Assembly: GCA_018812525.1 (NCBI GenBank) | Contig: JAHJDE010000168.1 | Location: 1-45,218 of the forward strand | Length of the DNA: 45,218 nt | Reading direction: 5' to 3' | Source: Gammaproteobacteria bacterium | Lineage (GTDB): Bacteria; Pseudomonadota; Gammaproteobacteria; Chromatiales; Chromatiaceae | Part shown: positions 1 to 45,218 of the stretch, in pieces | Layout of the letters: each line of letters begins with the position of its first letter | Position numbering within the stretch: the stretch's first letter is position 1 | The notes under the pieces: generated by a model | The model's input: the letters and a program-made list of their open reading frames with translations, nothing else | The model's database searches: none | What the model was told of the DNA's origin: nothing | Program-made: the position numbers and the translations under genes

Positions 1-133
1 AACTGCAAGAACCTCTTGCGGTTCAGGGATGAACCGCCATTTTCAATGGCCTAAGCCATTGAAAATGAAGAAAACGAAAAATCGCATTTTTCGTTTTCGC
101 CTTGCAAAATGGCCAGGATGGCCATTTTGCAAG
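1..133. repeat. Four back-to-back palindromes
   Basis: Four short inverted repeats follow each other with almost no spacer: 1-10 with 14-23 (one mismatch), 38-50 with 55-67 (13 bp perfect), 70-82 with 86-98 (13 bp perfect) and 101-114 with 120-133 (14 bp perfect, loop AGGAT). The last starts about 33 bases beyond the stop of the minus-strand FHA gene, so these hairpins could end its transcript; that role is inference. The fourth palindrome recurs near 14.2 kb and 34.45 kb with the same AGGAT loop, which makes it a dispersed family and not only a local terminator. Confidence 0.75.
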
Positions 134-165
134 TTCCTCAGTTAAGAGGCTTCTTCTCCGGGCAG

Positions 166-1608
166 TCAATCGCTAACTGCACAGTCAGCCACTCCCGATG
201 GCCCGGCAGGCCCGGGAAGGACAAACAGAGCCAACGGGGTGCTCCGATCCGCCAGGTAGAAAGGCCGGCCCGGCTCCAGGGGATAACGATAGCCTGAATT
301 CAGGCGTTCGCTCCGGCCCCACCAGGTCCCATTGGTGGATTTCAGGTCCTCGATCCAGAAGCCGCGCCGGGCCAGGTCCCAACCCAGGCGGGCATGCTTG
401 CCGCTGACCGCATCGCTGGTTATGGGGATATCGGCATCGCTGTCGCGGCCCAGGACCCGTTCGCCGCTCATCGGGATCAATCCCAGGACGCGTCGCGCCC
501 TGAGGTCCTTGATGAAACCGGTGGCCTCCGCAGGCCGGAGGCCCTCCCGCGCCATGGCCTCACGCACCTGGGCCAGATCCTCTTCGGTGACACTCAGATC
601 GACGCCATCGACCAGGAGGGTGCGGTATCGCTTGTAGAGGGCGCCCAGCCCGCGCTTCAGGGGCTCCAGCCGATCCAGGGCATTCGACCGGCCTTCCAGG
701 CGATCCAGCCTCGCCCGCAGCAGGGGATTTTCGGGAAAGCGCCTACCCAGGCGCACCAAGAGATCATGGAAGGCCGGCTGCTCCGGTTGCATCGCTGCCG
801 CCCGCTGCATCTGGTCCAGCCACTCCTCACGGGGCTCGCGCTCGACCGCAGCCTCCCTCCCGCCCGCACACCAAAGCTGTTCCGCCGAAACGGTCACGCA
901 CAACCGGGCCTCGGCATGGGGGGAGCTATCCCCGACCCAGCACCGCACAGCCAGATGCCGGGCCCCTTCGTCGTCGATCCTGGCCGTCCAGCGATAACGC
1001 CAGACGCCTTCCCCATCGAGAAAATCCCCGTCCGGCGGCCCTGCCGCGGCGACCAGGGGATTGCCGTCCAGGGAGAGGTTCAGCCAGCGGTCGTGGGTGG
1101 GAAGCCCCGTGCCGGCAACGACCACCTCCACCGACGCCACCTCCTCGGCCCGAACCTCAGCGGGGTTCACCCGTAGCGCCAGGCTATCGATCCCCGGCCG
1201 GAGCGCCGAGCGCATCTCGCCAAAGGCCCTGATCAGCTCGACCTTCGAGGGCCTGACCTCGGGGTCCGGGGCCAGCAGGCGATCGAGCCAGAGGGCCAGA
1301 CACCCTGCGATATATTCCAGATCCGGCAGGGCGCGGCGTCCGCCCAGAACCAGGGTCGCATCGGGATTTCCGCCGAATAGCCGCAAGGCGGCGCGCCGGA
1401 AGCGTTCGCGCCCCTGGGGTGTCAACCCCACCTGCCGTCCCTCCTCCATCAAATCCTCGCCGCAGACCTGCCCATAGAGGAACAGCCCCAGCCTCTGCGG
1501 ATCGGACTGCTGCTGGAACTCCTGGGCAATGCCTTCCATCCGGTGCAACAGGGTCTCACCATCCGGCGCCGGGGAGTAAGGATGGATGGGATCATTCGGG
1601 TTTGGCAT
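166..1608 (-). CDS. FHA domain protein
   Basis: A cytoplasmic protein of about 480 residues whose last 100 residues form a forkhead-associated (FHA) domain: LGRDSDADIPI, then SGKHARL, then LKSTNGTW, the usual G-R, S-x-x-H and T-N-G blocks that bind phosphothreonine peptides. The first 360 residues have no domain I recognise; they include a stretch that reads like a beta-rich domain (about 150-260) and an alpha-helical, charged part (about 260-370). No signal peptide or membrane segment is visible. An ATG 24 bases upstream (1632) is also possible; I prefer 1608 because an AGG sits 7 bases before it. It lies beside a PP2C phosphatase and a Ser/Thr kinase, so it is probably a reader of that kinase's phosphorylation. 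The FHA call is firm; the partner is inferred. Confidence 0.85.
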   Translation of the reverse strand: MPNPNDPIHPYSPAPDGETLLHRMEGIAQEFQQQSDPQRLGLFLYGQVCGEDLMEEGRQVGLTPQGRERFRRAALRLFGGNPDATLVLGGRRALPDLEYIAGCLALWLDRLLAPDPEVRPSKVELIRAFGEMRSALRPGIDSLALRVNPAEVRAEEVASVEVVVAGTGLPTHDRWLNLSLDGNPLVAAAGPPDGDFLDGEGVWRYRWTARIDDEGARHLAVRCWVGDSSPHAEARLCVTVSAEQLWCAGGREAAVEREPREEWLDQMQRAAAMQPEQPAFHDLLVRLGRRFPENPLLRARLDRLEGRSNALDRLEPLKRGLGALYKRYRTLLVDGVDLSVTEEDLAQVREAMAREGLRPAEATGFIKDLRARRVLGLIPMSGERVLGRDSDADIPITSDAVSGKHARLGWDLARRGFWIEDLKSTNGTWWGRSERLNSGYRYPLEPGRPFYLADRSTPLALFVLPGPAGPSGVADCAVSD

Positions 1609-1632
1609 GGGCAGACCTGAAAGCAATGGCAT

Positions 1633-1886
1633 GCTGCCGATTATCGCCCTAATATCGGCCTACTGACAGACTGACTGGCTTGGAGCTGGGCAATGATCCT
1701 GAATTCCTTGTTTAACTACAAAGGGCGCAAAGGAACGCAACGAAATATCGACTGCGCTTCCTTCGACCCCGCTTCCTTCGACCCCGCTCAGGACAGGCCT
1801 GATCGTTCCCCCTCCCCAACCCTGAGGGAGAGGGGGCAAAGCTGCTTCGCGCATTTCACGGTAAAGATGGAAAGGCGGTCGTTGGG
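1633..1886. repeat. Divergent intergenic region with repeats
   Basis: This gap separates the minus-strand FHA gene from the plus-strand phosphatase. It holds an ACAAAGGGCGCAAAGG-type dispersed repeat (about 1718-1740), two tandem copies of a 15-base unit GCTTCCTTCGACCCC (1756-1785), a GCTCAGGACAGGCC motif seen in other intergenic repeats, and a GC-rich palindrome (about 1803-1842) followed by GCTTCGCG. The block from about 1800 to 1865 resembles the in-gene repeat at 23985-24050. I see no convincing promoter. Confidence 0.5.
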
Positions 1887-2690
1887 ATGATCAATCAATG
1901 GCTCGCAAGCCTCTTTCCCGCCAAGGCGGCCACGCCTGTCTGGGCGGTGGTCACTGACCAGGGGGACCGTGTCGCCAATGAGGATTTCCAGGCCCATCTC
2001 GCGCTGCCCGAGGGCATCCTCCTGGTGGTGGCCGACGGGTTGGGGGGCCATCAGGCGGGGGAACTGGCCTCCGCCCTGTTCTGCGAGGCATTGATTCGCT
2101 TGGCGCCAGAGGCCGCCAGCGATTTAACGAAGGCCCCCGAGGAGGCCCTTACCGGCCTGGCGATGGCTGCCGCCCGCGCCATGGGCGAAGAGATCAGGGA
2201 ACGCGCACCGGGGCTCGACGCCCACACCACCTGCGCCATTGCCTGGGTCGCCCTGCCCGAACGCCGGCTCACTACCCTTCATGTGGGCGACACCCGGATC
2301 TACCGCTTCGATAACAAAACAAGCCACTGGCGCTCCCGCGACCATTCCGTGGTGCAGATGTTGCTCGATATGGGGGAAATCGGGGAAGAGGAGATGGCCG
2401 GCCACCCTGAGCAGTCACTTCTCACCCGCTCCATCGGGGTCGGTCAGGAGCCCCGCCCCTCCGTCAAGTGTCATGACAAGCCCCTCCGGCTGGACGAGGC
2501 GATCCTGCTGTGCAGCGATGGCCTTTGGGAAAGGCTCCGGCCCGGGGAGATTTGCGGCCTGGCTGCTGATGGAGAGAGGGAACAGCGTCTCCGCGATCTG
2601 GTCCGACTGGCCCGGCAGCGGGCCGATGGCAAGAGCGACAACATCACGGCCCAGTTGCTCTGGTTCGAACCCTGTCAGGGTGCCGCGTAA
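1887..2690 (+). CDS. PP2C-type Ser/Thr protein phosphatase
   Basis: A full-length soluble PP2C (PPM) phosphatase of 267 residues. The metal-binding and catalytic blocks occur in order: DQGDRVANED, VVADGLGGHQAG, THVGDTRIYRF-like LHVGDTRIYRF, LLTRSIGVG, LLCSDGLWERL and KSDNITAQLL. The aspartates of DGxGGH, SDG and SDN are the expected Mn/Mg ligands. There is no membrane segment, so it acts in the cytoplasm, presumably removing phosphate from targets of the nearby Ser/Thr kinase (3908-5280) and from ligands of the FHA protein. Its 3' end overlaps the end of a convergent gene by 16 bases. An AAAGG about 11 bases ahead of the ATG could be the ribosome site. Confidence 0.93.
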   Translation: MINQWLASLFPAKAATPVWAVVTDQGDRVANEDFQAHLALPEGILLVVADGLGGHQAGELASALFCEALIRLAPEAASDLTKAPEEALTGLAMAAARAMGEEIRERAPGLDAHTTCAIAWVALPERRLTTLHVGDTRIYRFDNKTSHWRSRDHSVVQMLLDMGEIGEEEMAGHPEQSLLTRSIGVGQEPRPSVKCHDKPLRLDEAILLCSDGLWERLRPGEICGLAADGEREQRLRDLVRLARQRADGKSDNITAQLLWFEPCQGAA

Positions 2691-3052
2691 AGCCCCACCA
2701 GCCGCCAGTCATCCCCGGCGGAGGCCGCACCTGCGTAATAGAGCTCGCCCCTGTACCAGCCGGAAAAGGTGATCTTCCTGACGCCGGGGCAGACGATTTC
2801 TAAGGCGGCCCTTGAGGTGCCCAGTGCCTTGCGCTGCATGTATTCCGAATCCGGCGGATCGAAGATACCGGGGTCTTGCAGGGCGGTGAGCTTGAGGGCG
2901 ACCACCTCGCCGCACCAATCCTCCTCCAGCGTGACGCCGACGAAGTTGGGCTTGTCATGAAACCGGAATTGTCCGGCAAGCGCCCCGCCCGCCATCCCGA
3001 TGGCGACGAGCAGGGCGGTGAGAGACAGCAGGCCCTTTATTCCCTGGATCAC
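2675..3052 (-). CDS. Small secreted protein, unknown
   Basis: A 125-residue protein with a clear N-terminal signal sequence: a hydrophobic stretch (about residues 8-25) ending AGGALAG, a plausible signal peptidase I site. The mature part is about 100 residues with two cysteines (C47 in EDWCGEV and C88 in EIVCPGV) that could form one periplasmic disulfide. I recognise no family. Its ATG overlaps the stop of the upstream SH3 gene by four bases, so the two are translated together in the kinase operon. It converges on, and overlaps, the phosphatase gene by 16 bases. Confidence 0.7.
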   Translation of the reverse strand: MIQGIKGLLSLTALLVAIGMAGGALAGQFRFHDKPNFVGVTLEEDWCGEVVALKLTALQDPGIFDPPDSEYMQRKALGTSRAALEIVCPGVRKITFSGWYRGELYYAGAASAGDDWRLVGLYAAP

Positions 3053-3870
3053 GACCAGGAACCGTCGGGCTGCTGGCAGGCCTTGTGGATCTCCGTGACC
3101 GTCTTGCCGTCCTTCTTGGTGATCTGTTGCTCGACGGAGCGGCAGGTCTGCTTGACGGCGACCTCGGCCTCGCCAACCTGGGGGCCGACCTTGCCCTTCT
3201 TCTTGGTCATATCCACGGGGACCCCCGTCGACTCAAGGGCTGCGGCCTCGATGAAGCCGATCCCGACCCCATTCTGCGAGGCCAGGTACCAGTCCTTGCC
3301 CTCCACCTTGGCGACCACATCGAGGGTCTGGTCCTTCTTCAGGGCCTCGTATTCCTTGTAGTCCGTGCCGGGCCCGCCCCGCAGGCTGGTCGCCTTGACC
3401 AACCTGTACTGGCCACCCACGTTGTATTCCAGGGGCGGCAGCTCCGTGATGCGGTCCTTCAGGTATTCCGCCTTGACCGTTTTTTCCACTACCGTCTCAT
3501 CCTTGACCAGTGTCCGGCCCCTGATACCGGTCTTCTTGTTCTCCCATTCCGCCGGTTCGCCGGAAACCAGGGTCGTTTGGGTGGAGCGGGCCATACGCCT
3601 CCTGTCGGGCGCAGTGAGTGACTTGGCGATGGTATAGGCCACCAGTCCGCCTACCGCGGCCCCCAGCAGATTGTTATCGGCCACCTTCATGCCGATGATG
3701 ATGCCCGCGCCGGTGATGAGTTCGGTGCGGTGCCGGCGGGCGAAACTGCCCACGCCACGGGTCGCCTTGCCCACCGTTCTGCCCACGCCGCCCAGGAAAT
3801 CGGCCTCGGCCGGCTCCGTGGCCAGCACGAACAACGTACACAAAATCGCTAACGCTGCCTTCTTGAACAT
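3049..3870 (-). CDS. Secreted SH3-like domain protein
   Basis: A 273-residue exported protein. It starts with MFKKAALAILCTLFVLA and a probable cleavage after the PAEA region. Residues about 60-85 are glycine/alanine-rich and hydrophobic, resembling a glycine-zipper segment. A bacterial SH3-like domain follows (about 155-215: YRLVKATSLRGGPGTDYKEY, then VVAKVEGKDWYLAS and GFIEAAAL). Such domains often bind peptidoglycan, which fits the cell-wall genes nearby. The start is chosen at the second in-frame start because GGAGG lies five bases before that ATG; a GTG lies 12 bases further up. It follows the kinase gene by 37 bases on the same strand, so co-transcription is likely. Confidence 0.8.
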   Translation of the reverse strand: MFKKAALAILCTLFVLATEPAEADFLGGVGRTVGKATRGVGSFARRHRTELITGAGIIIGMKVADNNLLGAAVGGLVAYTIAKSLTAPDRRRMARSTQTTLVSGEPAEWENKKTGIRGRTLVKDETVVEKTVKAEYLKDRITELPPLEYNVGGQYRLVKATSLRGGPGTDYKEYEALKKDQTLDVVAKVEGKDWYLASQNGVGIGFIEAAALESTGVPVDMTKKKGKVGPQVGEAEVAVKQTCRSVEQQITKKDGKTVTEIHKACQQPDGSWS

Positions 3871-3907
3871 AGGAACCTCCACAACAAGAAATCCGCCACG
3901 CCATCAT

Positions 3908-5280
3908 TTATCGACCGGCACCCTCGAACCGCCTGCGGGCCTCGGCCGAAAAGGGGCCCTGGGGAAATTTACGCAGAAAGAGCTGATAGCCGAAGCCCGT
4001 ATCGATCCGGCCCGCGATGGTGAAGAGTTCCGCCTCGTGCGGCTCAGCCTGCGGGACGGCCTCATCGGCAGCAGCCTCGGGCAGGGCCGTTGCACCCACA
4101 CCAGCCCCCACACCAGCCGGCCCGAGGGAGAGGGCCGTCGGCAGGGGGCGGGCGCCCGAACCTGACCCCCCCTTCCCCAGCAGATAGCCCGAGAGGCCGA
4201 TGAGCAAGAGGATCATAAGGGCCGATCCGACCCACACTGCCTTCTCCCTCCCCTTATACAACCCACTGACAGGGTCCATTAGCCCGTTCCCGAATCGCTC
4301 CGGCTCCGCCACCAGGCGTGTGCCTTGCGGTCTCGCCGTTGCATCGATCGGGTACCGCGCATCCGGCAGGGCGCCCTGGGGCACCCGGTGGGACCGGATC
4401 TCCTGCAACACCTCGTCACAGTCCTGGGGCCGTTCCTTGGAAGGGACCCGCAACAGATGGTCATTCAATGACAGCAGCCACTCGGGTGCCTTGCCGTTCC
4501 CCGCCTGGGACGCCGGGCTGAGGGGATCGGGCTCGCCCTCGCTCAGGTGATGGCTCCGCTCCACCGACTCCAACGGCACCTTGCCGGTGATCAGTTCGTA
4601 AAGGACCGCGCCGATGGCATAGAGATCGGTGAAAGGCCCCTGCCTGCCACGGGTGCTGTACTGCTCCGGCGGGGCATAGCCGCCGCTGACGATGGCCGAG
4701 ATGCTCTTGCTGTGTTCGCCCAGGGCATGGCGCGCCGCGCCGAAGTCGATCAGCAGGGGCTCGCCCGACTTGCGCAGGAAGATATTGCCCGGCTTGATGT
4801 CGCGGTGCAGCAGACCGGCCTTGTGGACTTCCCGCAACCCCTGGAGCAGTGAGAGGCAGAGATCGAGTATCTCCGCCTCGGACAGGGAACCGCGACCACG
4901 CTTGAGGCGCTCGGCCAGGGTCTCGCCCTCCTCGTACTCCATTACGATGTAGGCGGTACCCTGGGCCTCCAGGTGATCGAGGATGCGGACGATGTTGGGG
5001 TGCTGAAACCGGGCCAGGGCCTTGGCCTCGTCCAGGTAGCGTTTGAGCCCGAAGCCGAAATCCTCCGCCCGGTTGGTGCGGGGGGGGTGACCCTCAGGGT
5101 ATCGCTGTCGCGCACCCCCAGTTCGCCCGGCAGGTACTCCTTGACGACCACCAGCCGCTCCAGATGCTCGTCCCAGGCCCGATAGGTGATGCCGAAACCG
5201 CCCTCACCCAGGACACTCTGAATGCGGTAGCGGTCGGCTATCCGCTCATTGACCGGCAGGGTATGGCTATAGGTCTTCAA
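3908..5280 (-). pseudogene. Membrane Ser/Thr kinase, frameshifted
   Basis: A Hanks-type (PknB-like) receptor kinase split by one frameshift. The 5' part carries the glycine loop GEGGFGITY and the catalytic lysine in VVVKEYLPGE. The 3' part carries LLHRDIKPGNIFL, LIDFGAARH and the SGGYAPPEQY activation segment. After about residue 330 comes one membrane helix (VWVGSALMILLLIGLSGYLL) and a short outer tail. The parts join at a run of eight C on the coding strand (plus strand 5080-5087); nine C would restore VTPPRTNRAEDFGFGLKRY, which matches relatives. The restored protein has about 457 residues. The break may be real, phase-variable or an assembly error. It sits with a phosphatase, an FHA protein and cell-wall synthases. 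Confidence 0.88.
5080..5087. other. C8/G8 homopolymer at kinase frameshift
   Basis: A run of eight G on the plus strand (eight C in the gene's sense) lies exactly between the two reading frames of the kinase. One extra C would give an open kinase of normal length. Homopolymers of this kind slip in replication and are also read wrongly by some sequencers. Confidence 0.85.
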
Positions 5281-5388
5281 GGTCTCTTCTTCCCGGTTCT
5301 ATGAGTTGTTCAAGAAACTCTTCCGGCAACAGGACATCCACGGGTGAGCCGGTAAAATAGCCGATATTTCGGGTAAGGATATAGCGCC
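5267..5388 (-). pseudogene. 3' remnant of PIN-domain toxin gene
   Basis: The coding tail reads ILTRNIGYFTGSPVDVLLPEEFLEQL, which looks like the last strand and helix of a PIN-domain VapC-like ribonuclease (the usual TRN-x-x-DF-x-x-SP-V ending). The upstream part of the gene is gone: a 79-bp palindromic element (5389-5467) abuts it, and the frame continues into unrelated sequence beyond. The stop overlaps the kinase start by 14 bases. It is too short to fold as a toxin. The PIN assignment is by eye from one block. Confidence 0.5.
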
Positions 5389-5467
5389 GTAGGTTGGGCT
5401 GACGATAGGAAGCCCAACAACCTCGGCCAACGCTGAATGTTGGGCTTCGTTCCTCAGCCCAACCTAC
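5389..5467. repeat. 79-bp nested palindromic element
   Basis: The ends are a perfect 14-bp inverted repeat, GTAGGTTGGGCTGA at 5389-5402 and its complement at 5454-5467. A second pair sits inside (5409-5419 with 5438-5448, core AAGCCCAACA). Nearly the whole element can fold back. It interrupts the PIN-domain gene remnant, so it moved there. It resembles MITE/REP-like elements; I cannot assign it to a transposase. Confidence 0.75.
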
Positions 5468-5519
5468 CGTGCTGGATAGTATGGCCGCCAATTCCGCGCC
5501 ATCAACCCCTCTCGCGGCC

Positions 5520-5885
5520 TCAAGCCGCATGCAACTCCTCCCGGATCACCCGCCGCAGGGCCTCTTCGATGCCCTTTCGTTGCATCGCCTCGCGCAGAGT
5601 GGCATTGATGAGCGTCTGGTAGCCACGCCCCCCCGCCTGTTCCTTGAACCAAGCCAGGACGTCGGCATCGAGCGTAATGTTAATCTTCTGCTTCTTCATA
5701 GCCTTGCGAAAGGCGGCCTTGCCTTCGGCCTCGCTCACCTGCCTGCCGTCCAGGCGCCAGGCGAGATCGGGCCGCTCAAAATCCTTTTCCGTCAACTCGG
5801 GGAGTTCCTCATACTCCTCGGAGGTCACGACATGCTCGTCAAGCTTGTTCAAGTCGCTCCCCATAACGGGCTGTTTCACGCTCAT
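5520..5885 (-). CDS. brnA: BrnA-type antitoxin
   Basis: A 121-residue antitoxin and DNA-binding protein of the BrnA family. The C-terminal half has the ribbon-helix-helix pattern INITLDADVLAWFKEQ, then GRGYQTLINATLREAM, which binds DNA and represses the operon. The acidic N-terminal half (EEYEELPELTEKDFERP) is the part expected to wrap the toxin. It overlaps the upstream brnT by 47 bases; GAGGA a few bases ahead of the chosen ATG supports the start. It acts in the cytoplasm with BrnT. Its likely operator is the palindrome in front of brnT. Confidence 0.88.
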   Translation of the reverse strand: MSVKQPVMGSDLNKLDEHVVTSEEYEELPELTEKDFERPDLAWRLDGRQVSEAEGKAAFRKAMKKQKINITLDADVLAWFKEQAGGRGYQTLINATLREAMQRKGIEEALRRVIREELHAA

Positions 5886-6117
5886 TGGCTTTCCTCATCG
5901 AAAAAATGTGGCGGTCATCGCCCCGTGGCACATACCCCACCACCACCAAACGCCCGGCCAGCAAGCCGTAGCAGATCATCCTGCGTTCCCCGTAATCCCT
6001 GCGTACATCCTCGAACTCGAACACCGGCCCGGCAAATACATGGGCGGAATCGGCAAAATCAATGCCGCGATCCCGCAGGGTGATTTGACGCTTGGTCTTG
6101 TCCCAGGTCAGGTTCAT
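5839..6117 (-). CDS. brnT: BrnT-type ribonuclease toxin
   Basis: A 92-residue toxin of the BrnT family, a RelE-fold mRNA-cleaving enzyme. Family marks are visible: WDKTKRQITLRDRGIDFADSA near the start, FEFEDVRRDYGERRMICYG in the middle and the typical ending HIFSMRKANERETARYGE. It is the first gene of the brnTA pair, and its 3' end overlaps brnA. The putative -10 box is so close to the ATG that the transcript may have almost no leader. Confidence 0.9.
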   Translation of the reverse strand: MNLTWDKTKRQITLRDRGIDFADSAHVFAGPVFEFEDVRRDYGERRMICYGLLAGRLVVVGYVPRGDDRHIFSMRKANERETARYGERLEQA

Positions 6118-6124
6118 AAAATGA

Positions 6125-6147
6125 ATTATATAGACGATTATCTATAT
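6125..6147 (-). promoter_or_regulatory. brnTA promoter and operator
   Basis: A perfect inverted repeat, ATATAGA at 6128-6134 and TCTATAT at 6141-6147 with a six-base spacer, lies just ahead of brnT. A consensus -10 hexamer TATAAT (minus strand, 6125-6130) overlaps it. That overlap suits autorepression by the BrnA ribbon-helix-helix protein. The hexamer ends only seven bases before the ATG, so the message may be leaderless. No good -35 box is seen. Confidence 0.6.
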
Positions 6148-6169
6148 CGCCAGGGACATAAGGCATACC

Positions 6170-8680
6170 TCACCCCCGCTCCCCCAGATCCCGCCGCAGG
6201 ATCCAGGCCCCGATCATCCCCAGCAGCAGTCCCGGGAAGGCCACGGCCAGCATGTGGCTCTTGCCGCTCGACAGCCAGGTCATGGGCTGGCCCATGACGG
6301 GGAGCAGGCCCAGGACGTTGCCCCAGGAGATGCACCAGTGGGCGATCTCCATCCAGACCAGACCGAACAGGACGGCCCCCAGCCAATAGCGGCTGCGGTA
6401 CTCCTCGAAGCCCCCCTTCGATTTCATCAGGTTGCAGGCGACGGTCAGCAGGACCAGGCACCAGATGATCTGTGACAGGATCAGCCCCAGCGCGGTGTAA
6501 CCCCCGAAACGGTTGATCAGCAAGGCAGCGATGAAGTCGTCCTGCACGGCGGGCAGGGCCATGACCGGGCCATTGACACCGAACCAGCCGGTCACGCCGG
6601 TCCAGCCCCCCTCCCGGACCCGCAGCAGGGACTGGACCACCTGATCCCCACTGAGCCGGTGGCCCCAGGGATCGCTCCAGATGCGGAAGCGGTCGGCCTG
6701 GGGGATGGCGCTCAGATAGTCGGGCGGGTTGTGCCAGAGCCAATGGCCCATATAGATCACCAGCCCCAGGGGGAGCAGGACCAAAATTCCGCGCAGCAGC
6801 CAGGTGACAATGAAGCGCCGCCGCAGGGGATTGATGGCAGCCAGCCAGATGTAGGGCAGGGTACTGGCGGCGACGATCACCAGGGGCGAGTTGTCGTGGA
6901 CGCCCAGCATGACCACCGCCGTGGCCAGACCGAAGACGGCCACCGCCAGCAGGGCCATGACGATGCGCTTTCGGAAGTTCTCGCGGAAGTCCTTGCTGTC
7001 CATGAAGCGCATCCAGCGCAGGTGGGTCAGAGCGGAGGCCAGCATCAGGATCAGGGTCAGCTTGACGAACTCCACCGGCTGGATCCAGCCCAGTCCCTTT
7101 TCGTCGCCGGCCAGGAACTGGGCGCCGATCAGGGCAATCACCAGGGCCAGCCCCAGGCCCTTGATGAGCCGGGTCGGGAGCCCCCGGTTGGCAACGAAAT
7201 GGCCGATGAGATTGCGCCAGGCCAGGGCCGGCAGCCGCCCCGCCAGGGCCGCAACTGCGGCCAGCAGGGTCAGGATCGCCAGATGGCCCGAGGCGTGGGA
7301 GAGCCACTTGCTGTTGTGCGCCCCGGCCGCGAGCTGGGCCAGATTCAGTGCCCCGGTGCCCGCCAGGAACAGGAGCGCCAGCCAGAACAGACCGGCCATG
7401 CCGTCCAGCAGCCCCGCGCGCAGGAACTGGAGCGTGGCCAGCAGCCAGGCCAGGGCGCAGATCGCCATCCCCCAGGCCAGATTGTCGTTCAAGACGCCCC
7501 AACCCAGGAGGGCAAGGCTCGACAGGGTCCAGGCGGGGAGCAGGGAGAGCCAGGCCGCACCCCTGGTGGTCCGTTTGCCGGCGGCCTTGTCCAGATAATA
7601 GAGAAAGGCGCCCAGGGGCAAGGAGAGCAGCAGCAGGATGGCCAACAGGGCCAGACGCGCCGGACCCGGCAGGCTCAGGGGATTGGCGCCGACCCAGGAC
7701 TGGGCGCGGCTCTGGAGCGAAAGCCCCGGCGGCAGCTCGATGCTAACGTTCCCTCCCCCCAATCCCCTCCCGGGGGGAGAGGGAGCAAAGCTGACAGGCA
7801 GGTTGCGCGTCGGCTCCAGGATCATGCGATCCCCACCGGCCTCCACCCGGAAATAGGTCCGCCCAAGCACCAGGCGGTTGACCCGCCCATCGGGTCCGTC
7901 AAGGGGCAGATGGAAGCCGGTCAGCCTGCGTGGGCGCGCCTCTCCGGACTTGCGGATCTCCTCCCGCGTCCCGGTGGCGAGATTGCCCAGATAGAAGGCC
8001 CCCTGGCGCCAAAAGATCTTGGCCGTCTCCACCGGCACTTGGGGTAAAGCCCAGCGGTCGGGGCACTGCACCTGTCCGCCGAGTGAAAAAAGATTGATTT
8101 CCCTGGTCGGATTGAGGCCACGCGCCTGCCAGCGCAGCTCCCGCGCCTTGGCGCCCAGCCAGGCAGACAACCGGCCCAGGGTATCGTCCCCGTAACGGCA
8201 GAAGGCAAAGGCCGGCCGTTTTTCCGAAGTCAGCCTCCCATCCCTCCAGTGGACCCGGTCGCCGCCCTCCTCTTGCAGACGCAAGCCCTTGGCATCATCC
8301 GCCTCGACCACCCGGATCAGCCTGCCATCGAACCGGATCTCGTCCCCGGCCGACAGGGGCAGGCGCGGCACATAACGGGTGGCGACCCGGTCGGTGCGGG
8401 CATCGAGCCGGTGTTCCGGCGAAAGGCCGAAAAAGCGCCACTGGCCCTCACTGTCCCGTTCGATCCGCAGATGGCGCGCGGCGGTGGAACGGTCATGGGC
8501 GGTCAGGCCCAGGCTTGCCCGGCCCAGTTCTACCGACTGGCCGGGCTTGAGTTCCAAGGCAAGGCGCTCGGTCATCCAGATCTGGGGCGCATTCAGGACC
8601 AGGAACGCACCCATGAGGACGAACGCCCCCCAGAGGCCCAGGGCGAGGAAGGCCAGCGGCCGGCTTGTTCTCCCACTCAT
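6170..8680 (-). CDS. RodA/FtsW-like glycan polymerase, extended
   Basis: An 836-residue SEDS-family membrane protein, roughly twice the usual 370-420. Residues 8-30 form a first membrane helix. About 300 soluble residues follow, including a stretch with an FHA-like look (VELGRASLGLTA, then STAARHLRIERD). The SEDS core with many helices starts near residue 345. Family landmarks are GLGWIQPVEFVKLTLIL (the iQPsE-K motif), NRFGGYTALGLIL and MGQPMTWLSSGKSHM, the last departing from the usual P-F-x-SYGGS. SEDS proteins polymerise lipid II with a class B PBP, and one such gene ends one base upstream. Residues SPPGRGLGGG (about 7750-7790) are encoded by a GC-rich palindromic repeat inserted in frame. 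Confidence 0.85.
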   Translation of the reverse strand: MSGRTSRPLAFLALGLWGAFVLMGAFLVLNAPQIWMTERLALELKPGQSVELGRASLGLTAHDRSTAARHLRIERDSEGQWRFFGLSPEHRLDARTDRVATRYVPRLPLSAGDEIRFDGRLIRVVEADDAKGLRLQEEGGDRVHWRDGRLTSEKRPAFAFCRYGDDTLGRLSAWLGAKARELRWQARGLNPTREINLFSLGGQVQCPDRWALPQVPVETAKIFWRQGAFYLGNLATGTREEIRKSGEARPRRLTGFHLPLDGPDGRVNRLVLGRTYFRVEAGGDRMILEPTRNLPVSFAPSPPGRGLGGGNVSIELPPGLSLQSRAQSWVGANPLSLPGPARLALLAILLLLSLPLGAFLYYLDKAAGKRTTRGAAWLSLLPAWTLSSLALLGWGVLNDNLAWGMAICALAWLLATLQFLRAGLLDGMAGLFWLALLFLAGTGALNLAQLAAGAHNSKWLSHASGHLAILTLLAAVAALAGRLPALAWRNLIGHFVANRGLPTRLIKGLGLALVIALIGAQFLAGDEKGLGWIQPVEFVKLTLILMLASALTHLRWMRFMDSKDFRENFRKRIVMALLAVAVFGLATAVVMLGVHDNSPLVIVAASTLPYIWLAAINPLRRRFIVTWLLRGILVLLPLGLVIYMGHWLWHNPPDYLSAIPQADRFRIWSDPWGHRLSGDQVVQSLLRVREGGWTGVTGWFGVNGPVMALPAVQDDFIAALLINRFGGYTALGLILSQIIWCLVLLTVACNLMKSKGGFEEYRSRYWLGAVLFGLVWMEIAHWCISWGNVLGLLPVMGQPMTWLSSGKSHMLAVAFPGLLLGMIGAWILRRDLGERG

Positions 8681-8681
8681 C

Positions 8682-11033
8682 TCAGCGGTCCCATTGCTTC
8701 AGTATTCTCGCCACCACCCGGCCGCAGAGGTCACCGCCGGTGCCGCCGGTGGAATGGGTCAGGACGCAGGCGAAGGCGATGTCCGGTTGTTGTGCCCGGT
8801 CGTCGCGCCAGCCGATCATCCAGCCCGAATAGAGCTTGGGATGCTCCAGACTCTGGGCGGTCCCGGTCTTGCCGTAGGTACGGCAGCGGTCGCCGGGGTT
8901 CTCGATGTTGAAGACCCCTGCCGCCGTGCCGGACTCTGGGACTGCCTTCATCCCCTGGCGCAGCAGTCCCAGCAGCTCCTCGTTGAGCCCAAGCGCCTCG
9001 GCCTCCTTCGGCCGCGCAGCCCGCCCCTCCCAAGCAGCCAGCAGGGTTGGGTGAATCAGGTCCCCGGTGGCCGCCGCCGCCGCCATCCGCGCCATCTGCA
9101 AGGGGGTGGCCCGCACCCCCTGGCCGAAGCTGTTCTGGGAGAGCCGCTGCATGGGCGCCCCCAGCCGCGCGTGAAAGAGATCGAGATCGCCGGTCATGGC
9201 CCGCAGCACGGCGCCATCGATCAGCGGCTCCGAATCGCCGCTCTCCGTGGCGCCGACAGTCGGGAAGAGGGAGAAGCGCTTGCCGAAACCCAGGCGGCCC
9301 GCCATGGTCGCCAGGGTGGTATTGACCCCGCCCCCTTGCAGATTGCCCCGGTCCATCAACTCACCGAGGCGCACGTACCAGATGTTGAGGGAGTCGCGCA
9401 CTGCCTCGCGCACCCCCAGGCCCGAGCTGTGGCGGCCCGGTTGACAGGCGGCGTTGCGCAGGGCCTTGCCGAAGGCCCCGGCCAGGGAGCCGCCCTCGAA
9501 GTTGCAGACCTCGGAGGTCCCGCGCGGCTGGTAGCAACTGGCCCCCGAGGAGAGCCCCGTATTGCGTTCGAAGGCCCCGGCGCCCCAGCCCCGTAGCATC
9601 GCCGCCACGTCATCGCGTCCCTCGCCCGCGGCCTTGATCGCCGCCAGGGAGCTGACCACCTTGAAGGTGGAGCCCGGCGTCACGTGGGCATCCAAACCCT
9701 GCCAGGGATTGAAGCGGAAGGGGTCGCGATTGGGCCAGGTGATGGAAAAGGCGGCCCGGTCCCAGAGGCTGGTCCCGTCCGGCGGGCTCGGATGATTGGC
9801 CGCCGCCAGCACGGCCCCGGTGCGGGCATTCAGCATCACCACCGCCCCGCGCCGCTCGTTGTGAAAGGCGTCGCCTCCGCCCCACTCCTCGCCCAGGCGG
9901 CGCTCCAACTCGGCCTGGGCGATGGCTTGCAGCTTCGAGTCCAGGGTCAGCCGGACCTCGCCGCCCTGGCCAATGGCCGAGCCGGCCAGTATGCCCGAGA
10001 GGCTGCCCCGGTAATCGGTGCCGTAGCCCATCAGGGCGGCCAGACCGTTCTTGAGGGCAAAATCGCTGGGCTCGCCCTTGCCGTCATCCCCGGTCAGCAA
10101 CTGGCCGTCCGCCGTGCGCACCACGAAGGTCGCGGGCGGCCGGGAGGGGGCCAGTTTGCGCGAATAGCGCTCCCGCTTCGCCACCCATTCGATGCGGCCA
10201 GCCTTCAGTGCCAGGGGCAGATCCCGGTCCTCCGGCTCCGGATTGGCGACCGGCGCCACCGGCAGGCGCAAGGCGTGACGCCCGGCCGGCAGGGTCAACC
10301 GGATCTGATAGGCCCTGGCCTGCTCCGGGATGAAACCCTCGGCGCAATTGGGCCGGCCGGCCGGGACATCGGGGACGCAGGCCAGCAATTGATGGCGGGG
10401 CAGGCGGGAGGTATCGGGCCGGCCGATCACCTGGAGGGTCAGGGTGGCCCCCTTCGCCAGGCGCAGTTCGGAACGCCATTCCAGGCCCGGCTCCGGCGAT
10501 ACCGTCCAGTCGCCGAAGCCCGGCGTCAGGACACCGTTCATGACAAAACCGAACTCCAGGGGGACGCGGCCATAGCTGCGCAAGGGGGAGCCGGTTCTAT
10601 CGAAGGCCGTCCACTCGACTGCCGGGCCGTCGGCCACCCGGGGCCGGTTGTCGCGCACAGCGCTCAACAGCCGCCCCCGGTTCCATAGAGCGATCCAGTC
10701 GCCGAGGGTGCGGCCGGGGTCGGTCCCGTAATAATTGTCGATCAGCCGGGAGGCGAGCTTGAGGCCATCGGCATCAGCCCCCCCCGCCCGCCGGGCCAGC
10801 ACATGGTCCTTCGGCACGACGCTCAACTGGCCGTTGGCATCGGCGGTCAGCAGCTTTTCGTCACGCAGCTTCTCGAAGAGCTGCTCAGCCTCCGTGCGTT
10901 CCGACTGTCCTTCCAGCGACTCCAGATCGAGCCGGTGCAGGGCATCGAGGCGCCAGAGCACCAGCGCCGCGAACAGCGCGGCGAATACCAGTATCTTGAT
11001 CGAGAGAAAGAGAAGCCCCTTGTTCAACCCCAT
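8682..11033 (-). CDS. Class B penicillin-binding protein
   Basis: A 783-residue peptidoglycan transpeptidase with one N-terminal membrane helix (LLFLSIKILVFAALFAALVL). The penicillin-binding motifs are complete: SxxK in TPGSTFKVVSSL, SxN in RDSLNIWYVRL and KTG in YGKTGTAQSL. About 350 residues precede the transpeptidase domain and do not resemble the usual PBP2/FtsI dimerisation domain; part of them (about 170-290) reads as a beta-rich region. The stop is one base before the start of the RodA-like gene, so the polymerase and cross-linker are made together, as in PBP2-RodA pairs. It is probably a specialised, not the housekeeping, pair. Confidence 0.9.
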   Translation of the reverse strand: MGLNKGLLFLSIKILVFAALFAALVLWRLDALHRLDLESLEGQSERTEAEQLFEKLRDEKLLTADANGQLSVVPKDHVLARRAGGADADGLKLASRLIDNYYGTDPGRTLGDWIALWNRGRLLSAVRDNRPRVADGPAVEWTAFDRTGSPLRSYGRVPLEFGFVMNGVLTPGFGDWTVSPEPGLEWRSELRLAKGATLTLQVIGRPDTSRLPRHQLLACVPDVPAGRPNCAEGFIPEQARAYQIRLTLPAGRHALRLPVAPVANPEPEDRDLPLALKAGRIEWVAKRERYSRKLAPSRPPATFVVRTADGQLLTGDDGKGEPSDFALKNGLAALMGYGTDYRGSLSGILAGSAIGQGGEVRLTLDSKLQAIAQAELERRLGEEWGGGDAFHNERRGAVVMLNARTGAVLAAANHPSPPDGTSLWDRAAFSITWPNRDPFRFNPWQGLDAHVTPGSTFKVVSSLAAIKAAGEGRDDVAAMLRGWGAGAFERNTGLSSGASCYQPRGTSEVCNFEGGSLAGAFGKALRNAACQPGRHSSGLGVREAVRDSLNIWYVRLGELMDRGNLQGGGVNTTLATMAGRLGFGKRFSLFPTVGATESGDSEPLIDGAVLRAMTGDLDLFHARLGAPMQRLSQNSFGQGVRATPLQMARMAAAAATGDLIHPTLLAAWEGRAARPKEAEALGLNEELLGLLRQGMKAVPESGTAAGVFNIENPGDRCRTYGKTGTAQSLEHPKLYSGWMIGWRDDRAQQPDIAFACVLTHSTGGTGGDLCGRVVARILKQWDR

Positions 11034-11164
11034 TTACCCAACCAGCCCGCAGAAGATCATTTCTCATTCTGGCACAAAATCAGCGGGATTCACCCAAACC
11101 TTGCGGGACGGCACGAGGGTGAATGATTGATGTCATTGCCCCTATGGCGATTAGCGCCTTCCGT

Positions 11165-11734
11165 TCAGAACGGCACCCCTTCGTAGACGCCGGGGTAATC
11201 CAGGGTGAGGTTGAGGCCTTCAAGCAGGACAGGGTTGTCCGGATCGTAGTTGATTTCGTCCCAGGTCAGTTCCGAGGTGCGCCGGTAGAGCAGGAGTTCC
11301 GCTCTTTCCTGGGCCACCAGCAGATATTCCCGCAGGGTCGGGAGTTTGCGGTAGGAGAGGCGTTTTTCGCGGCGGTCGATGGCCTCGGTGTTGGCGGAGA
11401 GGACCTCGACCACCAGCAGCGGCTCATCGACCACATAGTCCTCGGTGCCAAGACGCTGCACCGCCGATGAGTAGGCGACCATGACATCGGGGTAGTAGAA
11501 GGCGTTGTCGCGGGCGATCCGCAGCTTGACGCCTTCCATGAAGACCCGGCAGGGGGAGCCTTTGAGATGGGCGCGAAGCAGGCTGAACACATTGCCGGCA
11601 ATGGTGTTGTGCCGCAGACTGGCGCCGGTCATGGCGAAGACCTCGCCGTCCCGGTATTCGTGGCGGACCGGGCTTGTCAATTCGGCGGCCAGATACTGGC
11701 CGGAGGTGATATAGCTCTTCTTCAGCGCATGCAT
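11165..11734 (-). CDS. Uma2-family PD-(D/E)xK protein
   Basis: A 189-residue protein of the Uma2/DUF820 family, a restriction-endonuclease-like fold common in Cyanobacteria and purple bacteria. The characteristic opening YITSGQYLAAE, HEYRDGEVFAMTGAS, RHNTIAGNVFSLL and the core FYYPDVMVAYSS, then LLVVEVLSANTEAIDRREK are all present; the D of YPDV and the E-V-L of VVEVL are the expected catalytic residues. The cellular role of this family is not established. It stands alone, with a palindromic element immediately upstream (11752-11842) that may separate it from the rib operon. Confidence 0.85.
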   Translation of the reverse strand: MHALKKSYITSGQYLAAELTSPVRHEYRDGEVFAMTGASLRHNTIAGNVFSLLRAHLKGSPCRVFMEGVKLRIARDNAFYYPDVMVAYSSAVQRLGTEDYVVDEPLLVVEVLSANTEAIDRREKRLSYRKLPTLREYLLVAQERAELLLYRRTSELTWDEINYDPDNPVLLEGLNLTLDYPGVYEGVPF

Positions 11735-11751
11735 GAAAAGTCCCCCAAATA

Positions 11752-11842
11752 TTAACCCGGATATTCCATAAATTCACCGCGCCCTCGCTTGTCCTTTGAT
11801 CCGCTGCGATCATCACGGCAATTTATGAAATATCCGGGTTAA
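11752..11842. repeat. 91-bp palindromic element (MITE-like)
   Basis: Two 23-bp arms, 11752-11774 and 11820-11842, are inverted copies with one mismatch; both ends read TTAACCCGGATATT. The 45-base centre is not repeated. The right arm supplies the stop codon of ribE (TAA at 11839-11841), so the element has replaced the original gene end or inserted at it. The TTAA at both termini may be part of the element or a target duplication. Confidence 0.8.
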
Positions 11843-12498
11843 GAGCGAATGAAACCCGCCCGCGCCAGCAGCTCTTCTGTGACCTCCTTGCCGGCCTCGG
11901 CGGCTTGGTCGCCCAGGAGAAGGCGTTCCAGGTAGCGGGCGATGAGGTCCACTTCCAGGTTCACCCGGCTACCCGGTGAATAGCCATCCATGATGGTCTC
12001 TTGCAGGGTGTGGGGGACGATGTTGAGGTGGAAGCGGTTGCCCTCGACGCCGTTGACGGTGAGGCTGGTGCCGTCGACGGTGATGGAACCCTTGTGTGCG
12101 ATGTACCGGGCCAGGGCCACCGGGGCCTCGATGGTGAAGCGCACGGAGCGGGCGTCGTCGTGGCGGCTGACCACTTCGCCGACACCGTCCACATGGCCGC
12201 TGACCAGATGGCCGCCGAGCCGGGTGGAGAGGCTGATGGCCTTTTCCAGATTGACCCGGCTCTGGGGTCTGATGTCGCCCAGGGTGGTGAGGGAGAGGCT
12301 CTCCCGCGATACGTCGGCGTAGAAGCCGTCGCCCGGCAGTTCGACGGCGGTGAGACAGACGCCGTTGACGGCGATGCTGTCACCCAGCTTGACATCGGCC
12401 AGGTCGAGCTTGCCGGTCTTGATGTGGAGGCGGGCGTCGCCGCTACGCTTTTCGATGCCGGCGATCTGGCCGACCGCCTGAATGATGCCTGTAAACAT
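11839..12498 (-). CDS. ribE: Riboflavin synthase
   Basis: Riboflavin synthase alpha chain (ribE; called ribC in E. coli), 219 residues, which converts two 6,7-dimethyl-8-ribityllumazine to riboflavin plus pyrimidinedione. The duplicated lumazine-binding domain is plain: MFTGIIQAVGQI and GDSIAVNGVCLTAV in the first half, and SGHVDGVGEV, GSITVDGTSLTVN and FHLNIVPHTL in the second. It follows ribD by 23 bases. Its last codons run into a 91-bp palindromic element that provides the stop; the usual next genes ribBA, ribH and nusB are not downstream. Confidence 0.96.
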   Translation of the reverse strand: MFTGIIQAVGQIAGIEKRSGDARLHIKTGKLDLADVKLGDSIAVNGVCLTAVELPGDGFYADVSRESLSLTTLGDIRPQSRVNLEKAISLSTRLGGHLVSGHVDGVGEVVSRHDDARSVRFTIEAPVALARYIAHKGSITVDGTSLTVNGVEGNRFHLNIVPHTLQETIMDGYSPGSRVNLEVDLIARYLERLLLGDQAAEAGKEVTEELLARAGFIRS

Positions 12499-12521
12499 GT
12501 TTCACCCCGTTCTCGATTGGT

Positions 12522-13646
12522 TTATGACGCCTTGATCCGTGCCCGGAGGCGGAGGTCCCGCCCCAGGGATCGCGCATCGATGATATCCAGTTCGATCCGA
12601 TCCGCCATGCGGCTAAGGCCGGGTAGATGGAAGAGCCCGCGCGCCCCGTCACCCATCAGGTGCGGGGCGACGTAGAGGATCAGTTCATCGACCAGTCCCG
12701 CCGCCAGCAGGGCGCCCGCCAAGGTGGGGCCGGTCTCGACCCATACCTCGTTTATAGCCAACTCCGCCAGCCGGCGCAGGCTTTTTTCCAGATCGACCCG
12801 GTCTGCGTCATCTCCCATCGATTCGATCAGGGCGCCGGCCCGGCGCAAGGGTTCCGCCTTGGTCTCGTCCAACCGGTTGCAAAAAATCATTGTCTCGCCC
12901 GCCAGGGTCAGCAGTTTCGCCCCCGGCGGCATGGCCAATCCGGAATCGAGCACCACCCGCATGGGCTGGCGTACCGGATAGTCCGGACCCAAATCATGCA
13001 GCTCTTCAGCCACGAGCCGAACATTGAGGGAGGGATCGTCGGCCAGGACGGTACCAATGCCGGTCAGGATGGCGGAACTCCGCGCCCTGAAGAACTGGAC
13101 ATCGCGGCGGGCCTCGGGGCCGGTGATCCATTGGCTCTCGCCGCTGGCCATGGCGGTGCGGCCGTCCAGGGACATGGCCATCTTGCAACGCACGAAGGGC
13201 AGGCCCCGCTCCATGCGCTTGATGAAGCCGGGGTTCAGTTGCTGCGCCTGCTCCTCCAGCAGGCCACATTCGACGGAGACGCCCGCCTCGCGCAACCGTT
13301 GCAGACCACGGCCGGCCACCAGGGGATTGGGGTCTTGCATGGCTGCGACCACGCGGGCGACCCCGGCCCGGATCAGGGCATCGGCACAGGGAGGGGTGCG
13401 GCCTTGGTGGCTACAGGGTTCCAGGCTGACGTAGACCGTGGCGCCCCTGGCCTTCTCTCCGGCTTGACTCAGGGCCAGGGGTTCGGCGTGTGGCTCCCCG
13501 GCGCGATGGTGAAAGCCCTCGCCAACGACCACCCCATCCTTGACTACCAGAGCGCCGACCCGTGGATTAGGATCGGTGGTGTAGAGGCCGCGCTCCGCCA
13601 GTCGCAGGGCGCGGGCCATGTGGCGATGGTCGTCCCTATCCGCCAT
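12522..13646 (-). CDS. ribD: Bifunctional riboflavin deaminase/reductase
   Basis: RibD, 374 residues, catalyses the second and third steps of riboflavin synthesis: deamination of the pyrimidine, then reduction of the ribosyl side chain. The N-terminal cytidine-deaminase-like domain has the zinc motif HAEPLAL and [11 protein letters not shown]. The C-terminal reductase domain starts at [15 protein letters not shown] with [10 protein letters not shown]. The open frame extends 67 codons further upstream, but the start at 13646 ([14 protein letters not shown]) matches the family and overlaps nrdR by 11 bases. Confidence 0.95.
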
Positions 13647-14142
13647 TGTCTTCCAGAAGGCCGGGCTGAGGCCCCCGCGCTGCGGGTCCCGGTTGCTGCT
13701 CCAGAAGCTCGATGGCCTCCAGGAAGGCGCCGACATCATTAAACTGGCGGTAGACCGAGGCGAAGCGGACATAGGCGACCTGATCCAACTTGCGCAGTTC
13801 CTCCATGACAAGCTCGCCGACCCGGCTGCTGGGGACCTCCCGCTCACCGGTCGCCATGAGTTTGCGCCTTATGTAATTGACGGCCTTGTCGATCCCGGTC
13901 GCCTTCACAGGCCGTTTCTCCAGTGCCCGTTCAATCCCCGCCAGCAGCTTTTCCACTTGGAATGCCTCGCGCCGGCCGTCGCTCTTGATGATGCGTGGCA
14001 TGACAATCTCGACGGTTTCATAAGTAGTGAAACGCTCGCCACAGTCAATGCATTCGCGCCGGCGGCGTACCTGATCACCCTCGCCGCTCAGGCGCGAGTC
14101 GACTACTTTTGTGTCTTGGGCACCACAGAAGGGGCAACGCAT
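13636..14142 (-). CDS. nrdR: Transcriptional repressor NrdR
   Basis: NrdR, 168 residues, is the zinc-ribbon and ATP-cone repressor of ribonucleotide reductase genes. The N-terminal zinc ribbon has [17 protein letters not shown] and [13 protein letters not shown] (four cysteines). The ATP-cone follows ([19 protein letters not shown]). The start at MRCPFC is chosen because the family begins exactly there; 27 upstream codons are read-through. It lies between glyA and ribD, a common gammaproteobacterial order. The C-terminal 15 or so residues, rich in P and G, are variable and overlap the ribD start. Confidence 0.96.
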
Positions 14143-14292
14143 GGTCGTATTTTCCTGAATATTTCGCGCAAAGGCGCCAATCCGCAAAGAGAGAAGGAAA
14201 TGCAGAATGGTCAGGATGGCCATTTTGCAAGTTCCTCAACAGTAAACCGCATTATTCGTCTTGGCGACTCTGCATCTTTGCGCGAGAAAAAT
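14143..14292. repeat. nrdR-glyA spacer with dispersed repeats
   Basis: The spacer holds two copies in opposite orientation of the CGCGCAAAGGCGC family (about 14163-14195 and 14270-14289) and between them a copy of the AGGAT-loop palindrome: left arm 14201-14212 with two changes, right arm GGCCATTTTGCAAG at 14218-14231. The same palindrome is at 101-133 and 34450-34490. It lies inside a probable operon, so it could shape message processing; that is inference. Confidence 0.65.
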
Positions 14293-15549
14293 TCAACCGG
14301 CATACACCGGCAGGCGCTTGCAGATCGACAACACCTTGGCCTTGACCGCCTCGATCACGGCCTGATCGCCACGACTGTCGATGACATCGCACATCCAGCC
14401 GGCCAGCTCACTGCAGTCGCCCTCATTGAAGCCACGGGTAGTAACGGCCGGGGTGCCAACACGAATGCCCGAGGTGACGAAGGGTGACTGGGGGTCGTTG
14501 GGCACGGCATTCTTGTTGACGGTAATGTTGGACACACCCAACCAGGCATCCACATCCTTGCCGGTGAGGCCGGCGGCGATGAAGCTCACCAGGAAGAGAT
14601 GATCGTCGGTCCCCTTGGAAACCACGTCGTAGCCGCGCGCCATGAAGACCTCGGCCATGGCCCTGGCGTTGGTCAGCACCAGCTGCTGGTAGGTCTTGAA
14701 CTCGGGCTCCATCGCCTCCTTGAAGGCCACCGCCTTGGCGGCGATGACGTGCATCAGGGGGCCGCCCTGGATGCCGGGGAAGACCAGGGAGTTGAGCTTC
14801 TTTTCGAGATCGGGATTGGACCTGGCCAGGATCAGGCCGCCACGGGGACCGCGCAGGGTCTTGTGGGTGGTGGTGGTGGTCACGTCCGCGATCTGTACTG
14901 GGCTGGGATAGAGTCCCGCCGCGATCAGCCCGGCCACATGGGCCATGTCCACGAAGAGGTAAGCGCCCACTTCGTCAGCGATATTGCGGAAACGCAGCCA
15001 ATCGACCACGCGGGAATAGGCGGAGAAGCCTGCAACGATCATCTTCGGCCTGTGCTCACGGGCCAGACGCTCGACCTCGTCATAGTCGATCTCGCCGGTC
15101 TCGGGGTTAAGCCCGTACTGGATGGCGTTGTAGATCTTGCCGGAGAAGTTGGGCTTGGCGCCGTGGGTCAGATGGCCACCGTGGGCCAGGCTCATGCCCA
15201 TGACGGTATCGCCCGGCTGGCACAGGGCCATGTAGACGGCGGCGTTGGCCTGGGAACCGGAGTGGGGCTGGACGTTGGCGTAGTCGGCGCCGAAGAGCTG
15301 CTTGGCGCGGTCGATGGCCAACTGCTCGGCGATGTCAACGAATTCACAACCGCCATAATAGCGCTTGCCCGGATAGCCCTCGGCATACTTGTTGGTCAGG
15401 ACCGAGCCCTGAGCCTCCATGACGCGGGGGCTGGCGTAGTTCTCGGAGGCGATCAGCTCGACATGCTCCTCCTGGCGGCGCTCCTCAGCCCGAATGGCGC
15501 CCAAGAGTTCGTCGTCATACCCTTCCAAACGCATCGTTTTACTGAACAT
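14293..15549 (-). CDS. glyA: Serine hydroxymethyltransferase
   Basis: GlyA, 418 residues, the normal length, a PLP enzyme that converts serine and tetrahydrofolate to glycine and methylene-tetrahydrofolate in the cytoplasm. The PLP lysine lies in [14 protein letters not shown]. Other family blocks are [31 protein letters not shown] and [13 protein letters not shown]. It is the first gene of the glyA-nrdR-ribD-ribE series on the minus strand and is divergent from the tRNA operon. No glycine riboswitch is visible upstream. Confidence 0.97.
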
Positions 15550-15634
15550 GGCCGCTCCGAAAGTTGTTCAACGGTAAATCGCTTCATTGTACCAGCAGGG
15601 AGAAATTGCGTCTCCAGAACATCTGGCAAATTGT

Positions 15635-15663
15635 TTGACCTGAACTTGGCTCGCGCGTATTAT
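15635..15663 (+). promoter_or_regulatory. Promoter of the tRNA operon
   Basis: TTGACC (15635-15640) and TATTAT (15658-15663) are separated by exactly 17 bases, a strong sigma-70 arrangement. The first tRNA begins about 25 bases after the expected start of transcription. Confidence 0.75.
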
Positions 15664-15694
15664 TTCGCCTCTGCCGAACTAGAGGCGCCTAAAT

Positions 15695-15771
15695 CGGGGC
15701 ATAGCGCAGTCTGGTAGCGCGCCTGCTTTGGGAGCAGGATGTCGGGGGTTCGAATCCCTCTGCCCCGACCA
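15695..15771 (+). tRNA. tRNA-Pro(TGG)
   Basis: A 77-base cloverleaf with encoded CCA. The anticodon stem CCTGC/GCAGG encloses loop TTTGGGA with anticodon TGG. The T-arm has GGTTCGAATCC. The acceptor stem pairs CGGGGCA with TGCCCCG. It is the first gene of a four-tRNA run. Confidence 0.96.
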
Positions 15772-15802
15772 AATGTTTCCAGCAGAGACTTCAATAGGAC
15801 TT

Positions 15803-15879
<77 letters not shown>

Positions 15880-15916
15880 AATCGCGTCAGTAGGACGGCG
15901 GCAGACCGAATTTTAT

Positions 15917-15993
15917 GGTGGGTGTAGCTCAGTTGGTAGAGCCCCGGATTGTGATTCCGGTCGTCGAGGGTTCGAGTCCCTTCATCCACCCCA
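15917..15993 (+). tRNA. tRNA-His(GTG)
   Basis: A 77-base cloverleaf with the extra 5' G typical of tRNA-His and encoded CCA. The anticodon loop ATTGTGATT gives GTG. The T-arm has GGTTCGAGTCC. Confidence 0.96.
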
Positions 15994-16008
15994 TATCAAA
16001 ATGATCAT

Positions 16009-16084
16009 GGGCCATTAGCTCAGTTGGTAGAGCAGCGGACTCTTAATCCGTTTGTCGAAGGTTCGACCCCTTCATGGCCCACCA
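16009..16084 (+). tRNA. tRNA-Lys(CTT)
   Basis: A 76-base cloverleaf with encoded CCA. The anticodon loop CTCTTAA gives CTT, read as Lys. The acceptor stem GGGCCAT pairs with ATGGCCC. It is the last tRNA of the operon; the spacer from tRNA-His is only 15 bases. Confidence 0.95.
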
Positions 16085-16296
16085 ACACCCCAGGCCAGCC
16101 TTCGCACTGGCTTGCTTCGTACCGCCCCCAAGAGGCCGGTGCTGACGCGGTTCAAAACTAAAGGGTACTAAAACAAAGGGGACGCTACCCTTTTTGATCA
16201 TCGTTAACCCTTCTTGGTCGCCCTTGGGGACGATATTCCAGGAAGCGCCCCGCCAGTCTTCCCAATTTCTGGACGAAGCTCTCAGACCCACAGAAT
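16085..16296. other. Region after the tRNA operon
   Basis: No gene is supported here. AAAGGGTA (16160-16167) pairs with TACCCTTT (16186-16193) and is followed by more T, so the pair may be the operon terminator, but the loop is long (18 bases). The short minus-strand frames in this stretch are antisense to tRNA-Lys and look meaningless. Confidence 0.4.
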
Positions 16297-16385
16297 GAAT
16301 TACGGTGACAGTTTACTAAATACATATAATTCACAGAAAGATCATGCGGCAATTAAGTGCATTTAGTAAACTGTCACCGTAATTC
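16297..16385. repeat. 89-bp element with 25-bp perfect arms
   Basis: Arms 16297-16321 and 16361-16385 are perfect inverted copies beginning GAATTACGGTGACAG. The 39-base centre is unpaired and AT-rich. The right edge is exactly where the broken cas2 coding sequence begins, so the element probably marks the insertion or deletion that removed the 5' part of that gene. Sequences of this type accompany RAYT transposases in many gammaproteobacteria; the link here is inference. Confidence 0.8.
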
Positions 16386-16517
16386 GAACTGATATCCCAC
16401 ATCGACTTGGCCACCGACTCCCTGCGCTACTATCCCCTCTGCGCCTGGTGCGGCGAACAGCTCACCTGGCAAGGGGAAGGGCGGCGGACCGAAGACCCCG
16501 ATCTGTGGCTGATCTGA
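16386..16517 (+). pseudogene. 3' remnant of a second cas2
   Basis: The last 43 codons of a cas2-like gene, reading HIDLATDSLRYYPLC and then LTWQGEGRRTEDPDLW before the stop. They align with the end of the intact cas2 next door: HIDPVADRVRYYALC and VQWDGRGSG. The upstream part is missing and the coding begins at the edge of an 89-bp palindromic element. The stop is one base before the ATG of the intact cas2, as in a tandem, co-translated pair. The two tails differ clearly, so this was a paralogue and not a recent duplicate. Confidence 0.65.
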
Positions 16518-16518
16518 C

Positions 16519-16794
16519 ATGCTCCACGTCATCGCCTACGACATCCAGGACGACCGAGCCCGAACCCAAGTGGTCCATGTGCTGGAGGGCTACGGCCAGC
16601 GTGTGCAGGGTAGCGTCTTCGAATGCTGGCTGACCCGGACCCAGCTCGATGAGATCCAACGGCAACTGGTCGTGCACATCGACCCCGTTGCCGATCGCGT
16701 ACGCTACTACGCCTTGTGCCGCAAGGATGTGGAAAAGGTCCAATGGGATGGACGCGGCAGCGGCCCCGCCGACACCATCGCCACCATCGTCTGA
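16519..16794 (+). CDS. cas2: CRISPR-associated protein Cas2
   Basis: A 91-residue Cas2, a normal length. It has the ferredoxin-like opening MLHVIAYDIQDDRARTQVV with the conserved Asp after the first strand, then VQGSVFECWLT and DRVRYYALC. Cas2 dimers bridge Cas1 dimers during spacer acquisition. No cas1 or effector gene is in the window, and a CRISPR array starts 320 bases downstream in the same direction. Either the other cas genes lie elsewhere or the locus is relictual. The upstream neighbour is the tail of a second cas2. Confidence 0.92.
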   Translation: MLHVIAYDIQDDRARTQVVHVLEGYGQRVQGSVFECWLTRTQLDEIQRQLVVHIDPVADRVRYYALCRKDVEKVQWDGRGSGPADTIATIV

Positions 16795-17114
16795 TGCCTT
16801 GAGGCGTTACAATAAGGCCAATATAATCAGAGGCATGGGCGGATTGATGTCCCGTGTGCGGCCCGCTGGCCAGGCTGGCCCCACGCACCCTGGGTCATCG
16901 CTAGGTATTAGCCCAAAATCGATCCTAGTCAATCAGTTAAAAATCACAGCCAGATTCGATAGCAACAATGCCTGGCCGCATATTGAATTAAGAGGGAAAA
17001 CAAGGTGGAAAACACCAAAGAATGGGCGCTAAAAAGCCAAAACCGGCCCGTCGCACCGTCTCGCCCGCAAACCCTGCTTGCAGGCCGCGCCATTTATGGG
17101 GTACAAAGGGCGGG
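16795..17114 (+). promoter_or_regulatory. Probable CRISPR leader
   Basis: About 320 bases without a supported gene between cas2 and the first repeat. The middle (about 16910-17040) is AT-rich compared with its surroundings, as leaders usually are. The repeat at the far end of the array is the degenerate one, which also puts the leader on this side. Confidence 0.6.
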
Positions 17115-17256
17115 CTTCCCACCGCCCCGATTTATAGAGGGGATTAAGACGATGGCGCCGAGTGCCATGCCCATGTCCCGGCGGCTTCCCACCGCCCCGA
17201 TTTATAGAGGGGATTAAGACGTTCATGGGGCACCCCCATTGAGTGCCTCGTCCCCC

Positions 17257-17383
17257 GTAACCATTCAGCCCCCTCCCCCTCTGGGGGAGGGTTGGGGAGG
17301 GGGTGGCCTAATAAATTCAGAGCGTTATCCACAACCGCCCTCCCCCCAACCCCCTCCCAGAGGGAGGGGGGGTGAACGGTAAC
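17257..17383. mobile_element. Palindromic MITE, copy 1 (127 bp)
   Basis: The termini are GTAACCATTCA and TGAACGGTAAC, with two GC-rich hairpins inside around a centre containing CCTAATAAATTCA. It sits in repeat 3 of the CRISPR array at the CGATTTAT position, but the left half of that repeat and any left duplication are gone, so a deletion or recombination followed insertion. It matches copy 2 in opposite orientation over its whole 127 bp with scattered changes. Confidence 0.85.
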
Positions 17384-17529
17384 CGATTTATAGAGGGGAT
17401 TAGGACCAGGTCGGCCGGCAAGTGCTTCCACGGAAGCTCTTCCCACCGCCCCGATTTATAGAGGGGATTAAGACTCCGCCAGCGTCCCTGTCACCTCACC
17501 GTAACCACTTCCCACCGCCCTGATTTATA

Positions 17530-17656
17530 GTATCCGTTCACCCCCCCTCCCTTTGGGAGGGGGTTGGGGGGAGGGCAATCCAAAATAATGCCTTGAATTT
17601 ATTAGGTCACCCCCTCCCTAACCCTCCCCCGCAGGGGGAGGGGACTGAACGGTTAC
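17530..17656. mobile_element. Palindromic MITE, copy 2 (127 bp)
   Basis: The termini are GTATCCGTTCA and TGAACGGTTAC. The flanks are a perfect 8-bp target duplication GATTTATA (17522-17529 and 17657-17664), which lies in the loop of CRISPR repeat 5. Removing the element plus one duplication restores a 36-bp repeat. This shows that it moved into the array. The 8-bp duplication and GTAA ends resemble IS66-family behaviour; that link is inference. Confidence 0.92.
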
Positions 17657-17732
17657 GATTTATAGAGGGGATTAAGACGCCGTCGCGCTGCCACCGGAGA
17701 TGTGCTTGACGCTTCCCACCGCCCCGATTTAC

Positions 17733-17791
17733 GTATCCGTTCACCCCCCTCCCTAACCCTCCCCCACAGGGGGAGGGGACTGAACGGTTAC
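17733..17791. mobile_element. Palindromic MITE, copy 3 (59 bp)
   Basis: It has the same termini as copy 2 (GTATCCGTTCA and TGAACGGTTAC) and the same orientation but lacks the middle 68 bp, so it is an internal deletion form. It splits CRISPR repeat 6 at the same loop; the flanks CGATTTAC (17725-17732) and CGATTTAT (17792-17799) match at 7 of 8 bases. Confidence 0.88.
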
Positions 17792-17883
17792 CGATTTATA
17801 GAGGGGATGGGGAATGGGGCCGCGCCACTGGGCAAGATGCCGCGCATTCCGGTGCATTCTTCGCGTACCGAACCGCCAGCACC

Positions 17884-17889
17884 TATAAT
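17884..17889 (+). promoter_or_regulatory. Possible -10 box after the array
   Basis: A consensus TATAAT lies 24 bases ahead of the ATG of the small broken gene at 17913, which also has GGAGG six bases before it. No clear -35 box is seen. Confidence 0.35.
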
Positions 17890-17912
17890 GGCCATTCCCC
17901 TCGGAGGCACCC

Positions 17913-18221
17913 ATGACCTACTACCTCGATCCCAAGAATGACCAGTCCATCGAGTACCGGGCCCCTTTAAAAAGACTACCGTTTGCGGTGAGCCCTTCGG
18001 CTTCGTCAAGAGAGCCTTGTCGAACCGCAAGTTTTCGCGCCGACACTGGCCTTCGACAAGCTCAGACCGAGCGGGTTTGTCGTTATTTTTCAAGGGGCCA
18101 TGCCTGCCTGAGTCGTTGCAAACGCTCAGGGCTTGCTCAACGGCAAGCGGGAGGTCACCGTCGTCCTGACGTTTATCCTCTTGGTTACCTGCAAGACATC
18201 ATCGATCTGGCTACTTTCTGA
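17913..18221 (+). pseudogene. Small gene broken by a repeat
   Basis: A good ribosome site (GGAGG) and ATG open MTYYLDPKNDQSIEYRA, and the frame ends with a protein-like tail PLGYLQDIIDLATF. Everything between (about 17970-18130) is intergenic-type repeat: GCGGTGAGCCCTTCGGCTTCG, then CCTTGTCGAACCGC and CTTCGACAAGCTCAGAC, also seen inverted near 34.52-34.61 kb. It looks like one gene, or two gene ends, filled by repeat. I do not recognise the original product. Confidence 0.4.
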
Positions 18222-18223
18222 AC

Positions 18224-19186
18224 ATGCCCGTGACGCAATCCGATATCTCCGTCCTCCTCGTCAACTACAACACCCGCCACCTGCTGGCGGAGATGTTTGA
18301 GGCCCTGGACCGGGCGAGCGAGGGGCTATCGGTGGAGACTATCCTGCTGGACAACGCCTCGGCGGATGGCTCAGTGGGGTTCTTGAGGTCCGCCTACCCG
18401 GAGATGGAACTGATCGAGAACCCGGTCAATGTGGGCTTCGGCCGGGCCAACAACCAGTGTCTGGCCCGGAGCCGGGGGCGTTACATCCTGCTGCTGAACA
18501 CCGATGCCTTCCTCGCGCCGGACAGCCTGGCGAAGACCCTGGCCTACATGGAGGCCAATCCCCGTTGTGGTGTGCTTGGTGCCCGGCTGGTGGGACGCGA
18601 TGGCAACCTGCAACCCTCCTGCCGCTACTTCCCTACCCCCTGGAACCTTTTTCTTGCCCGGACCGGACTCGACCGCCTATTCAAGAATGCCCGCCTGGTG
18701 GACGACATGGCCTGGGATCACGCCTCGGTACGCCCCTGCGATTGGGTGCCCGGCTGCTTTTATCTGACAAGGCGCGAGGTGCTGGACCGGGTGGGGTTGT
18801 TCGATCCCCGCTACTTCCTCTATTACGAGGAGGTGGACCACTGCAAGGCGGTCAAGGCCGCCGGCTGGGAGGTGGTCTATTTCCCCGATACCTCCGTGGT
18901 CCACATCGGCGGCGAGAGCGCCCGCAGCGAGGGGGAGCTTTCCGCCCTCGGCCGCCAGATCGAGGCGCTCCAGATCGAGAGCGAACTGCTCTACTTCCGG
19001 AAAAACCACGGACGCATGGCCGTCCTGCTCGATGTGGTCCTGACGACCCTGGCGGACCTGATCATCCCCCTGAAGCGGCTAATCCGGGGCAAACGGTCGG
19101 CCGGTCTGATCGAATACCTCAAGCACATCGGCCGGGTCTGGCGCACCTTCGCCCATACCCGCTGGGGCCTGAGGCCCACCCGGTGA
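18224..19186 (+). CDS. GT2 glycosyltransferase (rhamnosyltransferase-like)
   Basis: A 320-residue family 2 glycosyltransferase. The GT-A fold opens with ISVLLVNYNTRHLLAEM, then ILLDNASADGS, NVGFGRANNQCL and LLLNTDAFL, where the NTD replaces the DxD metal site. The acceptor side has CDWVPGCFYLTRREVLDRVG and YYEEVDHCKAVKAAGW, typical of rhamnosyl and galactofuranosyl transferases. The C-terminus has a hydrophobic, basic stretch (DVVLTTLADLIIPLKRLI) that may hold it to the inner membrane. It is the first intact gene of the exopolysaccharide cluster, six bases ahead of an acetyltransferase gene. Confidence 0.9.
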   Translation: MPVTQSDISVLLVNYNTRHLLAEMFEALDRASEGLSVETILLDNASADGSVGFLRSAYPEMELIENPVNVGFGRANNQCLARSRGRYILLLNTDAFLAPDSLAKTLAYMEANPRCGVLGARLVGRDGNLQPSCRYFPTPWNLFLARTGLDRLFKNARLVDDMAWDHASVRPCDWVPGCFYLTRREVLDRVGLFDPRYFLYYEEVDHCKAVKAAGWEVVYFPDTSVVHIGGESARSEGELSALGRQIEALQIESELLYFRKNHGRMAVLLDVVLTTLADLIIPLKRLIRGKRSAGLIEYLKHIGRVWRTFAHTRWGLRPTR

Positions 19187-19192
19187 GGTCCC

Positions 19193-19699
19193 ATGTTTGA
19201 CAACATCCGGCAAGACTTGAAGGCTTATGGCGGCGACTGGGGCGCCCAAGGCTTCTGGGTAATGGTGGTCTACCGCTTCGGCCGCTGGCGCTACGGGGTG
19301 AAGCCGGCCCTGTTGCGAAAGGTCTTTTCGTTTATCTACAAGATCCTGTTCAAGCTGATCCAGATCCTCACCGGCATCGAACTGCCCTGCGAGGTGGAGA
19401 TCGGCCGCAACTTCGTCATCGACCACTTCGGCGGCATCATCGTCAGCGGCTACGCCAAATTCGGCGATAACTGCCGCATCCGCACCGGCGTGGTGGTGGG
19501 CCTGAAACGGGTGGACGACCCCTGCGCCCCGGTCATCGGCAACAACGTGGACATCGGCGCCGGCGCCAAGGTCCTGGGCCGCATCCGCATCGGCGACAAC
19601 GTCATCATCGGTGCCAACGCCGTCGTCATCACCGACGTACCCGCCAACGCCATCGCCGTCGGGGTGCCGGCGGTGATCAAGGTGGAGGCTGCCTTATGA
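19193..19699 (+). CDS. Serine acetyltransferase-like, EPS cluster
   Basis: A 168-residue left-handed beta-helix acyltransferase. The C-terminal 100 residues show the hexapeptide pattern: EIGRNFVIDHFGGIIVSG, IRTGVVVG, IGNNVDIGAGAKVLG, IRIGDNVIIGANAVVI and VPANAIAVGVPAVIK. The catalytic His of the CysE type is in the IDHFGG block. The N-terminal part (GFWVMVVYRFGRWRYG) is the short form found in polysaccharide clusters, not that of cysteine synthesis. It probably acetylates a sugar precursor or glycan. Its stop overlaps the ATG of a RAYT remnant. Confidence 0.87.
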   Translation: MFDNIRQDLKAYGGDWGAQGFWVMVVYRFGRWRYGVKPALLRKVFSFIYKILFKLIQILTGIELPCEVEIGRNFVIDHFGGIIVSGYAKFGDNCRIRTGVVVGLKRVDDPCAPVIGNNVDIGAGAKVLGRIRIGDNVIIGANAVVITDVPANAIAVGVPAVIKVEAAL

Positions 19700-20075
19700 A
19701 ATACATTACAGCTCGTCCCAATCGCCGTTCCATCCGATTGCAGGGGTACGATTATTCCCAAGCCGGAGCGTATTTTGTGACCATTTGCACCCAGAATCGG
19801 GAATCCCTGTTCGGGGATATTGTAGAGGGTGAAATGCGGTTGAATGAGGCGGGGCGTTTGGTCGAATCGGTCTGGGATGGCCTGCCGGAACATTATTTCC
19901 ATGTGGAATTGGATGCAATGGTTGTCATGCCCAATCATTTTCATGGAATTATTGCGTTGTCCCCTGTCGTACGGGTGGGTGATGTACGGGCGGCTGATGA
20001 ACGGGCGGGTTTGAAACCCGCCCCTACGGGAATCCGCGAACCAACAGCCAAATATGGCACGGAGGCATGGATGGT
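19696..20075 (+). pseudogene. Truncated RAYT transposase (Y1/HUH)
   Basis: The first 90 or so residues match REP-associated tyrosine transposases: RRSIRLQGYDYSQAGAYFV, TICTQNRESLFGDI and AMVVMPNHFHGIIAL, which holds the HxH metal motif. After that the frame enters a palindromic repeat (GGGCGGGTTT at 20003-20012 and its complement at 20014-20023), and the catalytic Tyr region is missing. It sits between two exopolysaccharide genes, with its ATG overlapping the preceding stop. It cannot be active as encoded. Confidence 0.8.
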
Positions 20076-21053
20076 ATGAACAGCGGAATCGGCGCGGTAG
20101 CTATCGGCCGCAACGAGGGGGAGCGGTTGCGCCAATGCCTGGCCTCGGCCCTGGGGCGAGCGGCGGTCCTGGTCTATGTGGACTCGGGCTCGACCGACGG
20201 GTCGGTGGAACTGGCCAGGGCCATGGGGGCGGAGGTGGTCGAGTTGGATCTGTCGATCCCCTTTACCGCCGCCCGTGCCCGCAATGCGGGATTCCGGCGG
20301 TTACGCGAATGGGCACCGGGGCTGGCCTATGTCCAGTTCGTCGATGGCGATTGCGAACTGGTCGGGGGCTGGCTCGAATCGGCGGCGGCCTTTCTGGATG
20401 GGCATCCGGATGTGGTGGTGGTCTGCGGGCGGCGGCGCGAGCGCTATCCGGAACGTTCCGTCTATAACCTGCTGTGCGACCTGGAATGGGACACCCCGGT
20501 GGGCGAGGCCAAGGCCTGCGGCGGCGATGCCCTGATGCGGGCGGATGCCTTCGAGGCGGCGGGCGGCTATCGGGAAGGCCTCATCGCCGGCGAGGAGCCG
20601 GAGCTTTGCCTGAGACTCCGCGCCCAGGGCTGGCGGGTCTGGCGCCTGGACGCGGAGATGACCCTGCACGATGCCGCCATGACCCGTTTCGGCCAGTGGT
20701 GGCGGCGGACCCTGCGGGCCGGCCATGCCTTCGCCGAGGGTGCCTGGCTGCATGGGGCCGGGCCGGAGCGTCACTGGGTGCGGGAGTCCTTGAGCGCCTG
20801 GCTTTGGGGGGCGATCATTCCCCTCGCCACCCTCGGCGCGGTTTTCTTGTTTGGCCCCAAGGGGCTGTTGCTAGCCGGGATCTATCTCTTGCAGGGCCTG
20901 CGCCTGGCGCTTCGGGGAGGACGTTCATGGCGGGTCAACGCCTGGCGCGCCCTGTTCCTGGTCCTGGGCAAGTTTCCCGAGGTGGCGGGGCAGGCGCGGT
21001 TTCTCCAGAATCGCATCCGGGGCCGAAAGGCGCGACTGATCGAATACAAGTGA
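20076..21053 (+). CDS. GT2 glycosyltransferase with membrane tail
   Basis: A 325-residue family 2 glycosyltransferase. It has AVAIGRNEGERLRQCL, VYVDSGSTDGSVELA, TAARARNAGFRRL and FVDGDCEL as the D-x-D block, then GGDALMRADAFEAAGG. Near the C-terminus two hydrophobic stretches (LWGAIIPLATLGAVFLFGP and KGLLLAGIYLLQGLRL) are likely membrane segments. GGAGG ten bases upstream favours the ATG at 20076; an in-frame ATG nine bases earlier is too close to it. It lies four bases ahead of a second acetyltransferase gene. The sugar donor is unknown. Confidence 0.88.
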   Translation: MNSGIGAVAIGRNEGERLRQCLASALGRAAVLVYVDSGSTDGSVELARAMGAEVVELDLSIPFTAARARNAGFRRLREWAPGLAYVQFVDGDCELVGGWLESAAAFLDGHPDVVVVCGRRRERYPERSVYNLLCDLEWDTPVGEAKACGGDALMRADAFEAAGGYREGLIAGEEPELCLRLRAQGWRVWRLDAEMTLHDAAMTRFGQWWRRTLRAGHAFAEGAWLHGAGPERHWVRESLSAWLWGAIIPLATLGAVFLFGPKGLLLAGIYLLQGLRLALRGGRSWRVNAWRALFLVLGKFPEVAGQARFLQNRIRGRKARLIEYK

Positions 21054-21057
21054 TCGC

Positions 21058-21579
21058 ATGGAAAGACCCAGGCTCAAAGAGACCCTGACCGCCCTGAAAC
21101 GGGATGCCCAGCGCTACGGCGCGGGCTGGGCGACCCACGCCGGCTTCTGGGTGGGGCTCTCCTACCGCATCCGCCGCTTGCGTAAATTCGGCCCCTTCCC
21201 TTGCCGGTTGTTGCTCCCCCTGGACCTGCTGCTGGGCATTGCCCGGCGCATGCGCTCCGACAGCCTGATCGCCGCCTCCGTCCCGGTCGGGCCGGGGCTT
21301 TACCTGCCACACCCCAACGGCGTCTTCGTCAACCCCATGGCCCTGCTGGGGGCCGATGTCGCCCTGTTTCAGCAGGTCAGCCTGGCGGAGTGGCAGGGGA
21401 AGGCGCCGGTCATCGGCGACGGCAGCTCGATCTTCGCCGGGGCCAAGGTCATCGGCGGTGTCCGGGTGGGCCGGAACTGCAAGATCGGCGCGAACGTGGT
21501 GCTGACCCAGGATGTGCCCGACGACAGCTCGGTCGCCGTGGCCGCCCCGGTCGTCCGCGCCCGAGGGCCGAGGCCATGA
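21058..21579 (+). CDS. Second acetyltransferase, EPS cluster
   Basis: A 173-residue beta-helix acyltransferase, similar in plan to the one at 19193: DAQRYGAGWATHAGFWVGLSYR at the start, then PHPNGVFVNP, VIGDGSSIFAGAKVIGGVRVG and CKIGANVVLTQDVPDDSSVA. The block LYLPHPNGVFV has a His in the place of the catalytic His of CysE-type enzymes. A role in decorating the polysaccharide is inferred from context. It ends in an ATGA overlap with the next gene. Confidence 0.83.
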   Translation: MERPRLKETLTALKRDAQRYGAGWATHAGFWVGLSYRIRRLRKFGPFPCRLLLPLDLLLGIARRMRSDSLIAASVPVGPGLYLPHPNGVFVNPMALLGADVALFQQVSLAEWQGKAPVIGDGSSIFAGAKVIGGVRVGRNCKIGANVVLTQDVPDDSSVAVAAPVVRARGPRP

Positions 21580-22802
21580 GCCCGCGGATCGCCTACTTCA
21601 TCAACCAATACCCCAAGGTCAGCCACAGCTTCATCCGCCGCGAGATCCTGGCCCTGGAGCGGCAGGGGCTGGCGGTGACCCGCATCGCCCTGCGTGGCTG
21701 GGACGCGGAACTGGCGGATGCCGAGGACGAACGCGAACGGGAAAAGACCCGCTACGCCCTGCGGGAGGGGATGGTGCCGCTCCTGGCGGCCTTGGCCAGG
21801 GCGCTGGTCCGGTCGCCCCGGAACCTGCTTTCCGCCCTCCGGCTGGCCCTGCGCATGGGCTGGCGGGGCGACCGGCCCCTGCCCTACCACCTGATCTATC
21901 TGGCCGAGGCCTGCCGCATCCTGCCCTGGCTGCGCGAGGCTGGGGTAAGCCATCTCCATGCCCACTTCGGCACCAACTCCGCCGAGGTCGCGATGCTGGT
22001 CCAGGCCCTGGGCGGGCCGCCCTACAGCTTCACAGTCCACGGGCCGGAGGAGTTCGACCGGCCGAAGGCACTCAGACTGGGCGAGAAGATCCGCCGCGCC
22101 GCCTTCGTGGTGGCGATCAGCTCCTACGGCCGCAGCCAGCTCTACCGCTGGGTGGGGCACGAACATTGGCCCAAGGTGAAGGTCGTCCACTGCGGGCTGG
22201 AGCCGGCCTTTCACCAAGTGCCCGAAGTGCCGGTGCCAGAGGCGCCTCGGCTGGTCTGCGTGGGGCGCCTCTGCGAACAGAAGGGGCAGTTGCTGTTGAT
22301 CGAGGCGGCCAGGGTGCTGGTGGCCAAGGGTGTCGCCTTCGAGCTGGTGCTGGCGGGCGATGGCGAGATGCGGGGCGAGATCGAGCGCCTCATCGCCACC
22401 CACGGATTGCAATCCCGGATACGCATCACCGGCTGGATCAGCGGGGACCAGGTGCGCGAGGAGATCCTGGCCGCCCGCTGCCTGGTCCTGCCCAGCTTCG
22501 CCGAGGGCCTGCCGGTGGTCATCATGGAGGCCCTGGCCCTGCGCCGGCCGGTGATCACCACCGCCATCGCCGGTATCCCGGAACTGGTACGTCAGGGCGA
22601 GAACGGCTGGCTCATCCCTGCCGGCTCGGTCGATGAGCTGGCCCTGGCCATGGAGGCGTGCCTATCCACCCCCCCGGCCCGTCTTCAAGCAATGGGCGAT
22701 GCCGGCCGTCACCGGGTCATGGAGCGCCATTCGGTGGACACCGAGGCAGCCAGGCTGGCCATTCTTTTCGCCCGGTCGCGGCCATGGGATGATGGGGCAT
22801 GA
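21576..22802 (+). CDS. GT4 glycosyltransferase
   Basis: A 408-residue GT-B glycosyltransferase of family 4. The N-terminal domain opens RIAYFINQYPKVSHSFIRRE and has HLHAHFGTNSAEVAML. The C-terminal domain has LVCVGRLCEQKGQLLLIEA and the donor-binding E-x7-E in FAEGLPVVIMEALA. The open frame runs further upstream, but the ATG at 21576 overlaps the stop of the acetyltransferase and starts at the conserved first strand. It overlaps the next gene by ATGA, so translation is coupled along the cluster. It probably adds a hexose to the lipid-linked repeat unit in the cytoplasm. Confidence 0.92.
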   Translation: MSPRIAYFINQYPKVSHSFIRREILALERQGLAVTRIALRGWDAELADAEDEREREKTRYALREGMVPLLAALARALVRSPRNLLSALRLALRMGWRGDRPLPYHLIYLAEACRILPWLREAGVSHLHAHFGTNSAEVAMLVQALGGPPYSFTVHGPEEFDRPKALRLGEKIRRAAFVVAISSYGRSQLYRWVGHEHWPKVKVVHCGLEPAFHQVPEVPVPEAPRLVCVGRLCEQKGQLLLIEAARVLVAKGVAFELVLAGDGEMRGEIERLIATHGLQSRIRITGWISGDQVREEILAARCLVLPSFAEGLPVVIMEALALRRPVITTAIAGIPELVRQGENGWLIPAGSVDELALAMEACLSTPPARLQAMGDAGRHRVMERHSVDTEAARLAILFARSRPWDDGA

Positions 22803-24502
22803 CGCTATTCATCTCCCTGCTGCTTGGCCTTTTGGCGCTTGTGCTGCTCGTTCCCGCCCTGGTGCTGGCGGTCGAGTGCCTGATGGCGTCGGTGCGTCCG
22901 CAGGCCGCCTGTCGCCGGGAGGGGCTTGAAGGGCGCTATGTGACGAAGGTCGTTGTTATTCCAGCCCACGACGAGGAACTGTCCATCGGCCGCACCCTCG
23001 CGGCCCTGCTGCCGGAGCTGGAGGGGCAGGACCGAGTCCTGGTGGTGGCGGACAACTGTACCGATGCCACCGCGACTGTAGCGGCCGGGCTGGGTGTGGC
23101 GGTGCTGGAACGCAAGGACCCGGATCGGCGGGGCAAGGGTTTTGCCCTGGATTTCGCCTTGAATCATCTGCGGCCGGACCCGCCCGAAGTGGTGGTCTTT
23201 CTGGATGCCGATTGTGAGCTGACGCCGGGTAGCCTGGAGGAACTGGCCCAGGTCGCCCAGGCCAGCGGCCGTCCAGCCCAGGCCTATTACCAGATGCGCC
23301 AGGAGGAGAGTTCGGGCCGACCCCGGATCGCGGAGTTCGCCTGGCGGCTGCGCGGGTTGGCGCGGCCCATGGGGCTTGCGGCCCTGGGGATGCCCTGTCA
23401 GTTGTACGGCACAGGGATGGCCCTTCCCTGGCCGGTGCTGGAGCGTCTGTCGCTGGCGAGCGGCAATATCGTCGAGGACATGAAGCTGACCCTGGACCTC
23501 ATCGAAGATGGCGCCATGCCGCTCTTTTGCGCCGACGCCTGCGTCCTCAGCGCCTTTCCGGCGACGGAGGCGGCGGCCTCCGCCCAGCGCAAGCGCTGGG
23601 AACACGGCCATATCGCCACCCTCCTAAGCTACGGACTGCCCGCCCTTTGGCGCGCCCTGGCGAGGGGGGACCCGCGCCGCATCGCCCTGGCCCTGGATGT
23701 CTGCGTGCCGCCGCTTTCGCTCTTCCTGCTGCTGCTGGTACTGGCGACCCTACTGACCTTGCCGGCGGTTGCCCTTCTCGACGCGGGCCATGGGGCGCTG
23801 GCGCTCCTGGGGCTGTCCTGGTGTCTGGTGCTCTTCGGCCTCTCACTGGCTTGGTTCGAGTTCGGGCGCGACATCATTCCGTTTCGGAGCCTCTTTAAAA
23901 TGCCGTTCTATGTGGTCTCCAAGCTGTCGCTCTATCTCAAGTTCTTCACCCAACGGCAGAAGGAGTGGAACCGTGCGGATCGTTCCCTCTCCCCAACCCT
24001 CCCCCAAAGGGGGAGGGGGCAATCGAGCTTCGCGGATTTCGGTAAGGGGGCGAAACGGCTCCGGGTGCTGGCTGTCTCCAGCGGCGGCGGCCACTGGATC
24101 GAACTGATGCGCATCATGCCGGCCTTCGCGGGTTGCGAGATCGCCTATCTCACGGTACGGGCCGACTACCGGGACGAGGCGGCGGGAGCCCCCTTCTACA
24201 CCGCCAACGATGCCACCCGCTGGAACCCCCTCGGGGCGCTGTTGCAGGCGATTCGAATCTTCTGGCTGCTGCTGCGGTTGCGCCCCGACCTGGTGGTCAC
24301 CACCGGGGCGGCCCCCGGCTATTTCGCCGTCCGGATCGGCAAGCGGCTGGGCGCCCGCACCCTCTGGCTGGACAGCCTGGCCAACGTGGACCGGCTCTCC
24401 CGGGCGGGCAGCATGGCGGGCAAATACGCCGATCTCTGGCTGACCCAATGGCCGGAGCTGGCGTCGGAGGAGGGGCCGGAGTACGCAGGCCAGGTGGTAT
24501 GA
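22799..24502 (+). CDS. GT2 synthase fused to Alg14-like domain
   Basis: A 567-residue chimera. Residues 1-390 form a membrane GT2: an N-terminal helix, VVIPAHDEELSIGRTLAAL, VVFLDADCELTPG (DxD), the QRKRW motif of processive synthases, and C-terminal helices round LSLFLLLLVLATLLTL. From about residue 420 an Alg14-like domain follows: RVLAVSSGGGHWIELMRIM, PDLVVTTGAAPGYFAV, TLWLDSLANVDRLS. Such domains recruit an Alg13-like catalytic partner to the membrane, and that gene starts in the last codon here. The linker SLSPTLPQRGRGQSSF is encoded by a GC-rich dispersed repeat (about 23985-24030), so repeat insertion in the original gap probably fused two genes. ATGA overlaps occur at both ends. Confidence 0.85.
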   Translation: MTLFISLLLGLLALVLLVPALVLAVECLMASVRPQAACRREGLEGRYVTKVVVIPAHDEELSIGRTLAALLPELEGQDRVLVVADNCTDATATVAAGLGVAVLERKDPDRRGKGFALDFALNHLRPDPPEVVVFLDADCELTPGSLEELAQVAQASGRPAQAYYQMRQEESSGRPRIAEFAWRLRGLARPMGLAALGMPCQLYGTGMALPWPVLERLSLASGNIVEDMKLTLDLIEDGAMPLFCADACVLSAFPATEAAASAQRKRWEHGHIATLLSYGLPALWRALARGDPRRIALALDVCVPPLSLFLLLLVLATLLTLPAVALLDAGHGALALLGLSWCLVLFGLSLAWFEFGRDIIPFRSLFKMPFYVVSKLSLYLKFFTQRQKEWNRADRSLSPTLPQRGRGQSSFADFGKGAKRLRVLAVSSGGGHWIELMRIMPAFAGCEIAYLTVRADYRDEAAGAPFYTANDATRWNPLGALLQAIRIFWLLLRLRPDLVVTTGAAPGYFAVRIGKRLGARTLWLDSLANVDRLSRAGSMAGKYADLWLTQWPELASEEGPEYAGQVV

Positions 24503-24975
24503 TTTTCGTCACTGTTGGCCATCAAACGCCCTATGATCGCCTGTTACGGCTGGTAGACCTTTGGGCCGGGGAGAGAGGAAGGAGTGATCTCTTCGCCCAG
24601 ATCGGTGAGGGAAGCTATCGCCCTGCCCACTTCCCCAGCCAGGCATTCCTCTCCCCGGCCGAGTTCGATGCCCGGATGCAGGGGTGCAGCGCCGTAGTGG
24701 CCCATGCCGGGACGGGGACCATCATCAAGGCCCTGCTGCTCGGCAAGCCCTTGCTGGTACTGCCGCGCGTGGCTGCCCTGGGCGAGACGCGGAGCGACCA
24801 CCAGTGGGGTACGGCCCGTCATTTCGCCGAATCGGGCCGGATTCTGATGGCCGAGGACGAGGCGGCCTTTCCGGCCCTCCTGGACTCCCTTGAGGGATTC
24901 CGGCCCAGCGGTTCCCTGGGGGCGCAGGCCTCGCCCGAACTGCTCGCGCGGATTCGCGCCTTTGTCGGCCAATGA
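24499..24975 (+). CDS. Alg13-like glycosyltransferase subunit
   Basis: A 158-residue single-domain GT28-type protein, like yeast Alg13 and bacterial EpsF/CpsG partners. It opens MIFVTVGHQTPYDRLLRLVD and has the donor-binding block VVAHAGTGTIIKALLLGKPLLVLPR, then HQWGTARHFAESG. It normally acts with an Alg14-like membrane anchor, which here is the C-terminal domain of the preceding protein, overlapping by four bases. The pair would transfer a UDP-sugar to a lipid-linked acceptor on the inner face of the membrane. Confidence 0.88.
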   Translation: MIFVTVGHQTPYDRLLRLVDLWAGERGRSDLFAQIGEGSYRPAHFPSQAFLSPAEFDARMQGCSAVVAHAGTGTIIKALLLGKPLLVLPRVAALGETRSDHQWGTARHFAESGRILMAEDEAAFPALLDSLEGFRPSGSLGAQASPELLARIRAFVGQ

Positions 24976-24990
24976 CGGTTCTATCTGCGT

Positions 24991-25932
24991 ATGTATGAAA
25001 CCTTCTACGGCCTGAAAGAGAAACCCTTCTCCATTCAGCCCGATCCCGATTTCCTCTTCTTCAGCCAGCGTCACCGGCTGGCCTTCGCCATGCTGGAGTA
25101 CGGCATCCAGAACCGCGCCGGTTTTTCGGTGATCTCGGGGGAGATCGGCTGCGGCAAGACCACCCTGATCCGCCACCTCTTGAACCATTTGGGACCCGAT
25201 ATCCGGGTCGGGCTCATCTCCAACACCCACCGGAACATCGTCGATCCGCTGGAGTGGGTGATGATGGCCTTCGATCAGCCCTACGAGAACAGGTCGCCCG
25301 TGGCCCTGTTCGACGCCTTCCAGCACTTCCTGATCGCGGAATACGGTGCCGGGCGGCGGGTGGTGCTGATCATCGACGAGGCGCAGAACCTGAATCCGGA
25401 GGCCCTGGAGTCCCTGCGGATGCTCTCCAACATCAACGCCGACAAGGATCAGTTGTTGCAGATCATCCTGGTCGGCCAGCCCCAGTTGAAGACCCTGTTG
25501 CGGCGGCCCGAGCTGCAACAGTTCGCCCAGCGCATCTCCGTGGACTTCCACCTGCAACGGCTGTGCGAGGCCGAGGTGGGTCTCTATGTGATCCACCGCC
25601 TCCGAGTCGCGGGCCGCGAGACCCCGCTCTTCAGTCACGAGGCCCTGATGCGCATCGCCGAGTTGAGCGGCGGCATCCCCCGCAGCATCAACATCCTCTG
25701 CGACACGGCCCTGGTCTACGGCTTCTCCCTGGGGATCGAGCGGATCGATAAGCGGGTGATCGACGAGGTGGTCAGCGACAAGCAGAAGTACGGCATCTTC
25801 AACGCCCCCGGCCCGCCGGACGAGGAAGATCAACCCCCTGCCCAGGCCCGCAAGCCGGCCCTGGTGATCTACGACCGGGAACTGGCCAAGGAACTGATCG
25901 AGAAGATGCAAAGAGGAAATGGGGAGTCATGA
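24991..25932 (+). CDS. ExeA/XrtA-type AAA ATPase
   Basis: A 313-residue P-loop ATPase of the ExeA-like kind common in exosortase-linked polysaccharide loci. It starts MYETFYGLKEKPFSIQPDPD. Walker A is GEIGCGKTT, Walker B is VVLIIDEAQN and the sensor region is LVGQPQLKTLLRR with GGIPRSINILCD. After residue 265 a proline-rich, charged tail follows. Its role here is probably in assembly or length control of the exopolysaccharide, inferred from context. It ends in an ATGA overlap with the start of a truncated epimerase gene. Confidence 0.9.
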   Translation: MYETFYGLKEKPFSIQPDPDFLFFSQRHRLAFAMLEYGIQNRAGFSVISGEIGCGKTTLIRHLLNHLGPDIRVGLISNTHRNIVDPLEWVMMAFDQPYENRSPVALFDAFQHFLIAEYGAGRRVVLIIDEAQNLNPEALESLRMLSNINADKDQLLQIILVGQPQLKTLLRRPELQQFAQRISVDFHLQRLCEAEVGLYVIHRLRVAGRETPLFSHEALMRIAELSGGIPRSINILCDTALVYGFSLGIERIDKRVIDEVVSDKQKYGIFNAPGPPDEEDQPPAQARKPALVIYDRELAKELIEKMQRGNGES

Positions 25933-26048
25933 GGGAACTGCTGGTCACCGGCGGATCGGGCTTCATCAGCGGGATCTGGAGGCCAACCCCGATCAACCGG
26001 GGTTGTGTCGGAAAAATCCTTCGGAAGAAGTTACAAGGCGGGACCTGA
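25929..26048 (+). pseudogene. 5' stub of a sugar epimerase gene
   Basis: The frame opens MRELLVTGGSGFIS, the Rossmann GxxGxxG start of an NAD-dependent nucleotide-sugar epimerase, and then runs into unrelated sequence with a CAACCCC/GGGGTTG hairpin (25984-26005) and a stop. The rest of the gene is absent. Its start overlaps the stop of the ATPase gene, so the polysaccharide operon once continued here. The break point is next to an integron-like cassette boundary. Confidence 0.75.
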
Positions 26049-26074
26049 CTCCCGCTTCGCTTCGCTCGTTAGGC
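26038..26074. other. attC-like half site, left
   Basis: GCGGGA (26038-26043) pairs with TCCCGC (26050-26055), then comes TTCGCTTCGCTC and GTTAGGC (26068-26074), which fits the R' core GTTRRRY of integron attC sites. Together with GCCTAAC at 26573-26579 it brackets the toxin-antitoxin pair exactly. No integrase gene is in the window. Confidence 0.5.
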
Positions 26075-26126
26075 ATAATGACCGCGAGAATCTAAAATGA
26101 TTGGATGTTTTCCGAGAGTTAAAGCT

Positions 26127-26327
26127 ATGACAACCGTTCAATTAATTGAAGATCAGATTCAGCGTCTCGATAATCAATCATTCGCAACGCTCCGTAACTG
26201 GTTTATTGAATATGAGCACGCGCGTTGGGACCTTCAGATTGCGACAGACTCAGAAGCCGGCAAACTCGACTTTCTGATCAACGACGCGCTTGCTGAACAT
26301 CGTGCCGGGAAAACGAAACCGCTGTGA
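26127..26327 (+). CDS. Antitoxin of cassette TA pair
   Basis: A 66-residue protein, starting MTTVQLIEDQIQRLDNQSFA and containing FIEYEHARWDLQIATDSEAGKL, a pattern of small antitoxins paired with RelE-like toxins in integron and genomic-island cassettes (the DSEAGKLD block is common). The stop overlaps the GTG of the toxin gene. Translation could also begin 30 bases upstream at 26097; GAGAG ahead of 26127 favours the shorter form. It probably neutralises the partner toxin. Confidence 0.7.
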   Translation: MTTVQLIEDQIQRLDNQSFATLRNWFIEYEHARWDLQIATDSEAGKLDFLINDALAEHRAGKTKPL

Positions 26328-26578
26328 AGCATTCGACTACCAGCCGATTTTGGATATATTATGACGCACTCCCTGAAGAAGTTCGCGCACTCGCAGACAA
26401 AAATCACAAACTTCTTAAAAGCAATCCACGACACCCATCGTTACATTTCAAAAAGGTAGGCAAGGTGTGGTCTGTGCGTGTCGGCATCAACCACCGTGCC
26501 ATAGCAATTGAAATTGAAGATGGGTTCCTATGGGTATGGATTGGATCGCATGCCGAATATGACAAACTCATTGCCTAA
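26324..26578 (+). CDS. RelE-like toxin in gene cassette
   Basis: An 84-residue RelE/ParE-superfamily protein: RFWIYYDALPEEVRALADKNHKLL with the helical pair, HPSLHFKKVGKVWSVRVG and HRAIAIEIEDGFLWVWIGSHAEYD. Such proteins cleave mRNA on the ribosome. It starts with GTG, overlapping the antitoxin stop. The last codon and stop lie inside the GCCTAAC half site, as in compact integron cassettes. Base composition is more AT-rich than the neighbours, suggesting transfer. Confidence 0.8.
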   Translation: MKHSTTSRFWIYYDALPEEVRALADKNHKLLKSNPRHPSLHFKKVGKVWSVRVGINHRAIAIEIEDGFLWVWIGSHAEYDKLIA

Positions 26579-26590
26579 CCCGCTGCATAC
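26573..26590. other. attC-like half site, right
   Basis: GCCTAAC (26573-26579), the R'' core, followed by CCGCTGC, overlaps the toxin stop. The rest of a normal attC does not follow; a fragment of another gene does. This end of the cassette is therefore rearranged. Confidence 0.45.
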
Positions 26591-26630
26591 GCTGCTGCGG
26601 CGCCCCGACCTGCAACAGTTCGCCCAGCAT
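26588..26630 (+). pseudogene. Fragment of an ExeA-like ATPase gene
   Basis: The bases encode TLLRRPDLQQFAQHLR, nearly the same as TLLRRPELQQFAQRIS inside the ATPase gene (about 25494-25540). Only this block is present. The differences show that it comes from a paralogue or a diverged copy. It is evidence for rearrangement of the polysaccharide locus. Confidence 0.6.
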
Positions 26631-26876
26631 CTACGCATACGCCCGAAGTGCGGAAGTGCGGGGTCAGCGAAGCGCAAATGATGCGGTTCGCTATCGCTCA
26701 CCGGCATCCTACGGAATTTAGGGGCGACGGGCGGTGACACGTGCGAAGTGCGGAAGGAAGTGCGGGGTCAAGTCTAACATTCCAACAAATGTTGGAATGT
26801 TAGACTTGACCCCGTGTTCATCGTGTTCAGGTGTTCAGGTTAGCCAGATGGATCATTCCCACGCTTCGCGTGGATG
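26631..26876. repeat. Palindrome-rich spacer
   Basis: No gene is supported. The spacer contains repeated AAGTGCGG(AAG) motifs and GTGCGGGGTCA (26651-26672 and 26751-26770), a 25-bp perfect palindrome with a two-base loop (arms 26763-26787 and 26790-26814), and a tandem GTGTTCA/GTTCAGG tract (26815-26840). The palindrome is of the REP type that travels with RAYT proteins. Confidence 0.7.
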
Positions 26877-27587
26877 TCAACTATTCTGCGTTCCATCCAG
26901 GCTGTTTGCTGGGTCCATGCAGTATCTCAGCACCGGCCCGATAAACAAGCCGCCCGCCCAGCATACCAGCAGCTCCTCGTAAGGCACTCCGAGCAACGCT
27001 CCAGAAAGGGCGTTACCGTACCACCATCGTTCGATGATATCCGGGTAGAGGCGCAAGTAAAAACCCCAATAGGAGAGGAACGCAAACACCAAGACTACGA
27101 ACGCGGTGACCAGTGCGGACCCTATCCAATGAGGCCTGTTTATCAGGATGAAGAGGCCACTGGCTACATTGACGAGGGTGATGGCATAGAGCGAATTCAG
27201 GCCGGCGCCTCGAATCAGGCCGTGGGTTGCACCGATCAGCAGGAGACCCCAGGCCACAAGTTTTATGAATCCCCTAAGATCGAATTCCCGCAGAACGGCG
27301 TACCCCTTTTTTCTGACCAATATGTCAAAGAGGCCAGCGGATAAACCACAAAACGCAAAGACAGATAGGTAGTCCTCAGGCCCGAATGTCCACGAGCCGA
27401 GCTTAAACTCGATAAAATAGTTGGGCCGGAAGTAATCCTTCATCAGCCAATACTGATCGATCATGCCGTGGGGCGCCCATGCCAGACCAGACCATAACAC
27501 CGGCCATCTACTGCCAGGGACGAGCGCGCAAAAAAGCGCCACCGCCAGAAGGAGATAGATGACGCCGACCAGATACTCATGCATCAT
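26877..27587 (-). CDS. Membrane protein, lycopene-cyclase-domain-like
   Basis: A 236-residue integral membrane protein with about six or seven hydrophobic helices (for example VGVIYLLLAVALFCALVPG and ALVTAFVVLVFAFLSYWGF). Two blocks recall the small lycopene cyclase domain family: a PNYFIEF then FGPEDYLSVFAF stretch with a membrane-embedded ED, and LGVPYEELLVCW with a PxEE near the C-terminus. The likeness is by eye only and its substrate is unknown. It lies 15 bases downstream of the diguanylate cyclase on the same strand and may share the transcript. Confidence 0.6.
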   Translation of the reverse strand: MMHEYLVGVIYLLLAVALFCALVPGSRWPVLWSGLAWAPHGMIDQYWLMKDYFRPNYFIEFKLGSWTFGPEDYLSVFAFCGLSAGLFDILVRKKGYAVLREFDLRGFIKLVAWGLLLIGATHGLIRGAGLNSLYAITLVNVASGLFILINRPHWIGSALVTAFVVLVFAFLSYWGFYLRLYPDIIERWWYGNALSGALLGVPYEELLVCWAGGLFIGPVLRYCMDPANSLDGTQNS

Positions 27588-27602
27588 CAGGAGCGGTTTT
27601 GA

Positions 27603-28539
27603 CTACCGCCGCTTGCGGAATCCCGTCTGTCCGTCCGGTTTCTGGGTCTTGCCCGATTGGCCGAGGAAGTGGATGCAGTTGCGCTGGTCGTGCTTGGCGG
27701 CGTAGAGCTGGCCGTCGGCGACGGAGAGCAGGGCATCGAAACTCTCGGTTTTTCCATCGCTGAAGGCGATGCCGATGCTGACGGTGAGGGGGATGATGTC
27801 GCCCTTCACATCGATCTTCCGGGCCTCGACGGAGCGCCGGATGGCCTCGGCCAGATTGATGGCCTCGTCCGGCGACCTTTTTGCTGGGACGACGGCGAAT
27901 TCCTCTCCCCCCAGGCGCCCGAGCAGATCCCCCGGCGCCAACTGTTCCCTGACCCGCTCTACGAAGGCCTTGAGGGCGATATCCCCCGCCACGTGGCCGA
28001 AGGTGTCGTTGATGGCCTTGAAGCGGTCCAGGTCCAGCATCAAGGCCGAGAGCAGCCTGTCCGCTTCCTTGGCCTGGGCGAACATCTCGGCGCCGCGGGT
28101 GAAGAAGGCGCGCCTGTTGGCGGCCCCGGTCAGCTCGTCGGTCACAGAGATATATCTCAGGCGGTCGATGGACAGCTTGTAGCCGAGCAGGGTACGCACC
28201 CTGGCCAGGAGTTCCTTGGAGCGGAAGGGTTTGGTCACATAGTCGCTGCCGCCCACCTCAAAGCCCTTGAGGATGCTGGCCTCGTCGGTGCGGGCGGTGA
28301 TGAAGAGGATGGGGATATCCTCCCAGTCCTGCCGCGCCTTGATAATCCGGCAGACCTCGTAGCCATCCATGCCAGGCATCATGATGTCCAGCAGGATGAT
28401 GTCCGGTTGTTGTTTCTCCAGTATCTCCAGCGCCGAGGGACCGTCGAGGGCCACCAGTATCTCGTACTCGGCGAGGAGGTTGAGCAGGATGTCGATGTTC
28501 GATTCGGTGTCGTCTACGACCAGAATGGTTGGGGTCTGT

Positions 28540-28547
<8 letters not shown>
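27603..28547 (-). CDS. Response regulator diguanylate cyclase
   Basis: A 314-residue REC-GGDEF protein. The receiver domain has [14 protein letters not shown], the phospho-Asp in [15 protein letters not shown] and VTKPF. The cyclase domain has [32 protein letters not shown] and the active-site [11 protein letters not shown]. The product-inhibition site RxxD five residues before GGEEF is missing (APGD instead), so feedback by c-di-GMP may be weak. The frame extends 41 codons upstream, but the ATG at 28547 begins the receiver and overlaps the kinase gene by eight bases. It is the probable output of the kinase. Confidence 0.93.
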
Positions 28548-31512
<2,965 letters not shown>

Positions 31513-31590
31513 GTGGTTCTCTTAGGAATAGGCTTGAGGCTTGAGGCTTGAGGGGCAGGATCGGAAGCCTCAGGCCTCAGGCCTCCAGTC
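31513..31590. repeat. Short direct and inverted repeats
   Basis: Three GGCTTGA units in tandem (about 31530-31551) are followed by three CCTCAGG units in the other sense (about 31569-31583). The two sets can pair across the FIST-kinase spacer. Confidence 0.5.
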
Positions 31591-32784
31591 TCAATAAAGC
31601 ACCATCAACGACAGGGTGTAGTTGTGGAACTGGTTGCAGGTGCCGATGGGGCCGATCTCGCCGTAGGTGTAGAAACCGATCCAGGGGACATCGGCGCCCA
31701 GCGCCCCTTGCAGCGAACGGAGTACCTCCAGCTTCTGCTGTTCGCGGAAGACCACCTTGCCGCGCCCGGCGCAGTCGAAGTGGAAGACCATCTTGGGCCG
31801 CTCGCCGTTCAGTTGCTTCAGGACGTTCTCGCCGATCTTCTCGACCCCCTTGGCGATCTTGTCGTGGTCGCGCCGGGTCATCCAGACCTTGGTCCCGGCC
31901 GGGATCTCGGTGGGGATGGTGATGGACCCCGCAGCCTCGTCGCGGGCAGGCATGAAGCGGATGACGAACTCGTCGTAAGCGCCCTTGATGTCCTCGCTGG
32001 CCTTGAGGCCCCAGCTCAGGTTGACCACCGCCTTCTTCCAGTTGTCCACCTCATCCTCCATCAGATACTCCTTGAGGATGTCGAGCACCGGCTTGCCGTC
32101 GATCTCGTAGATCACATTGTGATCGCTACGGGTAACGGTGCGTTCGGTGCCAATGGGCACGCAGCCATGGCCCACGGAGTGGGCGACGCGCAGGGAGCCG
32201 GTCAGGAGTACGCCCATGACCGCGTTGGTGTGGACCTGGCCGTCGAAATACTGGAAGGTCTCCTTCATGGCCCAGTTGTCCGCCGCCATGCCGCCGAACA
32301 GCAGCACCTCGTCACCCTTGGGGAAGTGCTCAGTGAAGGCCTGCCGGAACAGGTCGTAATTGAAGTGGAGCCCCTCGGCCAGGATGATCATGCCGATGAT
32401 GGGTCCGCCGGCCTGGCCTTTCAGTTGCTCGGCGACCGATTTGCCGGTGTCGTAGTGGGAGCCCGTGGTGTTCAGGGCCATGGCGTGGGCAAAGCGGATC
32501 TCATCCGATTGCACCGCCATGACGCTGAGGGTGAAGTTGCCCTCGTCGCTCTCGCCCTGGGTGATGATCCCCTCGCCCGAGCAGCCCGCCAGGGGGGCGT
32601 TACCGGTCAGCTCTCGGACCGTTTCGACCAATACCCGCTGGTCGTAGCCCACCGAGGCGAACATAAAGACGAAATCAGGATGCCCCTCGATGCCGGCGCG
32701 CTTCAAGGCCGCTTCGCAGGCCTCGCGGGCGGCTACTTTGGGGTTTCTGTGGTGGCTGACGCCGACGCCGGATTTGGTGAACAT
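31591..32784 (-). CDS. FIST-domain sensor (NosP-like)
   Basis: A 397-residue soluble FIST protein with N and C domains: VGVSHHRNPKVAAREACEAAL, FVFMFASVGYDQRVLVETV, PLAGCSGEGIITQGESDEG, then VLLFGGMAADNW and at the end DVPWIGFYTYGEIGPIGT with FHNYTLSLMVLY. The family includes NosP proteins, haem-bound nitric-oxide sensors that control a neighbouring histidine kinase. Here the order FIST, hybrid kinase, REC-GGDEF on one strand matches that arrangement. I cannot prove haem binding from sequence; another ligand is possible. It is the first gene of the three, 78 bases ahead of the kinase. Confidence 0.9.
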   Translation of the reverse strand: MFTKSGVGVSHHRNPKVAAREACEAALKRAGIEGHPDFVFMFASVGYDQRVLVETVRELTGNAPLAGCSGEGIITQGESDEGNFTLSVMAVQSDEIRFAHAMALNTTGSHYDTGKSVAEQLKGQAGGPIIGMIILAEGLHFNYDLFRQAFTEHFPKGDEVLLFGGMAADNWAMKETFQYFDGQVHTNAVMGVLLTGSLRVAHSVGHGCVPIGTERTVTRSDHNVIYEIDGKPVLDILKEYLMEDEVDNWKKAVVNLSWGLKASEDIKGAYDEFVIRFMPARDEAAGSITIPTEIPAGTKVWMTRRDHDKIAKGVEKIGENVLKQLNGERPKMVFHFDCAGRGKVVFREQQKLEVLRSLQGALGADVPWIGFYTYGEIGPIGTCNQFHNYTLSLMVLY

Positions 32785-32948
32785 GTCTCTCCCTCAATTT
32801 GATGGAAAGTTAGTGTGAAATGGCGCCCAAATGATAACGGATTTTTGACGGGCCGGAATTTTTCTTGGGAGCGCGAGCGCGCGGGAAATTGCTCCATCAC
32901 GGGGGTGGGTTATACTCTGAGGGTCAATTTTCTCGCCAGGCGATGCCC

Positions 32949-33206
32949 ATGAATGTCTATCCATTCGCCCCTAAAACCCTCGGTACGACCCTTGCCGTCA
33001 ATGTTACCCGTGACGGGGAGATGTGGATCGCGGAGTGCGACGAGCTTGGCCTGGTGACCGAGGCGGAGAGTTACGAGTCGTTGACGGCCAGGGCGTGGGA
33101 GATCGCGCCCGAACTGGCGGAGCTGGACGGTATTTCCGTCGGCCTGGAAGGGCTGAGCCTGCTGTTCCAGCATTACGAATCTTTCCCGGCGCGGGCCGCG
33201 CGCTGA
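32949..33206 (+). CDS. DUF1902 antitoxin-like protein
   Basis: An 85-residue protein of the DUF1902/HicB-like fold: LAVNVTRDGEMWIAECDELGLVTEAES is the beta-hairpin core, and LTARAWEIAPELAEL is the helix. The family is usually the antitoxin partner of HicA. A hicA-like gene follows three bases after the stop but is broken. AGG eight bases before the second ATG favours this start over 32943. No DNA-binding domain is visible at the C-terminus, as is normal for DUF1902. Confidence 0.8.
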   Translation: MNVYPFAPKTLGTTLAVNVTRDGEMWIAECDELGLVTEAESYESLTARAWEIAPELAELDGISVGLEGLSLLFQHYESFPARAAR

Positions 33207-33209
33207 TCC

Positions 33210-33429
33210 GTGGGCGAGGGTTTTTATCCGCAACTTCGGCGGATTCTGCTCGATCACGGCTGTTCCCTGGTGCGCCAAGCCAAGGGTAGTCATGAGTTTT
33301 GGCTGAGAGGCTGTGAAAAAACCTCTGAGCCCGATCAGCGGCAAGCGCCTTTCCGTCCCTGTCACGATCAAGAAAAAGCCCACCGCGAACGCCATTCTCA
33401 AGCAGGCGGGTATCCAAGCTCGGTTCTGA
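33210..33429 (+). pseudogene. hicA toxin gene, disrupted
   Basis: The first part reads YPQLRRILLDHGCSLVRQAK, GSHEFWL, the double-stranded RNA-binding fold of HicA with its catalytic-type His. The rest is in another frame: SPISGKRLSVPVTIKKKPTA, NAILKQAGI. Between them a 22-base unit (33303-33324) ends in a second CTGAG, so CTGAG flanks the extra sequence on both sides. Removing 22 bases restores GSHEFWLSPISGKRL, the expected join. The start is GTG. The toxin is probably inactive. Confidence 0.75.
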
Positions 33430-33540
33430 GGGCCCGGAGGGAGACCGGTAGCCCCGCGATCCAAGATATACTGACCGGAGGCGCGCGCCGGGGCAGTATC
33501 CCGCCCCGCCCGCGCCCCGGATCAACCAAGGTGAATTGCC

Positions 33541-34386
33541 ATGACATCGACCCGCCGTGTTTCCCTCTTTCTCCTGGTGCTGCTGCTGCCCTTCGCGGCG
33601 GGCGCCTTTCAGCCCTTCTTCGACAAGGACCCCCGGACCCTCCATGCCCCGGAATATCCGCCCCTGACCGATTTCGACCTGGAGGTATTGCAACTCTGCG
33701 GCGGCTGGGGCGCCGAGGTGGCCGCCGTCGATTTCGAGCGCATGATGCTCAAGCCCGCCAATGCTACGGTGGTCGAGCGTCTACGAAGTGCTCTGGGCAA
33801 CCGCGTCTTCTCCCAGGCCGAGACCCCCGAGCAGTTCGTTCACGAATTGCGCCGGGTCTGGTTCGAACAGAAGGGCTTCAAGCACGTCTTCTGCGGTGAA
33901 CCGGGCGAGGGCATGGACCTGGGCGGGCTGCATTACGCCGCCCGCTACTGGCAGGCCCAGGACAAGGGCTGGGCCGGGTATCGTCAACTGAATGCCAATC
34001 TCTCGGCCAGGCCCGAATACAAATGCCGGGCGTTCTATCTCAAGGAGCGAATTCGCTCGCCCATCTACAGCATCAGCGTCGCGTTCAAGAACCCCCGGGA
34101 GCCAGCGAACAACGTCAAGTGCCTGACGGGCTACAACCGCGAGATGAGCGCCGAGGACATCCTCCTCGCCGGGACCCAGGCCTTCAAGCAGGCCAGCAAG
34201 CGGGTGGGCAAGAACAGCAAGGAGGCCTGCCTGTTCGAGACCCGGCTCGACGGCAAGGAGCCCTTCTACAGCACCTTCGTCATCAAGCAGCGCGCCCTGC
34301 GCACCTTCTACCCCCTCGCAGAGAAGGCCCCCTATTGCAAGAAAAACAAGCGGGACTACCGGGATTGCCTCTGCTCCAATCTTTGA
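33541..34386 (+). CDS. Secreted EndoU-like ribonuclease candidate
   Basis: A 281-residue exported protein with signal sequence RVSLFLLVLLLPFAAGAFQ. The middle has FKHVFCGE and then GGLHYAARYW; the two histidines are 16 residues apart, the same spacing as the catalytic pair of XendoU-type endoribonucleases, and the H-V-F-x-G-E and G-L-H blocks are shared. The third catalytic residue should be a Lys downstream; several are present. Seven or more cysteines in the mature part suggest disulfides in the periplasm or outside. The EndoU call is mine from motif spacing and needs testing. It stands alone, with no immunity gene obvious beside it. Confidence 0.6.
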   Translation: MTSTRRVSLFLLVLLLPFAAGAFQPFFDKDPRTLHAPEYPPLTDFDLEVLQLCGGWGAEVAAVDFERMMLKPANATVVERLRSALGNRVFSQAETPEQFVHELRRVWFEQKGFKHVFCGEPGEGMDLGGLHYAARYWQAQDKGWAGYRQLNANLSARPEYKCRAFYLKERIRSPIYSISVAFKNPREPANNVKCLTGYNREMSAEDILLAGTQAFKQASKRVGKNSKEACLFETRLDGKEPFYSTFVIKQRALRTFYPLAEKAPYCKKNKRDYRDCLCSNL

Positions 34387-34646
34387 TCGGATTCAGAAAT
34401 TTACCTCGCGCAAAGTCGCTAAGTCGCAAAGAGAACTTCTCCCAAATGAGGAACTTGCAAAATGGCCAGGATGGCCATTTTGCAAGTTCCCCGTGGGACA
34501 ACGATCCTCCTTCGTTCGCCCTGAGCCTGTCGAAGGGCTTGCCGGCGCGGGAAACGGTGGTTCGACAAGCCTGTCCTGAGCGAAGACGAAGGGCTCACCA
34601 CGAACGGGGGATTCCCCACACTTTCGATTGCACCCCCTCCCACCCC
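34387..34646. repeat. Intergenic repeats between EndoU and hydrogenase
   Basis: About 260 bases without a gene, between convergent transcripts. They hold a CGCGCAAAGTCGC-type repeat (34404-34432), an 18-bp perfect palindrome with AGGAT loop (arms 34450-34467 and 34473-34490, same family as 101-133), and a TTCGACAAGCC/CCTGAGCGAAG-type inverted block (about 34517-34612), related in opposite sense to 17978-18075. The palindrome may stop transcripts from both sides. Confidence 0.7.
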
Positions 34647-36389
34647 TCAATTCACCCGCAGCTGCAACAGCTCTTCCCCGTTTTCGTCGGCCAGGTGGAC
34701 GGCGCAGGCGATGCAGGGGTCGAAGCTGTGGATGGTGCGGAGGATCTCGATCGGCTGTTTGGGGTCGTGGAGTTCGTGGTTGTCCTGGAGGGCGGCCTCG
34801 TAAGCGCCGGGCTGGTTGCTGGGGTCGCGGGGGCCGGCGTTCCAGGTGGAGGGGACCACGGCCTGGTAGTTGTCGATCTTGCCGTCCTTGATGACCACCC
34901 AGTGGGCCAGGCCGCCGCGCGGGGCCTCGGTGAAGCCGACGCCCTTGGCCTCGGCAGGCCAGGTGGCGGGGTCCCAGAGCCTTTCGTTGAAGGTGCGGGT
35001 GTTGCCGGCCTTGATGTTGGCGATGAGGCTGTCGTACCAGCCTTGCATCTGATCGACGATGAGCTTGGTCTCCAGGGTACGGGCGGCGGTGCGGCCCAGG
35101 GTGGAGAAGAGTGCGCGCTTGCCGGCGCCGAAGCGGGCCAGGGTGGAATCGACCAGCTCGCGGGTCTGGGCGTGGCCCCTGGCATAGAGGACCAGGACCC
35201 GCGCCAGGGGGCCGACCTCCATGGCGTGGCCCTTCCAGCGGGGGGACTTGAGCCAGGAGTAGCCGTCGTCCAGGTTGAGCTGTTTGTAGGGGGTGTCGGG
35301 GCCGCCCCGGCCCTTGTAGTCGAATTTCGTCTCGCCGGCCCAGGGGTGCAGCCCCTTGTCGTTGCCGTCTTGATAGTCGTACCAGCTATGGGCGACGAAC
35401 TCCTGGACCTGGGCCTCGGCGCGCAGGTCCACCTCGTGCAGCTCGTCCAGGTTGCGGCCGAGGATGGCGCCGGGGGGTATCCACCAGCTCGCCGGATCGC
35501 GCAGGTCGGTCCCTTCCTTGGCGGAGGGGAAGTCGCCGTAGACCAGGAAGTTGCCCAGCCCCTCGCCGCGCTGGAACCAGTCGGGATAGAAACCAGCCAC
35601 AGCCAATGTGTCCGGCACGTAGACCTGATCGACGAAGAGCCGCATCTGGTCGATGACCCGCTGCACCTGGGCCAGGCGTTCGGCGTTGATGGCCGAGTCG
35701 GAGTTCAGGTCGATGGGATTGGGGGCGCCGCCCACCAGGAACATGGGGTGGGGGTTTTTGCCGCCGAAGATGGCGTGCAGCTTGACCACGTCGCGCTGCC
35801 ACTCCAGGGCCTCCAGGTAGTGGGCCACGGCCATGAGGTTGGCCTCGGGCGGCAGCCTGTAGGCCGGATGGCCCCAGTAGGCCTTGGCGAAGATGCCGAG
35901 CTGGCCGCCATCGACGAAACCCTTGAGTTTGGCCTTCATGTCGCTGAAATAGCCGGGCGAGGACTTGGGCCAGTTCGACAGGCTCTGGGCCAGCTCCGAG
36001 GTGGCCTTGGGATCGGCGCCCAGGGCCGAGACCACATCCACCCAGTCGAGGGCGTGGAGGTGGTAGAAGTGCATCACATGGTCGTGGACGTACTGGGCGC
36101 CGATCATCAGATTGCGCACCAGTTGGGCGTTGGCCGGGATCTCGTAGTTCAGGGCGTCCTCCACGGCGCGGATGGAGGCGATGCCATGGACCAGGGTGCA
36201 GACGCCGCAGATGCGCTGGGCGAAGGCCCAGGCATCGCGGGGGTCGCGCCCGCGCAGGATCAGCTCGATGCCCCGCACCATGGTGCCGGAGGAGTAGGCC
36301 TGGCCGATCCGGTTGCCCTCCATTTGCGCCTCGATGCGCAGGTGGCCCTCGATGCGGGTGATGGGATCGACGACGATGCGTTCGCTCAT
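34647..36389 (-). CDS. hynL: [NiFe]-hydrogenase large subunit
   Basis: A 580-residue catalytic subunit holding the NiFe site. It starts IVVDPITRIEGHLRIEAQM. The proximal pair is RICGVCTLVH, and the C-terminal pair is DPCIACAVH. The 15 residues after that His (LADENGEELLQLRVN) are the peptide removed by the maturation protease encoded upstream. It binds the Tat-exported small subunit and is carried across the membrane with it. The ATG overlaps the stop of a small cysteine-rich gene by four bases. The upstream in-frame codons are not counted because IVVDPITRIEGH begins the family. Confidence 0.95.
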   Translation of the reverse strand: MSERIVVDPITRIEGHLRIEAQMEGNRIGQAYSSGTMVRGIELILRGRDPRDAWAFAQRICGVCTLVHGIASIRAVEDALNYEIPANAQLVRNLMIGAQYVHDHVMHFYHLHALDWVDVVSALGADPKATSELAQSLSNWPKSSPGYFSDMKAKLKGFVDGGQLGIFAKAYWGHPAYRLPPEANLMAVAHYLEALEWQRDVVKLHAIFGGKNPHPMFLVGGAPNPIDLNSDSAINAERLAQVQRVIDQMRLFVDQVYVPDTLAVAGFYPDWFQRGEGLGNFLVYGDFPSAKEGTDLRDPASWWIPPGAILGRNLDELHEVDLRAEAQVQEFVAHSWYDYQDGNDKGLHPWAGETKFDYKGRGGPDTPYKQLNLDDGYSWLKSPRWKGHAMEVGPLARVLVLYARGHAQTRELVDSTLARFGAGKRALFSTLGRTAARTLETKLIVDQMQGWYDSLIANIKAGNTRTFNERLWDPATWPAEAKGVGFTEAPRGGLAHWVVIKDGKIDNYQAVVPSTWNAGPRDPSNQPGAYEAALQDNHELHDPKQPIEILRTIHSFDPCIACAVHLADENGEELLQLRVN

Positions 36390-36859
36390 TGTCCGGCTCC
36401 TCTCTGGGTTTCCAGGTAATCCATCAGGATCTGGTGCTGTTTCGTGCCCTCCGTCTCGGGCTCGCATTCGATGCAATCAAGGGTCGAGGCGGTCCGCGCC
36501 ATGCGGCAACTCAGGGCCGCCTGCCAGGCGGGGTCCTTGCCCAGGGTGAAGGATCGGGGCGTCAGGCAAGCCGCAGCGGCGCGGGCGACGTAATAGCCCG
36601 CCTGGTCGATCCACTTGCAGGCAGCGCCGCAGCGGGCGTGGCTGTCGAGGACGGCCTGCATGATCGACTTGATGGCGTCGTTCATCACCTCGGGGTCCGT
36701 TTCCAGATTGAAGGCCACATCCAGGACCCTGGGGACGCGGGGGTCATGGCAGAGGTCCAGCACGTTGCGCACGAAGAGGGAGCCCACCTGGCGCTGCTGG
36801 TTGCCGTCCAGTTCGTCCAGTGTCCGTTTGAATTGCCAGTCGTTGTTGATGGAGGTCAT
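36386..36859 (-). CDS. Cys-rich protein inside hydrogenase operon
   Basis: A 157-residue soluble protein between isp2 and the large-subunit gene. It has no signal peptide. Cysteines appear in DLCHDPRVP, HARCGAACKWID, AAACLTPRS, LSCRMAR and LDCIECEPE, more than chance for a cytoplasmic protein, and could bind a metal or cluster. I recognise no family. The start follows GGAGG-poor sequence but begins after the repeat-rich spacer. Overlap with the large-subunit ATG implies coupled translation, so a role in assembly of that subunit is a fair guess and no more. Confidence 0.75.
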   Translation of the reverse strand: MTSINNDWQFKRTLDELDGNQQRQVGSLFVRNVLDLCHDPRVPRVLDVAFNLETDPEVMNDAIKSIMQAVLDSHARCGAACKWIDQAGYYVARAAAACLTPRSFTLGKDPAWQAALSCRMARTASTLDCIECEPETEGTKQHQILMDYLETQRGAGQ

Positions 36860-37112
36860 CCTAAATTCCTCTATGGATTTCGCGCAAAGACGCAAAGGCG
36901 CGAAGGAAACGAGAAAATACGGTAACTGTTCAGCTCCCCCTCCCTCAGGGAGGGGGTTGGGGGGAGGGGGCAATTTCCGAATTGAGCTGAATAGTTACAA
37001 AATACGCAGGGTTTCCTTGCCATGACCTGCCGGTTGAAGCAAGGAGGCGGACCATCCCATGGTCTTCTCTGCGTCTTTGCGCCTTTGCGCGAGATAAATC
37101 CGGTATTCAGGC
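36860..37112. repeat. isp2-downstream spacer with repeats
   Basis: Two GCGCAAAGACGCAAAGG-family repeats face each other (36879-36905 and about 37071-37099) and enclose a MITE with a target duplication. No gene is supported. The hydrogenase operon must be transcribed through this or have a second promoter here. Confidence 0.65.
36922..36998. mobile_element. Palindromic MITE, copy 4 (77 bp)
   Basis: The termini are GTAACTGTTCAG and CTGAATAGTTAC, with a GC-rich hairpin inside. A perfect 8-bp duplication AAAATACG flanks it (36914-36921 and 36999-37006). Ends, size class and duplication length are the same as for the copies in the CRISPR array, so this is one mobile family. Confidence 0.88.
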
Positions 37113-38399
37113 TCACGCCTTTTCCTCCCCTGTCCGATTCGTTTCCACCAGGTGTTCCGCGATCATCTCCGTCAGGCCGATCACCGGGATGTTCATGTCG
37201 TTCGCCTCCAGCCCCTCTTCCAGGGTGATGCGGCAGTTGGCGCAGGCCGTCACCAGGGTGTCGATCCCCAGGGCGTCCAGTTGCGCCTTCTTCTGCCCGA
37301 AGGCCGCCAATCGCAGGGCATCGGCCCGCTCGTTGGCGCTGACCCCGCCGCCCCCGCCGCAGCACCAGTTCATGGCCCCAGGATCGCCCATTTCGACGAA
37401 GTTTTCCGCGACCAGGTCAAGGAGCCGGCGCGGCTGCCGGACCACGCCCCCCTTGCGGGCGATCTGGCAGGGATCGTGGAAGCTCAGGCGGGCCGCTTCC
37501 TTGCCCCCGGTCTTGAACAGTCCCTGTTCGCGGAATTCGTCCAGCAGCTCCAGGATGTGCTTGACCTTGAACCTGTAGGGCCGGCCGATCAGATTGGGAC
37601 CGTCCCAGCGGATAGCGGTGTAGGCGTGACCGCACTCGGGGCTGATGACCGTTTTGACACCCAGCTCCTCCGCTGCGTCCACCACACGCTGCACCAGCAC
37701 CCGCGCCAGGTCGGAGACCCCGATCTGGATGCCACTGTTGGTGGCCTCGAAGGCCTTGGAGGAGATGGTCCAGGACTTGCCGGCCTGGCGCAGGATGCGG
37801 GCGAGGGCCTCCAGGTATTCGGGGAAGTTCATGATCTCCATGGAGGAGAGCAGGGCCATGTATTCGACCCCCGGCTGGTCCAGGCCGATCTCCAGCCCCG
37901 TGCTCTCCCGGATATGGCGGATCTGGGCCTGGAGCGCGGGCAGGCGCACCCCCATGGGACTGCCGGTCTCGATGGCGCGGGTGGTGGCGCCGACCAGCCC
38001 TTCGGGGGCGTGGCCGGCGGCGGCGAAGCCCTCGCGGATCTTGCGGATCATGCCGGAGATGTCGTTGCCCACCGGGCAGACCAGGGAGCAGCGGCCGCAG
38101 AGGGAACAGCCGTCATAGATAAGGGGCTCCCAGGTGGCAAAGTCGGCCTCGGAGAGGGGTTTCGACAGGCCCAGGAGCGCCTTGATCCGACCCAGGAGGG
38201 TGAATTCAGCCTCCCAGACGCGGCGCATGGGCTCCACCTTGTGGATGGGCGTGTAGCGCGGGTCCTGGGTCTGGGTATAAAAGAGACAGGCCTCGGCGCA
38301 GAGTCCGCAGTGGACGCAGGCGCTGAAGAAACTCGCCACCGGGGCGTCGATCTGTTCCCTGATGAAGCGGATGCCCTTTTCGACCGATGGCGCGCTCAT
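37113..38399 (-). CDS. isp2: Hydrogenase Isp2, HdrD-like Fe-S protein
   Basis: A 428-residue iron-sulfur protein like the HdrD/GlpC subunits of heterodisulfide reductases. Two [4Fe-4S] motifs are near the N-terminus: CVHCGLCAEACLFY and CSLCGRCSLVCPVG. Two CCG-type domains follow: SPECGHAYTA with SFHDPCQIARKGG and WCCGGGGGVSANE, and ACANCRITLEEG. In Isp-type hydrogenases it relays electrons between the membrane cytochrome Isp1 and sulfur or quinone metabolism on the inside. The start is fixed by the ATGA overlap with isp1. Confidence 0.92.
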   Translation of the reverse strand: MSAPSVEKGIRFIREQIDAPVASFFSACVHCGLCAEACLFYTQTQDPRYTPIHKVEPMRRVWEAEFTLLGRIKALLGLSKPLSEADFATWEPLIYDGCSLCGRCSLVCPVGNDISGMIRKIREGFAAAGHAPEGLVGATTRAIETGSPMGVRLPALQAQIRHIRESTGLEIGLDQPGVEYMALLSSMEIMNFPEYLEALARILRQAGKSWTISSKAFEATNSGIQIGVSDLARVLVQRVVDAAEELGVKTVISPECGHAYTAIRWDGPNLIGRPYRFKVKHILELLDEFREQGLFKTGGKEAARLSFHDPCQIARKGGVVRQPRRLLDLVAENFVEMGDPGAMNWCCGGGGGVSANERADALRLAAFGQKKAQLDALGIDTLVTACANCRITLEEGLEANDMNIPVIGLTEMIAEHLVETNRTGEEKA

Positions 38400-39055
38400 G
38401 ACGCGATCCCCCGATAACCGGCCTGATAGCCTTGATACCAGCGGGCCAGCAGGAAACCGAACATATGGGTCAGCTTGTTGAAGGGCGCCAGGACCAGCAG
38501 CAGATCGACGCTCAGTACATGGAGCGCCAGCATCCAGGTGTAGGGCAGCAACAGGTGGTTGTGGGCCAGATAACCGGTCATCAACGGCAGGAAGGTCAGC
38601 AGCCAGGCCAGATAGTCCCCGCCGGTGCTGATCAGCCGCAGCACAGGGTTGTTCATGCGCAGGATCAGGGCCACCACCAGGGAGAGGAGGGTGACGGCGG
38701 TCATTGCGTCCACCATGCCGCTGGGCAGGTTGGGCCAGGAGAGGCCGAACCACGCCTTGAACAGGTCGATGTGGGGGCCGAACAGGAATATCACCACGAA
38801 CAGGCCGATGTGCATCAGATAGCCGTTGAGGATGCGCAGTGGCGCCCGCATCAGGACCGTCCAGTGCGGCAGCGTTCGGGTCAGAATGGTGCGCAGGCCG
38901 CCCCAGGCCCCGCAGCCGCGACCCTCGGCCAGGTCCCGTTTCCGGCCCAGGCTGAGGATCTCGATTAGCCGCAGCAGCATGCCGGCGATGAAGACGATCA
39001 ACGCCAAGTTGAAACCCGGCCCCCGCGCCCAGATGAGGAGTTCGTCTGCGTTCAT
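38396..39055 (-). CDS. isp1: Hydrogenase Isp1, cytochrome b-like
   Basis: A 219-residue membrane protein with about five helices, similar to the NarI/HdrE type of haem b subunit. Histidines in or near helices (for example in YLMHIGLFVVIFLFGPHID and AHNHLLLPY with LALHVLSVDLLL) are candidate haem ligands. It anchors the hydrogenase and passes electrons to Isp2. The frame is open further upstream, but MNADELLIWARGPG begins just after a repeat region and matches the family. It overlaps isp2 by four bases. Confidence 0.9.
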   Translation of the reverse strand: MNADELLIWARGPGFNLALIVFIAGMLLRLIEILSLGRKRDLAEGRGCGAWGGLRTILTRTLPHWTVLMRAPLRILNGYLMHIGLFVVIFLFGPHIDLFKAWFGLSWPNLPSGMVDAMTAVTLLSLVVALILRMNNPVLRLISTGGDYLAWLLTFLPLMTGYLAHNHLLLPYTWMLALHVLSVDLLLVLAPFNKLTHMFGFLLARWYQGYQAGYRGIAS

Positions 39056-39233
39056 GCGGCAAACCTCCAGCCCCCTCGCGCAAAGGCGCGAAGGCGCAAA
39101 GTTTGAACGGTAGGGTTGATCGTTCCCAGGCTCCAGCGTGGGAATGCCGCCAGCGACGCTCCAGCGTCGCGACAGGGGACGCCGGAGCGTCCGGGGATGC
39201 ATTCCCACGCTGGAGCCTGGGAACGATCGGTAT
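39056..39233. repeat. Large palindrome inside hydrogenase operon
   Basis: After a CGCGCAAAGGCGC repeat (39074-39100), a perfect 30-bp inverted repeat (39118-39147 and 39199-39228, core GGCTCCAGCGTGGGAA) encloses two further hairpins (GCGACGCT/AGCGTCGC and GGACGC/GCGTCC). The whole lies between the small-subunit gene and isp1 and could hold back transcription or protect the upstream message, making more small subunit than Isp proteins; that effect is inference. Confidence 0.75.
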
Positions 39234-40340
39234 TCATAACTCACCCCCCTTGCTCAGGTCCTTTACTCCCAGGGTCTCGTGGGCCTTGGCCGCCGCCTTC
39301 TTGTTGCTCCGGTTCAAGGCCGCGGCCAGTGCCCCGGTGGCGATGCCGATGGCGGTGGCCCCGGCGACGGTCGTGCCGAGGTTGCCGGGCGGGGCCGAGA
39401 GGGCCTGGTAAAACCCGCCGAAATCCCAGAAACCGGGTTCGGAGCAGCCGATGCAGCCGTGGCCCGACTGGATCGGAAAGCTGGTCCCTTCGTTCCACTT
39501 GGTGGTGGCGCAGGCGTTGTAGGTGATGGGACCCTTGCAACCTAGCTTGTAGAGGCACCAGCCCTGGCGCGCCCCCTCGTCGTCGAAGGACTCGGCGAAT
39601 TGGCCTCGTTCGTAGAAGGGGCGGCGGTAGCAACGGTCGTGGATGTTCTGGCCGTAGAAGGCCAGGGGCCGGCCGATCGAGTCCAGCGCCGGCAGGGTGC
39701 CAAAGATCAGGAAATGGGCCAGCACCCCGGTAATCACGGTAGGAATGGGCGGGCAGCCGGGGATATTGACAATGGGTTTGTCCTTGACGATCGCTGAAAC
39801 AGGGACCGCCCCGGTCGGGTTGGGCGCCGCCATGGGTAGCCCGCCGTAGGCTGCGCAAGTGCCGATCGCGACGATGGCGGCGGCACCGGCGGCGACCTCC
39901 TTCAACATGGCCAGATTGCTGACCCCGGCGATGGCCGAGTAGTTGCCGTTCTCTCCCAAGGGGATCGCACCGTCCACAATCAGGATGTATCTACCCTGGT
40001 TGGCCTGCATCGCCTCCGCACGGGCCTGCTCGGCGGCCTCGCCGGCGGCGGCCTGGAGGGTGTGATGATAATCAAGGGAGATGAAATCGAAGATCAGCCC
40101 CTCCACCGTCGGCGCATGGCTGCGAGTCAGGGATTCGGTGCAGCCGGTGCATTCCTGGAAGGAGAGCCAGATCACCGATGGGCGCCGGACGGACTCCAGG
40201 GCGGCGGCGACTCGAGGGACCAGCGTCGATGGCAGGGCCAGCAACGCGGTCGTGGCCGCACAGAACTGCATGAAATCGCGCCGTGACACGCCGCGTCGGC
40301 GCAGGCTTTCGCCAAGGGTTATCTGATCGGCCATGGTCAT
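39234..40340 (-). CDS. hynS: [NiFe]-hydrogenase small subunit
   Basis: A 368-residue iron-sulfur subunit with a twin-arginine signal (RRRGVSRRDFMQFCAATTAL). Mature cluster ligands are visible: FQECTGCTESL, AIGTCAAYGGL, PGCPP, HDRCYRR with LGCKGP, and GHGCIGCSEP. A C-terminal hydrophobic segment (TTVAGATAIGIATGALAAAL) anchors it in the membrane. It takes electrons from the NiFe site and hands them to Isp1. It is encoded first among the structural genes, after the protease gene. Confidence 0.95.
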   Translation of the reverse strand: MTMADQITLGESLRRRGVSRRDFMQFCAATTALLALPSTLVPRVAAALESVRRPSVIWLSFQECTGCTESLTRSHAPTVEGLIFDFISLDYHHTLQAAAGEAAEQARAEAMQANQGRYILIVDGAIPLGENGNYSAIAGVSNLAMLKEVAAGAAAIVAIGTCAAYGGLPMAAPNPTGAVPVSAIVKDKPIVNIPGCPPIPTVITGVLAHFLIFGTLPALDSIGRPLAFYGQNIHDRCYRRPFYERGQFAESFDDEGARQGWCLYKLGCKGPITYNACATTKWNEGTSFPIQSGHGCIGCSEPGFWDFGGFYQALSAPPGNLGTTVAGATAIGIATGALAAALNRSNKKAAAKAHETLGVKDLSKGGEL

Positions 40341-40452
40341 TCCCCCAAAATTCAGTTGATGAGGATGCCTCTCCAGTCGTTACAACTCCCTTGAGCAGCT
40401 TAGATCCTCGGCGGGATCTTTGCCGAGTTGGGTCTGAGATTATTGATTTTCC
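40341..40452. other. hynS upstream region
   Basis: A spacer of 112 bases with a CTCGGC/GCCGAG hairpin (40407-40427) and, at its edge, TTGATT (40443-40448) with AATCAA (40455-40460) six bases apart. The latter resembles but does not match an FNR/ANR box, which needs TTGAT-N4-ATCAA. No sigma-54 GG/GC pair is seen. Confidence 0.35.
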
Positions 40453-40968
40453 TCAATCAAATCCAGCGGAAGTGTAGTCCAGTCCCCTTGTCTCAACAGG
40501 CGATTTTCGCCATTGTCGATGCAATTCCAGTGCATAGGATGCCGCCCGAGGAAGGGCCGCCGCGACGGGAGCACTGGGTGAATCGCCCCAATCGATGGAT
40601 TGCGGCTGAACGCCGATCAAAGCACGCCGAGAGGGAACGTGGCCGGAAAGGCGTGAAATGTTCAGCAGGTCCATCAGCCCCACCTCATGGACGCTGGCGC
40701 GGTTACCGGCGAGGAAGCGGTCCATCTCATCGCCGGTGAAGGTCCGAACCGTACCCGGCGGGGCATCCAGCCGGGCGGCGTCGATGACGATCAGATGCCT
40801 GTGATCGGCAATGGCCCCGGCCAGGGTGAAAGAGAGGGTGCCGCCATCGAGGAGGGTCATATCTGGCTCATCGGGGTGATGTTCATTCAGGTAACGAATT
40901 ACATGTACCCCAACCCCTTCATCGCTGAGTAGGGTATTGCCGATGCCAAGGAAGAGGGTGGTGATCAT
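40453..40968 (-). CDS. hupD: Hydrogenase maturation protease
   Basis: A 171-residue endopeptidase of the HupD/HyaD/HybD type that removes the C-terminal peptide of the large subunit after nickel is placed. It starts TTLFLGIGNTLLSDEGVGVH, with the conserved Glu/Asp of D-E-G-V-G, and has LIVIDAARLDAPPGT and the His of SVHEVGLMDLL that bind nickel. It precedes the small-subunit gene by 112 bases, so in this genome the protease comes first. The C-terminal 25 residues are variable. Confidence 0.93.
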   Translation of the reverse strand: MITTLFLGIGNTLLSDEGVGVHVIRYLNEHHPDEPDMTLLDGGTLSFTLAGAIADHRHLIVIDAARLDAPPGTVRTFTGDEMDRFLAGNRASVHEVGLMDLLNISRLSGHVPSRRALIGVQPQSIDWGDSPSAPVAAALPRAASYALELHRQWRKSPVETRGLDYTSAGFD

Positions 40969-40995
40969 GGGGCTCCTGTACCGGGTTGGATCGGA

Positions 40996-41513
40996 TTAGT
41001 TCGACCACTCGTTGGACAACAGTTCGGCCTGTTGATCAGGGGGGTACTTCCACTTCTGCAAGGTGCGGCGTACCAGAATCCTGAGTTTGGCCCGCACGCT
41101 TTCCCGTACCTGCCAATCCACCGTCGTGCTTGCCCGAAGTTTTTCTGTGATCTCAATGGCGATCTTCTTCAGGATGTCATCATCCAACTCACGGACCTCG
41201 CTTTCGTTGTTGGCCAGCGCGTCGTAGAAGGCAAACTCGTCCTGCCCCAGGCCCAGCGCCGCTTCGCGTTTCAGCACGGCCTGGAACTCCTTGGGCATCT
41301 GGATCAACTCTTCGATGACTTGGGCGGTCTCTATGGCGCGGTTGTGGTATTTACGCAGGTTTCCAGCAGCCGGTCGCGCAGGATCACCTGCCGGTAATCG
41401 GCCCTTTCTGGATATGTGCCGTCGGGCGCAGTGTCCGGCCCGTGCACAAACTGCCAGCCGGTTTCCTGAAACCAGCCAATGCACAGGTCTTCGAGTTGTT
41501 GCTCGTTCATCAT
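40996..41513 (-). pseudogene. hsdR: hsdR with large internal deletion
   Basis: The start of a type I restriction subunit is present in its own frame: MMNEQQLEDLCIGWFQETGW, VHGPDTAPDGTYPERADYRQ, VILRDRLLE. The 3' end (about 120 codons, NRAIETAQVIEELI onward) is present in another frame. The nuclease and helicase parts, normally about 800 residues, are gone between about 41360 and 41370. Restriction by this locus must be lost. The deletion also fused the HsdR tail to the overlapping Fic frame. Confidence 0.85.
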
Positions 41514-42444
41514 GGCGCGGCTGACTTTCCGCCACCAGCAAGGCCAGCGCCACCAATGTGTTGTCGTTAATCAGATGTTCGACCGGCTTGGCCAGCAGTT
41601 GCTGATTCAGGCGCAGATACCACAGGAATAAAAACGAACCGCAGCGTTTGTTGCCATCCGCCAGCGGGTGATTCTTGATGATGAAATAGAGCAGATGGGC
41701 GGCCCGGCTGGCTACATTGGGGTAAAAAAGTTCATCGCCAAACCCCTGTTCGATGGTGGCGATGCTCGACGCCAGCCCCTCGCCACGCAACTGACCAAAC
41801 AGGGCGGTGGCTTCACCTTTGGCGATCAGCCTGGTTTTCAGTTGCTCGATTGCCGCCAGCACCTCCTCCAGCGCCAGTGCCCGCATCCCCGTCTGCGGTG
41901 TCGTCTGGTTGGCCAGGCTCTGCTCATCGTACTGCTGCAACAGGCTCCAGCTTCGGGCGTAGTCGGCAATCACCCCCAGCACCGCCGCCCCTTCGGCATT
42001 CACCAACTGCTGGTTCGCCAAGGTGCGGGAGAGCAGTGCCACCGCCTGTTCGAACTCGATGCCGCGCTCAGCCAGGCGCTGCTGGTTGAGGGTGTAGCCC
42101 TGTACCAGATGCTGCTTGAGGGTTCGCGTGGCCCATTGGCGGAACTGCACGCCGCGCGGGGATTTGACCCGGTAGCCGACCGAGATGATGACGTCCAGGT
42201 TGTAGTAATCCACCTGATAGGTTTTGCCATCGGTGGCAGTATGTGCAAATTTTGCACATACTGAATCGCGCTCCAGTTCACCCTCGGCAAACAGATTGCG
42301 GATGTGTTTGGTAATCACCGATCGTTCGCGCTCGAACAGTGTGCCCATCTGCTCTTGCGTCAGCCAGACGGTCTCCCCGTCCAGCCGAACATTCAGGGTC
42401 AACTGACCATCGGAGGCGATGAACATCTGGATAGCGTTGGTCAT
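40996..42444 (-). CDS. RhuM-Fic protein fused to HsdR tail
   Basis: A 482-residue frame made of two genes. Residues 1-315 are a RhuM/Fic-DOC protein: QMFIASDGQLTLNVRLDGET, VWLTQEQMGTLFERERSVI and FQ-W-type SPRGVQFRQWATRTLKQH, then a Fic motif HPLADGNKR, which matches HPFx(D/E)GNKR with Leu for Phe. Fic enzymes AMPylate or phosphorylate target proteins. From about residue 370 the frame is the C-terminus of type I enzyme HsdR: NRAIETAQVIEELIQMPKEF, LGQDEFAFYDALANNESE and VDWQVRESVRAKLRILVRR. The join lies at the start of a deleted hsdR and gives about 50 nonsense residues. The start overlaps the hsdS stop by ATGA. Confidence 0.8.
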   Translation of the reverse strand: MTNAIQMFIASDGQLTLNVRLDGETVWLTQEQMGTLFERERSVITKHIRNLFAEGELERDSVCAKFAHTATDGKTYQVDYYNLDVIISVGYRVKSPRGVQFRQWATRTLKQHLVQGYTLNQQRLAERGIEFEQAVALLSRTLANQQLVNAEGAAVLGVIADYARSWSLLQQYDEQSLANQTTPQTGMRALALEEVLAAIEQLKTRLIAKGEATALFGQLRGEGLASSIATIEQGFGDELFYPNVASRAAHLLYFIIKNHPLADGNKRCGSFLFLWYLRLNQQLLAKPVEHLINDNTLVALALLVAESQPRHDERATTRRPVHWLVSGNRLAVCARAGHCARRHISRKGRLPAGDPARPAAGNLRKYHNRAIETAQVIEELIQMPKEFQAVLKREAALGLGQDEFAFYDALANNESEVRELDDDILKKIAIEITEKLRASTTVDWQVRESVRAKLRILVRRTLQKWKYPPDQQAELLSNEWSN

Positions 42445-44627
42445 GGCGCAGGCTCCACTTCGACGGACTCAACCGACAACTCACCGGAGAGGAGTTTGGG
42501 GAGGAGGGTGTCGCGAAGAGACGCAAGTGTCTTTGCCTCCTCGTCCAAGGCTTTAATCTGATTCAGCACCGCACCTGAGAGTCGACCAAACTCGATTGAG
42601 ACCGGTTTTGTAGGTTCAACCAACTGGTAACCACCGAAGCAATCGTTCGGAACTCGCTGCCGGCCAGAGGTGCCTGCCATCTGTGCAATTGCAAAGGCTC
42701 TGAACTCAGGATGGCGACAAAGAAAGTAGGCGAATGGCTCAGGCAATCCGTTCTTGGGGCGAAGCACGATGAATTCTGTGGAACCCCAACCCACTTCGTC
42801 GCCATTTAGGAAATCCACAAATGCCGTTTTTCCGTTTTCAAGGCATGGCGTAATGCGCGCAAGCAGTGTGTCGCCATTTCGGAACTTGGAGCCGGACGAG
42901 AACTCGCGGGCCACGACATTCTGTACTCTGGCGGAATTCGTGGGCACGTTGGCCATATCCAGATACTGCGCAATGGTCCCTCTCTTGAGTAATCTGGATG
43001 GGTTCACTTCAACACATTCTGGCATTGCACGGACAATCCACCCCCTCGGAATCTTCCCCAACTCCGAAGCCGCTCCTGCGCGTCCTGCGCTCGCGGCATT
43101 GGCACTTCCCTGTGCGGCATCTTCCATCTCATCCGGGAACAGCGCGGCGGTAGCGGCTAGTTGGTCGTAGAGGCTGACACCCTCACCCCCAACCCCTCTC
43201 ACGGCGGGAGAGGGGAGATTTTTCAGGGCGTCGAGTTCGGCCTCCGTTTTGCCGCTGATGGCACACATGGCGGCGCGCAGCATGGCCTCTTCAAGCCCCT
43301 CTCCCTCCGGGAGAGGGGTTGGGGTGAGGGCATTCCACACCTGCTCTAACACGGCTTCCGTTTCCAGCAGGACTTCACGATTGGAAAAACGCATCACCGT
43401 AATGCCGCGCTGTTGGAGCATTCCCGTGCGCTCGATATCAGAAGCTATCCCTTCAGGGGTGTAATGCTGCCCTCCATCGAGTTCGATGGCCAGTCTGTGC
43501 TCGTGGCAGTAAAAGTCCAGAATGTATGGATGGCAGGGATGCTGACGGCGAAATTTTCCTCCTAACGATCGGTTGCGCAGCAATCGCCAGAGCAGTGACT
43601 CGGCATCCGTGGCGTGCGCACGGTTTTCGCGGGCAAGAGAGAGGATGTCTTCTGGGATACATGGTTTGTGCCTCGACGGAGTACCCTCACCCCCAGCCCC
43701 TCTCGCGGAGGGAGAGGGGTGCATGGTCAGCCAGCGTTGCTTGGCGGCGATCTTGGCTTTGACCGGCTCGAAATCGACAAACCACGATTTGAAGATGGCT
43801 TGCGCCATGGCTTCGAGGGTTTGGTTGATGCGGCGGTTGAGGTCGATTTTTTTGTCGAGTGAGGCAAGCACCCGAACAATGGCCTTCTGATATTCGGGAT
43901 CAGGATAACGGACTGGGATTCTGTCTAAGTTCCCTTGCGTTAACTTGGGCATCACGGCGCCAGTGAGGTACGACTGGATGTCCGCATTCAGCAAAAAATA
44001 GTTCAGATACTCGGTCGTTACCTCGCCATTTCCAGTAACGATATGAGCATGGTTGTTAACCCAAAACTTTCCATCCGCCATGAAAGCGATGGGGGTCTGC
44101 CTGGTTCGCAGATTTTCTCCGTCCTCTGCGATCAGAAGATGTTGCCCTTCAAAAATATAACCATCGACGTAGTCAACGATTCCGGATGCTCCATAGTAGG
44201 GGTATGGCCCTTTCTTACGTTCGGACTCTTTGACGGGCCTTCTTTTCCCGTCGTGGTTAACAGTGACCTCTCCGAGCGGTTTTTCAAACCATTGAACATT
44301 GGAAGTCTTACCGCCGCTTCGCACAGCTCTCTTCACCACAACCCGATCCCGCTCAACAATCTTCCTGAACGACTCACTGGTCGTCGCCCAGTCCACTACA
44401 TCCACTTTGTAGGGCAGGTCGGAATCCTCGAACGCCTCTTCCAGCAAACCCAGTGTGCGAAAGCTCAGCGGGGTGTCACCCACAATGCACAAATCGAGAT
44501 CGGAATATTCTTTGGCCAGCCATTTGGCACGGGAACCGAAGGCCCAGACTTCAGGCTCCGGGACAAACTTTTGCAGAATGTCCTGAATGATCTTCAGATG
44601 GTCGAAGCGCACATCAAGCAACGGCAT
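42441..44627 (-). CDS. hsdS: MNT-HsdS fusion with inserted DUF559 nuclease
   Basis: A 728-residue composite. Residues 1-105 form a minimal nucleotidyltransferase: FGSRAKWLAKEYSDLDLCI holds GSxAx10SDxD, with DVVD as the third acidic site. Residues 110-300 and 520-720 are the two HsdS recognition domains (YPYYGASGIVDYVDGYIFEG, MPKLTQGNLDRIPV; LGKIPRGW, GGYQLVEP, LRDTLLPKLLSGEL). Residues 322-433 form a DUF559 Vsr-like nuclease (YILDFYCHEHRLAIELDGGQ) set in the HsdS linker between inverted repeats (43296-43330 and 43684-43719). Another repeat inserts PSPAVRGVGGEG near residue 472. The stop overlaps the RhuM-Fic start, and the 5' end overlaps the HEPN-like gene by 14 bases. hsdM is not in the window. 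Fusion by loss of a stop is likely. Confidence 0.87.
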   Translation of the reverse strand: MPLLDVRFDHLKIIQDILQKFVPEPEVWAFGSRAKWLAKEYSDLDLCIVGDTPLSFRTLGLLEEAFEDSDLPYKVDVVDWATTSESFRKIVERDRVVVKRAVRSGGKTSNVQWFEKPLGEVTVNHDGKRRPVKESERKKGPYPYYGASGIVDYVDGYIFEGQHLLIAEDGENLRTRQTPIAFMADGKFWVNNHAHIVTGNGEVTTEYLNYFLLNADIQSYLTGAVMPKLTQGNLDRIPVRYPDPEYQKAIVRVLASLDKKIDLNRRINQTLEAMAQAIFKSWFVDFEPVKAKIAAKQRWLTMHPSPSARGAGGEGTPSRHKPCIPEDILSLARENRAHATDAESLLWRLLRNRSLGGKFRRQHPCHPYILDFYCHEHRLAIELDGGQHYTPEGIASDIERTGMLQQRGITVMRFSNREVLLETEAVLEQVWNALTPTPLPEGEGLEEAMLRAAMCAISGKTEAELDALKNLPSPAVRGVGGEGVSLYDQLAATAALFPDEMEDAAQGSANAASAGRAGAASELGKIPRGWIVRAMPECVEVNPSRLLKRGTIAQYLDMANVPTNSARVQNVVAREFSSGSKFRNGDTLLARITPCLENGKTAFVDFLNGDEVGWGSTEFIVLRPKNGLPEPFAYFLCRHPEFRAFAIAQMAGTSGRQRVPNDCFGGYQLVEPTKPVSIEFGRLSGAVLNQIKALDEEAKTLASLRDTLLPKLLSGELSVESVEVEPAP
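43296..43719. mobile_element. Inverted-repeat-bounded DUF559 insert
   Basis: The ends are a 35-36 bp pair in opposite sense: 43684-43719 begins CCCTCACCCCCAGCCCCTCTC, and 43296-43330 is its near-complement ending GAGAGGGGTTGGGGTGAGGG. The enclosed stretch codes for the DUF559 nuclease and is in frame through both repeats, without a stop. Removal would join the two HsdS halves (TMHP... to ...EEAMLRAAM) at a natural linker. No target duplication was verified. Confidence 0.6.
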
Positions 44628-45015
44628 CTTTAAGTCTCATCAACAGATCGCGGGCGTCAGGCAAGAAAACGGGGACTTTCGCAAACACGCGCTCTGCAAG
44701 ATGGGCGCTATAGGTATTTGAGGTTTGATTCCGCGCTTCCAGATGTCCCATCCAAGCCTCGGCGTCGGCGATCAGGCCAAATCGGGCACCTTCCCGAATA
44801 AAGGTTTTGTTGTTGGCGGAAACGTCGTCGAGAGCAAATTTTTCCTTCAGCACACGCAGGATCAGCTTACGTGAAAGGTCCATGGCGATTTCAAAGCGTT
44901 GAATTACACCATCGCGCACGATCAATAACTGCGGATATTGCTCGTGGTCGCGCATGCCATCTTCTAGCGCAACGATGGCTTTCTCCAGCACCTCAAAACT
45001 AAGTTGATCAGACAT
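44614..45015 (-). CDS. HI0074-family HEPN-like partner
   Basis: A 133-residue all-helical protein of the HI0074 nucleotidyltransferase-substrate-binding family, the usual partner of MNT proteins: LEKAIVALEDGMRDHEQYPQ, RFEIAMDLSRKLILRVLKEK, FIREGARFGLIADAEAWMGH and NTYSAHLAERVF. The N-terminal domain of the next gene is the MNT half. HEPN/MNT pairs often act as toxin and antitoxin, where the MNT protein adds AMP to the HEPN protein. The pair sits in front of hsdS in a type I locus, a defence-like setting. Overlap by 14 bases implies coupled translation. Confidence 0.88.
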   Translation of the reverse strand: MSDQLSFEVLEKAIVALEDGMRDHEQYPQLLIVRDGVIQRFEIAMDLSRKLILRVLKEKFALDDVSANNKTFIREGARFGLIADAEAWMGHLEARNQTSNTYSAHLAERVFAKVPVFLPDARDLLMRLKDAVA

Positions 45016-45094
45016 GATCCGTTCCCTCCAGTTGCAGATAGACCACGTATTCGCCCTGATCGTCGATTGCCAACAATTTCAGATTTCCTGATCC
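45008..45094 (-). pseudogene. 3' end of an unknown upstream gene
   Basis: Just ahead of the HEPN-like gene, in the third frame, 28 codons read LKLLAIDDQGEYVVYLQLEG then TDHV before a stop, overlapping the HEPN-like ATG by eight bases. The overlap and the protein-like beta-strand pattern suggest the end of a real gene, but a TAG precedes it in frame, so it is broken. I do not recognise it. Beyond it, to the end of the window, I see nothing I can support. Confidence 0.4.
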
Positions 45095-45218
45095 CTACCG
45101 GGATTTTGCGGTCTGAACCGGAAACGCTACGGCACTTATTTTTCGCTGGAATTAGGTGGTGCTGCTGCAAAATCGAGACATTGATCCATCGCGATCATGA
45201 ACAGCGAGGCGCAGATCA

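Follow-up and report, generated by a model that had tools for sequence, protein, structure and literature searches.

Three insertions of a MITE at the same position of a CRISPR repeat

A small CRISPR array of a gammaproteobacterium carries three copies of one MITE, and the insertion sites of all three fall within one base of each other in the CRISPR repeat. The array was analysed in a stretch of 45,218 nucleotides, here called the window. The explanation that we prefer, and to which we give about an even chance, is that an IS66-derived MITE with a loose sequence preference inserted repeatedly into an array that was no longer under selection.

The CRISPR array

The array of six CRISPR repeats lies at 17115-17808 of the window. 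The intact 36-bp repeat, CTTCCCACCGCCCCGATTTATAGAGGGGATTAAGAC, is present exactly in three places and, with up to 3 mismatches allowed, occurs nowhere else in the 3.5-Mb draft genome. The three remaining repeats are interrupted. Where the array is uninterrupted the repeat spacing is 68-70 bp; five distinct spacers are present and a cas2 gene is found upstream. The features, in the order of the window, are:

16383-16517, plus strand: second cas2-like gene, a C-terminal fragment behind a palindromic repeat
16519-16794, plus strand: cas2, intact, upstream of the array
17115-17150, plus strand: CRISPR repeat 1, intact, exact repeat match
17185-17220, plus strand: CRISPR repeat 2, intact, exact repeat match
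17257-17383, minus strand: MITE copy 1, 127 bp, GTTACC subfamily
17384-17406, plus strand: CRISPR repeat 3, right half; left half absent, one substitution near the 3' end
17439-17474, plus strand: CRISPR repeat 4, intact, exact repeat match
17508-17678, plus strand: CRISPR repeat 5, split by MITE copy 2 (left part 17508-17529, right part 17657-17678)
17530-17656, plus strand: MITE copy 2, 127 bp, GTATCC subfamily
17712-17808, plus strand: CRISPR repeat 6, split by MITE copy 3 (left part 17712-17732, right part 17792-17808)
17733-17791, plus strand: MITE copy 3, 59 bp, internal-deletion form of the GTATCC subfamily

The surroundings of the array hold few Cas components. PADLOC, applied to eight window proteins near the array, recognised Cas2 only, the other seven being no Cas protein, and cas1 genes were found on other contigs, none on the contig of the array. 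The cas2-like fragment is identical to the intact Cas2 at 14 of 32 residues. Repeat 6 has a degenerate 3' end, which suggests that it is the leader-distal end of the array. With a lone cas2, a broken second cas2, six repeats and a degenerate distal end, the array looks like a relic.

Three independent insertions

Copy 2 is flanked by an exact 8-bp duplication, GATTTATA (17522-17529 and 17657-17664). Copy 3 has a 7-of-8 duplication, CGATTTAC/CGATTTAT (17725-17732 and 17792-17799), in a register one base over from that of copy 2. An earlier reading of the letters alone (the sequence-only reading) had described both duplications correctly. The right junction of copy 1, TGAACGGTAAC followed by CGATTTATAG, is in the same register within the repeat, that of copy 3, and abuts the right half of repeat 3. 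On its left side are 36 nt of spacer-like DNA ending in CCCCC, with neither a left repeat half nor a left duplication. The simplest account of the missing half would be a deletion starting at the element end. The claim that one element splits three repeats therefore stands for copies 2 and 3; copy 1 abuts a right half only.

The sizes of the elements (127, 127 and 59 bp) and their common termini were confirmed, with one change in the inner end of copy 1. Copies 1 and 2 had been taken for the same element in inverted position. Their orientations are indeed opposite, but they belong to two subfamilies and differ at 19 of 127 positions. The nearest relative of copy 1, at C56:3603, differs from it at 2 of 127 positions, and that of copy 2, at C48:5553, at 1 position. 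At the position of a private change in copy 2, copy 3 has the base of the family (CAC vs CGC), and it retains the element half that is lost from the 60-bp forms.

Fewer than three events would be needed if one insertion had been copied between repeats, through recombination or because spacer acquisition duplicated a repeat that contained it. Homologous repeats do adjoin one another here, and copies 2 and 3 have subfamily and orientation in common; however, these two copies differ in register and duplication, and copy 3 has neither the private base of copy 2 nor the deletion of the 60-bp forms. For copy 1, of the other subfamily and in the opposite orientation, copying is already disfavoured. 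We regard it as improbable overall, and the three insertions are best read as independent, differing by subfamily, orientation or register, as had been proposed. A draft-assembly artefact, in which near-identical MITE copies were stitched together at the array, appears highly improbable. The draft consists of 215 contigs, some of which end near MITE copies (C176, C110, C9), but copies 2 and 3 have their own duplications between matching repeat halves, which random joins would not produce. If three insertions were placed uniformly at random in an array of this kind, the probability of all lying within 1 bp of one repeat position would be 9e-4.

The repeat is predicted to fold into a 4-bp stem, CCCC/GGGG, with a 10-nt loop. 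This predicted fold bears out the earlier placement of the insertion sites in the loop between the C and G runs. In the predicted folds of the interrupted repeats a long element hairpin replaces the short loop, and at copies 2 and 3 the repeat halves would still pair around the base of the element hairpin. It is plausible that the crRNAs of the split units would be lost.

The MITE family and its IS66 source

The end motif of the element, GTAWCCRTTCA, occurs 78 times in the genome whereas a reversed control pattern gave 0 occurrences. Searching the genome with the element gave at least 54 aligned pieces at E <= 10 (40 of 127 candidates scored). Fifty insertions of 46-274 bp were catalogued from the fetched loci, each required to have an 8-bp duplication with at most one mismatch, other element matches being left out; 47 of the duplications are exact. 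A fresh sample of 681 kb gave eight more insertions with 8-bp duplications, six of them exact. With terminal inverted repeats, many copies and a short length that could not accommodate a transposase gene, the element is a MITE. Its target duplication has a fixed length of 8 bp, a property for which the catalogue was selected and which copy 1 lacks. Mobility, claimed from the array alone, is thus seen in a multicopy family with 8-bp target duplications. The 127-bp forms have a G-rich palindromic interior. The insertions are mildly clustered: 7 pairs less than 1 kb apart were counted among 51 insertions (copy 1 being added here to the duplication-selected catalogue) against 0.73 expected, and four of these pairs lie outside the array.

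Among 188 genomes of the bacterial family, 25, the own genome included, have a match to the 127-bp element at 1e-5, mostly in short G-rich pieces, and a full-length match was found in the own genome only. The sister genome G053 holds a related MITE with an 8-bp duplication (L115).

The relative G059 contains a 1533-bp element with the ends GTAACTATTCAG and an 8-bp duplication, GGAGGAAC. Its single 491-aa frame matches PF03050 DDE_Tnp_IS66 (E = 3.4e-52), and its 12-bp ends occur in part of the MITE family. Among the 29 IS66 loci examined, three further ones (L183, L185 and L186) have similar ends on either side of the gene, at a distance of about 1.5 kb from each other; those of L186 are flanked by a 7-of-8 duplication and those of L183 and L185 by none. 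Five other IS66 loci have ends starting GTAA and 8-bp duplications. Judged by the ends that it shares with the G059 element, the MITE is IS66-derived. It has these 12-bp ends, in part of the family, and the 8-bp duplications in common with single-ORF insertion sequences (ISs) of the IS66 family, and differs from them in its length of 46-274 bp, without room for a transposase, and in having no source element in the host draft. We take the single-ORF subgroup of the source elements to be the ISBst12-like one.

A search of the host draft for an IS66-type transposase with such ends found none, while the G059 element was recovered as the positive control. The sister species G053 has a broken homologue of the G059 transposase. 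The source transposase may have been lost from the draft assembly. The IS66 copy of the own genome (C178) was considered as a source and is not supported as one, the fetched stretch being without the MITE end motif.

Some copies of the family lie in or at other repeated structures. One, L020:1497-1622 (C5:12438-12563), occupies an arm of an inverted repeat (GCGTCGAGCAAGAATAACTT...) that lies upstream of an RT-Cas1 gene. Two others, L042 and L059, share their insertion point, a boundary of a further repeated palindrome (AGGTTCTTGCAAAAC...), and their target duplications both end in AAG on the side of the palindrome boundary. This boundary is a possible second recurrent insertion site.

Hairpins at the insertion sites

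The shared position in the repeat loop had led to the proposal that the transposase prefers hairpin loops or the repeat sequence itself. Hairpins were examined at 50 reconstructed empty sites, including those of copies 2 and 3, by scoring the best hairpin centred close to the 8-bp duplication; controls were taken from the same loci, at distances of 60-340 bp. The mean stem score was 9.34 at the sites and 10.38 in the local controls (one-sided p = 0.985, 50 sites), and only 2 of the 50 empty sites reached the control 95th percentile. Folding was also weaker at the sites, with a predicted MFE of -4.62 vs -5.79 (50 sites). Dyad symmetry centred on the target was not raised (0.267 vs 0.257, p = 0.33, 48 sites). 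The empty sites are no more hairpin-like than their surroundings, and the first part of the proposal is not supported. Insertions are not concentrated in hairpins or palindromes as they are for a REP- or palindrome-targeting element, and hairpin-loop targeting as a general rule found no support, there being no enrichment over the 50 sites.

Targeting of hairpins or cruciforms could still be imagined for the array, with a transposase that recognises the extruded repeat hairpin and inserts into its loop, like the REP-aiming ISs. All three right junctions are within the predicted repeat loop. Elsewhere, L007 and L086 are in hairpins of other MITEs and reach the control 95th percentile, and L026 sits in the AT-rich loop of another MITE, but copies in the hairpins of other MITEs are not above the expected number. 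The differences in stem score and MFE run the wrong way, dyad symmetry gives no support, and the other CRISPR repeats of the genome (62, see below) were not hit though their consensus repeats also fold. We consider such targeting quite improbable.

Sequence preference at the insertion sites

The target sites are AT-rich. At the 48 non-CRISPR sites this applies to the six inner target bases (0.597 vs 0.426 in local controls, p = 3e-7) and to the 12 flanking bases (0.557 vs 0.426, p = 6e-8). Relative to the 8-bp duplication, C at -3/G at +10 (C-3/G+10) was raised as well (p = 4e-4), a feature that was selected once the training sites had been seen. The 26 sites of the subfamily type of the CRISPR copies have a raised core AT (0.538 vs 0.437, p = 0.018) and a raised C-3/G+10 (p = 1e-4); flank AT is not raised in them (p = 0.18). 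The eight fresh insertions, whose ends are without exception those of the other subfamily, again have AT-rich cores (0.646 vs 0.405, p = 0.003), and C-3/G+10 was not repeated on them (0.50 vs 0.57).

Array positions were ranked by models of these features. In the 26-site subfamily models, trained without the CRISPR sites, GATTTATA ranked 1st (core), 3rd (core and flank), 5th (all three features) and 1st (core and C/G) of 136 array positions, and it was at the 99.1-99.9th percentile of the window. CGATTTAT, which represents the register of copies 1 and 3, ranked 5th, 15th, 25th and 11th of 136 in the same models. The core AT plus C/G model put GATTTATA joint first and CGATTTAT seventh among array positions. 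In the 48-site model with core and flank AT, GATTTATA dropped to 50th and CGATTTAT was 55th of 136, because the array is GC-rich around the loop; with C/G added to the flank-AT model GATTTATA was 14th. A 20-column PWM placed GATTTATA 34th and CGATTTAT 67th of 160. The PWM ranks and the 48-site flank-AT ranks argue against a simple sequence account. The second part of the proposal, a preference for the repeat sequence itself, is thus favoured by the subfamily models and not borne out by the general flank-AT model.

A single insertion in the array would hit the observed registers with a probability of 0.032 if uniform, 0.124 with core AT and 0.229 with core AT and C/G (56 sites). For three insertions sharing any repeat position the corresponding values are 9e-4, 0.0099 and 0.076. 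By these models, sequence preference would account for part of the coincidence of position, and perhaps for most of it.

Other CRISPR arrays of the genome

Three other arrays, with 62 repeats, adjoin the three cas1 genes of the genome:

C186: array of 27 repeats beside a Cas1 whose best match is an I-C model
C5: array of 17 repeats beside a reverse transcriptase-Cas1 fusion
C189: array of 18 repeats beside a second reverse transcriptase-Cas1 fusion

No further array was found in the fetched loci searched or in the 681-kb sample. None of the 62 repeats of these three arrays contains a MITE copy. The loop of the C5 repeat, CCCTGATATAGAAGGG, resembles that of the interrupted array, and the C5 array offers 17 such AT-rich loops, with a score of 2.16 vs 2.52 in the 26-site model; none was hit. 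Thus neither CRISPR repeats generally nor a similar loop is sufficient for insertion, and a preference of the element for CRISPR repeats as such is not supported. A count of insertions in CRISPR repeats versus elsewhere, which had been suggested as a check, put 48 of the 50 catalogued insertions outside the repeat. The 3' end GATTAAGAC is common to the repeat of the interrupted array and to the repeats of the two RT-Cas1 loci. The interrupted array may still act in trans with these two loci.

The contrast between 3 of 6 repeats hit here and 0 of 62 elsewhere (hypergeometric p about 4e-4) could reflect a specific attraction to this repeat, in which a longer motif or a bound protein (Cas1-Cas2, Cas6 or another) would draw the transposase. 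The relic state of the array, however, explains the contrast with arrays adjoining cas1 genes, and the contig of the array has no detected cas1. A residual p of about 0.01 after the core-AT correction, and the failure of the general flank-AT model to predict the CRISPR site, are in keeping with an attraction. So is the motif GATTT, found on one strand of 4 of 56 other target duplications, among them L026 (GATTTTTT) and L299 (CGATTTTT); the 48 other catalogued insertions, on the other hand, are at diverse sequences. We judge a specific attraction to be unlikely.

The two reverse transcriptase-Cas1 fusions (L157:3794-5839 and L158:4765-6987) are different from each other, and each is beside its own array. 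Near the fusion on C189, L158:7-3432 encodes a 1141-aa protein with two RAMP stretches that matches Csm3, Cas7 III-D and a gRAMP model (24-663, E 1e-39). These matches make it a candidate fused multi-Cas7 effector of type III.

Proposed explanation

In the explanation that we prefer, a loose sequence preference acting on a relic array, an IS66-type transposase would act in trans on the MITE copies and make the 8-bp target duplications. Its choice of target would be loose and read from double-stranded DNA, favouring an AT-rich core and perhaps also C-3/G+10. Within the GC-rich array, GATTTATA in the repeat loops would score near the top for the subfamily of the copies, which would lead to repeated insertion there. 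Relaxed selection on the relic would mean that the insertions were not purged. Sequence preference would then be the cause of the shared insertion position, and tolerance together with a repeatedly offered acceptable target is the best account of the insertions in the array.

Several results stand against the sequence-preference part of this explanation. First, the core-AT model still gives a probability of about 0.01 for three insertions sharing a position. Second, the flanks of the CRISPR site are GC-rich whereas flanks over the 48 sites are AT-rich. Third, CGATTTAT ranks only 5th-25th in the subfamily models. In addition, C-3/G+10 was chosen post hoc and was unrepeated on the fresh sites, and 17 similar C5 loops are without an insertion. 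The explanation as a whole is weakened by a host draft in which no IS66-type transposase with these ends was found. A bolder version, in which the transposase has a true affinity for this class of CRISPR repeat and the MITE erodes arrays after cas decay, is decidedly unlikely. The basis of such an affinity would be either the AT-rich loop motif flanked by the C and G runs or a protein that binds at this place.

Comparison with known systems

In Haloquadratum walsbyi HBSQ001 the MITE HqIRS37 is described in a residual CRISPR, where it lies in a spacer (PMC3119063). It is likewise a MITE inside a small CRISPR remnant; the account given there is of one copy, in a spacer of a cas-less archaeal strain, whereas here three copies occupy one repeat position. 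IS1397, ISKpn1, IS621, ISPpu9 and ISPpu10 are reported as specific for REPs (PMC1525189). These ISs are alike in their recurrent insertion into a repeated palindrome and are the nearest analogue of the hairpin idea. Unlike them as reported, the MITE has 48 of 50 insertions outside the repeat and no measured palindrome preference. Insertions of ISs and MITEs into cas genes are known and have been tied to plasmid gain (PMC10359306); there too mobile elements disrupt CRISPR-Cas. Here, by contrast with the cases given in that source, array repeats rather than cas genes are hit, and no sign of selection for loss is seen. According to a review of the Sulfolobales, CRISPR loci are very rarely hit by transposition; the review cites one IS and one MITE of 132 bp from euryarchaeal CRISPR loci (PMC4390879).

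Repeated insertion at one CRISPR repeat position was not reported in the open-access literature searched, a result with little meaning beyond that literature. The element is a further IS66-derived MITE, and its triple hit, though unusual, does not yet need a new mechanism. Three independent insertions at one position indicate how an array can be taken apart by a multicopy MITE whose preference is loose. With six adjacent presentations of one target, the locus also serves as a natural test of site preference. It calls for caution as well: a shared site in a palindromic repeat is not the same as hairpin targeting unless genome-wide controls are at hand.

Relatives and neighbouring sequence

The repeat was found in 0 of 193 other genomes of the bacterial family, the sister genome G053 included (24-base pattern, up to 2 mismatches), and a named genome collection had no exact 22-base match, so that no relative offered an empty site for comparison. 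A scan for close relatives with the SHMT gene turned up more distant ones, with at best 85% protein identity among the best 80 of 591 matches. In G053 the two array flanks match on different contigs, and the stretches read there contain no array.

Homology to G053 (window 17913-18221) starts only near 18137, in the gene just upstream of a glycosyltransferase, which suggests a putative rearrangement breakpoint adjoining the array. Between the tRNA cluster and the cas2 fragment is a perfect 25-bp inverted repeat at 16297-16385 (arms 16297-16321 and 16361-16385), in a stretch with many short matches in G053. Farther along, at window 42441-44627, a 728-aa frame combines a nucleotidyltransferase domain, a type I restriction specificity domain and DUF559.
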